Made by a program: the position numbers and the translations under genes | Assembly: GCF_030762805.1 (NCBI RefSeq) | Contig: NZ_CP129113.1 | Location: 1,874,001-1,938,000, forward strand | DNA: 64,000 bases | DNA from: Aciduricibacillus chroicocephali | GTDB taxonomy: Bacteria; Bacillota; Bacilli; Bacillales; Amphibacillaceae | Direction of reading: 5' to 3' | Notes under the pieces: generated by a model | Database searches by the model: none | Told to the model about the DNA's origin: nothing | Seen by the model: the letters and a program-made list of their open reading frames with translations, nothing else | In this document: in pieces, positions 1 through 64,000 of the stretch | Layout: every line of letters starts with the position of its first letter | Position numbering within the stretch: the stretch's first letter is position 1

Positions 1-349
1 GAGCACACATCGGAATGACCCCTTTGACCTTATGTGAATATGCGAGTTTTATCGCCAGTACCCCACCAAGTGAAAGACCGGCTACTGCAATTTCTTCATA
101 TCCAAGTTCATGCAAATGCTCATATGCTTTTACAACATCTTCCCACCAGTCAGCTGCTGTTGCTTCCACAATCTCTTCAGCTGCGCCGCCATGGCCCCGG
201 TATATCGGTGCATGACTTGTGTATCCTTGCTTTTCCAAATAGCGCCCAAGCATACGCACATCAGCTGAATGCCCGGTAAAGCCATGCAAAAGTAGAACCG
301 CACGTGGGCCTGCTTCAAATGTAAATGGTTCTGGGTGTTTTATTTTCAT
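1..349 (-). CDS. yvaK: Carboxylesterase, YvaK/Est30-like (3' end cut by window edge)
   Basis: Only the N-terminal 116 residues are inside the window; the gene runs off the left edge. The visible part is an alpha/beta hydrolase: an early LLLHGFTGH oxyanion-hole strand, then an IYRGHGG loop, and the nucleophile elbow AGLSLGG near residue 94, typical of the small monomeric carboxylesterases of Bacillaceae that hydrolyse short-chain esters in the cytoplasm. The ATG at 347-349 follows a GGAGAAGGAG ribosome site. It lies downstream of secG on the same strand, as in B. subtilis (secG-yvaK-rnr), but a terminator separates the two. Family is confident; substrate is unknown. Confidence 0.85.
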
Positions 350-510
350 CAAGCTGCATCTCCTTCTCCATTTCTCCCACTTCTACTTTACCCTTTTTAG
401 GCGCATGATACTAATAAGAGCCACTGTTTAAGTGGTTAAAATTGGTTCACAATCATTGGAAGCCATATTGATTAATCCGGTTCAATCTTATATTGTGCCG
501 TAAAAGACGA

Positions 511-540
511 AAAATCCCCGACCATCTTGAATGATCGGGG
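511..540 (-). terminator. Intrinsic terminator after secG
   Basis: A 10-bp GC-rich stem (CCCCGATCAT with ATGGTCGGGG, one G-T wobble) is followed on the minus strand by a short U-tract. It lies 10 bp past the secG stop. Confidence 0.8.
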
Positions 541-550
541 AAAATCTCTT

Positions 551-784
551 CTATTGAAGTACATAACCGCTCAAAAATGCGAGTACAAACAACAATACGC
601 CAGTAACGATTGTACCGCGATGAAGCACATAATCCAGTCCACGTGCTTTCTGCTTGCCGAAAAGCTGTTCGGCTCCTCCAGAAATTGCACCCCCAAGACC
701 TTCACTCTTGCTTGACTGAAGAACAACAAATACAATCAGGACAATCGCATCAATGATGAGCAATATATTTACAACATTCAACAT
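551..784 (-). CDS. secG: Preprotein translocase subunit SecG
   Basis: A 77-residue membrane protein with two hydrophobic segments (residues about 3-23 and 56-75) separated by the conserved SecG loop [22 protein letters not shown]. SecG is the small accessory subunit of the SecYEG channel and helps SecA-driven export. I placed the start at the ATG at 782-784, after GGGAGG. The reading frame extends upstream to 922, but those extra residues have no ribosome site and are not SecG-like. The gene has its own terminator and is monocistronic or loosely linked to the downstream esterase, as in other Bacillaceae. Confidence 0.95.
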
Positions 785-959
785 GCAAATTCTACCTCCC
801 AATAAACGAACAAATCTGCTATTTTCTACTTTAGCACAAGCATGGCTCGACCGGCAAGGATGAATATGGGGAAAAGATGCCAATTCGAAGTCTGCTGTCA
901 TAAAAAAGGCTGTGCCGTTCATACATAGTTAAATACTGCAAACAACGGAAGGTGAAGTC

Positions 960-1874
960 ATGAAACAATCACTTTGGATTCAGAACGAAGAAGGCATGGG
1001 ACTTCATGCTGTCTCCTGGATTCCTGATGGACAAGACATCAAGGCCATTGTACAAATCTCCCATGGTTTGGCAGAGCATATCGAACGGTATGAGCCTTTT
1101 GCTCAATTTCTTAATGATCACGGATTCCTCGTGTTCGGCCACGACCATCGCGGTCACGGAAAGACAGGACGCAAGCAGAACAAGCCTGGATACTTTGCTC
1201 CTGAACAAGGCTTTAACAAATTGGCGGAAGATCTCGTTCACGTAAGTCTTTGCATCAAAGATGAGCATCGTGGCATTCCAATCATTTTGCTTGGCCACAG
1301 CATGGGTTCCTTCATAGTAAAAAAAGCCTTGCAGGAAAACAGCCATTTGTACTCCGGTGCAATTATTTGTGGTACAGGAAATGAAAATAGGCTGACGACA
1401 ACGTTGGGCAAAGCACTTGCTGCGGGACTTCCACCAGAAAAGTCCTCGCCGCTCCTGAACAAGCTTGTTTTCGGAAGTTACAATAAAAAAATCATCCAAC
1501 CGCGGACGAATTTTGACTGGCTTTCATGTGATGTGAACGAGGTTGACCGGTATATTGAAGATCCGTTTTGCGGATTTATCCCGACGGCCAGACTATTTTA
1601 CGATTTGCTGGACGGCCTGCAAATCGTTGGTAACTGGAGAAAAAATACTAACATCCGAAAACATTTCCCACTGTTATTCATGAGCGGCCATGATGACCCA
1701 GTCGGCAAATTTGGAAAAAGTGTATGGCAGGCAACAGAGCATTATCGCAAGGCAGGACTGGAAGACATAACAGTTCTTTTATTTGAAGACATGCGCCATG
1801 AAATCCTGAATGAAATCAATCGAGATGAAGTCTGGAAAACAATCTTGAATTGGATTATGGAATCATATAATTAG
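960..1874 (+). CDS. Alpha/beta hydrolase, lysophospholipase/monoacylglycerol lipase-like
   Basis: A 304-residue Hydrolase_4 (Serine aminopeptidase S33) family protein without a signal peptide. Visible features are the oxyanion motif SHGLAEH (residues 34-40), the HDHRGHG turn near 61-67, the nucleophile elbow GHSMGS with Ser114, a late Asp in MSGHDDPVG and a His in DMRHE near the C terminus, completing a Ser-Asp-His triad. The family cleaves acyl groups from lysophospholipids or monoglycerides; the true substrate cannot be read here. GGAAGGTGAAGTC precedes the ATG. It is divergent from secG and convergent with the DUF1653 gene. Confidence 0.85.
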   Translation: MKQSLWIQNEEGMGLHAVSWIPDGQDIKAIVQISHGLAEHIERYEPFAQFLNDHGFLVFGHDHRGHGKTGRKQNKPGYFAPEQGFNKLAEDLVHVSLCIKDEHRGIPIILLGHSMGSFIVKKALQENSHLYSGAIICGTGNENRLTTTLGKALAAGLPPEKSSPLLNKLVFGSYNKKIIQPRTNFDWLSCDVNEVDRYIEDPFCGFIPTARLFYDLLDGLQIVGNWRKNTNIRKHFPLLFMSGHDDPVGKFGKSVWQATEHYRKAGLEDITVLLFEDMRHEILNEINRDEVWKTILNWIMESYN

Positions 1875-1895
1875 AGCATGTGAATCATGTATGCT

Positions 1896-2087
1896 CTAGT
1901 CCATCTTGGCAAACCGAGGGATTTCTTTTCCTTCTACGATTACATTTTCAAAAAACATATCATACGGCCGTGCAAAGATGCGCTGTTCATGATTTTTGTA
2001 AATAACGAGCTGCTCCTCTGTCTCACTATGTGTCGCAGTGAACAAATACTCATATATTCCACCCTTGTAGTGCTTGTAAAAAGTCAT
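1896..2087 (-). CDS. DUF1653 domain protein
   Basis: A 63-residue protein made up almost entirely of the DUF1653 pattern: an N-terminal YKHYKGGIYEYL strand, a central VIYKNHEQRIFARPYDMF block and a short charged tail. The function of the family is unknown; it is a small cytoplasmic beta-rich domain found alone or fused to other enzymes. GAGAGGAA precedes the ATG. It lies just beyond the eno terminator on the same strand, so it needs its own promoter or read-through. A short inverted repeat (TAGAGCAT/ATGCTCTA, 1873-1899) lies between its end and the convergent hydrolase and could help stop both transcripts. Confidence 0.8.
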   Translation of the reverse strand: MTFYKHYKGGIYEYLFTATHSETEEQLVIYKNHEQRIFARPYDMFFENVIVEGKEIPRFAKMD

Positions 2088-2105
2088 AAAAAAATTCCTC
2101 TCATG

Positions 2106-2138
2106 AAAACAACCCTGCCCATGAAAAGGGTCAGGGTT
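2106..2138 (-). terminator. Intrinsic terminator after eno
   Basis: The stem AACCCTG..CCC pairs with GGG..CAGGGTT, followed by a weak GTTTTC tract on the minus strand. It lies right after the eno stop codon and ends the glycolysis operon. Confidence 0.75.
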
Positions 2139-2148
2139 GCATGTAAAA

Positions 2149-3450
<1,302 letters not shown>

Positions 3451-4989
3451 CTATTGTTTGATTAGTGTTTTTCCTGTCATTTCTTCCGGTTTTTCCAACC
3501 CTAAAAGATGGAGCAATGTCGGTGCAAGGTCAGCAAGAATACCGCCGGAGCGCAGATCAATTCCATTCTTTGTAACGATTACAGGAACTGGATTTGTCGT
3601 ATGAGCTGTCATTGGCTTGCCTTCTATCGTAACAACTTCATCGGAATTGCCGTGATCTGCAGTAATAATTGCTGTACCTCCAAGAGAGATAATCTTGTCC
3701 ACAATCTTGCCAAGGCATTCATCTACTGTCTCAATTGCCTTCACTGTCGGCTCAAGAAGACCGGAATGGCCGACCATATCAGGATTGGCGAAGTTCAGAA
3801 TTACTGCATTCAGATCATCTCTATCAAGTTCCTCAAGCAGCGCATCTGTCACTTCATAGGCACTCATTTCCGGCTTCAAGTCATATGTAGCTACTTTTGG
3901 TGAGTTGATCAGAATCCGCTTTTCACCAGGGAATTCATCTTCCCGTCCGCCACTCATAAAGAATGTGACATGCGGATATTTTTCTGTCTCTGCAATCCGG
4001 AGCTGTTTCATTCCATTAACAGAGATCACTTCACCTACAGTATTATTCAAATTGATCGGTTCAAAGCCTGTTTCTCCATGAATCATGTCACTGTATGGGA
4101 GCATCATGACGAAATTCAAGTTTGCCGGCTTTGATGGACCTCGGTCAAACTCATTAAAATCTTCATTGCCAAAAGCAAGTGAAAGCTGAATCGCACGGTC
4201 TGGACGGAAGTTGAAGAATATAGCAGAATCCCCGGTTTCAATGTTACCAATCGGATTCTCCTCACTATTTACCATTACCGTTGGCTTTACGAATTCATCT
4301 GTGATGCCAGATGCATAGCTTGCTTCGACAGCTGCTTCAGCAGACTGGAACTTTTCTCCAGCACCAGCAGTCATTGCATCATAGGCAAGCTTTACCCGTT
4401 CCCATCTTTTATCACGGTCCATTGCGTAATAACGGCCGGTAATGCTTGCGAAAGAACCGACTCCGATTTCTTTCATCTTTTCTTCAGCTTCTTGAATATA
4501 TCCGAGGGCTGTCTTAGGGCCGACATCCCGGCCATCCAGGAATCCGTGTACATACACACGATCAAGTCCTTCTTTTTTAGCCAACTTCAGCAGAGCATAC
4601 AGATGACGAATATGGCTGTGGACCCCACCATCGGAAAGCAGACCGAACAAATGAAGTGCTTTGCCCGTATCCCGAGCCTGACGAACAGCTTTTAAGAAAG
4701 CCGGCTTTTCAAAGATATCACCATTCTCAATTGCCAGATTGATCCGTGTCAGACTTTGATAAACAATTCGGCCAGCACCAATGTTCAAATGACCAACTTC
4801 GGAATTGCCCATCTGCCCCTCCGGCAGACCGACAGCATTCCCGCATGCAGTCAATGTCTCATGCGGGAATTCAGTCCAGTAGCGGTCAAAGTTCGGCTTA
4901 TGTGCCTGTTCGACGGCATTGCCTTCCGTTTCATCACGAAATGCGAACCCATCAATGATGATGAGAGCGGCAAGTTTCCGATCCGTCAT
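3451..4989 (-). CDS. gpmI: 2,3-bisphosphoglycerate-independent phosphoglycerate mutase
   Basis: A 512-residue cofactor-independent mutase of the alkaline phosphatase superfamily, interconverting 3- and 2-phosphoglycerate with two Mn2+. Seen: the metal-binding start IIDGFA, the phosphoserine nucleophile in [17 protein letters not shown], the [14 protein letters not shown] block, [27 protein letters not shown] and the second metal cluster TADHGNSDE. Length matches the B. subtilis enzyme. It overlaps the tpiA stop by 4 bp (start 4989, tpiA end 4986), so the pair is probably translationally coupled. The manganese enzyme of this type is pH-sensitive and important during sporulation in Bacillus. 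Confidence 0.98.
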
Positions 4990-5744
4990 TTGGTGCCCTC
5001 CTCAAGCAGTTTCACAAAGGAATCTGCTTCAAGGCTCGCACCACCGACAAGGGCACCATCGATATCACTTTTTGCAAGCAAATCCCCTATATTATCAGGC
5101 TTCACACTACCGCCATACTGAATAATGACTTGATCTGCAATCTCCTGATTAGACAGTTCAGCAATGGTCTTGCGAATATGTTTGCAAACATCATTCGCCT
5201 CTTCATCTGTTGCTGTCTTGCCTGTTCCAATAGCCCAGATTGGTTCATAAGCAATGATTGTTTTGGAAATCTGCTCATCTGAAAGACCTGAGAGCGCATT
5301 TTCAACTTGCTGTCTAATATGGCTTTCCATAACTCCTGATTCGCGCTGTTCAAGTGATTCACCAACGCAGATGATCGGAAGGATATTATGAGCAAAAGCT
5401 GCATGAGTTTTCTTGTTCACTGAGTCATCTGTTTCTCCAAACATTTCACGACGCTCAGAGTGTCCGATAACACAATGGCTTACACCAATATCAGCAAGCA
5501 TTCCTGGACTCACTTCACCAGTGAATGCACCTTTTTCTTCGAAGTGCATATTCTGGGCAGCGATTCTGATATCAGTTCCTTTTGCCTTTTCAACGAGCAG
5601 TGGAAGGAATAGATACGGTGCACAAACAATCGTTTCTGTCTTCATTGCAGATGGGACAGAGGATTTAATATCATCTATAAATTGGCCGGCGCTATTAAGC
5701 AATTTGTGCATTTTCCAATTGCCGGCAATTACTGTTTTCCTCAT
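4986..5744 (-). CDS. tpiA: Triosephosphate isomerase
   Basis: A 252-residue TIM-barrel enzyme interconverting dihydroxyacetone phosphate and glyceraldehyde 3-phosphate. Catalytic residues are visible: Lys in GNWKMHK near the N terminus, His in VIGHSERR, the catalytic Glu in [12 protein letters not shown], and the phosphate-binding GGSV and GALVGGASL loops near the C terminus. The start overlaps the end of pgk by 4 bp (5741-5744), and gpmI overlaps its own end, so the three genes are tightly coupled in the lower-glycolysis operon. Confidence 0.98.
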
Positions 5745-6943
5745 GAAAGCTGTGCCCCCTGATCCTTGTCATCAAGTGCAGCGACACCTGGAAGTGTCTT
5801 TCCTTCCATGAATTCCAATGATGCTCCCCCACCAGTTGAAACGTGATCCATCTTTTCTGCAACACCGAACTTCTCAACAGCTGCAGCCGAATCTCCGCCA
5901 CCGATTACAGAATAACCTGCTGTTTTTGCCAGTGCATCGGCAACTGTTTTCGTTCCAGCTGAGAAAGGCTCCATTTCAAATACACCCATCGGTCCGTTCC
6001 AGACAACCAGCTTGGAATCAGCAATCAGCTCACTGTACGTCTTGCGTGTCTTCGGCCCGATATCAAGTGCCTGCCAGCCCTCAGGAATTTCAGATACAGG
6101 TACAACTTTTGTCTCTGCATCTTCAGAAAATTCATTAGCAATGACGACGTCGACTGGGATTTCGAAACGAACGCCTTTCTCTTTCGCTAGCTCAATGAAT
6201 CTTTTCGCTGTATCGACTTTATCAGCCTCTAGAAGCGAGTCTCCTACATCATGACCTTCCGCTTTGATGAAAGTATTGGCAAGTCCTCCGCCGATTAGCA
6301 ATGTGTCAACCTTATCAAGCAAATTGTCGATGACATCAATCTTGTCCTTTACTTTGGCGCCGCCAATAATCGCTGTAAACGGACGTTCAGGATTTTCAAG
6401 AGCTTTCCCGAGAACTTCAATTTCCTTTTCCATGAGCAGACCTGCTGCGCTCGGCAGTTTTTCTGCTACACCTGCTGTTGAAGCGTGAGCACGGTGAGCC
6501 GTTCCGAATGCATCGTTTACATAGAGGTCAGCCATTTTTGCGAATGCTTCTGCAAGCTCAGGCGCATTCTTTTCTTCGCCGGCTTCAAAGCGTACATTCT
6601 CAATTAAGAGGACATCACCATCTGAAAGGCCTTTGATCGCTTCATCCACTTCAGAACCATAAACCGAATCTGTCTTGATAACATCACGCTCTAGCAAATC
6701 ACTTAATCTAGCCGCAACTGGATCAAGACGCAATGTTTCATCAATTTTTCCTTTAGGGCGTCCAAGATGAGTCACAAGAATGACACGCGCTCCCTGATCG
6801 GAAAGATGTCTGATTGTCGGCAAGGCTGCTTTGATACGTGTGTCGTCAGTAATTTCCCCTTCATCCATCGGCACATTGAAGTCCACACGGCAAAACACGT
6901 TCTTGCCAGCCACATCAAGATCGTTCAGCGTTTTTTTATTCAT
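5741..6943 (-). CDS. pgk: Phosphoglycerate kinase
   Basis: A 400-residue monomeric kinase making ATP from 1,3-bisphosphoglycerate. Seen: N-terminal [11 protein letters not shown], the substrate site THLGRPKG, the hinge region GGAKVKDK, and the C-terminal nucleotide loop GGGDSAAAV with [13 protein letters not shown] chose the ATG at 6943 (MNKKTLND) because the ribosome site GGAGG lies 9 bases upstream of it; an upstream in-frame ATG at 6970 would place that site inside the gene. It is the first gene of the operon. The usual upstream partners cggR and gapA are not here: the next gene upstream is a glutaredoxin-like gene with its own terminator. Confidence 0.97.
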
Positions 6944-7020
6944 ATGTTTCATATCCTCCAATATTTGCATTTATCTTCATTATGTATACGCAATCCGGCT
7001 TTTTTGCACCGTCTGCTTTT

Positions 7021-7050
7021 CCTTTATTATATAAGAGTTTACTCTAAAGG
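7021..7050 (-). promoter_or_regulatory. Dyad and -10-like box upstream of pgk
   Basis: A 12-bp inverted repeat, AGAGTTTACTCT (7034-7045), lies inside a larger CCTTTA...TAAAGG dyad (7021-7050). A perfect TATAAT reads on the minus strand at 7026-7031. No clear -35 box is present at normal spacing, as expected for an activated or repressed promoter. A second, longer dyad lies upstream at 7093-7135. Since the usual cggR-gapA promoter is absent, this is the best candidate control region for pgk-tpiA-gpmI-eno. The assignment is inferred from position only. Confidence 0.4.
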
Positions 7051-7134
7051 ACTACTATATTGTAGCATTATCATTAAAAGTGACATACTATTTTCTACCC
7101 GATTAAAGGGGGAAATATCCCCTTGCCTTAATAG

Positions 7135-7171
7135 AAAAAGCCAGCAACTGCAAAATACTCCAGTTGCCGGC
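7135..7171 (-). terminator. Intrinsic terminator after the glutaredoxin-like gene
   Basis: The stem GCCGGCAACTG with CAGTTGCTGGC (one mismatch) is followed by TTTTT on the minus strand, 35 bp past the gene. It separates this transcript from the glycolytic operon. Confidence 0.85.
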
Positions 7172-7204
7172 CTTTATCATCTGCCATACGAGCAGTTTAA
7201 TCTT

Positions 7205-7429
7205 CTATGAACTTAATCGCTTGTTCAATTGTTCAAAACTAATCTGCTCTCCATACATCTCTTCACGATCAATGACGATAACAGGAATCATCAATCCATA
7301 ATTGAGCTGCCACTCATCTCTCGTTTCGATATCGTGCTCTATTATATTCACATCGAACAGCTCCAGGAGGGCCCTCGCCTCATCGCAAAGTGGGCATTGT
7401 TTTCTCGTATACAGTAAAACTTCCTTCAT
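7205..7429 (-). CDS. Glutaredoxin-like thiol-redox protein (DUF836 type)
   Basis: A 74-residue thioredoxin-fold protein with an N-terminal strand VLLYTRKQCPLCDEAR carrying a CxxC redox pair, followed by VNIIEHDIETRDEW and the cis-Pro segment LMIPVIVID. These match the small glutaredoxin-like DUF836 family. The partner is unknown; in bacillithiol-making organisms such proteins are candidates for thiol exchange, which is inference. The ATG at 7427-7429 follows GAGGAGG; a longer frame reaches 7513 but lacks support. It lies 67 bp downstream of the chemoreceptor with no terminator between, so read-through from there is possible. Confidence 0.8.
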   Translation of the reverse strand: MKEVLLYTRKQCPLCDEARALLELFDVNIIEHDIETRDEWQLNYGLMIPVIVIDREEMYGEQISFEQLNKRLSS

Positions 7430-7496
7430 CGTAGCGGCTTCCTCCTCATAATTATCTATTTTCATTTTCCGAGAAGGAATCATTTTCGTCAATGTG

Positions 7497-9230
7497 TCAC
7501 ATTTTAAAATCACTAATTGATTCCTGAAGTTGCTGTGCCATTTCCGAAAGCATATTGGACACTGTTGTTATCTCTTCCACTGACGCACTCTGCTCCTGAG
7601 CAGCTGCGGCAATTTGCTGTGTATAATCTGCTGCTACGTCCGTCGTATGCTCTGATTCTTCAATTAGGCTTTCCATTTCTTTTGTTTCTTTGGACATTTC
7701 AAGAACAGCCCCGGAAACTTCCTCCACCTGATCAGAAACATGACGCACAGCCTGCACGATATCCCTGAATGCATCACCAGCTTCGTTTACGAGCTTCAGT
7801 CCCTCATCAACAGATGACTCTCCTTCATGCATCGCGACGACCGACTTATCAATGTCGACTTGAATCGCTTCAATCAGACTGCTGATTTGCTGTGCGGCGT
7901 CAGCGGACTGCTCTGCAAGTTTGCGAACTTCATTGGCAACGACAGCAAAACCTTTCCCCTGCTCACCTGCACGTGCTGCCTCAATCGATGCATTAAGTGC
8001 AAGCAAATTCGTCTGTTCGGCGACACTTGTAATCATTGAAACAATTTTACCAATTTCCTTTGATTTGCTGCCAAGCCCGTTTACAATGCCCGAAAGCCCG
8101 GCAGTATGTTCCTGGACAGTCGTCATATGATCAACAGTTGCCGTAATAATCTCGTTACCATTTTCTGCCCCATCTGCTGTTTGACGTGAGGCGAGACTGA
8201 CATCCTCCACAATCATGACAATATCATTTATATGAGTTGAGATATTCTTGGCTGCATTGCTGGACGAACTGGAACGGTTCACTTGTCCCTCTGCGCTGCT
8301 TGCAATTTCCTGTACCGATTCTGCAACATGTTGAACCAGCTTGGCAGTCTCTTCACTACTTGCTGATAATTGTTCTGATGTACCTGCAACCTGATGGGAA
8401 GCTTCCGATACACTCAGTATCATCGTCTTTAAATTTCCAGCCATTTCATTGAAGTAACGGGACAATTCGCCTACCTCATCATTCGATTTGATAGAGACCT
8501 CTTCAGTTTTCAAATCCCCTTTCGCCAGCTTTTCGACCTGCTTTGTAATAACTAAAATCGGATTGGCAATCTTTCCGGCAAACCAGAAAATGAATATAAT
8601 TCCGATAGTCAGGGCTGACAGAAGTACAATCAATGTCGTTGTTAGAACTTTTGTTGCTTCACTGTTGAATTCCTTCATATAAGAACCTGATGTGATAATC
8701 CATCCCCAGTTCTTTTCTTTATCTGCATAAACAATCTTCGGAGCTATTTCTTTGCCCCCAGGCATTTCAAATTCAAATTCTATAAAACCACCGCCGCTAT
8801 TCGCTCTCTTGATAATCTCCTGAGTAGAATATACGCCATCGGGAGTTTGGCTATCAATGAGGCTTTCTCCTTCTTTCATTGGATGGGCAACAGCGACCCC
8901 CTGATCATCAAGTGCGAAAAAGTAGCCATTCTCTCCCATATCCACTTTTGAATCAATGGAACGTTTGCCATCTCCCTGTTTCTTCCCAATGAGCATTACT
9001 CTAGCCCTTTCCTGAGCTTCCTCAAGTGTCAGCTTACCTGCTTTAACTTCCTCATTTAGCACAGTAATTAATTTCTCCGCAAGGATTACATTATTCTTAA
9101 GACCTTTCGTACCTTGTTCATCAAGACCTTTCTTCGCACCCGTATATCCAAAGTAGCCGATAATCATAGTTGGAAGCGCTAACAAAATCAATGAGATTAA
9201 AACCAGCTTTTTACGTATTGTCCACTTCAT
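7497..9230 (-). CDS. Methyl-accepting chemotaxis protein, single-Cache sensor
   Basis: A chemoreceptor of about 577 residues. Order: cytoplasmic [10 protein letters not shown]1 (about 8-30), an extracellular sCache_2-type domain (about 35-190, with [19 protein letters not shown] and [11 protein letters not shown]), TM2 (about 197-220), HAMP, then a long coiled-coil signalling domain with the conserved tip [19 protein letters not shown] and a C-terminal end lacking a pentapeptide tether. The ligand is unknown. The start is uncertain: ATG at 9230 or an in-frame TTG at 9236, both after AAGGAAGGGGGG. A SigD-like promoter lies just upstream, fitting co-expression with motility genes. Confidence 0.93.
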
Positions 9231-9260
9231 TGTCAAACATGCCCCCCTTCCTTTTCCATT

Positions 9261-9287
9261 TTATCGGATCTTTGAACTATATATGTA
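9261..9287 (-). promoter_or_regulatory. SigD-like promoter of the chemoreceptor gene
   Basis: On the minus strand TACA (9287-9284), a 15-base spacer and TCCGATAA (9268-9261) match the SigD consensus TAAA-N15-GCCGATAT with one mismatch in the -35 and two in the -10. It lies about 30 bp upstream of the chemoreceptor start, where a promoter would be expected. Confidence 0.6.
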
Positions 9288-9459
9288 GCAGTTTAGTTAA
9301 TTTATTTAGTGAAATTTTCCAAACTTGTTTTTCTCATCCTTTTCATGCCTGTCTCACTAATTTAAGACGATTATCGTCATTTTCTGAAACAGTAAATGCG
9401 TAATTTCGCACACGGCGCTTTATAATAAAAATGATAGTGTAAAAAAGGAGACGACTTTC

Positions 9460-10515
9460 ATGGAGAAAAAGATGGAATACGGCATCTATACGCTCGGAGA
9501 TCTCGTTGCCGATCCGCACAGTGGAAAAATTGTATCGCCCGCTGTCCGCATTAAGGAAATCATTCATCAGGCAATTCTTGCTGAGAAAGGCGGATTGGAT
9601 ATTTTTGGAGTAGGCGAACATCACCGACTTGACTACGCAGTTTCTGCGCCTGCCCTTGTTCTCGCCAGCATTGCTCAGGCAACCGAAAAAATTAGATTGA
9701 CAAGTGCCGCCACAGTTCTTAGTACGACTGACCCGGTTCGATTGTTTGAAGACTTCTCCACTCTCGACCTTCTTAGCGGCGGACGGGCGGAAATCATGTG
9801 TGGACGCGGCGCTTTCGCTGAGTCTTTTTCTCTGTTCGGCTATGAATTGGAAGAAAACGATGCTTTGTTTAAAGAAAAAATGGCACTGCTTTTAAAGCTA
9901 AATGAAGAAAAGATCATTTCCTGGCACGGGCGCTTCCGTCCCGAACTGCAGCAAGCGGAAATTTCTCCGCGTCCATTACAGGAACAGCTGCCGATATGGA
10001 TTGGTGTCGGCGGTTCTCCGGAAAGTGCGGCATTTGCCGGGAAGAGCGGGGCCAATATGGCTATGGCAATTTTGAAAGGTGATGCCTTGCGATTCAAGCC
10101 GCTTGCTGATGCATATTGGGAAGCTGCACGCAATGCTGGACAACCGATCGATCAGCTTTCCCTAGGTGTCACAGGGCATGCTTTCATTGCTCAAACAACA
10201 AAAGAAGCAAAGGAGCAATTCTATCTTTATTACAAGAATTATCGCAGCTATGTGCATCGACAGCGTGGAGAAGACTTTCAATTAACTTGGGAGGAGTTCG
10301 AGGAGTTAACAGCACCTGATACATCCCTATTTGTAGGCAGCCCTGAGAGTGTAGCTCAGAAAATTGCCAATCAGTATCAATTATTCGGCCATAACCGGTT
10401 CATTGCGCAAATGGATATTGGCGGACTGCCCGCCGCACTCGTTGAGCAAAGTATCCGCCTTTTTGCCGAAGTGACAGTACCGCTTGCTAACGAGCTAATT
10501 AATAACGTAAAATAA
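9460..10515 (+). CDS. LLM-class flavin-dependent oxidoreductase (luciferase-like)
   Basis: A 351-residue protein with the bacterial-luciferase-like TIM barrel fold. Visible are the strand EYGIYTLGD, the conserved GVGEHHRLDYAVSAPALVLA region, LTSAATVLSTTDPVRLFEDFSTLDLLSGGRAE (a hallmark of the family) and PIWIGVGGSPESAAFAG. Members use reduced FMN or F420 to oxidise small organic substrates; in Bacillota FMNH2 is likely. The substrate cannot be inferred. The ATG at 9460 follows AAGGAGACGAC; an in-frame ATG at 9472 is possible. It stands alone between the divergent chemoreceptor and the SCO gene. Confidence 0.88.
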   Translation: MEKKMEYGIYTLGDLVADPHSGKIVSPAVRIKEIIHQAILAEKGGLDIFGVGEHHRLDYAVSAPALVLASIAQATEKIRLTSAATVLSTTDPVRLFEDFSTLDLLSGGRAEIMCGRGAFAESFSLFGYELEENDALFKEKMALLLKLNEEKIISWHGRFRPELQQAEISPRPLQEQLPIWIGVGGSPESAAFAGKSGANMAMAILKGDALRFKPLADAYWEAARNAGQPIDQLSLGVTGHAFIAQTTKEAKEQFYLYYKNYRSYVHRQRGEDFQLTWEEFEELTAPDTSLFVGSPESVAQKIANQYQLFGHNRFIAQMDIGGLPAALVEQSIRLFAEVTVPLANELINNVK

Positions 10516-10546
10516 ACCACTTACGTTCACATAACTGTCATACCGG

Positions 10547-10574
10547 TTGCAGATAATAGATGCTATAGTAAAAT
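10547..10574 (+). promoter_or_regulatory. SigA-type promoter of the SCO/YtkA operon
   Basis: TTGCAG (10547-10552), a 16-base spacer and TAAAAT (10569-10574) lie about 40 bp upstream of the SCO start codon. This is a plausible vegetative promoter for the two-gene unit. Confidence 0.5.
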
Positions 10575-10615
10575 TTGTAGAAGATTTTAATAAGTGGGTG
10601 AGAGGAGTTATTTAT

Positions 10616-11194
10616 TTGAAAATATATAAAATCATTCCGCTCCTTGCCATTCTGTTACTTGCTGCTTGTGGCCAGTCCAAAATTGAGACGAATATGTCTG
10701 TGGACGTTAAAAGCTTCGAATATAGGAATCAGGATGGTAATAAATTCGGACTTAAAGATTTAAAAGGTAACTGGTGGGTTGCCGATTTCATCTTTACAAA
10801 CTGTACTACCGTTTGCCTGCCAATGACTTCAAATATGAAACAGCTTCAGAACAGAGCAGCAAAAGAAAATGTCGATGTCCAACTTGTATCTTTCAGTATT
10901 GATCCGGATCGCGACAAACCAGATGTGCTGAAGAAATATGCAAAAAGCTATAATGCTGATACGAAGAACTGGAATTTCCTAACAGGTTATGATTTCAATA
11001 CAATTAAAGAGCTTTCCGTACTCTCTTTCAAAAGTCTAGCCGAGAAACCACCGGAGGGAACCGATACAGACCAGTTCACACACGGGACGAGCTTCTTCCT
11101 CGTTAATCCTGACGGCAAAGTAATTAAGAGATACGACGGAAGTGACAATAAATCAATTGATGCCATCGTGGATGACTTAAAGAAAGTTCAATAA
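10616..11194 (+). CDS. SCO1/SenC family lipoprotein (copper chaperone for cytochrome oxidase)
   Basis: A 192-residue protein with a lipoprotein signal (LLAILLLAACGQ, lipobox Cys about residue 18) and a thioredoxin-like SCO domain. The copper motif is complete: CTTVC (CxxxC) after DFIFTN, and the distal His in FTHGTSFFLV. SCO proteins deliver copper to the CuA site of cytochrome oxidase outside the membrane. I used a TTG start at 10616, eight bases after GAGAGGAG; the frame is open to 10547, but the upstream residues are not signal-like. It is followed 15 bp later by a YtkA-like lipoprotein, which suggests a shared role in copper or oxidase assembly. Confidence 0.9.
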   Translation: MKIYKIIPLLAILLLAACGQSKIETNMSVDVKSFEYRNQDGNKFGLKDLKGNWWVADFIFTNCTTVCLPMTSNMKQLQNRAAKENVDVQLVSFSIDPDRDKPDVLKKYAKSYNADTKNWNFLTGYDFNTIKELSVLSFKSLAEKPPEGTDTDQFTHGTSFFLVNPDGKVIKRYDGSDNKSIDAIVDDLKKVQ

Positions 11195-11209
11195 AAGGAG
11201 GATACTCAT

Positions 11210-11968
11210 TTGAAAAAAAGTCTATTTATTATTGGAACAGTGATCCTTGTACTCTTCCTTTCAGCATGTGGGGAAAAGGACAAAGCGAAGGACACTTCAT
11301 CAAAAGAGCCGAACACGCTCGATCCGCTAGAAGTTGCTCTGAATGTGCCCGAAACTGGCGAAAAGAACAAGCCCATTGAACTAAAAGCAACAGTTAAACA
11401 AAAGAAAGAGCTAGTAGACGATGCTTCTGAGGTTCAATTCGAAATATGGAAAGACGGCGCCAAAGAAGACTCCGAAATAATTGATGCTGCAAATAAAAAA
11501 GACGGTAAATATACTGCTAATTACACTTTCAAAGAAGATGCCGTCTATACTGTCCAGGTACATGTAACGGCACGTCAGCAACACCAGATGCCAACAAAGA
11601 AAATTGCGATCGACAGTTCTGAAACTACGAGGAATGAGCATGAGGGACACAGCCACGGCGATGAGCACCATGCCTCTGATCTCAGTTTTCATTTTATAAA
11701 GCCGGAAAAAATCAGCAAAAATACAGATACTGAATTGGCCGTTCATTTGGAGAAGGACGGAAAACCACTTACAGAAGCAAATGTCCGTTATGAAATTTCC
11801 AAAGATGATGTTAAAAAACATGCATGGGTAGCTACGCAGGAAATTAAGACCGGTCAATATAAAGCTACATATGCTTTTAAAAATGCCGGCAAGTATACAG
11901 TACAAATTCACGTTGAAAATGATAAAGGTTTGCATGAACATGAGCACTATACTTTGACAGTTGAATAA
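11210..11968 (+). CDS. Tandem YtkA/FixH-like lipoprotein with His-rich linker
   Basis: A 252-residue lipoprotein: signal peptide with lipobox LSACGEK, then two similar immunoglobulin-like YtkA domains (about 45-140 and 157-252), each ending in a YTVQ(V/I)HV strand. The domains are joined by a His-rich linker (HEGHSHGDEHH, about 143-153), and the C terminus has HEHEH. The start is TTG at 11210 after AAAGGAGG. YtkA-like domains are linked to copper handling; this is family knowledge, and the His-rich linker fits metal binding. It forms an operon with the SCO gene and ends at a strong terminator. Two domains in one chain is longer than the usual single-domain YtkA. Confidence 0.82.
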   Translation: MKKSLFIIGTVILVLFLSACGEKDKAKDTSSKEPNTLDPLEVALNVPETGEKNKPIELKATVKQKKELVDDASEVQFEIWKDGAKEDSEIIDAANKKDGKYTANYTFKEDAVYTVQVHVTARQQHQMPTKKIAIDSSETTRNEHEGHSHGDEHHASDLSFHFIKPEKISKNTDTELAVHLEKDGKPLTEANVRYEISKDDVKKHAWVATQEIKTGQYKATYAFKNAGKYTVQIHVENDKGLHEHEHYTLTVE

Positions 11969-11978
11969 CGCGAGAACC

Positions 11979-12013
11979 AAATCCCGGTTGCACTGTGCAA
12001 TCGGGATTTTTTA
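11979..12013 (+). terminator. Intrinsic terminator of the SCO/YtkA operon
   Basis: The stem AATCCCG(G)TTGCA pairs with TGCAATCGGGATT around a short loop, followed by TTTTTT. It ends one base before the first heptamer of the array described next. Confidence 0.9.
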
Positions 12014-12166
12014 TGTCGAAAATTATTAACTCGTTCGACATTCTATTAAGTTCGTGTCGAATATACTCGTTCATCTTTCGACATGTTCACTTGCTAGATT
12101 CGACAACTTCCATATGCTTATTCGACACATTCCTTTGTTTGTCGAAACCTAGAATAACAATCGACA
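12014..12166. repeat. Regularly spaced array of eight TTCGACA/TGTCGAA heptamers
   Basis: Between two convergent operons lie eight copies of one heptamer: TGTCGAA at 12014, 12055 and 12140; TTCGACA (its complement) at 12034, 12077, 12099 and 12121; and ATCGACA (one change) at 12160. The TCGA cores are 19, 22, 21, 22, 22, 20 and 19 bp apart, near two helical turns, so all sites face one side of the helix. The spacer sequences are A+T-rich and unrelated to each other. The heptamer equals the Spo0A box core (TGTCGAA). No promoter or gene is obvious in the array. The rest of the gap (12167-12228) holds a GGCGAATT/AATTCGCC dyad. Confidence 0.85.
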
Positions 12167-12228
12167 ACCCAAGATAACATTGGCGAATTATGAGCAAATT
12201 GATTTCTCCAAAATTCGCCGTATACGAC

Positions 12229-12262
12229 AAAAAATCAGACAACCAATATAAGTTGTCTGATT
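12229..12262 (-). terminator. Intrinsic terminator of the thiZXY operon
   Basis: A perfect 10-bp stem (ATCAGACAAC/GTTGTCTGAT) is followed by TTTTTT on the minus strand, just past the stop of the substrate-binding protein gene. Confidence 0.92.
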
Positions 12263-12270
12263 TCATATAT

Positions 12271-13290
12271 TTATTCTGCAATATTTACGTAAACGTCTGT
12301 AGCTTCAGGTTCTTTTTTGATTAGATCATAATCCTTAAGCCATTTTGCCGTCTCTTCCCAAGATGACTTTTCCTGACTGCCGAAACCTTTGTCAGATTTC
12401 ATCTTTGGCAGAAGGATTTCAAGACTCTTCTTCTCAATTGTCGCGTCAAGTGGGAAATTGGACTTGTCCTGATTGTCCAAGAGAATTTCCAATGACTGTT
12501 CTGGGTTCTCGACTGTAAAATTAAATCCTTTTTCTGCCGCACGCCAGAACGCTTCAATTTGCTTTTTCTCTTTCTTTAGGGTCGCATCACTTGTTACTGC
12601 AACAAGTTCATAATAGGATGGTACGCCGTAATCTTCTGGATTCAATACACCTACATCATGCTTTTCACTTTCGAGAATCGGTACCTCATGGTTCACATAC
12701 ATTCCTGTTACAGCATCTGTCTTTCCAGAAACAAGTGCCGGCATTAAATCAAAACCAACATCCGTCATTTTAACTTTAGCCGGATCCCCTCCGTCTTTTT
12801 TGACCATCGTTTCAATCATTTTTTCTGCTACAGGAATACCAGAATAGCCAACATTTTTTCCTTCCAGATCTTTTGGTGACTTGATTTTTGTTTTAGTCTC
12901 ATATACGAGGCGGTTAAGTGGTGAACGAACAACAGCTGCAACTGCTTTTACTGGAATGTCTTCATTGGCACGGGCCATGATGACATCCGGCTGATAATAC
13001 ATTCCCATCGTCACTTTCCCAGAAGCCGCGAGACTGAGCGGGTCTGTCGGATTCGCAGGAAATTCAAATTCTACATCAAGTCCTTCATCTTTGAAATAAC
13101 CTTTCTCTTTGGCTGCATACAAATAGCTATGTACAGCATTGGGATACCAATCCAGCATGACGGTAATCTTTTTCAAACGCTCATCTGATTTCCCTCTTGC
13201 ATGATCTTTTTCAGTTTCATCTTTCGCACCACATCCAGCAATCAATAATAATGTAAAAATAGCAATAAACGATATCAACAATTTTTTCAT
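12271..13290 (-). CDS. thiY: Thiamine-precursor ABC transporter substrate-binding lipoprotein (NMT1/THI5-like)
   Basis: A 339-residue lipoprotein with signal peptide and lipobox LLIAGCGAK, then an NMT1/THI5-like fold: VMLDWYPNAVHSYLYAAKEKGYF, SGKVTMGMYYQPDV and SPKDLEGKNVGYSG. These proteins bind pyrimidine precursors of thiamine, such as formylaminopyrimidine or HMP. The ATG at 13290 follows GGAGGAAATACGA; a start at 13305 is less likely. It overlaps the permease gene stop by 4 bp. The operon begins with a TPP riboswitch, which is the main reason for assigning a thiamine-precursor role rather than sulfonate or nitrate uptake, whose transporters look similar. Confidence 0.9.
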   Translation of the reverse strand: MKKLLISFIAIFTLLLIAGCGAKDETEKDHARGKSDERLKKITVMLDWYPNAVHSYLYAAKEKGYFKDEGLDVEFEFPANPTDPLSLAASGKVTMGMYYQPDVIMARANEDIPVKAVAAVVRSPLNRLVYETKTKIKSPKDLEGKNVGYSGIPVAEKMIETMVKKDGGDPAKVKMTDVGFDLMPALVSGKTDAVTGMYVNHEVPILESEKHDVGVLNPEDYGVPSYYELVAVTSDATLKKEKKQIEAFWRAAEKGFNFTVENPEQSLEILLDNQDKSNFPLDATIEKKSLEILLPKMKSDKGFGSQEKSSWEETAKWLKDYDLIKKEPEATDVYVNIAE

Positions 13291-14027
13291 TCGTATTTCC
13301 TCCATTTCAATATGTAACTTTCAAGTACCAAAACAATTGCAAATAGCAACAGGCCTGCGAGTGACAATACGATGATTGGTGCAAAGACCCCTGCTCCATC
13401 AAACTGTGTCATCATTCTTCTGCTGAAGTATCCGAGTCCTTCCTGTGCACCGAGCCATTCACCGATTGCCGCTCCGATAACTGCCATTGGAACAGCAACT
13501 TTTAATCCGGAAAAGAAGCTGGGCAGTGAGGCAGGAACTTGTAATTTGAAAAAGATGTCTCGCCGATTAGCTCCCATTGTATGCATCAGTTCTGTCAATT
13601 CTCTACTTGTTGCACGAATCCCATCAAATGAAGAAATGACAATTGGGAAAAAGGTGATCAGCACAGTCACAAGTACTCTGCTCCAGATTGTATAGCCGAA
13701 CCAAAGCACAAAGACTGGGGCAATGGCTATAATTGGTATCGTCTGGGTTGCGACCAAAACAGGATAAAGTGCCTGCTCTATCATTTGGCTTACTGTCATT
13801 AGAATCGCTAATAGAATACCAAGTACAATCGAAATCATAAGGCCGATGAAAACGACAAGCATTGTAGCCGGCAAATGTTCCAGGAGCAGCACATCTTTTA
13901 GCTCCCAAATCTTATTGACTATGCCTGTCGGTGTTGGCAAAATGAATTGCATGTCAATCGAACGGGCAACGATTTCCCAGATGATCAGGAGGATGATAAT
14001 AAATATTACCGGTGCAATCCGTCTCAT
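13287..14027 (-). CDS. thiX: Thiamine-precursor ABC transporter permease
   Basis: A 246-residue integral membrane protein with about six hydrophobic segments, beginning with PVIFIIILLIIWEIVA. The binding-protein-dependent permease (BPD_transp_1) region carries the coupling-loop motif in LMHTMGANRRDIFFKLQVPASLPSFFSGLKVAV, which contacts the ATPase. It overlaps the ATPase gene by 4 bp at its start and the binding-protein gene by 4 bp at its end. Sequence alone would also fit the taurine/nitrate permease family; the upstream TPP riboswitch supports thiamine-precursor import. Confidence 0.88.
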   Translation of the reverse strand: MRRIAPVIFIIILLIIWEIVARSIDMQFILPTPTGIVNKIWELKDVLLLEHLPATMLVVFIGLMISIVLGILLAILMTVSQMIEQALYPVLVATQTIPIIAIAPVFVLWFGYTIWSRVLVTVLITFFPIVISSFDGIRATSRELTELMHTMGANRRDIFFKLQVPASLPSFFSGLKVAVPMAVIGAAIGEWLGAQEGLGYFSRRMMTQFDGAGVFAPIIVLSLAGLLLFAIVLVLESYILKWRKYE

Positions 14028-14776
14028 TTTAGAGCCTGCTTTCTGAACCGTTCAATGAGCGATTCTTTCAAATGCAGAACAGCCGGTAGATCTTCATCTT
14101 TGCGCCTTCGCGGCCGATCGAGCGGTACCTCAATCTCTGTAAGCATTTTAGCCGGCGTCTCTTCCAGCACAAGAATCCGGTCTGATAGAAATACTGCTTC
14201 ACTTATATCATGAGTGATGAACAAAACAGTCTTCTTATCACGCTCCCAGCGCTCCAAAAGCCATTCCTGCATGAAAAGTTTTGTAAGTGCATCAAGAGCG
14301 GAAAAAGGCTCATCAAGCAACAGTAATTCAGACCCAGCAAGCGTTGCTCTTAAAAAGGATACACGCTGACGCATACCACCAGAAAGTTCACCCGGATATT
14401 TCTTCGCATAGCCGTCAAGTCCAAATGCATCAAGCATTTCTGTAATTTCATCGCTATGAATTTCTGTTCTATTCAACTCCAGGGGCAGCCTTACATTCTC
14501 ATATACTGTCCGCCATGGCATAAGGAGGTCCCGTTGTGGCATATAACCTACTTTTCCATGCCGATTCTCCCTCATTTCTCCGTTTAGTTGGATTACACCG
14601 GAATCCACCTTTTCCAAACCTGTAATTAATCTGAAAATAGTTGACTTGCCCGAACCACTCGCACCAATCAGACTTACGAACTCACCCTTTTTAATCGATA
14701 GATCAACCCCTTTCAATATCTCTTTATTTCCATAACTGAAACTGACATTTTCAAACTCTAAAGCCTTTTCACTCAT
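14024..14776 (-). CDS. thiZ: Thiamine-precursor ABC transporter ATP-binding protein
   Basis: A 250-residue ABC ATPase with all motifs intact: Walker A GASGSGKST (about 38-46), Q-loop in GYMPQRDLLMPW, signature LSGGMRQRVS, Walker B LLLLDEPFSALD and the H-loop in FITHDISEA. It is the first gene of the operon, 45 bp after the riboswitch-linked terminator, so its expression should rise when TPP is low. The ATPase belongs to the nitrate/sulfonate/thiamine-precursor branch of ABC transporters. Confidence 0.9.
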   Translation of the reverse strand: MSEKALEFENVSFSYGNKEILKGVDLSIKKGEFVSLIGASGSGKSTIFRLITGLEKVDSGVIQLNGEMRENRHGKVGYMPQRDLLMPWRTVYENVRLPLELNRTEIHSDEITEMLDAFGLDGYAKKYPGELSGGMRQRVSFLRATLAGSELLLLDEPFSALDALTKLFMQEWLLERWERDKKTVLFITHDISEAVFLSDRILVLEETPAKMLTEIEVPLDRPRRRKDEDLPAVLHLKESLIERFRKQALK

Positions 14777-14820
14777 TTCCTTTCACACCCTTTCTTCAAG
14801 TGATCAATCCGTCTAACATA

Positions 14821-14861
14821 AAAAAGCACCGCTTCCAGTAATACGGGAAGCGGTGCTTTTT
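14821..14861 (-). terminator. Riboswitch-controlled attenuator terminator
   Basis: A strong hairpin with stem AGCACCGCTTCC/GGAAGCGGTGCT flanked by A- and T-runs. Its 5' arm, CACCGCTTCC (on the minus strand, 14855-14846), is perfectly complementary to GGAAGCGGTG at the 3' end of the TPP riboswitch (14924-14915). Forming P1 of the riboswitch therefore frees the terminator, and unfolding the aptamer allows the antiterminator. Confidence 0.9.
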
Positions 14862-14914
14862 AGACACACATACAGAATATACACTGCTGGTCATGACCAT
14901 GCAGAGATCTTCTT

Positions 14915-15004
14915 CACCGCTTCCTTACGCTAGTTCGAACTAGATCAAGTTCAAGGGTCAAGGCCACGCCTCTCTCAGCTCGCAATTGAGCACCCCTAGT
15001 GGTG
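14915..15004 (-). ncRNA. TPP riboswitch (thi box)
   Basis: Reading the minus strand, the conserved thi-box blocks appear in order: ACTAGGGGTGCT, GCTGAGAGAGG, ACCCTTGAACTTGATCTAG, and ACTAGCGTAAGGAAG. P1 can form between CACCACT at the 5' end and AGCGGTG at the 3' end. One departure from consensus is ACTTGATC in place of ACCTGATC. It is followed by an attenuator whose 5' arm can pair with the aptamer's 3' end, so TPP binding should stop transcription of the thiZXY operon. Confidence 0.95.
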
Positions 15005-15083
15005 ATAAAATTATTGAATTTTCAGCATACTTAATGACAGTATGTCATGATTTAAGAAATAAAGCAAGTCAACTTCAGCAAGT

Positions 15084-15112
15084 AAAAAAGCCCCGGAGTA
15101 TGTCCGGAGCTT
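15084..15112 (-). terminator. Intrinsic terminator after the aminotransferase
   Basis: The stem GCTCCGG/CCGGGGC (with a short loop) is followed by TTTTTT on the minus strand, immediately past the aminotransferase stop. Confidence 0.85.
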
Positions 15113-15119
15113 ACAAAAA

Positions 15120-16280
15120 TTAGAATTTGCTGTTGAATACTTTAACAGCAGCATCGATATCTGCTTCGAAGCCCATTTCCTTCAAAGTTTCACCAATGAG
15201 GCGGATTGCTTCAGCAAGCATTTCTTTTGTTGTATTACCCATATGCCCGATACGGAAAGCCTTGCCGCTCAAATGTGCAAGTGCACCGGAAACGACAACT
15301 TTCTTGTCAGCAAGCTTCTGACGGAATTCTGCATCATTGACACCTTCAGGATAAAGTGCGCAAGTAAGCGTATCAGCAGCAGCACCTTCAACTGCTAGTG
15401 CCTTCATGCCGTATACCGCAAGTGCAGCTTGTACACCTTCACGGAATTGACGATGACGACGGTAACGCTGCTCAAGTCCTTCTTCAAGAACAAGACGCAT
15501 GCCTTCGTTATAAGCATAGACAAGGTTTACTGCAGGTGTTGCGAAATATTTAGTAGGGTCATGCATGATCGGAATCCAGCGTTTGATATCAATGTAATAA
15601 CCAGGAACGCGTTCCATTGCATCACGAGCTGCTAGAGCTGTTTTGCTGAATGATACAATCGCAAGACCTGGTGGTACACCGATAGCCTTCTGGGATCCTG
15701 TAAGAACTACATCAAGTGTCCATTCAGGGTTGTTGCAATATGCTTTGCCCATGTCTTCTTCCATTGCCGCAGTCGCGCAAACGCCATCAACGATTGCAAG
15801 CGCGCCATGCTGCTTGATCATAGGAACAAGAACATCAAGATCAGCTGCAACACCAGTAGATGTATCAGCGTGAGTTACAGTAACAGCTCTGTACGTGTTG
15901 TTTGCAAGACGTGCTGCAACCATGTTCGGGTCAACCTGATGGCCCCATTCTGCTTCAACAACGTCAAAAGGAATGCCATAAGCTGCGGCAACATCCTTGA
16001 ATCTGTCACCGAAGAAGCCTTGGCTGATGATTAGAATTCTCTCACCAGGCTTGACTGTATTCGCAAGTGCCATTTCCATCCCTAGTGTTCCGGAAGCAGC
16101 AAAGACGATTACTTCGCCCTCTGTGTTATTGAACATTTCACGTGTTTTCGCAACTGAATCTTTGTAGATTTTTGCGAAACGCGGATCTGTATGGCTCCAT
16201 GTTTCCTGAGACATTGCATCGTAGATAGAGTCGACAACAGGCGTTGGGCCTGGGATCAACAGCATTTCTTCATTACGCAT
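15120..16280 (-). CDS. Alanine/serine-glyoxylate aminotransferase family enzyme (class V)
   Basis: A 386-residue PLP enzyme, fold type I. The N terminus LLIPGPTPV is typical of the alanine-glyoxylate/serine-pyruvate aminotransferases; the PLP site is visible as ASGTLGMEMAL, an Asp in IVDGVCATAAMEED and the Schiff-base Lys in LTGSQKAIGVPPGL. Members transfer amino groups from alanine, serine or ureidoglycine to glyoxylate. B. subtilis PucG is in this family, but no purine-catabolism genes are nearby, so the substrate is open. CAGGAGGGGAAAAGTTC precedes the ATG. The gene appears monocistronic with its own terminator. Confidence 0.88.
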   Translation of the reverse strand: MRNEEMLLIPGPTPVVDSIYDAMSQETWSHTDPRFAKIYKDSVAKTREMFNNTEGEVIVFAASGTLGMEMALANTVKPGERILIISQGFFGDRFKDVAAAYGIPFDVVEAEWGHQVDPNMVAARLANNTYRAVTVTHADTSTGVAADLDVLVPMIKQHGALAIVDGVCATAAMEEDMGKAYCNNPEWTLDVVLTGSQKAIGVPPGLAIVSFSKTALAARDAMERVPGYYIDIKRWIPIMHDPTKYFATPAVNLVYAYNEGMRLVLEEGLEQRYRRHRQFREGVQAALAVYGMKALAVEGAAADTLTCALYPEGVNDAEFRQKLADKKVVVSGALAHLSGKAFRIGHMGNTTKEMLAEAIRLIGETLKEMGFEADIDAAVKVFNSKF

Positions 16281-16543
16281 GAACTTTTCCCCTCCTGAAA
16301 GGTATTATGTAATTTGTTCAAATTAACTATACTACATTTTAACTCTTTTTCCCCCTGATTCGCAATTTTCGAATTCTTAATCTTTTTCTATAGTCATATT
16401 GATTTATTTTAACGTTTTATGCATTCAGTTTGACAAAAAAATGACAAATTTCAACAAAACATCTTGATTTTATATGTAATTGGACGGATACTAATATAGG
16501 TTATATATACCATTTATCAAAAAATAAGGAGGTCTATACTAAC

Positions 16544-18631
16544 ATGCGCCAGAGAAATACTTTTCAGCGCAATCTCGTTTTCATGCTGGGCATATCGATT
16601 TCTGTGCTAGTCATCCTGATCATGCTGTTCAATTACTGGAACGCTCGCAAGGATCTTGTCCAGAAGAATGAAGAGACCGAACAGCTGGTAGAGGAGAATA
16701 TACTCAATGCCATTAACAGTTCGGATGCTGCTTATAGCATTATTGAAAAGTCGCTTGGCGAGAAGATGGAACAATACACGAAGGTCCTTATAAACAAATA
16801 CAAAAAGAACCCGAATATCGATTCATGGAATCTTGCTGATTATAAGAAGCAATTCGATGGGTTTGATATTTTCGTCTTGAATAAGGATCTTGTCATTACC
16901 CACTCATCCCGCAAAGCTGACCTTGGTCTCGACTTTAAGGAATTCGGGATTACCGATTTGCTCATGGGCCGTTTGAACAGCGGCAAATTCGAAACAGATC
17001 GAATGGAAATCTCCGAAGCGACAAAGCAAGCGAATAAATTCAGCTATATGGCGACACCTGATAAGAAGTATTTAATTGAATTAGGTGCCACATCTGAACA
17101 ATTCGACAGTCTCATTAAAGATCTGGACATGACACAACTTGCTTCCAATCTGGAAAAGGCACATGATTACGTGGACAATATCGACATTTATACAGTCCAA
17201 GCTGATAAAATGCCAGAACAGTCAATCACAGATCAGAACAATAAAGGTGAATCCATCAAGATTAGCAAAAAGTCAGCCAAGATTGGTGCCGAGGCAATCA
17301 AGAGTGGAAATTCGATCGAAAAAGAAGCAAAAGAAAATGGAAAAGAATTTAAATACCATTACATACCTGCTTTGAAAAAGGATGAAAACGGCGACACACT
17401 TTATAAACAATCACGCCTGCTTGTTATCAAGTATGATGAGTCCTATTTCAAAGGCCTTCTTATGAAGAAAAACATTTATTCCATTATTATCGTCATCGTT
17501 TCAGTCATTTTATCAATTGTATTATCCATTATAATTAGCCGCAGAATCTCCAAGCCAGTTGAGGCATTTGGTGAAGTAATTGATCGGACTTCGAGACTTG
17601 AATTTACGGATAATGAACATTTAACACAACTCAAGGAACGTAATGACGATTTTGGCAATCTTGCTGAGAAGTATGATCATATGCTTTCAGAAGTCCGTTC
17701 CGCTTTTTCAAAGGTCGTTCATTCCGCAGACCAATTGGCAGCCATGTCTGAACAATTCCAGGCAAGTGCTGAAGAAACAAGACAAGCAGCAGGTCAGATT
17801 TCGGGATCCATTCAGGATGTATCCAATGAAACTGAGAAACAATCAAGGCTTGTTAACAATGCGATTGAAGATATTCATCAGATTACAAATGAAGTCAAAC
17901 ATGTTAGTGATAATATCCAGAAAGTAAACAATCTAGTTGGCCATACAGTAGAAATTTCGAATAGCGGATCAGAAGCTATCGCCCATTCCGCGGAAAATAT
18001 GGTCAAAATAGACACCCATACAAAGGGCTCAAAAAATATCGTTATCCAGCTGAATGATAAATCAACTCAAATCGAAACGATTTCTTCATTTATTACGTCA
18101 ATTGCCGAGCAGACGAACTTGCTTGCTCTAAACGCAGCAATCGAATCTGCAAGAGCTGGTGAATCCGGTAAAGGTTTTGCTGTTGTTGCTGATGAAGTAC
18201 GCAAACTTGCAATCGAATCGAGCACAGCTGCCAAGCAGATCAATGACCTTATTGCTGAAATCAAAAATGAGATTTCCAAGGCTATGGACAGTATGAACGA
18301 TGGCTATGAAGCTGTTCAAGAAGGCAATACATTGACGAATGAAGCGGGCACTGCATTTAATGGCATTCTTGAAGCGGTTGAACAAGTTTCTGAAGAATCC
18401 CGCCACACGGCAGAGATTTCTTTAGAGGTTGAACAAATCACGTCCGGACTTCTCGGTTCCATCCAAGAAGTTGCCGACTTGTATGACAAACTGACTGCTA
18501 ATGCACAGGAAGTTGCCGCGACAACAGAAGAACAAACTGCTGTTGTTGAAGACATGACAGACGGAGCAAGCAACCTTTCAAAAATTGCCGACGAATTGAT
18601 CAAAGAAGTCGACAAATTCAAGATGGATTAA
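16544..18631 (+). CDS. Methyl-accepting chemotaxis protein, large extracellular sensor
   Basis: A 695-residue chemoreceptor. TM1 is about 12-32 and TM2 about 306-330, bracketing an extracellular domain of about 270 residues that looks Cache-like around [16 protein letters not shown]. After TM2 there is a HAMP-like segment ([17 protein letters not shown]) and a signalling domain with the tip [35 protein letters not shown]. The stretch of about 235-285 is unusually Lys/Ser/Glu-rich. It starts at ATG 16544 after AAGGAGGTC. Its sensor is unrelated to that of the receptor at 7497-9230, so the ligands should differ. No SigD-like box is evident upstream. Confidence 0.93.
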
Positions 18632-18678
18632 TCATCTATCAAACAATCTAAAACAATCTAAGAAAGAGGTATCAACGT

Positions 18679-19182
18679 ATGCAGAGAAATACAAACTACT
18701 ATATTCGATTAACGAAAACATTAATGACCGGTTTCTTCGGCCTTTACGTTCTTCTCGTTGCTTTTGGAAACGTAACAGACTACAATTCAAACTTTGAATT
18801 CGTAAAACATGTCCTTAGCATGGATACAACTTTTGACGGCAATAGCCTCATGTACCGTGCACTCGGTGCAACATGGGTACACCATACAGGTTACATCCTT
18901 ATTATTATTGTTGAGTGGATTATCGCTATTTCCTGTCTTGTCGGTGCTTGGAAAATGGGTAAATACATGAAAGCAGATGCAGCCTCTTTCCACGCTGCTA
19001 AGAAGTGGGGATTCATCGGTCTTCTACTCGGTATCACAGTCTGGTTCCTCGGTTTCCAGGTAATTGGTGGAGAATGGTTTGCCATGTGGCAAAGCGAAAT
19101 CTGGAACGGTCTTGATTCCGCTTTCCGCCTGACAACATATATCAGTGCATGCATCATCGTTCTTATGATTAAAGAGGATTAA
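18679..19182 (+). CDS. DUF2165 family small membrane protein
   Basis: A 167-residue integral membrane protein with about four hydrophobic segments (near 12-30, 70-92, 108-128, 143-163). The pattern LMTGFFGLYVLLVAFGNVTDYNSN followed by FVKHVLSMDTTF matches the DUF2165 family of predicted small integral membrane proteins, whose role is unknown. It starts 48 bp after the chemoreceptor stop with AAGAGGTATC before the ATG and is followed by a terminator, so the two may be cotranscribed. Confidence 0.8.
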   Translation: MQRNTNYYIRLTKTLMTGFFGLYVLLVAFGNVTDYNSNFEFVKHVLSMDTTFDGNSLMYRALGATWVHHTGYILIIIVEWIIAISCLVGAWKMGKYMKADAASFHAAKKWGFIGLLLGITVWFLGFQVIGGEWFAMWQSEIWNGLDSAFRLTTYISACIIVLMIKED

Positions 19183-19229
19183 TGGACAGAGGCTGGGACA
19201 TAAGTGTCTTTAGCCTATAGAAACCCTAT

Positions 19230-19285
19230 AAAACCCCGAACTAATGCAAGGAATAAAATTGCTTTGGTTCGGGGTTTTCATTTTC
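19230..19285 (+). terminator. Intrinsic terminator after the DUF2165 gene
   Basis: The stem AAAACCCCGAAC pairs with GGTTCGGGGTTTT around a 25-base loop, with A- and T-rich flanks, so it may work in both directions. Confidence 0.75.
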
Positions 19286-19308
19286 GAATATTGATTCTTT
19301 TTGAGGTA

Positions 19309-19835
19309 AGCCGCCGCTGCGAAAAGAATGCTCGCTTTCACCCAAGGGCATAAGTGCGACATCTGTTCAAGCTACCTTTTCAGTCGCTTTCTCAGTGTCT
19401 TTCTTTACCTGCGGGCAAGCACTGAGCCACTGTGGCGCAAGCGCCTCACTGTCTCAGTACGTTTGTTTCGACGGCAGGATGCCTAGTGATGGCGTTGGTC
19501 GCAGGACGCGACCGATTTTAGCTATCTTCCCGCGGGATTCTCGCATCTTTTCTCCGCTATGTCCGGTGTTCTATCAAGGATTGCAGTGGAAGGCGATGAC
19601 TTCAAGCCGACATAACGCCACGTCCTGTGGCATTGTCGGCACTAGGACGTCGTGTCCTTCGTGGGAATAGCATGAGCAGAAGATAATATTCCAGGCGTTC
19701 TTTGCCTGGAATTTAGCTAAAGCCATGCCCGTGGCAAAGTAGACACTGTGAAAGAAACTTGAACAGATGTCGCCCTTGAGCCCTTGGTTTAAAGCGTTCG
19801 CCTGTAGCGCAAATCCGGCGGGGCGCAATCGTTGT
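19309..19835. repeat. Non-coding element with long inverted ends and nested hairpins
   Basis: The two ends of this stretch are imperfect inverted repeats of about 100 bp. The best match is GCGACATCTGTTCAAG at 19356-19371 and, inverted, at 19757-19772; AAGGGC and CAGTGTCT blocks on either side also align. Between the arms are several local hairpins: GGCGC/GCGCC near 19434, GGTCGC/GCGACC (19497-19513), GCCGACA..GCCAC/GTGGC..TGTCGGC (19606-19640), AGGAC/GTCCT (19644-19658) and CCAGGC/GCCTGG (19691-19709). It is more GC-rich than other intergenic DNA here. Open frames inside read through the hairpins, lack ribosome sites and look like no protein. No transposase is seen. A mobile, MITE-like or structured-RNA element is possible. 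Confidence 0.7.
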
Positions 19836-19910
19836 CATACCATGATGTTATCTAATTCATTGTTCCTCTTTTACATAAACAATATTAGTTAAGTCCCAGC
19901 TTCTTTTTAC

Positions 19911-19939
19911 TTGCATTAATCTTTTCCAAACGCTATAAT
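19911..19939 (+). promoter_or_regulatory. Promoter of tRNA-Arg
   Basis: TTGCAT (19911-19916), a 17-base spacer and a perfect TATAAT (19934-19939) lie 20 bp before the tRNA 5' end. Confidence 0.85.
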
Positions 19940-19959
19940 AGCTCTTGCATGCTAATTAT

Positions 19960-20032
19960 GCGCCTATAGCTCAGTCGGATAGAGCACTGGTTTCCGGTAC
20001 CAGGTGCAGGGGTTCGAATCCTCTTAGGCGCG
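19960..20032 (+). tRNA. tRNA-Arg (anticodon CCG)
   Basis: A 73-base cloverleaf: acceptor stem GCGCCTA/TAGGCGC, D arm with AGCTCAGTCGGATAGAGC, anticodon stem CTGGT/ACCAG with loop TTCCGGT giving anticodon CCG (reads CGG), and T arm GGGGTTCGAATCCTC. The discriminator is G and no CCA is encoded. It has its own promoter and terminator and lies just upstream of clpP. Confidence 0.97.
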
Positions 20033-20048
20033 CTAGATATTTTACTGT

Positions 20049-20084
20049 AATGGCAAGGGCACATTTCGTACCCTTGCCATTTTT
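20049..20084 (+). terminator. Intrinsic terminator after tRNA-Arg
   Basis: A perfect stem ATGGCAAGGG/CCCTTGCCAT is followed by TTTTTA, 17 bp beyond the tRNA. Confidence 0.92.
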
Positions 20085-20196
20085 ATATTCCGATCCGGTT
20101 TCCATACTACAGCAAGGTTTACCTCCTTTTGCCAATGGGCATAATATAGAGAGCTTCCAGTTTTACTACATATGCAAAAAATGTTGAACGTTTTTG

Positions 20197-20227
20197 TTTG
20201 ACCTTAATTGACCTATTGAGTTATGAT
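20197..20227 (+). promoter_or_regulatory. clpP promoter overlapped by a CtsR operator
   Basis: On the minus strand GGTCAAT-TAA-GGTCAAA (20213-20197) matches the CtsR direct-repeat operator (GGTCAAA-NAN-GGTCAAA) with one change. The same bases supply a -35 box TTGACC (20198-20203), followed after 18 bp by TATGAT (20222-20227). Repression by CtsR would thus block RNA polymerase directly and be relieved by heat or protein stress. Confidence 0.85.
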
Positions 20228-20267
20228 AAATCTGGAAAACGAAATGGATACTTGAGGAGGAATCACT

Positions 20268-20858
20268 ATGAACTTGATACCTACAGTTATTGAACAGACA
20301 AATCGCGGGGAACGTGCTTATGACATTTACTCTCGCCTTTTGAAAGACCGCATCATCATGCTTGGCAGCCAGATTGACGATAATGTCGCCAACTCAATCG
20401 TTGCTCAGCTCTTGTTCCTTGAAGCAGAAGATCCTGAAAAGGACATCTCTCTTTATATCAACTCTCCTGGTGGTTCCATCACTGCCGGAATGGCGATCTA
20501 TGACACAATGCAGTTCATCAATGCTGATGTATCTACAATCTGCATCGGTATGGCTGCTTCAATGGGTGCATTCCTATTGACTGCTGGTGCTCCTGGCAAG
20601 CGTTATGCTTTGCCTAACAGTGAAGTCATGATTCACCAGCCTCTTGGTGGTACTCAAGGTCAGGCTGCTGACATTCAGATTCACGCTAAACGTATTATCG
20701 AAATGCGCCAAAAATTGAATGAAATCATGGCACAACGTTCCGGCCAGCCTCTTGAGGTTGTTGAACGCGATACTGACCGCGATAACTTCATGACTGCTGA
20801 ACGTGCTAAAGAATATGGTCTTATCGACAAAGTCATTGAGAAAAAAGAGAAGAAGTAA
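20268..20858 (+). CDS. clpP: ATP-dependent Clp protease proteolytic subunit
   Basis: A 196-residue serine protease forming the 14-mer chamber that degrades unfolded or tagged proteins delivered by ClpC, ClpX or ClpE. The catalytic triad is complete: Ser98 in GMAASMGA, His123 in MIHQPLGG and Asp172 in the [11 protein letters not shown] segment. The N-terminal [23 protein letters not shown] is typical. GAGGAGGAATCACT precedes the ATG. It is monocistronic, with a CtsR-controlled promoter upstream and a bidirectional terminator shared with crh downstream. Confidence 0.98.
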
Positions 20859-20861
20859 CAT

Positions 20862-20904
20862 TAAAAAAACAACCCGTGAACAAATATTGTTCACGGGTTG
20901 TTTT
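20862..20904. terminator. Bidirectional terminator between clpP and crh
   Basis: A perfect stem AACAACCCGTGAACA/TGTTCACGGGTTGTT with A-run on one side and T-run on the other serves both convergent genes. Confidence 0.93.
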
Positions 20905-21160
20905 AGCTTTCATTTGTTACGAATCGAACAAGCACATCCAATGCCTCTTCTTCATCCGCTCCTTCAGCTTGGAGCGTAATTTCCTCACCTTTTGCCATTG
21001 CGAGACTCATGAGTCCCATAATGCTTTTTGCGTTAATTGTACGACCATCTTTCAGCAGATTGATCTGTGATGAGAATCTTGTTGCTTCCTGGACGAATTT
21101 AGCGGCAAGTCTCGCCTGCAAACCCGGATCCAGTTTAATTTGTACTGTCTTTTCCACCAT
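20903..21160 (-). CDS. crh: Crh, HPr-like catabolite repression cofactor
   Basis: An 85-residue HPr-fold protein. The phosphocarrier His15 of HPr is replaced by Gln15 (GLQAR), while the regulatory Ser46 in NAKSIMGLMSLA is kept: the defining pattern of Crh. HprK phosphorylates Ser46, and P-Ser-Crh acts with CcpA in catabolite repression. The ATG at 21160 is used because GGAAGGA sits eight bases upstream; the in-frame ATG at 21169 overlaps that site. It is the last gene of rapZ-yvcK-whiA-crh. hprK, which would act on it, is also in this window (30434-31369). Confidence 0.96.
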   Translation of the reverse strand: MVEKTVQIKLDPGLQARLAAKFVQEATRFSSQINLLKDGRTINAKSIMGLMSLAMAKGEEITLQAEGADEEEALDVLVRFVTNES

Positions 21161-21262
21161 TTCAATCATCCTTCCATATGGCCTTTGCAGATTTGTCTTC
21201 GTTCAATGCTGCCTTGTTGGAAATGGCATTAATTTCTTTAGTTTATTTTTCCCCTGAATGTG

Positions 21263-22213
21263 CTATTTATTAAAAACATGCTCGCCACGGCGCAATTTTT
21301 CTGCAAAATCATCGATCTTCTTCAACCGATGATTCACACCAGACTTTGAAATATTGCCACCTGATGCCAATTCACCGAGCTCTCTGAGAGAGACGTCCTG
21401 GTGTTCAATTCGGAGGCGAGCGATCTCTTGCAGCTTTTCAGGCAAAGCTTCAATTCCTACAGTTTCCTGAATATATTTGATGCTTTCTATTTGGCGGAAT
21501 GCCGCTCCAATCGTCTTATTCAAATTGGCTGTCTCGCAATTGACGAGACGATTGACGGAATTACGCATATCACGCACGATACGAACATCTTCAAATTTGA
21601 ATAAAGCGTTATAAGCCCCTATAATATTCAGAAATTCTGTAATCTTCTCTGCTTCTTTTATATATACAATATACCCGTTTTTCCGTTCCAGTTCACGTGA
21701 CTTCAATCCGAAGTCATTCAACAGGCAGCATAATGCATGATTATGCTCCTTGTAAAAGTTGAAGATCTCCAGATGATAAGAAGAGGTTTCAGGATTATTC
21801 ACCGATCCGCCTGCAAGAAAAGCTCCGCGTAAATAGGAACGTTTACAGCAATTGTTCTGCAAATACTTATCCGGTATGTCGCGTGTCAAAATGTTCGCTT
21901 CTCGCAGGATGCCTAGATCTTTAAGAAGTTCGGCGACATTCCTTTTCAAGCGTACAATATAAACATTATTCTTTTTCAATTTCATTTTCTTCCTGACAAG
22001 CAGTTCAACTGGATACTTATATACAGATTTGATCAATGTATAAATTCGTCTGGCAATCGCCGCATTCTCAGTCTGTACATCAAGTGTATAGTCCATTCTG
22101 GAAAAAGAAATGGCCCCATTCATTCGGACTAACGCGGCAAGTTCTGCATATGTACAACAAGAATCCACTTCAATCCCAGTCAGTTCCTTTTTAATTTCAG
22201 AAGCAAAGGACAT
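21263..22213 (-). CDS. whiA: WhiA, sporulation/cell-division DNA-binding protein
   Basis: A 316-residue protein with an N-terminal LAGLIDADG homing-endonuclease-like fold ([36 protein letters not shown]) lacking nuclease function and a C-terminal helix-turn-helix ([27 protein letters not shown]). In B. subtilis WhiA supports cell division and chromosome segregation. GGGAGGGC precedes the ATG. It lies in the conserved rapZ-yvcK-whiA-crh order, 102 bp before crh. Confidence 0.97.
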
Positions 22214-22270
22214 TTTGCTTCGCCCTCCCCTCCTGCAGACGGCAAATATGCTCGCCTGCTCATGACGATA

Positions 22271-23230
22271 TTAACTGCTGATCAATGCCTGAATCAGCTT
22301 TGCCACCTTGGATGTATCATGACGCAAAGTCGGCGCTTCATGATCGATGATATCGCCTTCAATAATTTCCACGCCCATATCAACAAGCTTCTCTATATCA
22401 TATTCAACCGGTTCTGCATTTTCGACCGCATATCGTTTTTGCATTTCTTTCTCAATCGGTTCATTGTGAACAATAATAGCATCGACAGCTTCATGACCAA
22501 TATGATCTGTAATTGCTCTAATATGATCAGAAGCTTTAAAACCAGTCGTCTCTCCATACTGTGTCATCACATTGCAAATGTAGACGACTTTTGCCTTCGT
22601 CTGGCGTAGTGCTTCATCAATCTCAGGAAAAATGAGATTTGGCAAAATACTCGTATACAAGCTTCCCGGCGAGATGATTACAAAATCAGCATCGCAAATC
22701 GCTTTTACGGCATCAGGAAGTGCACGTGCAGGCTGAGGAGATAGGAATACACGTTTAATTCTTTTACCAGAAAGCGGAATATTGGATTCCCCTGAAACAA
22801 TCGATCCGTCTTCCATTTCAGCATGCAGCAACATGCTTTCATTAGAAATCGGATAAATTTCTCCCTTTACAGAGAGAACACGCGAAATCTCTTTGATGCC
22901 GGTATAAAAATCACCACTCAGCGATGACATTGCAGCAAGCAATAAATTACCCATTGAGTGTCCGGAAAGTCCATTCCCTTCCTTGAAGCGATGCTGAAAT
23001 AGGCCAAGCAGCATCGGTTCAGCATCAGATAGAGCTGCGAGACAATTTCTCACATCACCAGGTGCAGGGATTTCCATTTCCGAACGCAGGCGGCCGGAGC
23101 TCCCCCCGTCATCCGCAACAGTAACCAGTACTTTCAGATTGATTGGGAGATTTTTCAGACCGCGCAGAAGAACCGGCATACCTGTTCCCCCGCCGATAAC
23201 AACGACTTTTGGTTGTTCATTTTTGTTCAT
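22271..23230 (-). CDS. yvcK: YvcK, gluconeogenesis/cell-shape factor (CofD-like)
   Basis: A 319-residue protein of the CofD/UPF0052 fold, with the UDP-sugar-binding N terminus [19 protein letters not shown] and [12 protein letters not shown], then [24 protein letters not shown] and [14 protein letters not shown]. YvcK is needed for growth and normal shape on gluconeogenic carbon sources and binds UDP-GlcNAc in B. subtilis. It overlaps rapZ by 14 bp, with its ribosome site AAGGAAG inside the rapZ end. Confidence 0.97.
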
Positions 23231-24113
23231 TATATTTCTTCCTTTTCTCTATATCACGGTGGCTCGCATGTGTCAGACACAAATTAGATAAAGCTTTTGA
23301 GAAATATTCTGTTAAGGTAACCGAACGATGTTGGCCTCCAGTACATCCGATTGCAATGACGAGCTGTGATTTGCCCTCTTTTTTATACTGAGGAATCATG
23401 AATTGGAGCAGATCCTGCAATTTCTCAATAAATTGCTGCGTATCGGACCATTTCATGACATAGGAGGAAACTTCCGAATCCAGACCTGTGAGTGGTTTCA
23501 AGCTCTCGACATAGAAAGGGTTGGGGAGAAAGCGGACATCGAAGACAAGGTCGGCATCAATCGGGATACCATGCTTAAAGCCAAATGAAACGAAATGAAC
23601 AGAGAAAATATCCTGCTTTTCCTCTGAATACTTAGATAGGATCATCTCCCGCAATTCACGAGGCTTCAATTCACTTGTGTCTATGATGCGCTGAGCTCTT
23701 CCTCGCAATTCATCCAGCAGCTGACGTTCCTTCGTAATCCCTTCAATAATGCGTCCTCCTGGATCAAGTGGATGCGAACGTCTCGTTTCCTTATAGCGGC
23801 GGACAAGCGCACCGTCCTTTGCATCCAGGAAGAGCACATGCTGGGTAAGCCAAGTTTCTTTATCCAGAAAATCAAGTGCTTGAACGAGGGAATCAAAGAA
23901 TTCACGTCCCCTTAAATCCATGACAAGGGCAACTTTGCAGATTGTATTGGAGGAGTCTTTAAGCAATTCCAGAAATTTCGGGAGCAATGCGGGAGGCAGA
24001 TTGTCAACACAGTAATAGCCCAAGTCTTCAAAACTCTGCACGGCCACCGTCTTTCCGGCACCCGACATGCCAGTAATGATTACAAGTTTTGTTTCCTTTT
24101 CATTTATCAACAC
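23217..24113 (-). CDS. rapZ: RapZ/YvcJ, P-loop nucleotide-binding protein
   Basis: About 298 residues, with a P-loop [10 protein letters not shown] close to the N terminus, DNLPPALLP, the [12 protein letters not shown] segment and a C-terminal [15 protein letters not shown] motif, as in RapZ/YvcJ. In E. coli RapZ controls GlmZ RNA decay; in B. subtilis YvcJ affects competence. The start is uncertain: I favour GTG at 24113 (nine bases after AAGGAGAG), but an in-frame ATG at 24131 exists. It is the first gene of the operon. The NUDIX gene yvcI that often precedes it is absent. Confidence 0.95.
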
Positions 24114-24317
24114 GCAAGCTCTCTCCTTCATGGTTCATATCCACACTGTGGGTAACCCCTTTGCACCGATGTCAGAAAAAGCTTAACAGTCTCATTGCGC
24201 ATAGAATATGGGGGCTTCTCATGTTATGTTATTTCGATATAACATGATTATGTTGAGGTTTAGCATATACCGATCCGTGATCAATCGTATAAAAAAACGT
24301 TCTTTGTTCTTATCCAC

Positions 24318-24346
24318 ATTATACAATGAATCGTCATTTGCAACAA
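24318..24346 (-). promoter_or_regulatory. SigA-type promoter of the rapZ operon
   Basis: On the minus strand TTGTTG (24346-24341), a 17-base spacer and a perfect TATAAT (24323-24318). The leader to rapZ is about 200 bp. Confidence 0.7.
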
Positions 24347-24362
24347 ACCCAATTTTGTGGAC

Positions 24363-24394
24363 AAAAAAAAGAGCACAGACATAAGCGTCTGTGC
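24363..24394 (-). terminator. Intrinsic terminator after trxB
   Basis: A stem GCACAGAC/GTCTGTGC followed by CTTTTTTTT on the minus strand, about 100 bp past the trxB stop. Confidence 0.88.
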
Positions 24395-24498
24395 CAAAAT
24401 ATATTAAAAGGGGGTCAATTAGTAATTATATTGTACCCCAAAAATATTTCGCTTATGTTACGCGAGCGTTAACGTAGTGTTACATTTTTTTGTATAGC

Positions 24499-25452
<954 letters not shown>

Positions 25453-25487
25453 TCAAAGTCGCCCCTTTTCTTAGTTCTCTCTCAAGC

Positions 25488-26525
25488 TTATTGAATCGAT
25501 GCGTTTTCGTCCATATTTTTGCTCAATTCCCACGGCTTTGATTCCCGCATAAGCGGCGCATGCTTGCGGCAACCTTCATTCCAAAGCCGGTCGGCAGTCT
25601 CATGGTCACCAAGCATGTAGGATGAGCGACTGAACCATCTGTAGAAAGATGGATGGCTGCGTACTCCTGAACGCTGAAGCTGGCGGAAACGGTTGCATGC
25701 CACTTCATAATGACCTGTTTTTGCAAGCACTACGGCAATTCTCAGTTTCTGCTGCTCATGCATCGGATATACATTAAGCAACTGCTTAGTAAACTGTTCC
25801 GATTTCTCCTTGTCACCAAGTTCATGGTAAAACACAGCAAGGTTCAGATGGCTAAGTATTTCATCTTCATTTTTCTCAAGAAGGCCCAACTCAAGTTCTA
25901 GAGCCTTTTCACGTTCACCCGCTTCAAAAAGTGCAAGTGCATAATCATGTTTGGCAAGAGGCTGGTCTGGGAAATTTTCCATCATTTCTTGAATGAGCGG
26001 CAGTGCCGTTTCCCATTCCAAATATTCCATATGACGGAAAATTGCTTCCTGAGATACGAGCAATTCGTCCTCATTGTCAAGCTCCCACTCATCATCTTCT
26101 TCATCTATATCCAATAGCTCAAGTAAAGCCTCAGCCTCATCAGCGAAATCTCCATCCGGCTCAACGTTCAAATAGAAGCTGGCATGCTTTTTCGCTTCAT
26201 TTAAAAGACCGAGATGTGCATAATTGTTAGCAAGCAAGTAATAGCAGTCCGGATATTTGTCACGGTTGCGATCCAGTACATCCATAAGCAGTTCATTTGC
26301 AGAATGGAAAAAACCGATCTCCGTATAGACAACGGACAACTGGCATTGGTAAAGCGGATCCTTCGGTGACAGCTCGAGCGCTCTCTGCAGCCACTTGATC
26401 GCAGACTGGAACTTTGTCTTGCGAAACGCTTCGACTCCTTTGGTAAAGTAGAAATCACCGTCGGGAATAAAAGGGACAAGATTATTCAGCTGTTTGCTCG
26501 AAGGTTTGTCTTTTACGCTAGGCAT
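25488..26525 (-). CDS. Tetratricopeptide-repeat protein (YvcD-like)
   Basis: A 345-residue soluble protein made of TPR-like helical pairs: VEAFRKTKFQSAIKWLQRALELSPKD, LYQCQLSVVYTEIGFFHSANELLMDVL, YYLLANNYAHLGLLNEAKKHASFYL and later repeats, split by a very acidic stretch (LLDIDEEDDEWELDNEDELL). There is no signal peptide. Such proteins act as binding scaffolds; the partner is unknown. I used the ATG at 26525 after GGGGGATTGG rather than the longer frame to 26564. It lies just upstream of trxB, the same position as yvcD in B. subtilis, hence the comparison. Confidence 0.85.
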   Translation of the reverse strand: MPSVKDKPSSKQLNNLVPFIPDGDFYFTKGVEAFRKTKFQSAIKWLQRALELSPKDPLYQCQLSVVYTEIGFFHSANELLMDVLDRNRDKYPDCYYLLANNYAHLGLLNEAKKHASFYLNVEPDGDFADEAEALLELLDIDEEDDEWELDNEDELLVSQEAIFRHMEYLEWETALPLIQEMMENFPDQPLAKHDYALALFEAGEREKALELELGLLEKNEDEILSHLNLAVFYHELGDKEKSEQFTKQLLNVYPMHEQQKLRIAVVLAKTGHYEVACNRFRQLQRSGVRSHPSFYRWFSRSSYMLGDHETADRLWNEGCRKHAPLMRESKPWELSKNMDENASIQ

Positions 26526-26616
26526 CCCAATCCCCCTATAATTAATCTCCCCAAAGTATAACATAGTCGTTCGCTAATTTACACACAGCTTTACGGTACT
26601 TTGACCCATAGCGAAC

Positions 26617-26650
26617 AAAAAAAGGCAGACAGCTTGGTTGCTGCCTGCCT
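26617..26650 (-). terminator. Intrinsic terminator after glpD
   Basis: The stem AGGCAGGCAGC/GCTGTCTGCCT (one mismatch) is followed by TTTTTTT on the minus strand; its first bases overlap the glpD stop codon. Confidence 0.9.
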
Positions 26651-28319
26651 AGTCTAGCATGTCTGCTGCCGCTTTTTCCGCTTCTATGATTTCTGAATCG
26701 ACTTCTTCTGTAAGCCTTTCAGTCCATTCCTTCGTCCAGCCGAATCTCTGTTTCATATATTGGATGACCGGTTCTTTCTGTTGTTTGGCCCATTCCATAT
26801 GGAAATATACACCAGCTGTTCGTCTTACGAGGAAATCGATTGGCCGGCTGACCATTTCCTCTTCAATGCCATAAACGAGCATCGCATAGACGAGTGGATC
26901 GAGATTTGCATATTTTGCGGAATCTTTCCCTTTTAAATATAATTCCAACACATGGTCAGTATTTGCTCCATAGAGACTTAACACATACTCCGCCATCTCT
27001 TTACTAATACCGAGAGCAGCCATTTCCTCAAGTTTACGCGTTCTGTACCGTGCAAATCCTTTAGAACCGCCTACTTCACCGCCGGCAATCGGCATATGTT
27101 CCGTTTCCGATTCAGAGTAGAGGATGCCTTCTTCGTCCTTTAACTGTTTCACCACTTCATTCACTGCTATCTCAGCCATTTTCCGATAGCCTGTCAGCTT
27201 GCCCCCTGCCATTGAAATAAGGCCTGATTTAGAAATGAAGATTTCCTCTTTACGTGAAATCTCTCCAGGTTTCTTGCCTTCATCGGCAATCAGCGGTCTG
27301 AGCCCTGCCCAGCTTGATTCCACATGTTCTGGACCGACTTTCACATCCGGGAACATATAGTGGATGGCATTAAGCAAGTAATCTCTATCCTCTTTAAGCG
27401 TCTGAGGGTGCTGGATATCACCGTCATATACGGTATCCGTAGTTCCGACATATGTTTTTCCTTCGCGTGGAATAGCGAAGATCATCCGCTTATCAGGTGC
27501 ATCAAAATAAATTGCCTGGCGAAGCGGGAAATCTTTTAGGGAAAAGACGAGATGAACACCTTTCGTTAGCTGTAAACGTTTGCCATGCACCTGTTCATCA
27601 AGTCCCCTTACTTTGTCCACCCAAGGGCCTGCAGCGTTGATCACCTTTTTAGCATGTATTTCGTGAAGTCTACCTGTATTCATATCTTCAATATGAACAC
27701 CGGCGATTTTCCCATCTGGGCGGCTCACCAACTCCTGTACCTTCGCATAATTGATCGCAAAGGCACCTTTCTGGACCGCTTTTTTCAATACTTCGATGGT
27801 CAACCGCGCATCATCCGTTCGGTATTCCACATAATAGCCGGCACCTTTCAATCCGTCTTTTCGAATGAGCGGTTCTTTTGCTGCTGCTTCTCCCGGAGAC
27901 AGCATTTTCCTCCGCTCTTTTTTCTTAACTCCAGCGAGGTAGTCATAGACGCGAAGACCTGCATTCGTTGTAAACGGTCCGAATGTTCCCCCTGCATGGA
28001 ACGGCAACATCATCCACTCGGGTGTTGTTACATGGGGTCCATTTTCATAGACGATCGCCCTTTCCTTGCCTACCTCAGCCACAATTTTAATTTCAAAGTT
28101 TTTCAAGTAGCGCAAGCCGCCATGGACAAGTTTCGTTGAGCGGCTAGATGTACCTGCTGCGAAATCCTGCATTTCTACTAAGGCGACTTTCAAACCGCGT
28201 GTGATTGCATCAAGAGCGATGCCGGCTCCTGTAATTCCCCCGCCAATGACGAGCACATCAAATTGTTCCGATTCCATTTTCTTTATGATTTTGCTTCTTT
28301 GTTCACTCGAAAACTTCAC
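26649..28319 (-). CDS. glpD: Aerobic glycerol-3-phosphate dehydrogenase
   Basis: A 556-residue membrane-associated FAD enzyme oxidising glycerol-3-phosphate to dihydroxyacetone phosphate and feeding electrons to menaquinone. Seen: FAD loop VIGGGITGAGIALDA, AAGTSSRSTKLVHGGLRYL, the AGPWVDKVR segment, GKTYVGTTDTVYDGD and ESSWAGLRPL, all colinear with B. subtilis GlpD. I chose GTG at 28319 (eight bases after GAGGAG); a GTG at 28328 overlaps that site. No glpF, glpK or glpP is adjacent. The short leader has a GGGTAT/ATACCC dyad but no clear antiterminator. Confidence 0.96.
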   Translation of the reverse strand: MKFSSEQRSKIIKKMESEQFDVLVIGGGITGAGIALDAITRGLKVALVEMQDFAAGTSSRSTKLVHGGLRYLKNFEIKIVAEVGKERAIVYENGPHVTTPEWMMLPFHAGGTFGPFTTNAGLRVYDYLAGVKKKERRKMLSPGEAAAKEPLIRKDGLKGAGYYVEYRTDDARLTIEVLKKAVQKGAFAINYAKVQELVSRPDGKIAGVHIEDMNTGRLHEIHAKKVINAAGPWVDKVRGLDEQVHGKRLQLTKGVHLVFSLKDFPLRQAIYFDAPDKRMIFAIPREGKTYVGTTDTVYDGDIQHPQTLKEDRDYLLNAIHYMFPDVKVGPEHVESSWAGLRPLIADEGKKPGEISRKEEIFISKSGLISMAGGKLTGYRKMAEIAVNEVVKQLKDEEGILYSESETEHMPIAGGEVGGSKGFARYRTRKLEEMAALGISKEMAEYVLSLYGANTDHVLELYLKGKDSAKYANLDPLVYAMLVYGIEEEMVSRPIDFLVRRTAGVYFHMEWAKQQKEPVIQYMKQRFGWTKEWTERLTEEVDSEIIEAEKAAADMLD

Positions 28320-28397
28320 ACCGACCACTCCTCATTCGGGTATTAACCTATTCTTAATATAGATACCCTGAAATCCTTGATTCATGTACATGGACAA

Positions 28398-28434
28398 ACA
28401 AAAAAGCAAGCACTTTGTACGGTGCTTGCTTTTT
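28398..28434 (-). terminator. Terminator after yvoF
   Basis: A perfect stem AAGCAAGCAC/GTGCTTGCTT with A- and T-runs on both sides, touching the yvoF stop codon. It ends the hprK-lgt-ppaX-yvoF operon. Confidence 0.92.
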
Positions 28435-28916
28435 CATATTTTCCGAATGAATTGTAGCGGATTTCCTCCAGCCATCATACCGGCAGGCACATCTTTGTGG
28501 ACAAGACTGCCTGCAGAAACAACCGCTCCATCTCCAATTGTTACACCAGGCAGAATTGTTGTGTTGGCACCGATCATTACATTGTCGCCAATTACAACAT
28601 TGCCTGTCCGGTATTCATGGGTCAAATATTCGTGGGTCAGAATTGTCGTATTATAGCCGATAATCGTATTGCGCCCAACTTTAATTTTCTCCGGAAAAAG
28701 CAGGTCTGGCATTGCCATCAATGCAAACGCTGAGTGTTCGCCCACCTCCATACGAAGAAACAAGCGAAAAAGGATATTTTTCACTGTTATCCATGGAGTG
28801 TAACGCGACGTTTGAATGACAATGAAGTTTTTGACCACTTTTAAAAAAGAGACTGTCGAGTACATCCGAAAAAGCGGGTTCGGCCCTTCTACCGGAAAGC
28901 GGTCCACTTTTCTCAT
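28434..28916 (-). CDS. yvoF: YvoF-like hexapeptide-repeat acyltransferase
   Basis: A 160-residue acyltransferase of the left-handed beta-helix (LbetaH) family. The C-terminal half shows hexapeptide turns: IKVGRNTIIGYNTTILTHEY, NVVIGDNVMIGANTTILPG and VTIGDGAVVSAGSLV, ending in the family's PAGMMAGGNPLQFIRKI. The acyl donor and acceptor are unknown. It follows ppaX by 5 bp and is last in the hprK operon, the position of yvoF in B. subtilis. The THEY motif appears twice in a row (THEYLTHEY), a small local duplication also seen at the DNA level. Confidence 0.88.
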   Translation of the reverse strand: MRKVDRFPVEGPNPLFRMYSTVSFLKVVKNFIVIQTSRYTPWITVKNILFRLFLRMEVGEHSAFALMAMPDLLFPEKIKVGRNTIIGYNTTILTHEYLTHEYRTGNVVIGDNVMIGANTTILPGVTIGDGAVVSAGSLVHKDVPAGMMAGGNPLQFIRKI

Positions 28917-28921
28917 ATAAG

Positions 28922-29557
28922 TTAGACCCCTATAATCTCTAGTAAATCTTCCATCTTTTCAAGCATGTAAGTAGGCTTGAAAGTTTCCAAAAATGTACGT
29001 CCTTTATGAGACCAGGCAACACCAGCTGTCCGTATTCCAGCATTTCTGCCAGCTTCGATATCATGGGAATTGTCACCAACCATAATTGTCGTCCGCGGGT
29101 CAGCCTTCAGTTCGTGCATCGCTTTGATTACAGGTTCAGGATGAGGTTTTGAATGTACGACATCATTAGCTGTGACGACAGTATTGAAAAAGCCATCCAG
29201 CCCTGTCAGCTTCAGTCCCATTTCAACAGTCTGATCCACTTTTGCCGTCACGATACCAAGTCCGAAGCCTTTGCGGTACAAAGTGGATACAACCTCCACA
29301 ACACCTGGAAATGCTTCAACGAGAGCGTCATGGTGTTTAATATTATGTTCTCGATAGACCCGAATCATTTCATCAGCAAGTTCAGGATTTACCGCTTGGA
29401 ATGTTTCCCGCAGCGGGGGCCCGTTGAATTGCAAAAGCTCCTCGCGTGAAAAATGAAGGTCGTAAAAGTCAAATGTATGTTGGAAAGAGGATAAGATCAA
29501 TTCATTCGTATCAATCAAAGTTCCGTCCAGATCAAATAGAATCGTCTGTATAGCCAA
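28922..29557 (-). CDS. ppaX: Pyrophosphatase PpaX (HAD family)
   Basis: A 211-residue HAD-superfamily hydrolase: motif I FDLDGTLIDTN with the nucleophile Asp, motif II in LGIVTAKVD and motif III/IV in KPHPEPVIKAM and MVGDNSHDIEAGRNAG. In B. subtilis PpaX removes pyrophosphate made by HprK when it uses phosphate to dephosphorylate P-Ser-HPr, which explains its place in the hprK operon. The start is TTG at 29557, nine bases after AAAGGA. The yvoD gene found between lgt and ppaX in B. subtilis is missing. Confidence 0.95.
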   Translation of the reverse strand: MAIQTILFDLDGTLIDTNELILSSFQHTFDFYDLHFSREELLQFNGPPLRETFQAVNPELADEMIRVYREHNIKHHDALVEAFPGVVEVVSTLYRKGFGLGIVTAKVDQTVEMGLKLTGLDGFFNTVVTANDVVHSKPHPEPVIKAMHELKADPRTTIMVGDNSHDIEAGRNAGIRTAGVAWSHKGRTFLETFKPTYMLEKMEDLLEIIGV

Positions 29558-29581
29558 ATTATGTCATCCTTTCAGCTAATT

Positions 29582-30421
29582 TTATTTTTCTTGCCGTGGC
29601 TCACCGTTATATCGCACATTAGCAAGACCGCTTCTTCTTCGGTAAATCAGAATCAGAATGGCTGCCACAATCAACAGCAATGAGACGACTTGGGCGATAC
29701 GAACGACGCCTGGAATGATGTACAAAGAATCTGTGCGCAATCCTTCAATGAAGTAACGGCCGACTGAATAAAGCATCATATAACTGAGGAATACTTCACC
29801 TCGGAGTGGATTTTTCTTTCTGATTAGCAGAAGAAGACCAAACACGATCAAATCCCAAACCGATTCATACAGGAATGTCGGGTAATATGTAACACCATCA
29901 ATGCACATCTGATTCATAATGAAATCAGGCAAATATTGATGGAAATTTTCATAAGCAGCCTTTGACATCGGACCGCCATGCGCTTCCTGATTCATGAAAT
30001 TTCCCCAGCGGCCAATTGCCTGTCCGAGAATCAGACTCGGCGCCAGAATGTCAGCCATCTTCCAGAATGAGATTCCTTTCACTCTCGTATAAACAATCGC
30101 AGTCAGTGTAGCACCAATTAGAGCTCCATGGATTGCAATGCCGCCTTCCCATACCGCAAACCACTTCCACCATGGCCCACCAACATAGGCATCCCACTCA
30201 AATAGAACATAATAGATCCTTGCAAAGATGATGGAAACGGGCACTGCAAGAATAACGAGATCGATAATTGAATCCTTCTCAAGATTCTGTTTCGCCGCTT
30301 CTCTTTGTGCCAAAAACAAACCGATGAAAACACCGGCAGCGATAATGACACCATACCAGTAAATCGGCAGTGAACCGATTTGAATAAATACTCTGTCCAA
30401 ATGGGGTGCGCTGCAACTCAT
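29582..30421 (-). CDS. lgt: Prolipoprotein diacylglyceryl transferase
   Basis: A 279-residue membrane enzyme with about seven hydrophobic segments. It transfers diacylglycerol to the lipobox Cys of prolipoproteins, such as those encoded at 10616, 11210, 12271 and 44538 here. The Lgt signature [14 protein letters not shown] is present, as are [14 protein letters not shown] at the N terminus and [14 protein letters not shown] near the C terminus. GGAGGGATGTTCT precedes the ATG. It lies 12 bp after hprK in the conserved hprK-lgt-ppaX order. Confidence 0.97.
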
Positions 30422-30433
30422 AGAACATCCCTC

Positions 30434-31369
30434 CTATTCCAAATCATGTTTTCCCTGTTCAATCATTGACGTAAGCCGATCGGAAAATTCCTCCGCCGGG
30501 TTCAGACCAAAGAGCTTTACTCGGAAATTCATAGCAGCTACTTCAATAATGACAGCGAGATTTCGTCCAGGACGAATCGGCACTGTCGCTTTTGGAAGGG
30601 TCACGTCCATGATCTGCGCTGTCTCATCTTCAAGGCCGAGCCGGTTATACTGCTTATTCTCAACCCACTCTTCCAAGTCGATGATCATGTTGATTTTTTT
30701 AAAACGGCGAACCGAACCAGCGCCGAACAATGTCATTACATTAATGATACCGAGACCGCGGATTTCAAGCAGATGCTCAATTAAGTTAGGTGCTGTACCA
30801 ATTAGATTTTCATAATCCTCCTGGCGAATTTCTACACTGTCATCAGCGACAAGTCGGTGCCCACGCTTTACAAGCTCAAGTGCTGTTTCACTTTTGCCAA
30901 TGCCGCTTTTACCCGTAATGAGAACGCCAACTCCATATATGTCGAGCAACACACCATGTACGGCAGTAAAAGGGGCGAACTTGGCTTCGAGATGATTTGT
31001 AAGTCTGCCAATGACCCGTGTCGTCTTCAAAGGTGAATGAAAAATTGGCATATCATATTTATTGCCCGCCTCAATGAATTCTTCTGGCACTTCCATTCCC
31101 CGGGCAATAATTACCGCCGGTGTTTCATCAGTAAACATACGTTTCAACCGATCCTGACGCGTTTCGTGATCCAATTCCAGGAAATAACTCATCTCCTTGC
31201 GCCCGATCAGCTGCAATCTCTCTGAGGCATAGTAGGCAAAATATCCGGTCATTTCAATACCTGGGCGTGAAATTTCACTCGTTGTAATTTTTCTGTCCAG
31301 TCCTTTTTCACCGGCAAGGAGGTTCATATTCAACCGACCAACAAGGTCTTTTGTCCGTACAAATCCCAT
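30434..31369 (-). CDS. hprK: HPr kinase/phosphorylase
   Basis: A 311-residue bifunctional enzyme that phosphorylates Ser46 of HPr and Crh, or removes that phosphate, setting catabolite repression. The P-loop [10 protein letters not shown] is at about 153-162; the HPrK signature [21 protein letters not shown] and the C-terminal [23 protein letters not shown]-type region (written here as two overlapping segments, TVPIRPGRN and [11 protein letters not shown]) follow. It leads the operon with lgt, ppaX and yvoF. Its Crh target is encoded at 20903-21160. Confidence 0.97.
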
Positions 31370-31455
31370 AAAAACATCCTTTCGTTCAAGCTAAAAAATC
31401 GAGCTAGCAACTGTGATTTATTTTAGCATAAACAACTCAAGCATGACAGAAACAA

Positions 31456-31488
31456 GAAAAAAGCCCTCCCACTATTTCAGTAGGAGGA
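31456..31488 (-). terminator. Intrinsic terminator after yvlD
   Basis: The stem CCTCCTAC/GTGGGAGG (one mismatch) is followed by GCTTTTTTC on the minus strand. Confidence 0.8.
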
Positions 31489-31495
31489 CAATCTT

Positions 31496-31855
31496 CTAGG
31501 ACACAATTGTGTCTTTGACTAGTTTGTTCAAAATGAGATTGATGATTGAAATAATAATCGCAGCGATAATAGCAGTACCAAAATTATCAATCACAAAGGA
31601 AGATCCCATAACTGCCTGGGCAATCATGAGTGTGATTGCGTTTATAATAAACAGGAACAAGCCGAGTGATATCACTGTGATTGGCAATGTCAGCAAAACG
31701 AGAAACGGTTTTACAATAACATTCAGAATCGCAAGGATAATGCTCGCGATAAAGGCAGCGCCGAACCCTTCCAAATGGAATGAGTCAAACAGCTGAGCCA
31801 CAACAATCAGAGCAATCGCATTGAGAAATAGCGACAGAAACCATCGCAAAATCAT
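31496..31855 (-). CDS. yvlD: YvlD, phage-holin-family-IV membrane protein
   Basis: A 119-residue protein with four hydrophobic segments and the pattern FGAAFIASIILAILNVIVKPFLVLLTLPITVISLGLFLFIINAI, split here as FIASIILAILNVIVKPFL and LPITVISLGLFLFIINA, typical of the holin-4 superfamily (COG1950). Despite the name, chromosomal members are not known to lyse cells and are linked to envelope stress. It overlaps the end of yvlC at a TGATG junction. In B. subtilis yvlABCD responds to envelope stress; the same is likely here. Confidence 0.88.
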   Translation of the reverse strand: MILRWFLSLFLNAIALIVVAQLFDSFHLEGFGAAFIASIILAILNVIVKPFLVLLTLPITVISLGLFLFIINAITLMIAQAVMGSSFVIDNFGTAIIAAIIISIINLILNKLVKDTIVS

Positions 31856-32052
31856 CAGTAACCACTTCCTTCAGTCGGAATGATGAGAGCAGCAATCAGG
31901 TAGAAAATAACCAACGGTATTACGACTGTCACGAGCGCCAGCAAAACGAAAATGAGCCGGACGAGTGTCGGGTCGACATTGAAGTATTCAGAAATTCCAC
32001 CTAGAACGCCGGCAACCATCTTATTTCTGCTTGAACGGTATAGCCTTTTCAT
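31855..32052 (-). CDS. yvlC: YvlC, PspC-domain membrane protein
   Basis: A 65-residue PspC domain protein: N-terminal KRLYRSSRNKMVAGVLGGIS, then EYFNVDPTLVRLIFVLL leading into a hydrophobic stretch with VIPLVIFYLIAALIIP. PspC proteins are envelope-stress sensors or effectors. I chose the ATG at 32052 (seven bases after GGGAGG) over the in-frame start at 32067. It is cotranscribed with yvlD; yvlA and yvlB are absent. Confidence 0.9.
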   Translation of the reverse strand: MKRLYRSSRNKMVAGVLGGISEYFNVDPTLVRLIFVLLALVTVVIPLVIFYLIAALIIPTEGSGY

Positions 32053-32128
32053 ACCGATTCCTCCCAATAAACATGATTCTGATTCATTTTTCCTGATTCA
32101 GACCTTTTGTAAACATACAATAAAGGAA

Positions 32129-32806
32129 TCAATCAGCAAAATCCCAAACATAATAGTCTTCAACACCAAGCACTTCCATCGCTTCCTCCATCACTGTTTC
32201 GTCAAGCTTAGCTTTGCGGAGCATATCTCCAAGAATGCCGTCGGCCTGTGAATGGTGGGCTGCAATTGCTTCCATTTTACGTTCAAAATTATCCCGTACA
32301 TCATACGTAACATCCGGTTCTCCAAGTATTTCACGATAATTCCGCTCGACTGGACGTGCCCACATCTTAGGACGTTTATCAGGATCAATCATGCGTAGCG
32401 CCTCAATTGTCGCAGCGGCAATTGCATTATGATCTGGATGGACACCGTAGAGTGGATGATAGGTAATGACAAGGCTCGGATTGATTTCTTCGATAAGTCC
32501 CTTCAGATGCTTAGCAACTTCCATTTTATCTTCGAATTCCATTGTTTTGTCCAAATAGCCGAGCATGCGCAAGTCACAATCAAGGATACGGCATGCTTCA
32601 TCTAGTTCAGCTTCACGTATTTTTGCAAGGGACTCCCTGTTGGCGATTGGCGGAAATCCCATATTGCGTCCCATATTACCTGATGTTCCGCATAAATACG
32701 TAACAGGCGTACCTTCTTCACGCATTTTAATAATCGTACCCGCAGACCCGAATGATTCATCATCTGGATGCGGATAAATGATGACAACATGTCGTTCTTT
32801 ACTCAT
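32129..32806 (-). CDS. bshB2: Bacillithiol biosynthesis deacetylase BshB2
   Basis: A 225-residue LmbE/PIG-L zinc hydrolase. The zinc motif is YPHPDDESFG near the N terminus with a second site in HPLYGVHPDHNAI; the GTSGNMGRNMG loop is also typical. BshB enzymes deacetylate GlcNAc-malate to GlcN-malate in bacillithiol synthesis. BshB2 (YojG) rather than BshB1 is inferred from the adjacent yojF, the same pair as in B. subtilis. The ATG at 32806 follows GGTGGAAGGA; an upstream in-frame GTG at 32815 overlaps that site. Confidence 0.93.
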   Translation of the reverse strand: MSKERHVVIIYPHPDDESFGSAGTIIKMREEGTPVTYLCGTSGNMGRNMGFPPIANRESLAKIREAELDEACRILDCDLRMLGYLDKTMEFEDKMEVAKHLKGLIEEINPSLVITYHPLYGVHPDHNAIAAATIEALRMIDPDKRPKMWARPVERNYREILGEPDVTYDVRDNFERKMEAIAAHHSQADGILGDMLRKAKLDETVMEEAMEVLGVEDYYVWDFAD

Positions 32807-32815
32807 TCCTTCCAC

Positions 32816-33187
32816 CTAGTCCCTTCTGTTATTCGTTCCAAACGGTGTCTCACTAATTTCGAGAGCGACGAGCAAACGTCCGGCCGGGTCATGTCCAGCC
32901 ATAAGCAGCTTATCTCCTTCGAACAGCTCCCAATCCGTCAATCCTTCAGCATAAACCCAGCCATATTCGAGCTTCAGACCGACACGGAATGAGTCACCTT
33001 TCGCCCCGACGATTTTTGCCTGGCTGTATTTTACTTGGGCATTGCGTACATAAGCTCCAACATTGAATGCTTCATCTCCGAAATGGCTCGCATACGCTCC
33101 ATTCGTCGTTTCCACATGGATATAAACTGGTTTATTCAAAAATTGATCCAGCTGTTCCTGGACCGTATTCAATTCAATCGGTTTCAT
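32816..33187 (-). CDS. yojF: YojF family protein (DUF1806)
   Basis: A 123-residue soluble protein of the DUF1806 family: N-terminal PIELNTVQEQLDQFLNKPVYIHVETTNGAYA, split as IELNTVQEQLDQFLNKPVY and IHVETTNGAYA, then LEYGWVYAEGLTDWE. No function is known, but it is consistently linked to bshB2, so a role next to bacillithiol metabolism is inferred. The ATG at 33187 follows AGGGAGTGG. It lies 9 bp upstream of bshB2. Confidence 0.88.
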   Translation of the reverse strand: MKPIELNTVQEQLDQFLNKPVYIHVETTNGAYASHFGDEAFNVGAYVRNAQVKYSQAKIVGAKGDSFRVGLKLEYGWVYAEGLTDWELFEGDKLLMAGHDPAGRLLVALEISETPFGTNNRRD

Positions 33188-33264
33188 CAATTCCACTCCC
33201 TGCTACTTTCTATTCTACAAGATTAGAGAATATGATTCGTTTCGTCAAAACATTGAAACTGGAA

Positions 33265-33291
33265 CGGCCGGCTGCAAAATGCAGTCGGCCG
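33265..33291 (-). terminator. GC-rich hairpin downstream of uvrA
   Basis: The stem CGGCCGACTGC/GCAGCCGGCCG (with wobble) lies 25 bp past the uvrA stop. The following minus-strand bases are only weakly T-rich, so termination may be partial. Confidence 0.6.
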
Positions 33292-33315
33292 CTGAAAAAG
33301 TCCATCGTTATTACT

Positions 33316-36198
33316 CTATTTGCCGGCATGCTCTGCTTCTTCGGCCTCTTCTTTAATGTTGCGCATCCGTTCACGATCACGTTCCAATATCGGTTTCAAG
33401 TATTCGCCTGTATGGGAACCCGGCGTTTCTGCAACCTGCTCTGGTGTACCGGTCGCAATGATTTGCCCTCCGCCAGCTCCCCCTTCTGGACCAAGGTCAA
33501 TAATATGGTCAGCTGCTTTGATAATATCAAGATTATGCTCGATGATCAGAACTGTATCACCGTTCTCGACGAGGCGCTGAAGCACAACAAGCAAACGCTT
33601 GATATCATCTGCATGCAATCCGGTTGTCGGTTCATCCAAGATATAGAATGACTTACCATTGGATCGTTTATGCAATTCACTGGCCAGTTTCATTCGCTGT
33701 GCTTCTCCGCCCGATAGCGTCGTCGCAGGTTGGCCGAGCTTTACATACCCAAGACCAACATCTACAATCGTCTGCAGCTTACGCTTGATTTTCGGGATAT
33801 TGGCAAAGAATTCAAGTGCCTCTTCCACACGCATGTCTAGAACATCAGCAATTGATTTACCTTTATACTTCACTTCAAGCGTCTCACGATTGTATCGTTT
33901 ACCATGACAAACTTCACACGGAACATAGACATCAGGAAGAAAATGCATTTCAATCTTGATTATGCCGTCACCTCTGCACGCTTCACAGCGGCCACCTTTA
34001 ACATTGAAACTGAAACGCCCCTTTTTATAACCGCGCACCTTCGCTTCATTTGTCTGCGCGAATACATCACGCACGTCATCAAAGACACTTGTATATGTCG
34101 CTGGGTTCGAACGAGGCGTTCTACCAATCGGTGACTGATCAATATCAATTACTTTCTCAATATGTTCGAGGCCTGTTATATTTTTATGTTTGCCTGGCTT
34201 CACTTTGGCACGGTTCAAGTCCCGGGCGAGGCATTTATAAAGAATTTCGTTGATCAGTGTACTCTTTCCGGAACCAGAAACACCTGTGACAACAGTCATG
34301 ATACCTAGCGGGAATGTTGCCGTTACATTTTTCAAGTTATTCTCTTTTGCTCCGGTAATCTTGATTTCCCGACCGTCCGGCTTGCGGCGTTCTTCCGGGA
34401 GCGGAATGAATTTCCGTCCTGATAAGTATGCACCTGTAAGCGAGTTTGGATCTTTGAGCACATCTTCCGGACGTCCAGCGGAAACAACTTGTCCACCATG
34501 TTCACCAGCTCCAGGTCCGATATCAATTAGCCAGTCTGCAGCCATCATCGTATCTTCATCATGTTCAACGACAATTAATGTATTGTCCAGGTCACGCATT
34601 TTCAACAAAGTGCCAATGAGTCTGTCATTGTCACGCTGATGAAGGCCGATTGAAGGTTCATCAAGTACATAGAGAACTCCAGATAGCGCTGAGCCTATCT
34701 GTGTGGCCAGCCTGATTCGCTGGGCTTCCCCGCCAGAAAGCGTGCCTGCTGTCCGTGACATCGTCAAATAATCGAGTCCGACATTTGCCAGGAATTCGAG
34801 TCGGTCACATATTTCTTTAAATATTAGACGAGCAATATTCGCTTCCTTCTCTGTCAATTTGACATCAGTGAAAAATTTCTTCGCTTCTGTAATTGAAAAA
34901 TCACTGATTTCACCAATATGCATTCCATTGATGAGAACTGCACGGGCTTCCTCACGAAGACGATACCCTTTACAAGTCGGACACTTTTTCGTCGCCATAT
35001 ACTTTTCTAAAGTTTCGCGTACAAAATCGGATGTAGTCTCTTTGAAACGGCGTTCAATATTTTTAAGAACCCCTTCAAATTCAACAGTATGATCACGTGC
35101 TTTTCCGAAATCATTCACGTAGTAGAAACGGATTTTCTCCTTGCCGCTCCCATTTAGAATTTTATCCATCTGCTCTTGAGGCAAGTCTTTTACCGGCGTG
35201 TTCATATCAATTCCGTAATGCTCGCACACACTTTGCAGCAATTGCGGGTAGTATTGAGAACTGATTGGTTCCCAAGCCGCAATCGCATGTTCATTCAAAG
35301 TAAGATCCCAGTTCGGAATAACGAGATCAAGATCGACTTCCAGCTTCGAACCTAGTCCATCACAGCTTGGGCAGGCACCAAATGGACTGTTGAAAGAAAA
35401 CAGACGCGGCTCGAGCTCCTCTATGGAGAAGCCACAAATTGGGCAAGCGTGTAATTCGCTGAAAACAAGCTCTTCTTCACCGATGACATCGACAATCATT
35501 TTGCCTTCTCCAAGGGATAAAGCTGTTTCAATTGAATCGCCAAGTCTTCCAGCGATTCCTTCCTTGATGACAACCCGGTCAATAACAGCCTCAATGGAGT
35601 GCTTCTTGTTCTTTTCAAGCTTGATTTCATCAGTCACTTCCATCATTTCACCGTCAATCCGAACCCGCACATAGCCTTCTTTACGAAGTTTCTCAAGTGC
35701 TTTCACATGCTCACCCTTGCGTCCGGAAACAATTGGTGCAAGGAGCTGCATCTTTGTGCGTTCAGGATATTCAAGCAGGCGATCGGTCATTTGCTGGACG
35801 GTCTGGGAAGTGATTTCGATTCCATGCTTTGGACAAGTTGGTCTTCCTATACGTGCATAAAGGAGACGCAGGTAATCATTGATTTCAGTAACTGTCCCGA
35901 CAGTTGAGCGCGGGTTGCGGCTCGTTGTCTTCTGATCTATGGAAATAGCCGGAGACAAGCCTTCTATCGTGTCTACATCCGGTTTGTCCATCTGTCCGAG
36001 GAACTGGCGCGCATATGCAGAGAGCGATTCGACATAGCGACGCTGTCCTTCTGCATATATTGTGTCAAAGGCGAGTGATGATTTACCTGAACCGGAGAGT
36101 CCTGTCACGACGACAAGTTCATTTTTCGGAATCTCAACATCGATGTTTTTAAGATTATGAGCACGTGCACCTTGAACCCGGATCATTTTGTTCTGCAT
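33316..36198 (-). CDS. uvrA: UvrABC excinuclease subunit A
   Basis: A 960-residue duplicated ABC ATPase that scans DNA for bulky damage and loads UvrB. First half: Walker [14 protein letters not shown] near residue 33, signature [14 protein letters not shown], Walker [15 protein letters not shown]. Second half: Walker [14 protein letters not shown], the zinc finger [27 protein letters not shown] (seen as CEAC and CEVC pairs), and [16 protein letters not shown] first zinc-binding CPICG is also present. It lies 7 bp after uvrB in the conserved uvrBA operon. Confidence 0.98.
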
Positions 36199-36205
36199 AG
36201 GCTGT

Positions 36206-38188
36206 TCACCCTTCCGATTTCAATTCAAAGACGATATCACGCAGTTCGGCGGCCCGTTCGAAGTCGAGTGCCTTGGCAGCATCCTTCATCTCTTTTTCCA
36301 TCTTCTCTATCATTTTCTTCTTGTCTTTCTTCGTCATCTTAGAGAACTTCTCTGTTTTTGCTTTATATTCTTCAGATTCCTCAGCAGCAACTGTTGCGCG
36401 GATCACATCGCGTACGTTTTTCTGAATCGTCTGCGGTACAATGCCATGTTCTTCGTTATAGGCAATCTGTTTAGCTCGACGGCGCTGTGTTTCATCTATC
36501 GCCACTTGCATGGAGTTCGTAATCCTGTCTGCGTACATGATAACTTGACCATTAGCATTACGAGCAGCTCGTCCCATAGTCTGGATAAGCGAACGCTCTG
36601 ACCGGAGGAACCCTTCCTTGTCCGCATCAAGAATTGCAACGAGTGAAACTTCAGGAATATCCAGCCCTTCCCTCAACAAGTTGATACCAATCAGTACATC
36701 ATATGTGCCGACACGCAAATCTCGGATAATTTCAATCCGTTCTAATGTCTTAATTTCTGAATGGAGATAGGCAACTTTCATGCCTAGTTCTTTCAGATAG
36801 TCGGTCAAATCCTCTGACATCTTCTTTGTCAGAGTCGTAATGAGCACACGCTCATTCTTCTCAACACGTTTGTTGATTTCTCCTATCAGATCATCTATCT
36901 GGCCTTCGATCGGACGGATTTCAATAGGCGGATCAAGCAGCCCAGTCGGACGAATGATCTGCTCTGTCATATCCGGTGTATGTTCCAACTCATATGGTCC
37001 TGGAGTTGCGGATACATAGATGAGCTGGTTCGTCTTCTCTTCGAATTCATCAAACTTAAGTGGACGATTGTCCAGCGCTGATGGCAGACGGAAACCATGA
37101 TCGACGAGTACCTGTTTACGAGCCTGGTCACCATTGTACATGCCGCGTATTTGCGGCAAAGTTACATGGGACTCATCGATAACGAGCAGGTAATCGTCAG
37201 GGAAGAAGTCTAATAATGTATAAGGTGTGGAGCCAGCTGGGCGGAGAGTAAGGTGACGGGAATAGTTCTCGATACCTGAACAGAAACCCATTTCTTCCAT
37301 CATCTCAATATCATAGTTCGTCCGCTGCTCAAGACGCTGGGCCTCCAGCAATTTATTCTCTTCACGGAATTTGTTCAATTGCTCGGCTAGCTCTGCCTTG
37401 ATGTTGACAATCGCTTTTTTCATCGTCTCCTCACCAGTTACGAAGTGGGAAGCTGGGAAAATCGCCACATGCTCACGGTCGCCAATTACTTCACCAGTGA
37501 GCGCATCCACTTCACGCATCCGGTCAATTTCATCACCGAAAAATTCGATACGTATGCAGCTTGCTTCTTTTGAAGCCGGAATGATTTCGACAGAATCACC
37601 GCGTACACGGAACGTTCCGCGCTGGAAGTCAATATCATTTCGTGCATATTGAATGTCAACGAGGTCTCGAAGCAGTTCATCTCTCTCTTTTTCCATTCCT
37701 GTACGGAGTGAAACAACCTGGCTGCTATATTCTTCCGGCGAACCGAGCCCATAGATGCAGGAAACACTAGCTACAATAAGGACATCACGGCGTTCAAACA
37801 ACGCTGTTGTCGCCGAGTGACGCAGCTTATCAATTTCATCATTGATGCTGGCGTCTTTTTCTATAAAAGTATCAGTGGAAGGCACATAAGCTTCCGGCTG
37901 ATAGTAGTCGTAGTAACTGACGAAATACTCAACCGCATTGTTAGGGAAAAACTCCTTGAACTCACTGTACAACTGCCCAGCAAGCGTTTTGTTGTGGGCA
38001 ATGACAAGTGTCGGCCGATTGATTTCATTCACAACGTTGGAAACAGTAAAAGTTTTACCTGTACCTGTAGCGCCGAGAAGCGTCTGATGCCGCTGTCCAG
38101 CAAGAACTCTTTCCTTAAGCTCCTGAATCGCTTTCGGCTGATCTCCCTGCGGCTTGTACTCGGACACAAGCTCAAACTTGTCATTCAC
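36206..38188 (-). CDS. uvrB: UvrABC excinuclease subunit B
   Basis: A 660-residue helicase-like damage verifier. Seen: Q-like N terminus [18 protein letters not shown], Walker [11 protein letters not shown] (about 40), the beta-hairpin [25 protein letters not shown] in [11 protein letters not shown], helicase motif [11 protein letters not shown] and a C-terminal UVR domain ([11 protein letters not shown]). The start is GTG at 38188, eight bases after GGGGG, which aligns with the usual UvrB N terminus; an ATG at 38203 would add five unlikely residues. A LexA-like box lies upstream. Confidence 0.97.
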
Positions 38189-38284
38189 AAGGCAAACCCC
38201 CATCTATCCATATATTTTATCCGCACCATTTGTGTGGCCGGTAAGATTCGTACTTAAAACGCTATACTCCATTTTACCATATTA

Positions 38285-38298
38285 CGAACAAGTATTCT
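38285..38298 (-). promoter_or_regulatory. LexA (DinR)-like box upstream of uvrBA
   Basis: CGAACAAGTATTCT matches the B. subtilis consensus CGAAC-N4-GTTCG, with the core GAAC-N4-GTTC one base away. It lies about 95 bp upstream of the uvrB start, where SOS control is expected. The match is imperfect. Confidence 0.45.
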
Positions 38299-38322
38299 CG
38301 CAAACGAACTTGGTAAAACAAG

Positions 38323-38353
38323 AAAAAACGGACGCCCTTTTCCAGACGTCCGT
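38323..38353 (-). terminator. Intrinsic terminator after minJ
   Basis: The stem ACGGACG/CGTCCGT is followed by TTTTTTC on the minus strand, next to the minJ stop. Confidence 0.85.
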
Positions 38354-38358
38354 CTCAA

Positions 38359-39570
38359 TTAACCTTGTTGAAACTCACTCATTCTTCTAGATGCATACTT
38401 CTGGTCATACGGTTCTCCAACTAGGACAAGTCCGAGGTGACGGTGATCTGTATCATAAAGCGCCGTCTGTTCAAATCGCTTCTCTCCATCATGGCCAATC
38501 ACTTCCAGCTTGCAGAACGAACCGCTTGTTAGAAGTGCCTCTTCTAGATCAGCCACATTGGATATTTTTGTCCCATTAACTTTAGCGACGCGCTCCCCGA
38601 CTTGGATACCTCCACGAGAAGCTGGAGAATTAGGCAGTACATCAAGTGCCATCAGCCCATCTTTTCTCTCATGGAAAATTGGATTGCTTCCTTGCTCACG
38701 TCTCCGCTGCTGGAAGTGAATCCATTCTTTGCCGAGGAAGGCGAGAATAAATGCTAATGGCGCTATACGGACGTCATAAATGGAAATACAAGCAACAATG
38801 ACAACTGTAAAACCGACTGTCAGCAGCTGTTTTGCCAATCTAGCTCTTTCGGTAACAGGCAGATCGCCGTGTACTCGGTAGCTGAAACCAATAACAAACG
38901 GGATTAGCATAAGTCCGTACGTATTCCCACCGATTGTGACAGCTGGCCAAAAAGTCGATGAATGCTCGATTGCTCCTAAAGGAATCAATACGAAGAACGG
39001 AACAATGCCCATCTTTTTCAGTTGATGTCCACCAATCCATCGCCCTCTTTTACCAAGTTCAAGGGAAGGGAAAGATTCATTCGATTTCGTCCGTTTCAAC
39101 ATAAGTGCTTCACCGATAATGAGCAGTCCGGCAAGAATCGCCAGACCCGAATAGTTGACGCCATGTGGCAGAGACTCATTCAGAAATCCTGCAGTTCCAA
39201 ACCAGTATGGCAGTATGTATAAGGCAAGAGCAGCGAGTACGATTGTATATCCGGCTGACAATAAAGAAAAGCGTATTGTAATTCCAAGAAGAACGACAGC
39301 CAGATTCACAACAAGAATTGTTTCGTATGAAAATACAAAACCAGCTCCAAGCATGATGATGCTAATGATAAGGCCTGCAAGAAGCGTGAGGCTCCAAACA
39401 CCTTTTGTCTCAGCAAGCAGCGGTTTGACCATAATTCCAAAATCAAGTCGTTCACGCCTGATCCGCTGCAGGCTTGCGAAGAACATGATAAAAACTGCCA
39501 AATATAACATCGGGTTCAGGAAAACCCGCCCAATGCCTTTGACCAATTCCAAGAGCCAGGATTCAACCAT
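38359..39570 (-). CDS. minJ: MinJ, PDZ-domain division-site factor
   Basis: A 403-residue polytopic membrane protein (about eight hydrophobic segments) with a C-terminal PDZ domain (LMALDVLPNSPASRGGIQVGERVAKVNG region, seen as LPNSPASRGGIQVGERV). This architecture and its place next to ctpB and ftsXE match B. subtilis MinJ (YvjD), which links MinCD to DivIVA. I used the ATG at 39570 after a GGGGGCGGGAG stretch rather than the start at 39594. Assignment rests on architecture and synteny. Confidence 0.85.
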   Translation of the reverse strand: MVESWLLELVKGIGRVFLNPMLYLAVFIMFFASLQRIRRERLDFGIMVKPLLAETKGVWSLTLLAGLIISIIMLGAGFVFSYETILVVNLAVVLLGITIRFSLLSAGYTIVLAALALYILPYWFGTAGFLNESLPHGVNYSGLAILAGLLIIGEALMLKRTKSNESFPSLELGKRGRWIGGHQLKKMGIVPFFVLIPLGAIEHSSTFWPAVTIGGNTYGLMLIPFVIGFSYRVHGDLPVTERARLAKQLLTVGFTVVIVACISIYDVRIAPLAFILAFLGKEWIHFQQRRREQGSNPIFHERKDGLMALDVLPNSPASRGGIQVGERVAKVNGTKISNVADLEEALLTSGSFCKLEVIGHDGEKRFEQTALYDTDHRHLGLVLVGEPYDQKYASRRMSEFQQG

Positions 39571-39643
39571 TCTCCCGCCCCCTTCCTGAATCATTTACTC
39601 TACATATTTTAGCACAAACCGGCCGGACATGCCCATTTGGACA

Positions 39644-39679
39644 AAAGGAAACCCTCCGCACTGAACGCTGCGGAGGGTA
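39644..39679 (-). terminator. Intrinsic terminator after ctpB
   Basis: A perfect 10-bp stem ACCCTCCGCA/TGCGGAGGGT is followed by TTCCTTTT on the minus strand. Confidence 0.85.
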
Positions 39680-39684
39680 ACTTT

Positions 39685-41151
39685 CTATTTATAGAGTGTA
39701 TCAAGAGCTTTTTCAAGCTGTTTGTCGTCTTTGCCTTCGCGAATATGATTGACGACTTCTGATTCAATCTTTTCCGTTGTTTGTTTATCAGCCTTGCCTG
39801 TTATTTTTAGTCCATTGCTCTTCTGGAAAGCCTTGACTGCTTTTTCGGTCTCCTTGCTGAAATAACCGTCAGTTCTTCCTGGGTCAAATCCAAGTCCCTT
39901 CAGCATGATCTGCAAGTTCTCAATGTCATCACTTGTATGGTCGACTGTCAATACTTTATCAGCCTGTACAGGATTGGCATAGTAATACTTTGGTTGTTTC
40001 TGTTCAATCGTCGGTTTGACCCCCTTTTTATGGATCCAGTTGCCATCTGGGGAGAGCCACTTATAAAATGTCAGCTTGATTGTACTGCCATCACCTAGCG
40101 GAACAGCCTGCTGGACAGTACCTTTACCGAAGCTTTTCGTTCCGACAGTATCATAGCCTGTTTCTTTCAACGCTACAGCTAGAATTTCAGAGGCAGATGC
40201 GCTACCTTCATCAGTAAGCACTGAAATTGGATAGTCTTTTTTCTTCTTCAAGTCGGAGTAGTGTGGCTCTTTATTTCCTTTACGATCCTCAATCTGGACA
40301 AAAGGCTTGTCATTCGGAACAAAGTTCCCAAGGATATCCTCGACTGAGTTCAGCAGACCTCCTGGATTTCCTCTTACATCGATGATCAGTCCTTGCATGC
40401 CTTTTTTCTCAAGTTTCTTAAGTGCCTTGTTGAAATCATCAGCCGTCGTTTCTGAGAATGAAGTCAGTTTAATGACGCCTGTTTTCTTGCCATCAACCGT
40501 CTTCATGCTTGATTCAACAGTTTCCAAAGGTATTTCATCCCTCGTGATTTCCTTGCTGAAAGCACTTTTTGCACCAGGACGCTTGATTTCCAGCTTTACT
40601 TTAGATCCCTTTTTGCCCCTGATCTTCTCAACAGCTTCATTTAAATCGAGTCCCGCAATGCTTTTACCATCGATTTTAAGGATTTGGTCTTTCGGACGCA
40701 GTCCTGCTTTTTCGGCAGGTGAGCCTTTGATTGGGGATACAATCGTCACTTTGCCTTCCTGCATGCTTACTTCCGCACCAATTCCTTCAAATGATGCTTC
40801 GATCTGTTCATTGAACTGCTTCATCGTCTCTGCATCCATATATGTACTGTATGGATCCTTGAGCGCCTCAAGCATCCCTTGAATCGCACCTTCAGTAAGT
40901 TTCTTGTCGCTTGCCTTTTCAACATAATGTTTCTGAATCAGCTTATAGGCTTGGTTGATTTTTGCCATGGAGGCCGATTGATTGCCGTCTTCTGCTTCAC
41001 CCTCTGTCCCGTTATCACTAGGGACAAGACCAATTCCTTCTTCCTGGAATTTCGCAATTGACCATCTGATGCCTGCGTAACCGCCGGCGGCAGCCCCGAT
41101 CAAGAGCATAAGTATGAGCAGCAGGACGATCTTTGTCCTGTTTCGTTTCAT
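39685..41151 (-). CDS. ctpB: Carboxy-terminal processing protease CtpB (S41)
   Basis: A 488-residue secreted or membrane-anchored S41 protease: N-terminal anchor (KIVLLLILMLLIGAAAGGYAG), a PDZ domain (VSPIKGSPAEKAGLRPKDQIL), the protease core with nucleophile Ser in EGSASASEILA and Lys in GKGTVQQ, and a C-terminal peptidoglycan-binding domain (LGFDPGRTDGYFSKETEKAVKAFQ). In B. subtilis CtpB cleaves SpoIVFA to activate SigK during sporulation. The start is ATG 41151, eight bases after AGAGGTG. It is followed by its own terminator. Confidence 0.95.
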   Translation of the reverse strand: MKRNRTKIVLLLILMLLIGAAAGGYAGIRWSIAKFQEEGIGLVPSDNGTEGEAEDGNQSASMAKINQAYKLIQKHYVEKASDKKLTEGAIQGMLEALKDPYSTYMDAETMKQFNEQIEASFEGIGAEVSMQEGKVTIVSPIKGSPAEKAGLRPKDQILKIDGKSIAGLDLNEAVEKIRGKKGSKVKLEIKRPGAKSAFSKEITRDEIPLETVESSMKTVDGKKTGVIKLTSFSETTADDFNKALKKLEKKGMQGLIIDVRGNPGGLLNSVEDILGNFVPNDKPFVQIEDRKGNKEPHYSDLKKKKDYPISVLTDEGSASASEILAVALKETGYDTVGTKSFGKGTVQQAVPLGDGSTIKLTFYKWLSPDGNWIHKKGVKPTIEQKQPKYYYANPVQADKVLTVDHTSDDIENLQIMLKGLGFDPGRTDGYFSKETEKAVKAFQKSNGLKITGKADKQTTEKIESEVVNHIREGKDDKQLEKALDTLYK

Positions 41152-41198
41152 GATATCCACACCTCTTTAAGCTACTTTGTTCGTCCAACCATTTTACC

Positions 41199-41230
41199 AA
41201 AAAAAGACGTCCCACAGTAAGTGTGACGCC
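41199..41230 (-). terminator. Intrinsic terminator after the M23 hydrolase
   Basis: The stem GGCGTC.CAC/GTG.GACGTC is followed by TTTTTTT on the minus strand, so the hydrolase ends the ftsE-ftsX-M23 unit and ctpB is transcribed separately. Confidence 0.85.
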
Positions 41231-41280
41231 TTTTTGTAAAATATATGCTTTTGATTAACAATTCATGATTCGTAATCAGC

Positions 41281-42669
41281 TTATGGCAGTACTGTTGCCG
41301 GGTCAATGGAATTGCTCTTCGCTGCGTTCCAGCCACCATGATGGACTTCGAAGTGAAGATGTGGACCTGTTGATTGACCTGTGTTTCCAATTGCACCAAC
41401 AAGATCACCCGTATCCACATGTTGACCTGCACTAACAGAAATCTTGCTCATATGTGCATAAAGTGTCGTATATGTTGTACCGCCCATAGAGTGGGCAATC
41501 AATACAACATTTCCATAACCATTCATCTGTCCATCATTCGGTGTGTTTGTAGAAATAACAACACCTGGAGCTGCTGCTTTGACAGGAGTCCCTATTACAT
41601 TTGCAATATCAAGCCCTGCATGCAATGTTCCCCAGCGATGTCCGTAACCGGATGATAGAGCTCCTGATGCCGGCCAGCTGAACTTCGCACTTCCTCCCGT
41701 TGAAGGCACACTGCCTGAATAGCTGCTCGTCCCTGAAGAGGATGAGGTTGAAGCTGAAGTTTGATGCTGAGACGATCTTGCTGCCTGTTCTTCAGCTTCT
41801 CTCGCCTGACGTTCAATTTCTCCTTTTTTGCCTTCTGCAAGAGAAATGGCTTTATGTACTGCTTCTTCCTGAGCTGCAAGAATTCTCTGTTCATCGTCAA
41901 TGCTAACTTTGAATTCCTCAAGATGCTTATGTTCTTGTTCAAGTGATGCCATAAGCTTATCTTTTTCAGATTTTTGGTCATCTAGTGAAGCCTTCAAATG
42001 ATCGAGATCTTTCTTTTGAGCAACAAGCTTTTCTTTCTTATTCTTCTCTTCGGATTTTTTGTTTTCAACAGATTTTTTCTTGCTTTGAAGTTTTTTCTTA
42101 TCTGCCTCAAGTTCTTCCATGATCGTTTTATCTTGATCCATAATTGTGCCAACAGCGGTTGAGCGGCTTATGAAGTCTCCAATATCTTGGGAGCCCATGA
42201 GAACTTCAAGATATTTGATCGTTCCGCCACTTTCCTGAATGGACTTCATACGATCTTTAAGAATTTCTTCACGTTTTTTAATTTTATCTTTCAGTACTTC
42301 GATTTCATCATGCAGCTTGCGAATTTCTGTTTCAAGTTTCTTAATCTGTTCATTCGTTTTAGTAATAGACTTTTTCTTATCATTAATCTTCTTAAAAGTC
42401 TTTCCGAGTTCTTCTTCCAACTCACTCAGTTGTTTTTCCACCGTTTCCTGCTTACTTTCATTTTCATTCAGCTTTGCTTCAGTGTCTTTCTTATTGCCAG
42501 AAAGATTCGCTTTCTGTTCTCTAATGTTGCTTTTCTTCTTGTTCAGATCATCAATTTCTTTCTGAACATCACTAGCGGATTTTGCTGAAACCGTATGAAT
42601 CTCAGCTGTTGTTCCAACTCCGATTAGAAGCGCTGGAATGAGCAGGCAGGCACTAAGTTTATTTTTCAA
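41281..42669 (-). CDS. Coiled-coil M23 peptidoglycan hydrolase (EnvC/PcsB-like)
   Basis: A 462-residue secreted protein: signal peptide (LSACLLIPALLIGVGTTAEIHTVSAKSA), about 240 residues of Lys/Glu-rich coiled coil, a Ser/Thr-rich linker (about 300-325) and a C-terminal LytM/M23 domain with zinc ligands in HAGLDIA and the HLHFE motif. This is the layout of EnvC and PcsB, the hydrolases or activators that FtsEX controls across the membrane. It lies 60 bp downstream of ftsX on the same strand. In B. subtilis the FtsEX-dependent hydrolase CwlO is encoded elsewhere and is of another class, so this pairing is notable. The domain has an intact active site, so direct hydrolase activity is likely. 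Confidence 0.9.
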   Translation of the reverse strand: MKNKLSACLLIPALLIGVGTTAEIHTVSAKSASDVQKEIDDLNKKKSNIREQKANLSGNKKDTEAKLNENESKQETVEKQLSELEEELGKTFKKINDKKKSITKTNEQIKKLETEIRKLHDEIEVLKDKIKKREEILKDRMKSIQESGGTIKYLEVLMGSQDIGDFISRSTAVGTIMDQDKTIMEELEADKKKLQSKKKSVENKKSEEKNKKEKLVAQKKDLDHLKASLDDQKSEKDKLMASLEQEHKHLEEFKVSIDDEQRILAAQEEAVHKAISLAEGKKGEIERQAREAEEQAARSSQHQTSASTSSSSGTSSYSGSVPSTGGSAKFSWPASGALSSGYGHRWGTLHAGLDIANVIGTPVKAAAPGVVISTNTPNDGQMNGYGNVVLIAHSMGGTTYTTLYAHMSKISVSAGQHVDTGDLVGAIGNTGQSTGPHLHFEVHHGGWNAAKSNSIDPATVLP

Positions 42670-42729
42670 TTCCGTATGCTCCTCTCTTCAGCATAATTTG
42701 CGATATTGTTTGATTTGTATTGTATGAGG

Positions 42730-43623
42730 TTATATTTTAAGGAACTTCCGTATACTCATGACACTGCCCCAAACACCAATCAAGACGCCAAGCAATATTA
42801 CGATAATGGATAGCTCAAATGCGAACGGGTTATATGGAAGCAGATCCATGAATGAATAACTGATTTTCCCTTTGACGTAATGATCAAGATAATAATAGCC
42901 TGATAGAATCAGGATAATCGGGACAACTGAACCGAGCAGTCCGAGGAGCATGCCTTCAATGAAAAATGGCCAACGGATAAATCCATTTGTCGCACCAACC
43001 AGTTTCATGATGCCAATCTCTTTGCTTCGTGCCATAATTGTCAGTTTGATTGTATTTGAAATCAGGAAAATCGCCGTGAACAGCAAGCCAACGATCAGTA
43101 CGATTCCAATGGCTCGTGCGTATTTATTAAACTGGAACAGGCGCTTTACTGTTTCTTCTCCATAATTCACTTTCTCTACATAGTTCATCTTTTCGATAGT
43201 CTTTGCTTTAGCAACGGTATCTTCCGGATTGGATGTTTTTACTTTATACACGTGATTCAGCGGGTTATCCTTCTCAAAAATTTCCCACGACCGAGCATTA
43301 TCTCCGAAGCTTTTCTTAAGCTGCTTTAACTCGTCCTCCTTGGAAGAGAAGACAACTGACTTCACGCCATCCATCTGTTCAAGCTCTTCTCCAAGAAGTT
43401 TAATATCAGCTTCATCGGCCGTATTATCAATTAAGACATCGATTTGAATATCTTGTTCTACCTTTTTTGCAATCTGATTCAAGTTAAGGATGATCGCAAG
43501 TGACGCGGCTACAAGGACTAGCGTTGTCGTAACCGCTGCAACTGCGGCTACTGTCATCCAACCATTACGGAATATGTTCTTCATCGCTTCTCGGGCATGA
43601 CGTGAGAGTGTACTAAATTTCAT
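42730..43623 (-). CDS. ftsX: Cell-division ABC transporter permease FtsX
   Basis: About 297 residues with four transmembrane segments: TM1 WMTVAAVAAVTTTLVLVAASLAI, then an extracellular loop of about 110 residues, then three C-terminal segments (VLIVGLLFTAIFLISNTIKL and two more). FtsX passes the ATPase signal of FtsE to murein hydrolases outside the cell. I placed the start at ATG 43623 (eight bases after GGGGGA, within the ftsE end); upstream in-frame residues lie in ftsE and have no site. It overlaps ftsE by 11 bp. Confidence 0.95.
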   Translation of the reverse strand: MKFSTLSRHAREAMKNIFRNGWMTVAAVAAVTTTLVLVAASLAIILNLNQIAKKVEQDIQIDVLIDNTADEADIKLLGEELEQMDGVKSVVFSSKEDELKQLKKSFGDNARSWEIFEKDNPLNHVYKVKTSNPEDTVAKAKTIEKMNYVEKVNYGEETVKRLFQFNKYARAIGIVLIVGLLFTAIFLISNTIKLTIMARSKEIGIMKLVGATNGFIRWPFFIEGMLLGLLGSVVPIILILSGYYYLDHYVKGKISYSFMDLLPYNPFAFELSIIVILLGVLIGVWGSVMSIRKFLKI

Positions 43624-44305
43624 AGCCATATTCCCCCAATGCCTCGTCTCTTGCAATGGTACCGTTCTCAATCGCAATGACTCGTTTACGGATTGTATCG
43701 ACAATCTCTCTGCTGTGAGTCGCCATGATTAAAGTCGTACCCCGACGGTTGATTTCCTCGAAGATCTGCATGATCTCCCAAGATGTATCTGGATCGATGT
43801 TGCCTGTAGGCTCATCTGCAATGACAATCTTCGGACGGTTAACAATTGCCCTTGCAATCGAAATCCGCTGCTGTTCCCCACCAGAAAGCTCATCCGGCAA
43901 GAAGCGGGATTTGTTCTTCAACCCGACAAGATCCAGTACTTCCAAGACGCGTGTTCGCATAGTGGAAGGCGGAGCTTCAATCACTTCCATAGCAAAAGCG
44001 ACATTTTCATAGGCTGTCAGTTTCGGCAACAGCTTAAAGTCCTGGAAGACTACACCAATGTCCCGTCTCAACATCGGGACTTGTTTCTCTTTTATCGTTG
44101 AAAGTTCTTTTTCATTAATAACAATATCTCCAGCGGTCGCTTTTTCTTCTCTATATATAAGCTTGATAAATGTCGATTTGCCGGCACCACTTGGACCGAC
44201 AACATAGACAAATTCGCCTTTATCAATTTCGACATTAATGCCGTTTAGCGCCGTGACCCCATTTCCATATGTTTTGTATACATTTTTCATTGAAATCATC
44301 TGCAC
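43613..44305 (-). CDS. ftsE: Cell-division ABC transporter ATP-binding protein FtsE
   Basis: A 230-residue ABC ATPase: Walker A GPSGAGKSTFIK, Q-loop GVVFQDFKLLPKLTAYENV, signature LSGGEQQRISIARAI, Walker B VIADEPTGNIDPDT and H-loop MATHSRE. It aligns with B. subtilis FtsE along its length. The likely start is GTG 44305, six bases after AGGTGG; ATGs three and six codons in are alternatives. It leads the ftsE-ftsX-M23 unit. Confidence 0.96.
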   Translation of the reverse strand: MQMISMKNVYKTYGNGVTALNGINVEIDKGEFVYVVGPSGAGKSTFIKLIYREEKATAGDIVINEKELSTIKEKQVPMLRRDIGVVFQDFKLLPKLTAYENVAFAMEVIEAPPSTMRTRVLEVLDLVGLKNKSRFLPDELSGGEQQRISIARAIVNRPKIVIADEPTGNIDPDTSWEIMQIFEEINRRGTTLIMATHSREIVDTIRKRVIAIENGTIARDEALGEYGYEI

Positions 44306-44492
44306 TGCATACCACCTTTAATTCCTGTGTAAACCGGTTAATTTTAAGTCGTAATTTTATATGTATTTGCTTAACGAACAAGCTAGCCTTCTGGCAATCC
44401 ACCTCATTATAACACTATTTATCAACGCATTCCGACACAAAAACATTACATTTACATTTCATATTGAAATACTTTTCGACAAAATGAAAGGC

Positions 44493-44533
44493 AAAAAAGC
44501 AGAGACTGCTGATCTGCAGTCTCTGCTTTTTTT
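44493..44533 (-). terminator. Terminator after cccB
   Basis: A perfect 12-bp stem AGCAGAGACTGC/GCAGTCTCTGCT with A-run before and T-run after. It directly follows the cccB stop. Confidence 0.93.
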
Positions 44534-44537
44534 GGAA

Positions 44538-44909
44538 TTACTTATGTTCGGCAAGCCATGTAGAAAGAATACTGATATCACCATCGGCAAGGTTTCCTTT
44601 AAAGCCAGGCATGCCGCCTCTACCTTTTTCAATGATTTTCTTGATTTCACTTTCACTCAGCTGTGAACCAATATTTTTCAAGCTTGGACCCGCTCCGCCA
44701 GACAAATCTTGTGCATGGCATGAAGCACAGTTGTTGGAGAATAGTTCTTCTGCTTTTGCAGAATCTACTTTGCTTTCTCCAGGTGTTGCAGGTTTAGATG
44801 TTTCAGTTTTATTATTGTTGTTTTTCTCTTTGCTGTCAGAATCATCATTTCCGCATGCTCCAAGTACTAGAGCGGAGCCAAATACAATTGCCATAAGCCA
44901 TTTCTTCAC
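44538..44909 (-). CDS. cccB: Lipoprotein cytochrome c-551 (CccB-like)
   Basis: A 123-residue class I cytochrome c attached to the membrane as a lipoprotein: lipobox VLGACGN (Cys19), a low-complexity linker, the heme motif CASCH (61-65) and a distal Met in GRGGMPGFKGN. It passes electrons between the cytochrome bc complex and oxidases. The gene lies between prfB and ftsE, as cccB does in B. subtilis. It has its own terminator. Confidence 0.95.
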   Translation of the reverse strand: MKKWLMAIVFGSALVLGACGNDDSDSKEKNNNNKTETSKPATPGESKVDSAKAEELFSNNCASCHAQDLSGGAGPSLKNIGSQLSESEIKKIIEKGRGGMPGFKGNLADGDISILSTWLAEHK

Positions 44910-44975
44910 GATTCCATTCCCCCTTAGTCGGTTAATAGTTTCCTAACTATTATAACCGAACAAGGAAGAATTAAA

Positions 44976-45011
44976 CAGAGAAGTCCGGGATATTAAACAT
45001 ATCCCGGACGA
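44976..45011 (-). terminator. Intrinsic terminator after prfB
   Basis: A perfect stem GTCCGGGATAT/ATATCCCGGAC followed by a loose T-rich tract (TTCTCTGTTT) on the minus strand. Confidence 0.8.
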
Positions 45012-45021
45012 TAGAAAGAGA

Positions 45022-46123
45022 CTACTTTACTTGTGAACGCAAGTATGCATCAATAAACTGATCAATATCGCCATCCATAACACCTTGGACATTACCAGCT
45101 TCGGTATTCGTACGATGGTCTTTTACCATTGAGTAAGGATGGAAAACATATGAGCGAATTTGGCTTCCCCAGCCGATTTCCTTCTGTTCTCCGCGCAATT
45201 CAGCGACCTCTGCCTGCTTCTTCTCCAGTTCAAGTTGATGAAGCTTCGCCTTCAGCATTTTCATAGCCTGCTCACGGTTCTTAATCTGAGAACGCTCAGA
45301 CTGGCATGTGACTACTGTATTAGTTGGAGTATGGGTAATCCGTACAGCAGAGTCAGTAGTGTTAACGTGCTGACCACCTGCACCACTTGAACGATAAGTG
45401 TCGATTTTAAGATCGTCTGACTTAATCTCGATATCTACATCTTCAGTAAGTTCTGGAATAACATCACAGGATACAAAAGATGTATGACGACGACCTGAAG
45501 AGTCAAACGGTGAAATTCGGACAAGGCGGTGTACACCTTTTTCTGCTTTAAGGTAACCATAAGCATTATGTCCCTTGATCATAAGAGTGACACTCTTTAC
45601 ACCAGCTTCATCACCAGGAAGATAGTCGAGTGTTTCCACTTTGTAACCTTTATCTTCTGCCCAGCGCTGGTACATGCGAAGGAGCATGCTTGCCCAATCT
45701 TGAGACTCAGTTCCTCCCGCACCTGGATGCAATTCCAAGATGGCATTATTCGCATCATATGGATCGCTTAAAAGCATTTGCAGTTCAAAATCACCGACAT
45801 CGTTTGTGAGTGTTTGAATTTCTTGTTCTAGTTCTGCAAACAGTTCTGCGTCATTTTCCTCTTTGACAAGTTCATAGGAAACTTCCAAGTCATCCAGACG
45901 GCCTGCAATTTCTTCAAAGCTGTTCACATAACTTTTAAGCCCGTTTGCTTCATTGATGACTTTCTGAGCTGATTCCTGGTCATTCCAGAAATCTCCCGCA
46001 GACATTAGTTCTTCAAGTTCGCCAATTCTTGTTTTCTTCGTATCGAGGTCAAAGAGACCCCCTAAAATCTTCGACGCGCGAAGTTATTTGGTCAAGCTTC
46101 TGTTTAATTTCGGATAGTTCCAT
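45022..46123 (-). CDS. prfB: Peptide chain release factor 2, with programmed +1 frameshift
   Basis: RF2 ends translation at UGA and UAA. The main frame (from 46054 down to 45022) shows the codon-recognition tripeptide in [14 protein letters not shown] and the catalytic GGQ in [17 protein letters not shown]. The true start is ATG 46123 after GAGGTG; the first 24 codons ([12 protein letters not shown]...) end at an in-frame TGA (46051-46049). Ribosomes reach the rest by slipping +1 at CTT-TGA. An annotation starting at the internal ATG 46005 would miss the N terminus. It lies 48 bp after secA and is likely cotranscribed. Confidence 0.97.
46049..46063 (-). promoter_or_regulatory. prfB programmed frameshift site
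   Basis: On the minus strand AGGGGG-TCT-CTT-TGA-C: an internal Shine-Dalgarno (46063-46058) three bases before the slippery CTT, then a TGA. This is the classic autoregulatory site: low RF2 slows termination at TGA and raises +1 slippage. Confidence 0.96.
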
Positions 46124-46170
46124 ATGATTCACCTCTTAATAGTTTTCGCCCAGCTGTCGTACATGTATCT

Positions 46171-48693
46171 TTATCCATTGCCATGGCAATTTTTATATTT
46201 CTTGCCGCTCCCACAAGGACACGGATCATTTCGTCCAACCCGCTCACCATGTACAATTGGCTTTTTCTTCTTTTCTTCTTCATTTGTGCCGCCGCCTGCG
46301 ACTGCTTGCGTGTTTTTAGCAACTTCTTCACGTTCAATGTTTTCACTTTCAGCCACTTGGGCTTTCATAATATAAGTTGCCACTTCTTCTTCAATTTCAG
46401 CAACCATCTGATCGAACATCTGGTAGCCTTCCAATTGATATTCACGAAGCGGGTCGTTTTGGCCATAGGCACGCAAATGAATTCCCTGACGCAACTGGTC
46501 CATCTGGTCGATATGATCCATCCATTTTGAGTCGACGGAACGAAGCACGATCACCTTTTCGAATTCACGCATCTGCTCTGGCGTCATTTCTTCTTCTTTC
46601 TCATCATAACGCACTTTTACTTTATCCATTAGAAGATCCGTGATTTCTTCAGGCTCTTTGCCTTTCAGTTCATCAACTGTCAGATCACCTTGTTCAAGCA
46701 AATTGTTTTCCGCATACTCGACGATTGTATCCAATTCCCAGTTGTCCATGTCTTCATCAGTAGTATGAGCACTGACTTGTCTGGAAATTGCTGAGCGGAT
46801 CATCCCCTCAACAATTTCACGGAGATTTTCATCAGCTTCAATTACTTCAAAACGCTGCTTGTAAATAATCTCACGCTGTTCACGGAGTACATCATCATAG
46901 GAAAGGATTGTCTTACGTGCATCGAAGTTGTTTCCTTCTACACGTTTTTGTGCGGATTCGACAGCACGGGAAACCATTTTGCTCTCAATTGGCTGTGTAT
47001 CATCCATGCCAAGCTTCTCCATCATTGTCTTCAAGTTGTCAGAACCGAAACGACGCATAAGCTCATCTTCCATGGAGAGATAGAATAATGATTCACCTGG
47101 ATCTCCCTGACGTCCGGAACGACCACGAAGCTGGTTATCAATACGTCGGGATTCATGACGTTCTGTTCCAATTACACAAAGCCCGCCAAGTTCTTTAACA
47201 CCTTCACCTAGCTTGATGTCTGTACCGCGGCCAGCCATGTTTGTCGCAATCGTTACAGAACCGCGTTCTCCGGCTTTTTCAATAATTTCGGCTTCACGAT
47301 AGTGGTTTTTCGCGTTCAATACATCATGTTTAACACCAGCACGTTTCAGCATGTCGCTAATCAGTTCGGAAGTTTCAACTGCAACTGTACCTACAAGAAC
47401 AGGCTGTCCCTTTTCATTGCGCTCCTTAATCTCTTCAACGACAGCCTGGAATTTACCCGGCATTGATTTATAAATAAGGTCAGCGCGATCATTTCTCGCA
47501 ATTTCACGGTTCGTCGGAATTGAGATAACATCCATATTATAAATATTACGGAATTCCTCTTCTTCCGTCTTTGCTGTACCAGTCATACCAGCAAGCTTCT
47601 TATACATACGGAAATAGTTCTGGAAGGTAATAGAAGCAAGTGTCATGCTTTCATTTTGAATCTGAAGTCCTTCCTTTGCCTCAATAGCCTGATGCAAACC
47701 ATCACTATAACGACGCCCGGCCATAAGACGTCCAGTGAATTGGTCAACAATTACCACTTCACCGTCCTGTACTACGTAATCGGCATCCCGCAGCATCGCA
47801 ACATGAGCTTTTAAAGCTTGGTTGATATGATGCGTCAGAGAGACGTGTTCAAGGTCAAATAAGTTCTCGATATGGAAGTAACGTTCAGCTTTATTAATTC
47901 CTTCTTCAGTAAGCTGGACACTCTTTGTTTTAACATCATATGTGTAGTCATCTTCTTTACGCAGCAACTTAACAAACGCGTTCGCCCGCTGATAAAGTTC
48001 AGCAGATTTCTGAGCTGTACCCGAAATGATAAGCGGCGTTCTCGCTTCATCAATCAAAATCGAGTCGACCTCATCAATAATTGCAAAATTAAGCGGACGC
48101 TGAACCATTTGTTCTTTATAAAGGACCATATTATCACGCAGATAATCAAAGCCAAGTTCATTGTTCGTTGTATAAGTAATATCACAATTATATGCTTCAG
48201 CTTTGGCTTCACTCGTTAGCTCATTTGCGTTCAAACCAACAGTCAGTCCAAGGAATTCGAATAGTTTACCCATTTCCTTAGAGTCGCGCTCAGCAAGATA
48301 TTCGTTCACTGTGACAACATGGACACCTTCACCGGACAGCGCATTCAAATATGCAGGCATAGTAGAGGCAAGTGTTTTACCTTCACCTGTCTTCATTTCT
48401 GCGATATTGCCCTCATGAAGAGCAATGGCTCCCATGATCTGCACAGGGAAAGGACGCATGCCAAGCACACGTTTTGCTCCTTCTCTTACTGTCGCATAGG
48501 CTTCAGGAAGCAGCTTGTCCAACGACTCTCCGTTTATGAAGCGTTCTTTATATTCAGCTGTTTTTTCACGCAGCTGTTCATCTGTAAGTTTTTCAAAATC
48601 CGGTTCAAGGGATTCTATATGATCGGTTATTTTGGAAATTTGTTTAAGTTGTCTCTTGTTGCCATCGCCAAAAATCTTTTTTAATAAAGACAT
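46171..48693 (-). CDS. secA: Preprotein translocase ATPase SecA
   Basis: An 840-residue motor that pushes preproteins through SecYEG. Seen: Walker [12 protein letters not shown] (about 101), DEAD-like [15 protein letters not shown], the preprotein-crosslinking region, helicase motifs [14 protein letters not shown] and [11 protein letters not shown], and the C-terminal zinc/SecB-type motif [18 protein letters not shown] used the ATG at 48693 (ten bases after GAGGAG); an upstream TTG at 48711 overlaps that site. It is followed by prfB, as in B. subtilis. Confidence 0.98.
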
Positions 48694-48820
48694 GATATGC
48701 GCGCTCCTCAATTGGTCATCTGGTCACATACTGAATCTAAATAATCAATAATCAACAGCCTATATGATAACATTTTATCTTTACAGATGACAACTTTGAC
48801 CCTCTGCTGTGCACTGCAGA

Positions 48821-48866
48821 TAAAAAGCGAAAGAGCCGTTCAGGAGATGAATCGGCTCTGTTCGCT
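48821..48866 (-). terminator. Intrinsic terminator after the small gene
   Basis: The stem AGCGAA.AGAGCCG..TTC/GAA..CGGCTCT.TTCGCT is followed by TTTTTA on the minus strand, 57 bp past the stop of the 60-residue gene. It supports real transcription of that gene, separate from secA. Confidence 0.85.
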
Positions 48867-48922
48867 ATAAAAGAGGGGGAGTTACGAGGGAGATGAGGGA
48901 AGCTTTTCAAGCTATGCTGATC

Positions 48923-49105
48923 TTAATGGGCAGGAGTGGGAACTGGGGGATGTCCCGCGTGTCTCGCAATTTGCTGTTTCGCCGCGAGATCAGATACTGC
49001 CTTGTTTAATGATGCAAGCATATGCAGCAATTGCGTAATCACTTCTTCATGTTGGGAAATTTTCTGTTCCAGTTCAGAACAGATGCATTTCTTCTTATTT
49101 TGCAA
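48923..49105 (-). CDS. Small coiled-coil protein of unknown function
   Basis: A 60-residue protein I do not recognise. It begins MQNKKKCICSELEQK with a CxC pair, continues with a helix whose heptads suggest a coiled coil (ELEQKISQHEEVITQLLHM), and ends with a His/Pro tail (HAGHPPVPTPAH). The TTG start at 49105 lies nine bases after a perfect AAAGGAGG; a GTG at 49111 is only three bases away and less likely. It has a terminator of its own and a cluster of TTCGACA heptamers directly upstream, which match the Spo0A box. A sporulation or stationary-phase gene is a reasonable guess, no more. Confidence 0.6.
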   Translation of the reverse strand: MQNKKKCICSELEQKISQHEEVITQLLHMLASLNKAVSDLAAKQQIARHAGHPPVPTPAH

Positions 49106-49161
49106 TTGCACATACCTCCTTTGGTCTTGCTGAATTATTTATAACATAGGTAAGACAGCCT

Positions 49162-49317
49162 GGTCGAATAGCCAAATATTGCATTCGTCACTTTTTCGAC
49201 ATTATACTATCTTTTTCTTATGCGAATTCGACATAAATACAGTCGTAACATGTCGAATTAGCGTCGAATCTATTTTCCAAATTTAATATTCAGAATAGCG
49301 TTCACTTCTTTTCGACA
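49162..49317. repeat. Second cluster of TTCGACA/TGTCGAA heptamers
   Basis: Between hpf and the small gene lie GGTCGAA (49162), TTCGTCA (49184), TTCGACA (49195), TTCGACA (49227), TGTCGAA (49251), CGTCGAA (49262) and TTCGACA (49311). Four are exact and three have one change. Core distances (21, 11, 32, 25, 11 and 48 bp) are looser than in the 12-kb array but several approach helical multiples. The cluster lies upstream of the small minus-strand gene. The rest of the gap holds only the hpf terminator. Confidence 0.75.
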
Positions 49318-49369
49318 AAGAGACGGATTTATTGTAGATTTGAGTATTATTTTCGTGGCCAATGCAAAT

Positions 49370-49401
49370 AAAAAAAGCCTTTCTTGTAAGAAAGGCTTTT
49401 T
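49370..49401 (-). terminator. Intrinsic terminator after hpf
   Basis: The stem AAAGCCTTTCTT/AAGAAAGGCTTT followed by TTTTTT on the minus strand. Confidence 0.92.
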
Positions 49402-49415
49402 ATCAGCATATGAAA

Positions 49416-49973
49416 TTAGCTGGGCTCAATCAGACCATAGCGGCCGTCATTACGACGATACACGATATTCGTGCTGCCATTTTCAGCATTTTCAAAGACG
49501 AAGAAAGCATGCCCAAGCAAATCCATTTGCAACACAGCTTCTTCAGAGTCCATTGGCTTTAAATCGAAACGCTTAGTACGTACGATTTCAACACCATCTT
49601 GGTCATCCTCTGCAACGACCTGCTCATTCGCTTCCTGTTCCAATTCAGCGAATACAATCTTTGCACTGCCTTGTTGGCGGTTTTTACGATTCACTCTTGT
49701 TTTATATTTGCGAATCTGGCGCTCCAGCTTATCAACAGCCAGATCGACAGCTGCATACAGGTCATTATGTCGCACATCGGCGCGCAACAGTAAATCAGTC
49801 ATTGGAATAGTAATCTCAATACGTTGTTCATCATTAAACACACTCAAGTTCACATGGACATCAGATGTTGGTGTATGGTTGAAATATCTCTCCAGCTTAC
49901 CAACTTTCTTTTCGATGTAAGTTTTAATTGCGTCGGTTACTTCTACGTTTTCTCCACGAATATTATATCTCAT
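49416..49973 (-). CDS. hpf: Ribosome hibernation promoting factor, long form
   Basis: A 185-residue two-domain protein: the N-terminal S30AE fold (MRYNIRGENVEVTDAIKTYI, VHVNLSVF, LYAAVDLAVDKLERQIRKYK) and a C-terminal dimerisation domain (VRTKRFDLKPMDSEEAVLQM, LGHAFFVFENAE). Long HPF pairs two 70S ribosomes into inactive 100S dimers in stationary phase. The start ATG 49973 follows AAAAGGGGGAC; the frame extends to 50015 without support. A SigB-like promoter lies upstream, matching stress control of yvyD in B. subtilis. Confidence 0.97.
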   Translation of the reverse strand: MRYNIRGENVEVTDAIKTYIEKKVGKLERYFNHTPTSDVHVNLSVFNDEQRIEITIPMTDLLLRADVRHNDLYAAVDLAVDKLERQIRKYKTRVNRKNRQQGSAKIVFAELEQEANEQVVAEDDQDGVEIVRTKRFDLKPMDSEEAVLQMDLLGHAFFVFENAENGSTNIVYRRNDGRYGLIEPS

Positions 49974-50097
49974 CAAAAATGTCCCCCTTTTCGTCCTTGC
50001 CAATCTACTTTCCACAGAGGGTCGGATAACTCCTGCTTTACCTCTTAAATGACCAAGTTTCGTCAGCTTAAGGACCTAAGTTCCATTACACTAATCC

Positions 50098-50123
50098 ATT
50101 CCCTTTACATTAGGTACACAAAC
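50098..50123 (-). promoter_or_regulatory. SigB-like promoter upstream of hpf
   Basis: On the minus strand GTTTGT (50123-50118), a 14-base spacer and GGGAAT (50103-50098) match the SigB consensus GTTTAA-N12-15-GGGWAW. It gives a leader of about 115 bp to hpf. B. subtilis yvyD is controlled by SigB and SigH, which supports the call. Confidence 0.6.
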
Positions 50124-50157
50124 ATTTTATTAGAGAGGTTTTGAAAATATTCCGAGA

Positions 50158-50511
50158 TTATTTCTTGCTGTCAACGTACATACCGTCCATGGACGCTACA
50201 TGCCTATATGGGTTTTTATATTGTTGTTTAGAACGTTTCTGTTGCTTGAGATCCTTCATTTCCCTTTTTAATTCTTCGAAAAGCTCGGTCATCCTGACTT
50301 CAATACGTGTATTCAGTGGAATAAGCTCTTTTCCCATATTTGTTTCTTCTTCAGTGAAGGGAGGCTGAAGTTCTGCCATGAGAACACCGCGTTCTTCAAT
50401 GAGTTCGGTTGCTTTGCTAATCAGGATATCACGATCGTCTGCATGCTCATCGGAATGAAGGAGTTCATCAAGCTTTTTAGAAACATCCATAATCACTTTA
50501 AGGCGATTCAT
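50158..50511 (-). CDS. fliT: Flagellar export chaperone FliT
   Basis: A 117-residue helical protein: MNRLKVIMDVSKKLDELLHS, LISKATELIEERGVLMAEL, PFTEEETNMGKELIPLNTRIE and a basic C terminus (EMKDLKQQKRSKQQYK). FliT family proteins bind the filament cap FliD before export. It begins at the ATG overlapping the fliS TAA stop by 1 bp, so the two are coupled. Sequence similarity in this family is low; the call rests on its place after fliD-fliS, its size and helical pattern. Confidence 0.85.
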   Translation of the reverse strand: MNRLKVIMDVSKKLDELLHSDEHADDRDILISKATELIEERGVLMAELQPPFTEEETNMGKELIPLNTRIEVRMTELFEELKREMKDLKQQKRSKQQYKNPYRHVASMDGMYVDSKK

Positions 50512-50906
50512 TACACTTCTGCGCCTTGCGCGTAAGTTACCTGACGTGTCTTCTGTATGACCTGCTTCCATGTATCACGAAACTCGACAGCAAGATCCAT
50601 AACCTCGTCAAGCGCCTCTTCATTATTCTGGATATTCGCTTCAGTCAGACGGTTCAGCATGAAATCATAAAGAGGAGCGAACTGCTTTGAAATCTCTACT
50701 TTCGGATCCAGAGTAATCATCAGTTCACGGATGATATTCTGTGCTTTCTGTATATGCGTGTTCTTGCCTTCAATGTGATTAGCAGCCATATCTCTCTTCG
50801 CCTGCTTGATGAATTTGATGCAGCCATTATATAGCATCAAAGTAAGTTCGGCACCTGTCGCTGTATTCACTGCGTTGTTTTGATAAGCCTGATGTGGCTT
50901 GTTCAT
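50511..50906 (-). CDS. fliS: Flagellin chaperone FliS
   Basis: A 131-residue four-helix protein with the FliS N-terminal helix AYQNNAVNTATGAELTLMLYNG and NHIEGKNTHIQKAQNIIRELM, LYDFMLNRLTEANIQN. It binds flagellin to stop it polymerising in the cytoplasm and, in Bacillus, works with FliW. The ATG at 50906 is eight bases after AAGGAG; a GTG at 50915 overlaps that site. Its expected client gene, hag, is not in this cluster. Confidence 0.95.
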   Translation of the reverse strand: MNKPHQAYQNNAVNTATGAELTLMLYNGCIKFIKQAKRDMAANHIEGKNTHIQKAQNIIRELMITLDPKVEISKQFAPLYDFMLNRLTEANIQNNEEALDEVMDLAVEFRDTWKQVIQKTRQVTYAQGAEV

Positions 50907-50937
50907 GTTCCTCACTCCTTAGAAATCCTCGGCTGTA

Positions 50938-52482
50938 CTACTGCCCGCCGAATTGTGAAAGCATCTGAGCAGACTGCGAATTCAGTTTGTTAATAGCCTT
51001 CTCCATTGCATTGAACTGGTTCCAGTAGCGTGTTTCAATTTGGGTAAGTTTTTTCTCAAAATTGGAAATGCGCTTATCTAAATCTTTCATATTTTTACCG
51101 ATTGTATATTTCTCTGTCGTATCGGAAGGCTTACCTGCACGTTCGTTGATTTGATCTGTAGTGGTCTTAATAGAAGCTCGCAATTTTTTTATAATCCCTG
51201 CATCAGTACCTTTTTCATCAGAACCGTTAGCTGTAAATAGTTTCATGACAGCATCCGGATCTTCAGCAAGTGCTTTGCGGAGCTTGTCTTCAGAACCATT
51301 TTCCAAGACAATCTTGCCGCCATCCATATAGTTCTTTGAAGTACCGAGGCCAAGGTCGCTAATTGATTTATACTTTCCATCTGTGTTAACCTTCGAGTAA
51401 AAATTACCTCGCATGGAGAAGAGCGCATTTGTAATTAGACCTTCGCCCTTAAGCAAACCACTCTTGGCCTTCTCTTCCCATTGTTTAATCTGGTCTTCAG
51501 ACATTTCCTTCTTTTGCTCATCCGTAAGTGGCTGGAAGTTACGATACTTTGCTTCCTGTTGCGTGCCATTTAACTTTTCTACGACTTCATTATATTTGTT
51601 AATGAATTTCATAACATTGTCGAATGCTTTATCGGTATCGTTTGTGACAGAGAGTTTTGCCGGGCCTTCCTTTGTTTCATTTTTGAAATTGAAAGTAATA
51701 CCATTTAGTTCATAGCTGTTGGTTGGAGAAGTAAGATCAAGCCCATTATTATAAGTGAATACAGCGTCTTCAGCCGCAAAGTATTTTACGGCCGGTGGTT
51801 TGTCAGGAATATTGGGATCTACCTCGCGAGATCGCCCAAAACCTAAAATATCATTAAAAAAGTCAGCTCCATCACTATTTTCATATTTGCCGAATGAAAT
51901 TTCTTCATCTCTATGCTTTCCAGTATAAGTTGTCTCCATTACTATTTGACTTGATTTGTCATCATAAAACGCCCGGATACCAGCGTCTTTATCATTAATT
52001 TTTTTTAAAACACTTTTAATTGTGTCCTTTTCAATGTCTATTTCAATTTCAACCGGTTTATCCGGATTATTACCTGTTGTAAATGTTAATTTATTACCTG
52101 TGAAATTTAGATCCTTCAATTTTTTATCAATATTAAAATCACTATTTGTAGATTGGTCACTAATGATCATCTCGCCTCTAGCAAGATTTTTCACTTCAAT
52201 ATCATAAGTACCATCTGTCGCACTTGAACTCCCAGTCGCTGTCACAGCACTCTCTTGCGTTGAGCTAACATTTTTTATTTTGTAGCCTGTTGAAAGGCTC
52301 ATGTCGAAGAGCATTTTATCAAGTTCAGCCAAAGACTTATTAATATCTCTGAACCCATCTCTCTGCCAAGTCAGCTTCTGGTTCTGCTGCTTCATCTTAT
52401 CAAGTGGCATACGTTCAGCCGTCATTAATTTTTTTACGAGTTCTTCCGTATCAATACCGGATGCGAGTCCGCCAATTTTCAT
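50938..52482 (-). CDS. fliD: Flagellar filament cap protein FliD
   Basis: About 514 residues. The FliD_N domain is at the start (KIGGLASGIDTEELVKKLMTAER, KLTWQRDGFRDINKSLAELD), a variable exposed middle region follows and the FliD_C domain lies at the end (ISDLGLGTSKNYMDGGKIVL, DKRISNFEKKLTQIETRYWNQFNAMEKAI, with a final SQMLSQFGGQ). The cap pentamer guides flagellin folding at the filament tip. The start is either ATG 52482, nine bases after AAAGGGG, or ATG 52488. Confidence 0.96.
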   Translation of the reverse strand: MKIGGLASGIDTEELVKKLMTAERMPLDKMKQQNQKLTWQRDGFRDINKSLAELDKMLFDMSLSTGYKIKNVSSTQESAVTATGSSSATDGTYDIEVKNLARGEMIISDQSTNSDFNIDKKLKDLNFTGNKLTFTTGNNPDKPVEIEIDIEKDTIKSVLKKINDKDAGIRAFYDDKSSQIVMETTYTGKHRDEEISFGKYENSDGADFFNDILGFGRSREVDPNIPDKPPAVKYFAAEDAVFTYNNGLDLTSPTNSYELNGITFNFKNETKEGPAKLSVTNDTDKAFDNVMKFINKYNEVVEKLNGTQQEAKYRNFQPLTDEQKKEMSEDQIKQWEEKAKSGLLKGEGLITNALFSMRGNFYSKVNTDGKYKSISDLGLGTSKNYMDGGKIVLENGSEDKLRKALAEDPDAVMKLFTANGSDEKGTDAGIIKKLRASIKTTTDQINERAGKPSDTTEKYTIGKNMKDLDKRISNFEKKLTQIETRYWNQFNAMEKAINKLNSQSAQMLSQFGGQ

Positions 52483-52497
52483 GTTCATTCGCCCCTT

Positions 52498-52848
52498 TTA
52501 AAGCTTTCTGTCCTGGAAGATTCCCATGAATTCAGTCATGGCCGCGTACATATCCAGTACTTTCTTTGAAGGAATCTCCTTCACTACTTCATCTGTTGAT
52601 TTATCAATGACAACGACATAGTATTCATTCAGCTTTTCATGGAATCTGAATTCTATGTTCGTCTGAAGTGGTTCAGCAATCTCATTGAACCGGTCAACCG
52701 CTTTAATGACTTCAGATCGATTTGTACTGTCATCCGCTTGTCTTTCACCTGTACGTTGAGCTGGTGAAACGGGTTGCGGCTGCATTGCCTCATTCGCCGC
52801 ATTCTGTTTCGCTATCTCCGGTGTGAGTCCTGCCTGTTCAATCCGCAT
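52498..52848 (-). CDS. flaG: FlaG family flagellar protein (YvyC-like)
   Basis: A 116-residue protein with a poorly conserved, Gln-rich N terminus and the FlaG domain at the C terminus (TNIEFRFHEKLNEYYVVVID, VVKEIPSKKVLDMYAAMTEFMG). FlaG proteins affect filament length in some bacteria. GAGGAGTTGGCACG precedes the ATG. It lies directly between csrA and fliD, where the flagellin gene hag would stand before it in B. subtilis. Confidence 0.9.
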   Translation of the reverse strand: MRIEQAGLTPEIAKQNAANEAMQPQPVSPAQRTGERQADDSTNRSEVIKAVDRFNEIAEPLQTNIEFRFHEKLNEYYVVVIDKSTDEVVKEIPSKKVLDMYAAMTEFMGIFQDRKL

Positions 52849-52931
52849 CGTGCCAACTCCTCTTATCTAATTCTACTCACTAATATTATCGGCTTGGCAT
52901 TATGTAGATTGAACTGTTTTTGGAAAGTTCC

Positions 52932-53162
52932 TCAACCCTCAGTCTTATTTTTTGATAGAAGCTGTAGGACATTTGCTGGCATATTCGCTGCTGCGCCGTT
53001 CTCCTTCTGAATATCAAGGTAAATTTCCTTGCGATGAATATCTACAGACTTTGGAGCATGAATGCCGAGTTTCACTTGCTCCCCTTCAATGGCAATGATC
53101 TTAATTTCAATGTCGTCGCCAATTTGAATAGATTCATTCACTTTTCTGCCTAGTACAAGCAT
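52932..53162 (-). CDS. csrA: Carbon storage regulator CsrA
   Basis: A 76-residue RNA-binding protein: [42 protein letters not shown], a complete CsrA fold. In Bacillus it represses hag translation and is antagonised by FliW, which binds it until flagellin takes FliW away. It overlaps the fliW stop by 1 bp (TAATG), so the two are translated together. Hag itself is missing next to it. Confidence 0.97.
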
Positions 53163-53593
53163 TACGCTTCCTCCTTCATGATCGGCGTCTTAGTTACATA
53201 ATGATCAGTTGTGAGGATATGCTGTTTAGCCAGCTGCTTGTTCACATTTATGAGAAGTGGGGCTTTCAAATTAATTGTGCTCTTCGCAAATGGATCACGA
53301 ATTGTAACGATACCGTATATCGCCACATCTTCCGGTTGTTCAATTTCAAGTGACTCTTGTACTGCTTCGTCTATCTCCACCTTGTAGCTTTGGTCAAAGT
53401 GATAAGGGCTGGCAACGATGAAGGCAAGTTCAGGAGTCTCAGCCGACTGCAATACTTCAAACATTCCGCCATCTGGCAAATTCATGAGGACAAACCGCGT
53501 CTCCTCCTGAAAGCCAGGCAATCCATGAGGGAAATGAATTATCTGTTTCTCTTCTATTGTCAGTTCGCCCAAATACTTAGTATGAATTTGCAT
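53162..53593 (-). CDS. fliW: Flagellar assembly factor FliW
   Basis: A 143-residue protein with [59 protein letters not shown] (seen as [19 protein letters not shown]) and the [13 protein letters not shown] end typical of FliW. It binds flagellin or CsrA in a partner switch controlling flagellin synthesis. The ATG at 53593 follows AAGGGTGG. It is followed at once by csrA. Confidence 0.96.
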
Positions 53594-53623
53594 AATTCCA
53601 CCCTTTTTCAAAAGTTTGTTTTA

Positions 53624-54193
53624 TTATTTTCCCGGAAAAAGATTTACAAAATCTATATTCAGTTCTGCCTTTTGAAGCATGCCCACTTCAACACGGCCAG
53701 GAGTATAGGTCATTTCAGGCTTATTTATCTGTACGTCAATACGCGGTTTCTGAGGGGTCACCTGTATATCCAGGTCTGCCGGTTCATAATTGATTTTCAC
53801 CGAACCGTAAGATGGGACAAATTTAATTGCCAGTGTCTTCATTGGGGGATTGGCATAATTAACAGCTTGAGAGACGAGTGGATTTCCACCATCTTCAATG
53901 CGCATCAGCTCCGTCCCTTCAGCTGCACGTCGACCAATTCCCTCCTGTATTGCCTGCATCCCTTCTTGGGCAAATTTATCATTCCTGCGCAAAATGCTCA
54001 TCAAGTTCATTTCCTCAAAAGCTTTTGACTGGTCAATTGTCAGTTTTCCAGGCTTTGTATGCATTGTGATTTCCGCATGTGGCTGTTCAATTGATAAATC
54101 TGCTTGCGGCTGGCGAATCTCCTGCTTTGCGTTGATGGTTTGCAGAGAAATTTGGCCTAGCTTTGATTCCATTCGTATCTGTGGCAATTGCAT
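53624..54193 (-). CDS. yviE: DUF6470 family protein (YviE-like)
   Basis: A 189-residue protein made of short repeating hydrophilic strands: LPQIRMESKLGQISLQTI, QPQADLSIEQPHAEI, IDVQINKPEMTY. These hint at a beta-rich repeat and match the uncharacterised YviE family between flgL and fliW in Bacillaceae. No catalytic motif or signal is visible. GGAGGCGAGAGC precedes the ATG. A terminator lies just upstream, between flgL and this gene. Confidence 0.85.
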   Translation of the reverse strand: MQLPQIRMESKLGQISLQTINAKQEIRQPQADLSIEQPHAEITMHTKPGKLTIDQSKAFEEMNLMSILRRNDKFAQEGMQAIQEGIGRRAAEGTELMRIEDGGNPLVSQAVNYANPPMKTLAIKFVPSYGSVKINYEPADLDIQVTPQKPRIDVQINKPEMTYTPGRVEVGMLQKAELNIDFVNLFPGK

Positions 54194-54221
54194 ATGCTCT
54201 CGCCTCCTTATGTACTGTCAT

Positions 54222-54258
54222 GAAAAAAACCTGGACACGCCTCATGCAGGTCCAGGTT
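54222..54258 (-). terminator. Intrinsic terminator between flgL and yviE
   Basis: The stem AACCTGGAC/GTCCAGGTT with a 13-base loop is followed by TTTTTT on the minus strand. It lies inside the flagellar gene run and should reduce transcription of yviE, fliW and csrA. Confidence 0.85.
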
Positions 54259-54264
54259 CTTTAA

Positions 54265-55143
54265 TTATCTTAGAAAATCGACGAGGGACGGCTGCATGAT
54301 ACGCGCACCTGCAGAAAGCGCTGCTCTATGCATTGTCTCTTGTGTCAGCAGATCCGTAATCGCTTTTTCATAGTCAACGTTTTCGTTTTTGGACATAATG
54401 TCCTTCGCTGTTAGCTCTTGTTGAGAGAGTCGGTTTTCGACCAGATCAAGTCGATTCATACGGGCACCCAAGTCGGCACGAGCGTTAACGACCGATTCAA
54501 TGTTCGTATCTATTTTAGAAATATATTGATCTATATTCGCACTATCAGAACTTTTCAATGCCTGAGAGAAATTATCAATATTCGCAAAGAAATCTCCGCC
54601 AAAAACTGTCTGCCCATTAACATTCGCTGTCAATTCAACTCCTGGGGAAATTGGAACTTTAACAGGTTTTTGATCAGCAAAGCCAGCACTTGGCTGTCCA
54701 TCACTACCAAATGGAGGTACTGTCGTATTCGTTCCATTAAAAATATATTTATCGTTCACCTTTAAGTTGGCAATCGACATCAAGTCTTCTTTAATCTGAT
54801 CTACTTCTTTAGCAATATTCTCAAGTTCATCTTTACTATTCGTACCGTTGGAAGCTAGTGTTGCAAGCTCCTTAAGACGCTGCAAACCTTGTGTTGCATG
54901 GTCCAATGCACCATCCGAGTTATCCATCCACTGATGTACTTCAGCTGCGTTACTGCTGTATTGCTCAGCCTGTACTAGTTGTGACCGGTATCCTAGCCCC
55001 TTGATTGCAATGAATGGATCGTCGGAAGGCTTCGTAATTTTCATACCAGTATTCAATTGATCCATATACTTGTTCATGCTATTAAAACTTTTAGTCAAGT
55101 TATTCAGCATGTTATTCGTCATCATGCCCTGTGTAATTCGCAT
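54265..55143 (-). CDS. flgL: Flagellar hook-filament junction protein FlgL
   Basis: A 292-residue flagellin-like protein. The N-terminal helical domain (MRITQGMMTNNMLNNLTKSF, MNTGMKI-type segment DQLNTGMKITKPSDDP) and the C-terminal one (ARADLGARMNRLDLVENRLS, NENVDYEKAITDLLTQETMH) are typical; the central part is variable. It forms the second junction ring between hook and filament. It starts 7 bp after flgK and ends at a terminator. Confidence 0.95.
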   Translation of the reverse strand: MRITQGMMTNNMLNNLTKSFNSMNKYMDQLNTGMKITKPSDDPFIAIKGLGYRSQLVQAEQYSSNAAEVHQWMDNSDGALDHATQGLQRLKELATLASNGTNSKDELENIAKEVDQIKEDLMSIANLKVNDKYIFNGTNTTVPPFGSDGQPSAGFADQKPVKVPISPGVELTANVNGQTVFGGDFFANIDNFSQALKSSDSANIDQYISKIDTNIESVVNARADLGARMNRLDLVENRLSQQELTAKDIMSKNENVDYEKAITDLLTQETMHRAALSAGARIMQPSLVDFLR

Positions 55144-55149
55144 TATCGA

Positions 55150-56676
55150 TTACCTCCCTACAAGACCCATACTGTTAATAATTTTATCAAGCAGTTCATC
55201 CATAGCAGTCATGCTTCGGGCTGAAGCATTATATGCATGCTGAAACTTTAGTAGATTTGTCATTTCTTCATCAAGGGATACGGCACTGACAGAAAGACGG
55301 TCATTTTGAACATTAGCTTGTTGAAGTGCAGTATTTTTTGCATTACGGCCAGCCTCTTGCGTATTAACCGCCAATTCTCCAATAAGTTTCTGGTAATAAG
55401 TTTTTACAGAAGTATTAGTACCAAGACCGGATATTGGTTCAGTAATAACATCAGACAATTTGAGCATATTTTGGCCATCGCCTTTATTATTGGCCTCTAG
55501 GCTGGCAGCTATCGCATCCGTGTTTTGCAAAATTTCCGAGCTTACGTTAATATCGCTCGCTTTTGTTCCTGTGAAGAAATTGCGGCCTGTTGTACCGTCC
55601 AACCCATATCCACTGCTGTGTATCTCATTGAATGCTTTGATAAATTCACTTGCCATTTTATCTAAATCGGAAAGCATTTTTGTGTAGTAATTCTTGTCGC
55701 CGTTCTTAATCCCATAATTCTCCGATAGTGCTTTTAATGAACCATCTACTTTATCAATAGGAACGACTGTGTCACCGAATTTTATTTCCGAAATTGAATT
55801 ATTTTCACCGTCACCGTAAGCTATTGTGAATTTTTTCAATTCGCTATCTGCCTTTGTCATATCGCCTTTAGTTAATAGGCTAAATGCAGGATTAAATGAA
55901 TTTCCTGTTGCATCCTCCAATTCAATATTGGCAATTCCATCAGCTATATCCAATGAACTGTTGGAGCTCTTTTCATAAGTTACCTTGATATTCACAATTT
56001 GAGATAACTGATCAATGAGAACATCGCGCTGATCATAAAGATCATTTGGTAAATAGCCATGTGGTTCAATCTCGCTGATTTGTTTGTTCAATGAGTTGAT
56101 TTGTCTTAGCAGAGAATTGGCATCTCCAAGTTTTCCACTTGTACCATCAGCGTCACCAATTTGAGTTTTTAGATCTGTGCGGATCCCTTCCAAAGAAGTT
56201 GATAGGTATTTGAATGTTTCTGCAACCGCAAGGCCCTTATTAGCCACAACATCACGAGCACCTGAATTCGTAGCATTCGTCGACAACGACTGCAAAGACT
56301 TCCAGAAGTCATCGAGCACCTTATTCAACCCATCGCCGCCTGAGATTTCGTTCATAACACTTTCCATACGTGAGAGTGCGTCAGTCTTTGTTGACCAATA
56401 AGAAGCACGGCTCGTTTGGGAACGGTATTGTGTATCCAGGAAAGAGTCGCGCATGCGCTGCACAGTTCCTGCCTTAACACCTTGGCCGATCTGGCCTGGC
56501 ATTTGCGGACGGTTTCGTGATGCAGACGGGTATGGTGAGAGTGTTTCAAAATTGACTCGTTGTCTTGAATAACCTTCTGTATTGACATTGGAAATATTGT
56601 GGCCTGTTGTGTAGAGACCCATTTGCTGGGTGAATAGCGCCTGCTTGGCCATCTCCAAACCGTGGAATGTGCTCAT
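55150..56676 (-). CDS. flgK: Flagellar hook-associated protein FlgK
   Basis: A 508-residue hook-filament junction protein. The N terminus has the rod/hook signature TFHGLEMAKQALFTQQMGLYTTGHNISNVNTEGYSRQRV (seen as TTGHNISNVNTEGYSRQR), and the C terminus the matching SVSAVSLDEEMTNLLKFQHAYNASARSM (seen as LDEEMTNLLKFQHAYNASAR). It forms the first junction ring. AAAGGAGCAGCGAC precedes the ATG. A weak terminator lies 125 bp upstream, after flgN. Confidence 0.96.
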   Translation of the reverse strand: MSTFHGLEMAKQALFTQQMGLYTTGHNISNVNTEGYSRQRVNFETLSPYPSASRNRPQMPGQIGQGVKAGTVQRMRDSFLDTQYRSQTSRASYWSTKTDALSRMESVMNEISGGDGLNKVLDDFWKSLQSLSTNATNSGARDVVANKGLAVAETFKYLSTSLEGIRTDLKTQIGDADGTSGKLGDANSLLRQINSLNKQISEIEPHGYLPNDLYDQRDVLIDQLSQIVNIKVTYEKSSNSSLDIADGIANIELEDATGNSFNPAFSLLTKGDMTKADSELKKFTIAYGDGENNSISEIKFGDTVVPIDKVDGSLKALSENYGIKNGDKNYYTKMLSDLDKMASEFIKAFNEIHSSGYGLDGTTGRNFFTGTKASDINVSSEILQNTDAIAASLEANNKGDGQNMLKLSDVITEPISGLGTNTSVKTYYQKLIGELAVNTQEAGRNAKNTALQQANVQNDRLSVSAVSLDEEMTNLLKFQHAYNASARSMTAMDELLDKIINSMGLVGR

Positions 56677-56800
56677 GTCGCTGCTCCTTTATGTTTCAAA
56701 GTCTTATTTTAGATTAATAGACTGTAATGCATTTCCTGCCCCAAATGAACGCGAGTTACTTTGACAGTCTTATAAATTTATCCGGCATTCAGCTAGGACA

Positions 56801-56833
56801 AAGAAAAACCCAACTGAATGGGACTTTTCTTTA
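56801..56833 (-). terminator. Possible weak terminator between flgN and flgK
   Basis: AAAGAAAAGTCCCA pairs with TGGGTTTTTCTTT around a TTCAG-type loop, giving a short GC core and A/T-rich extension with a T-run on the minus strand. It may tune flgK-flgL expression. Confidence 0.55.
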
Positions 56834-57313
56834 TGCTTTGGAATCGAATACGGAACGGTTGCCGCTTTTTTTATCCTTGCCGCTTCCGTAATTCATTGTA
56901 TTAATGGAGGGGCTGAGGAGATTGAGAGAGTATTGTATGAATTGCATGGATTGCTCGACAAGCGCTCTGCTTGCCTGCTCCTTGGATTTAAGTTCGGCGA
57001 GTTTCTCCGTCAGTTTGACAGCGGCCTTCTCAAATTTCTGCTGGTCAGTCTCTGAATCAAGACTGTCAAGAATAGCTGTCACTGTCACTTCCGGCAGGCC
57101 GCGCTCTGTTGCATATCGTTCTGTCGCTTCTGTACGTCGCTTCTCGCTTTGCTGCAGCTTCTGGACAAGCTTGCGTTCCTTAATAAGAACTTGCTGCAAA
57201 GCGGGAATATCATTATTGATAATTGTCTGCGCTTTTTCATCTGATGTTGCAATCAGTTCGTCATGTACGTCTGAAAGCTCATCCATTGTACCGATCATCT
57301 CTTGCAATGACAT
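56831..57313 (-). CDS. flgN: Flagellar chaperone FlgN (YvyG-like)
   Basis: A 160-residue helical protein with long amphipathic stretches: LQEMIGTMDELSDVHDELIA, IPALQQVLIKERKLVQKLQQ, LKSKEQASRALVEQSMQFIQ. FlgN binds FlgK and FlgL before export. It follows flgM by 18 bp in the order flgM-flgN-flgK-flgL seen in Bacillus. The family is weakly conserved; order and length support the call. Confidence 0.92.
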   Translation of the reverse strand: MSLQEMIGTMDELSDVHDELIATSDEKAQTIINNDIPALQQVLIKERKLVQKLQQSEKRRTEATERYATERGLPEVTVTAILDSLDSETDQQKFEKAAVKLTEKLAELKSKEQASRALVEQSMQFIQYSLNLLSPSINTMNYGSGKDKKSGNRSVFDSKA

Positions 57314-57330
57314 ATCATTTCATCCCTCGC

Positions 57331-57597
57331 TTACTGTGGCTTTGTCCAGAAGTCGATCATTTTGCCGGCTGTCTTTTTTAAATCTATCTTATAATTTCCT
57401 GATGACACTTCGTCTTTGATTTTCTCCACTCGGGCCGTCCGTTCCGTGTTCGGTTGCTGCTTTTCAAGCATCTTCTGAGCTTCATTGGAAATCTGAAGCT
57501 TATCTTCCTTGCCGATACCTGCTGTACTCTTCGGCTGTCGGTGAATCTGATTCTTATAAGGATTAAAATTCGTCTGGTTCGGTCCATGGATTTTCAT
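57331..57597 (-). CDS. flgM: Anti-sigma-D factor FlgM
   Basis: An 88-residue protein with the FlgM pattern: MKIHGPNQTNFNPYKNQ, then KLQISNEAQKMLEKQQ and the C-terminal sigma-binding helices RVEKIKDEVSSGNYKID with KKTAGKMIDFW. It holds SigD inactive until the hook is done. The ATG at 57597 follows GAAGGAGGATTGTTAAA. A SigD promoter lies about 60 bp upstream, so SigD activates its own inhibitor. Confidence 0.93.
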   Translation of the reverse strand: MKIHGPNQTNFNPYKNQIHRQPKSTAGIGKEDKLQISNEAQKMLEKQQPNTERTARVEKIKDEVSSGNYKIDLKKTAGKMIDFWTKPQ

Positions 57598-57652
57598 TTT
57601 AACAATCCTCCTTCTTGCGTTTATTCCCTTATTCCACACATATCTATTATTA

Positions 57653-57680
57653 ATATCGGCAAATACTTAGCCGATGTTTA
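57653..57680 (-). promoter_or_regulatory. SigD promoter upstream of flgM
   Basis: On the minus strand TAAA (57680-57677), a 16-base spacer and a perfect GCCGATAT (57660-57653). The spacer is one base longer than the usual 15. An ATCGGC/GCCGAT dyad covers the -10. It lies about 55 bp before flgM. Confidence 0.8.
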
Positions 57681-57695
57681 GCACGATTTGCTTGT

Positions 57696-58118
57696 TCAGT
57701 TCTCTCGTTCCTTATCAATTGCATAATAAACTGATTTTGTCTTTTCTGCTTCTTTCAGTGCTTCCGCCTTTTCCGTAATCAGGTCATATTCATTCATATC
57801 ATCAAGTATCCGTTGACGGCATGAGTTGCAAAGCTTCCCTTCAATTATCGGATTGCCGCACTTTTCACAGCCATAAGTAAGATTCGGAAAATCAGTTGCA
57901 CGCAGACGCTTTTCTTTAATGAACTTAATGATCAGATCTTCATCAACGTCTGTCGCTTCGACGATTTCGAGAATTGTTGCCTGTCGGTTCTTCCGCACGC
58001 TCAGGAATTTATAAACCATTTTAAAAGCCGCTTCTTCTTCTTCATAGCATTTTCTGCAAATATTACGCAAACCTTTTGCGTAAACATCACCGCATCGTAC
58101 ACAGTTCGCCAGTTCCAC
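57696..58118 (-). CDS. yvyF: YvyF, flagellar-operon zinc-finger protein (TIGR03826)
   Basis: A 140-residue protein with an N-terminal CVRCGDVYAKGLRNICRKC four-Cys finger and a second one, CEKCGNPIIEGKLCNSC. Between them is a helical segment (ILEIVEATDVDEDLIIKFIK) resembling a helix-turn-helix. This is the TIGR03826/YvyF family placed between comFC and flgM. Its function is unknown; a regulatory role in flagellar expression has been suggested by its place. The start is GTG 58118, after GGGGGGAACCAAG. Confidence 0.92.
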   Translation of the reverse strand: MELANCVRCGDVYAKGLRNICRKCYEEEEAAFKMVYKFLSVRKNRQATILEIVEATDVDEDLIIKFIKEKRLRATDFPNLTYGCEKCGNPIIEGKLCNSCRQRILDDMNEYDLITEKAEALKEAEKTKSVYYAIDKEREN

Positions 58119-58161
58119 CTTGGTTCCCCCCCAGAAATCTATTAAATCAATTTATATTAAA

Positions 58162-58839
58162 TTAGCCGCGCACGAGTGTAAGGCTCTCAACACGTGGGCA
58201 GCCAGCTCTTTTTAGTACAGCTGCTGCCTTGTGCAGCGTAGCGCCTGTTGTATATATATCATCGACAAGAATGACCGGCTTTTCAACCTTTTCTTCAATG
58301 ATAAATGGATTCTCTGCAGTAATTCGTTCCCGTCTCGTTTTCTTGGACTGTTTCTCTCCATGCACACGGCGTAGCAGCAGGGCACTTTTCTTAGGGATAA
58401 AGCTCGCCAATTGCAAAGCCTGATTGAATCCCCGCTCCGCAAGCCGTTCTTCACTAAGTGGAATTGGGACAACAATCGTTTTTTTCTCTGTGCCCAGCTT
58501 TCTGAAGGCATCGTTAATATCTTGCATGAAGCTGAATCCTACTTCGTAATCACCACGGTATTTCCACTGATAAATCATTTCCTTCATATGGCTATTATAA
58601 GTGTAAACAGACTGATTGCCATCCAAAAAGGGAGTTCCATTGTTTATTTTCTTCCAATACAAACAATCCTCACACGCCCCCTTGGCTCCAAGCTTACTAC
58701 ACCGCCGACAACAAGGGGCTTTGATCCGCTCCAACTTCCCACTGCAATCTGGACATAAACTTTGGAGCGGAGAAGGGGTAAAAATATTCGACCAGCTAAG
58801 CTGCTCCTGATGATCTTCAAGGCAAAAAGTACAAAGCAT
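58162..58839 (-). CDS. comFC: Competence protein ComFC (phosphoribosyltransferase-like)
   Basis: A 225-residue protein: N-terminal four-Cys zinc region (CPDCSGKLERIKAPCCRRCS, LGAKGACEDC), a helix region with YQWKYRGDYEVG, and a PRPP-binding motif VILVDDIYTTGATLHKA near the C terminus. ComFC works with ComFA in DNA uptake during transformation. It overlaps comFA by 1 bp (TGATG). comFB is absent, and yvyF follows. Confidence 0.95.
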   Translation of the reverse strand: MLCTFCLEDHQEQLSWSNIFTPSPLQSLCPDCSGKLERIKAPCCRRCSKLGAKGACEDCLYWKKINNGTPFLDGNQSVYTYNSHMKEMIYQWKYRGDYEVGFSFMQDINDAFRKLGTEKKTIVVPIPLSEERLAERGFNQALQLASFIPKKSALLLRRVHGEKQSKKTRRERITAENPFIIEEKVEKPVILVDDIYTTGATLHKAAAVLKRAGCPRVESLTLVRG

Positions 58840-60251
58840 CAGAATCCCGCCCTTCTGTTCATTTCAGTAATTGACCGGACTGCCTTCATCATTCCCTCTG
58901 TTCTACCGTCATGGAAAAAGCAGACTTCCCCGTCCGGGTCGTCCGAACTTCTGCCTGCCCTTCCGGCAATCTGAACTAGAGCCGCTTCATCAAAAACTTC
59001 GTGACCAGCATCAATTACCGCCACATCTACAGATGGGAATGTAACGCCTCTTTCCAATATCGTAGTTGTGAGTAATATCCTCGTTTTCTTATTTCTAAAA
59101 TCAAGAACCTTAGATTCTCTATCGGGATCCTCTGCATGTACACTTTCCAGGTCGGATACTGATGCAATATGTCCTTCATCAATCAGACGCGATACAATTT
59201 GCTCTTGCATTTGATCAGCGAGCTTAATAGTCGGCACAAAAATCAAAAGCTGTCGCTGTTTATTTTGGCGTTTCTTGAGCCATTTGAAAAATGTATGTGG
59301 CGGCATAAATCTTTTAAGGGATTGTTTTATAAAGAGGGAGTTAACTAATTTTGGAACAGGCAGGGGATTGCCATGAAAACGACAGGGGATGAAATGGTGG
59401 GGCAGTTTATTTCTACGAATTCGAGCAATTTGTGAAGGACGCGGAGTGGCAGTCAGATAAATAGTTGTACAAACAGGCTTCTTCACATGGTCGGTAACTT
59501 TATGGAGCTGAGGATCATTATGATAAGGAAAAGCGTCCACTTCATCGATGATCAGCACGTCGAAAGCTTGGCGGAAGCGGAGCAGCTGATGTGTTGTTGC
59601 AAGGATAAGCTGGCCTGTAGCAGACTTATCAGCGCTTCCTCCATATAGTGCCTGAATTCCCGTCTTCGCAAAGGCAGAACGGAATCTTGGAAGAAGCTCT
59701 CTTATAACATCAGCTCTTGGAGAAGCAAGACATACCCTTTTTCCAAGCGTCAGCGCTTTTGCTACTGCTGGGAAAAGCATTTCAGTCTTACCCGCTCCGC
59801 AAACTGCCCAAAGCAGCAGCTCTGACTGCTCCTGGGTAATCGCAGCGGCAGCAATGTTCGCTGCTTCCTGCTGCAGAGGCGAAAGCTGTCCATTCCATGT
59901 GAGTGGCGAGGATACTTGCTCCCAACGTGGTTGCGAGCCAAGCCATTCATAAAGGGGTTCACATTCCATCATACGGCCCATTTTAATACAGTGACGACAA
60001 TAGCGATGTTGGCTACCGCATTTCGCACAGGGAATTGTACCGAACTTTGCAGGATGATCATTAAAGCATCGACCACAACAGAGAGATAAAGCACTGCGGA
60101 CAATTGCCGGTACCGGGTGTAGCAATCCTGCTGAGAGCAACTGTTCAATTTCTGTTTTCGAAAAAGGAATTTCTGAGCGGAGAAGCCGTTTACCGGCAAG
60201 ATGTTGAGCAAAACGAAGTTCTTGTTCAGAGGCAATATTAAGTGGAGTCAT
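58839..60251 (-). CDS. comFA: Competence DNA-translocation helicase ComFA
   Basis: A 470-residue SF2 helicase-like ATPase that drives single-stranded DNA through ComEC. Cys59, 62, 75, 78, 85 and 88 form the ComFA zinc finger (LCCGRC, CAKCG, CRHC). Walker A is GAGKTE (152-157), Walker B is IIDEVDAFPY, and motif VI is QIAGRAGRS. It leads comFA-comFC. The ribosome site is weak. A CTCCG.CAGT/ACTG.CGGAG hairpin lies between degV and this gene. Confidence 0.96.
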   Translation of the reverse strand: MTPLNIASEQELRFAQHLAGKRLLRSEIPFSKTEIEQLLSAGLLHPVPAIVRSALSLCCGRCFNDHPAKFGTIPCAKCGSQHRYCRHCIKMGRMMECEPLYEWLGSQPRWEQVSSPLTWNGQLSPLQQEAANIAAAAITQEQSELLLWAVCGAGKTEMLFPAVAKALTLGKRVCLASPRADVIRELLPRFRSAFAKTGIQALYGGSADKSATGQLILATTHQLLRFRQAFDVLIIDEVDAFPYHNDPQLHKVTDHVKKPVCTTIYLTATPRPSQIARIRRNKLPHHFIPCRFHGNPLPVPKLVNSLFIKQSLKRFMPPHTFFKWLKKRQNKQRQLLIFVPTIKLADQMQEQIVSRLIDEGHIASVSDLESVHAEDPDRESKVLDFRNKKTRILLTTTILERGVTFPSVDVAVIDAGHEVFDEAALVQIAGRAGRSSDDPDGEVCFFHDGRTEGMMKAVRSITEMNRRAGF

Positions 60252-60313
60252 TATTTCTTAAGGCACATCCTTTCAATATTCCTCCGACAGTCTTTTCACT
60301 GCCGGAGATCAGA

Positions 60314-61159
60314 TTATTCATTCAAATACCAGCCAATACCCAGGGCCCCTTCACCAAGATGTGTACCGATTACAGGACCGAATGTGCTGAGAATTGTCTC
60401 AACCTCTGGAAATTTCTCACTGAATGCCATCTGGAGCTCTTTTACCATCTCCAGAGCATTTGCATGAATAAAGGTAACCTTAGCAAGTTTTCCAGTTGCC
60501 GCATCCTCTTCAAGCATTCCCATAATAGTCGCTATTGCTTTTTTGCGGGTACGAATTTTGGCAAACGGCACAATGACTTTATTTTCAACATGAAGGATTG
60601 GCTTGACTTGAAGCATGCTGCCGATTAGCGCCTGAGCACTGGATAAACGGCCACCCTTTTGCAGGTTTTTCAAGTCATCGACCATGAAGTAGGCGCGGAG
60701 GGTCTTCTTCATTTCTGCAAGCCGAGCACAAATTACATCAGGTGTCTCACCATCCTGTGCCATTTTCGCTGCTTCCAATACGTAGAATCCTTGAGCCATA
60801 CAGCTGATTTCGGAATCAAAGCCGAACACTTCCAATTCCTCTACCATAGTGCCTGCGCTTAAGACAGACTGATAGGTTCCGCTAATACCACTCGACAAAT
60901 GGATGCAAATGCATGCATCGTGTTCTTTCGAAATTTCTTCCAATGTCTCTACAATGAGACCGATTGGGGGCTGTGACGTCTTAGGCAGCTCCGGTGTGCT
61001 CCTCATCTTCTCATAAAAAGCTTCTGTTGATAAATCGAGACCTTCACGATACGTTTCACTCTCAAAATTGACACTGAGCGGTACCGTATAAATATTATAT
61101 TGTTCCAGTAAATTGTCTGGTATGTACGCTGTCGAATCTGTCAGGACTGCAGTTTTCAT
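60314..61159 (-). CDS. DegV family fatty-acid-binding protein
   Basis: A 281-residue DegV-fold protein: MKTAVLTDSTAYIPDNLLEQ, the fatty-acid site TSQPPIGLIVE, the HLSSGISGTYQSV motif and DDLKNLQKGGRLSSAQALIG. DegV proteins bind fatty acids; related FakB proteins pass them to the kinase FakA. The ATG at 61159 follows AAAGGAGCGG; a start at 61189 is less likely. It lies between the degU terminator and comFA, a place shared with yviA in B. subtilis. Confidence 0.92.
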   Translation of the reverse strand: MKTAVLTDSTAYIPDNLLEQYNIYTVPLSVNFESETYREGLDLSTEAFYEKMRSTPELPKTSQPPIGLIVETLEEISKEHDACICIHLSSGISGTYQSVLSAGTMVEELEVFGFDSEISCMAQGFYVLEAAKMAQDGETPDVICARLAEMKKTLRAYFMVDDLKNLQKGGRLSSAQALIGSMLQVKPILHVENKVIVPFAKIRTRKKAIATIMGMLEEDAATGKLAKVTFIHANALEMVKELQMAFSEKFPEVETILSTFGPVIGTHLGEGALGIGWYLNE

Positions 61160-61187
61160 CCTAACCGCTCCTTTCAATAATTCAGGC

Positions 61188-61222
61188 AAAAATCAAGGCC
61201 CGGGGGCATGCCTCCCGGGCCT
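61188..61222 (-). terminator. Intrinsic terminator after degU
   Basis: A GC-rich perfect stem AGGCCCGGG/CCCGGGCCT followed by TGATTTTTG on the minus strand. Confidence 0.85.
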
Positions 61223-61227
61223 GTACA

Positions 61228-61917
61228 TTACTTCATTTCAACCCAGCCTTTTTTAATTGCTGTGACAACGGCCTGAGTCCGGTCTTTAACATTCATTTTC
61301 TGTAAGATGTTACTAACATGGTTCTTGACTGTCTTTTCACTAATCTCAAGAGATTCAGCAACTGCACGGTTGCTTTTACCTTCAGCAAGCAGCTGTAGCA
61401 CTTGGCACTCGCGTTTTGTCAAAACGTGCAAAGGTTTCTCAAAGTCTGGAATCCCGCCTTCTTCCCGATCATTAATATGAGCAAGTTTGCGGTATTCGCT
61501 GACGATATTATGCGTTACCTTCGGATGGAGATAGGAGCCGCCTTCTGATACGACGCGAATCGCTTCAACTAGTGCATCTGAATCCATTTCCTTGAGAAGG
61601 TAGCCTTGAGCACCGGTACGAAGGGCACGCATGACATAATGCTCATCGTCATGGATGGAAAGGATAATTACATTCGTATCCGGGTAGTGAGCAATAAGTT
61701 CACCAGTCGCTTCAACACCGTTCATTTCCGGCATGTTAATATCCATTAGTACGACGTCCGGCTTATGTTGAGCTACAAGTTCACGAGCCATCGATCCGTC
61801 ATCGCCTTCTGCGACTACACGGAATCCCGGTTCGAATTCAAGAATCCGTTTAACCCCTTCTCTGAAAAGTTTATGGTCGTCTATTAGTACAATATCAATA
61901 TCTTTAATCGAGTCCAC
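61228..61917 (-). CDS. degU: Response regulator DegU
   Basis: A 229-residue NarL-family regulator: receiver domain with acidic pair DD (13-14), phospho-acceptor Asp59 in [13 protein letters not shown] and Lys in YLLKEMD, and a LuxR-type helix-turn-helix ([25 protein letters not shown]). DegU controls exoenzymes, biofilm, motility and competence. GTG 61917 is the likely start, after GGGAGAATC. It follows degS by 134 bp. Confidence 0.97.
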
Positions 61918-62051
61918 GATAGATTCTCCCTTAGCTACATGTTTTTTAACGAACTTGCGACATAATCATTCAGATTCACTTGTCCATTTCTTATTATCGT
62001 CATAAAGTCTATCACATTTAATAGGGATTTGGGCTGTTTGTTACAAAACGG

Positions 62052-63194
62052 TCATAATACATTTGGGACTTGGATAATTACCGACGTCCCTTTTCCAACA
62101 TTGGATTTGACCTCCAGTTTACCATCCAGCATTTCAACCCGTTCACGCATACCAATCAGTCCAAATGACTTATCTTTCTTCTTAGACGTATCGAATCCTT
62201 TTCCATCGTCCTTGATTAGCAATGTAATGTTATCCTTTGTTATTTCCATCTTTATCTGAATTAGTTTGGCATCAGCATGTTTAATCGCATTTTGCAATGA
62301 TTCCTGAACGAGGCGGAACAACGCGACCTCATACTTGGAATCGAGACGCCTTTCTTCACCGATCATTTTAAATTCGATATTCGTGTTATTGTAATCAGCT
62401 ATTGTATCGGCATATTTCTTCAAGGTTGGAATCAACCCAAGATCATCAAGAGCCATTGGTCGGAGATCGTAAATGATTCGCCGTACTTCATATAATGAAG
62501 AACGGACCATCTTGCGCACACTCTTAATTTCCTCAAGAGCACTCTGGGCGTTCCCTTTCTTATAGGCTCGCTCAACTAGTTCGGAGCGGAGTAGAATATT
62601 CGCGAGCATCTGGGCTGGACCATCATGAATTTCACGGGAAATACGTTTTCGTTCTTCCTCTTGAGCCTCGATAATCTGCAGTCCGAATGCTTGTCGCTCA
62701 CGTGCCTCTTCGATAATGACATTGACCTTCTTGAAGTCATCACTCAAGTAATTAAGCACTACCGATATCTTGCTCGCAACATCCTCGGCCCGATCAATTG
62801 TCTGCATGAGTGAGACAAGACGTCTTTCAAGAGAGTCCCTTTTGTCACGCAGTGTCCGCTCCTCTTGCCTCAGCATGATAAGCCGTGTCTGAAGCAAATG
62901 CGTTGAATCATATACTTCACGAATTTCCTTTTCAGAATATCGGTCGAAGTGCTTGCTTACTTCAGCAAGTTTTTTACGTGAATTACGTACTTCTGTCTCG
63001 AGTTTGTTGCCTGTATTGATATATTCAAGAACACGTTCTTTTGTAATCTCAATTTCCTTCAACAGCGTAGAATGTTCTTTACGCGCTTCTTCGCTTATTT
63101 CAAATATTTCATCCTTGGAATTTTGAACGACTTCAACCATTTCGTCTATGACGGAGTCGATTGCGCCGTCCTTAAACTTCTTCAGCAAAGGCAA
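62052..63194 (-). CDS. degS: Sensor histidine kinase DegS
   Basis: A 380-residue cytoplasmic kinase: a long N-terminal coiled-coil sensor (about 1-170), the HisKA_3 motif RISREIHDGPAQML with His190, EVRRIIYDLRP, and HATPase boxes IKDDGKGFD and FGLIGMRERVE. No transmembrane segment is present, as in B. subtilis DegS. The start is TTG 63194, preceded by an in-frame stop; the ribosome site (TTGGTGA) is weak. It is divergent from yvyE. Confidence 0.96.
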   Translation of the reverse strand: MPLLKKFKDGAIDSVIDEMVEVVQNSKDEIFEISEEARKEHSTLLKEIEITKERVLEYINTGNKLETEVRNSRKKLAEVSKHFDRYSEKEIREVYDSTHLLQTRLIMLRQEERTLRDKRDSLERRLVSLMQTIDRAEDVASKISVVLNYLSDDFKKVNVIIEEARERQAFGLQIIEAQEEERKRISREIHDGPAQMLANILLRSELVERAYKKGNAQSALEEIKSVRKMVRSSLYEVRRIIYDLRPMALDDLGLIPTLKKYADTIADYNNTNIEFKMIGEERRLDSKYEVALFRLVQESLQNAIKHADAKLIQIKMEITKDNITLLIKDDGKGFDTSKKKDKSFGLIGMRERVEMLDGKLEVKSNVGKGTSVIIQVPNVL

Positions 63195-63395
63195 TCACCA
63201 ACTTATGTTATAATCATTCGCAGATGGTTTCTATTTTAACAGGGTCGTTATGCCCGTTATTTAAGACCGTTGACATGGGTTGTTTTTCTTGGTTCCATAT
63301 ACTGAGATTTTGAGCAATTTTTTTATGCTCATCTTTTTATTATAAACATTTCCTGCATAAATACTACAATCATAGCTTGCTTGGAGGTTAATGGA

Positions 63396-64000
63396 ATGCT
63401 TACAAATTACCTGACAGTCAACCTGCATGGCGAGGATGAGCAAGTGATCCAAAAATCACGTTTTATCGGTCATGTAGCTAGAACGGAGACCGAAGAAGAA
63501 GCATTGCAGTTCATCCAAAAGATTAAAGCCGAACATGCTGCAGCGACCCACAATTGCTCTGCTTATATGATCGGTGAACATGATTTGATCCAGAAAGCGA
63601 ATGATGATGGGGAGCCGAGCGGTACTGCAGGAGTCCCAATTCTTGAAGTGCTGAAAAAACAAAAGCTGAAAGATACAACAGTTGTCGTTACGCGTTATTT
63701 TGGAGGGATCAAGCTTGGTGCTGGTGGCTTAATTCGTGCTTATAGCAGCACAGCTTCTTTGACACTTGCCACAACTGGCATTGTAAGAAGACAGCTGATG
63801 GATGGTTTCGCTGTATCTGTCGAATACCCATTGCTCGGCAAACTGGAAAATGCTCTGCGCCAGTCTGAGTACGCATTGGAAGGAATAGATTATCAGGAGA
63901 AAGTGATTTTTACCGTTTATGCCGAAACCGAAGATGCCAAGCGTTTCGTTGAATGGATGGTCGATCTAACAAATGATCAGGCACATATTGAAACACTTGA
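63396..64000 (+). CDS. yvyE: YvyE/YigZ (IMPACT family) protein, cut by window edge
   Basis: The first 201 residues are visible and continue past the right edge. The N-terminal UPF0029 domain shows QVIQKSRFIGHVARTETEEE, THNCSAYMIG, NDDGEPSGTAG and VVVTRYFGGIKLGAGGLIRA; the second domain begins near residue 135. These match the IMPACT/YigZ family, linked to translation or peptidase functions of unclear role. The ATG at 63396 follows TTGGAGGTTAATGG. It is divergent from degS, as yvyE is in B. subtilis. Confidence 0.95.
   Translation, partial: MLTNYLTVNLHGEDEQVIQKSRFIGHVARTETEEEALQFIQKIKAEHAAATHNCSAYMIGEHDLIQKANDDGEPSGTAGVPILEVLKKQKLKDTTVVVTRYFGGIKLGAGGLIRAYSSTASLTLATTGIVRRQLMDGFAVSVEYPLLGKLENALRQSEYALEGIDYQEKVIFTVYAETEDAKRFVEWMVDLTNDQAHIETL

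Follow-up and report, generated by a model that had tools for sequence, protein, structure and literature searches.

What does a row of Spo0A-box-like heptamers do in a place that offers it no promoter to control? The question is raised by a 153-bp array in the chromosome of Aciduricibacillus chroicocephali, found at positions 12014-12166 of the 64,000-nucleotide stretch of DNA that was analysed (the window, to which positions refer unless another sequence is named). Pattern search and direct reading of the window give seven exact copies of TTCGACA/TGTCGAA and one near-exact copy, ATCGACA:

12014..12020, - strand: box 1, TTCGACA, exact
12034..12040, + strand: box 2, TTCGACA, exact
12055..12061, - strand: box 3, TTCGACA, exact
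12077..12083, + strand: box 4, TTCGACA, exact
12099..12105, + strand: box 5, TTCGACA, exact
12121..12127, + strand: box 6, TTCGACA, exact
12140..12146, - strand: box 7, TTCGACA, exact
12160..12166, + strand: box 8, ATCGACA, near-exact

This is the count given in a preliminary description of the locus, which had also placed the TCGA cores 19-22 bp apart and reported a mixed orientation pattern (+,-,+,-,-,-,+,-); both statements hold, the latter with the strand convention swapped. The cores start at 12016, 12035, 12057, 12078, 12100, 12122, 12142, and 12161, giving successive gaps of 19, 22, 21, 22, 22, 20, and 19 bp, that is, two helix turns, with all boxes on one face of the helix. When eight sites were placed at random within the span of the array, none of 400,000 placements had all gaps between 19 and 22 bp, and the phase coherence of the observed sites is 0.83 at 10.5 bp. 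At the heptamer density measured in 400 kb sampled from this genome, chance would give about 2e-11 clusters of this kind genome-wide, and no other 7-mer forms a comparable cluster in 464 kb of the genome (words of one or two letters excluded). The array is real and lies far beyond chance. A comparison of its spacers found them dissimilar to one another, and Tandem Repeats Finder called no repeat in it, which rules out tandem duplication as its origin, in keeping with the earlier claim.

The boxes lie in a 302-bp intergenic gap, with the genes on both sides pointing toward it:

10547..11194, + strand: SCO1/SenC-like gene, left convergent unit
11210..11968, + strand: YtkA-like lipoprotein gene, left convergent unit
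11979..12009, + strand: terminator-like hairpin of the sco1-ytkA unit, strong, its T run stopping just 5' of box 1
12182..12219, no strand assigned: inverted repeat GGCGAATT...AATTCGCC, from direct reading, between the array and the second terminator
12232..12263, - strand: terminator-like hairpin of the thi transporter operon, with its T run on the - strand (the scan had listed +)
12271..13305, - strand: NMT1/THI5-like substrate-binding protein gene, right convergent unit
14905-15007: TPP riboswitch upstream of the NMT1/THI5-like gene

The right-hand unit is a thiamine-precursor-type transporter operon on the - strand. Two terminator-like hairpins flank the array, as first described, and the absence of a promoter to control was borne out, promoter-like sites in the gap being at background level only. 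The gap also has no match to an Rfam family, and no conserved plausible ORF was seen in it. The neighbours are sco1, ytkA, and the thi transporter genes, with no Rep, Par, or other partition gene near the array.

The protein most readily connected with the heptamer is Spo0A. The gene abrB is a textbook Spo0A target, and in B. subtilis Spo0A acts upstream of it. In relatives of the same family TTCGACA occurs upstream of abrB at 49 sites against 1.1 expected, which supports the initial identification of the heptamer as the Spo0A core, and in Anoxybacillus a dense TTCGACA cluster lies between abrB and metG. Across 159 family genomes, same-strand TTCGACA pairs show one peak at 10 bp (31 of 101 pairs in the 8-17 bp class) and another at 20-21 bp, which takes in 48 of the 91 pairs of the 18-24 class. 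Such peaks mark a site that is read from a single helix face, and helical spacing of TTCGACA is therefore a habit of the family. As the 20-21 bp spacing recurs in relatives, the suggestion that selection acts on the heptamer and its phase is plausible. AT-rich non-coding DNA elsewhere in the family also has single boxes paired at two turns, and the array may be an extreme case of this arrangement. Judged by these sequence comparisons, TTCGACA behaves as the Spo0A box in this family, and its family-wide spacing of 10 and 20-21 bp amounts to a simple sequence rule for Spo0A-type sites there.

The genome under study has an intact spo0A of its own, so that the Spo0A attribution stands as far as the presence of the gene is concerned; the C-terminal DNA-binding domain of the encoded protein aligns end to end, almost unchanged, with that of solved Spo0A. 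SpoIIGA is present as well. A single TTCGACA-type site precedes the spo0A ORF by about 30 bp, in the spo0A promoter. The genome's own abrB promoter contains no exact 0A box, while nearly all examined relatives have one, and the binding preference of Spo0A is therefore read from the relatives and not directly from this genome. Another single site lies in the oriC region, among the DnaA boxes upstream of dnaA, and matches the Spo0A boxes reported for B. subtilis oriC, which have the consensus TGTCGAA and partly overlap DnaA boxes (PMC5295017).

The genome consists of one contig of 2.73 Mb that starts inside dnaA and continues with dnaN, recF, gyrB, and gyrA, as recognised by eye from the reading frames. 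Since the contig starts in dnaA, the array, at about position 1,886,090 of the contig, is 844 kb from oriC. Whole-genome pattern searches, with three TCGA cores at array spacing or two copies of the full heptamer as the pattern, returned the array, one looser cluster, and otherwise isolated pairs only. The genome-wide scan and the mapping against oriC that had been proposed in the preliminary description thus yield a sole array of this kind in 2.73 Mb, at that one distance. A GTCGAAGT-rich imperfect tandem repeat occupies G000:C1:706957-707446 (L001-L005) and is probably a coding repeat.

The looser cluster also falls within the window:

49164..49317, no strand assigned: second TTCGACA cluster, looser than the array, with hpf on one side and, on the other, a small ORF upstream of secA

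It has four exact sites between 49195 and 49317 (49195+, 49227+, 49251-, and 49311+) and further TCGA cores at 49164 and 49264. Together with 18 boxes in 28 corresponding loci of relatives, the four in the window make 22 in 29 loci versus 1.1 expected; outside this count, the corresponding locus (L246) of G024, the relative closest in hpf identity, has five boxes. The small ORF has no Pfam match. This second cluster looks like an ordinary conserved regulatory region, and its conservation supports the heptamer as the site of a regulator. In 464 kb of the genome, 18 intergenic heptamer sites were counted versus 5.6 expected, and the two clusters supply most of the excess; outside them the heptamer is not enriched in intergenic DNA, so a genome-wide excess is not found. 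A general intergenic enrichment, as for an uptake signal, is ruled out on the same grounds.

Of the genomes sampled, G024 has the highest hpf identity and is taken as the nearest relative. It retains ytkA and thiY in convergent order, with a gap of 57 bp that holds one terminator-like hairpin and no box; its contig stops inside ytkA, of which the C-terminal end only is visible. Other relatives with a close thiY, among those examined, have no heptamer beside it, and no DNA-level relative of the array was found in 40 relatives. On this comparison the array is lineage-specific, and the gap lengths, 302 bp in the window against 57 bp in G024, mean that it was either gained here or lost there. The preliminary description had proposed a protein-coated landmark serving sporulation or replication, and had itself named loss of the array in a close relative with conserved synteny as evidence against it; G024 is such a relative. 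With a single copy in the genome, far from oriC, and a syntenic nearest relative that lacks it, the reading of the array as a conserved chromosome landmark fails.

Nor is the array an ordinary Spo0A operator. The usual form of such an operator is a set of boxes in tandem, spaced by 10 bp, next to a promoter. At 9-11 bp from the array boxes, half-sites match no better than in shuffled spacers (P=0.68), which rules out canonical tandem Spo0A dimers concealed in the spacers, and it is these chance-level partners, the mixed orientations, and the absence of a promoter that set the array apart from a standard operator. With the Spo0A boxes at the abrB and spo0A promoters it shares the TTCGACA/TGTCGAA heptamer, helical spacing, and the presence of Spo0A; it differs from them in having eight boxes, two turns apart, in mixed orientation.

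We suggest, giving the proposal an even chance of being right, that the array is a lineage-specific platform of eight single 0A boxes between convergent terminators, which binds Spo0A~P and works as a sink or a roadblock. Boxes two helix turns apart would bring all bound molecules to the same side of the DNA. Late in growth Spo0A~P would fill the boxes, and the filled boxes would form a one-sided nucleoprotein patch. Such a patch could hold Spo0A~P away from its other targets, a sink with a logic comparable to that of DnaA-box clusters, and/or it could stand as a roadblock in the path of read-through transcription coming from either operon. As there is no promoter for the array to act on, these would be its most likely effects, and on either of them the array presumably matters to the cell.

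Known systems offer partial parallels to such a platform. The Spo0A boxes in B. subtilis oriC likewise lie outside a simple promoter and have a possible non-transcriptional role (PMC5295017), but they are at oriC and the array is not. DnaA-box clusters (the DBCs of B. subtilis and datA of E. coli) act through the amount of free regulator (PMC5295017). The array resembles them in that the boxes of a regulator are clustered away from its main site; it differs in the protein concerned and in its strict two-turn phase, and its role as a sink is putative. A narrower version, in which a promoter-less two-turn array is a chromosomal Spo0A sink or one-sided assembly site that fixes, within one lineage, the free Spo0A~P threshold, is unlikely. 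If Spo0A does fill the array, the chromosome would have, away from any promoter, a cluster of Spo0A sites unusually rich in boxes, which would permit a direct test of decoy-site tuning of a developmental regulator in bacteria; if the sink reading is true, the array would be to a developmental response regulator what DnaA-box clusters are to DnaA.

Similar arrays exist elsewhere. A pattern scan of all species gave more than 100 stretches among the matches listed, mostly coding repeats or a different, GC-rich repeat (TTCGACAAGCTCAG), and few AT-rich intergenic cases among the matches listed. Three family members (G075, G087, and G088; L229-L234) have intergenic arrays with a 21-bp period at several loci per genome, in which TTCGACA stands inside a longer conserved unit resembling TTGTGAACTTCGACAtttttcc or TGTCGAACTCCGGCGATTTTT. 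Arrays of TTCGACA spaced by 21 bp also lie between genes in Sporolactobacillus shoreae (L160:5528-5576), a Clostridia MAG (L173:3050-3121), and Bacillus fonticola (L120:748-817). In a viral collection, where the hits examined were mostly coding or tandem repeats, a 128-kb contig (L334:901-1223) has 14 copies of TGTCGAA, most at intervals of 20-22 bp and with spacers that differ from one another, and the 3.9-kb stretch that holds them also encodes a ParA-like ATPase; this array is possibly an iteron or partition site. No papers on such arrays were found in the open-access literature.

The strongest rival to a Spo0A platform is that a different DNA-binding protein, for example of the nucleoid or partition type, recognises the same or an overlapping word and coats the array, Spo0A being incidental. 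Single boxes two turns apart without 10-bp partners are unlike Spo0A operators, and the viral array near a ParA-like gene, together with the 21-bp-period intergenic arrays of family members and Sporolactobacillus, in which TTCGACA is part of a longer unit, would suit such a protein. The heptamer, however, is already in use at abrB across the family, in a role consistent with Spo0A, and none of the genes near the array is a partition gene. We regard this rival as doubtful.

It is improbable that the array is a relic of a mobile element or plasmid, with iterons or a partition-site array that stayed behind in the chromosome and no longer function. Plasmid iterons and partition-site arrays do consist of short boxes at intervals of about two turns, with spacers that vary, the spacing resembles that in the viral contig, and the difference in gap length from G024 shows that an array was gained or lost. 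Yet iterons are direct repeats beside a rep gene, whereas the boxes here are in mixed orientation with no Rep or Par gene nearby, and a functionless remnant accords poorly with flawless heptamers beside fully diverged spacers.

That the gap contains an unannotated small RNA or small ORF, with the boxes as its Spo0A-controlled regulatory region, is quite improbable: the comparable second cluster, upstream of a small ORF and conserved in relatives, gives the idea a precedent, but the gap itself has no promoter over background, no Rfam match, and no plausible conserved ORF. Least credible of all is an element acting in RNA, with inverted heptamers making hairpins in read-through transcripts, for although the array's + strand has a stronger fold than its shuffled versions (z -4.0), such a signal is built into inverted heptamers, it is weak on the opposite strand (z -1.8), there is no Rfam family, a strong terminator lies 5' of the array, and hairpins need neither 20-22 bp spacing nor mixed orientation.

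In two relatives (L031 and L032), a gene is preceded by two TTCGACA copies 20 bp apart and by a further box at its start codon; in L031 it encodes an AimR-like protein. Elsewhere in the window, positions 19471-19537 of the - strand match the Bacillaceae-1 small RNA (Rfam RF01690), barely over the gathering score.
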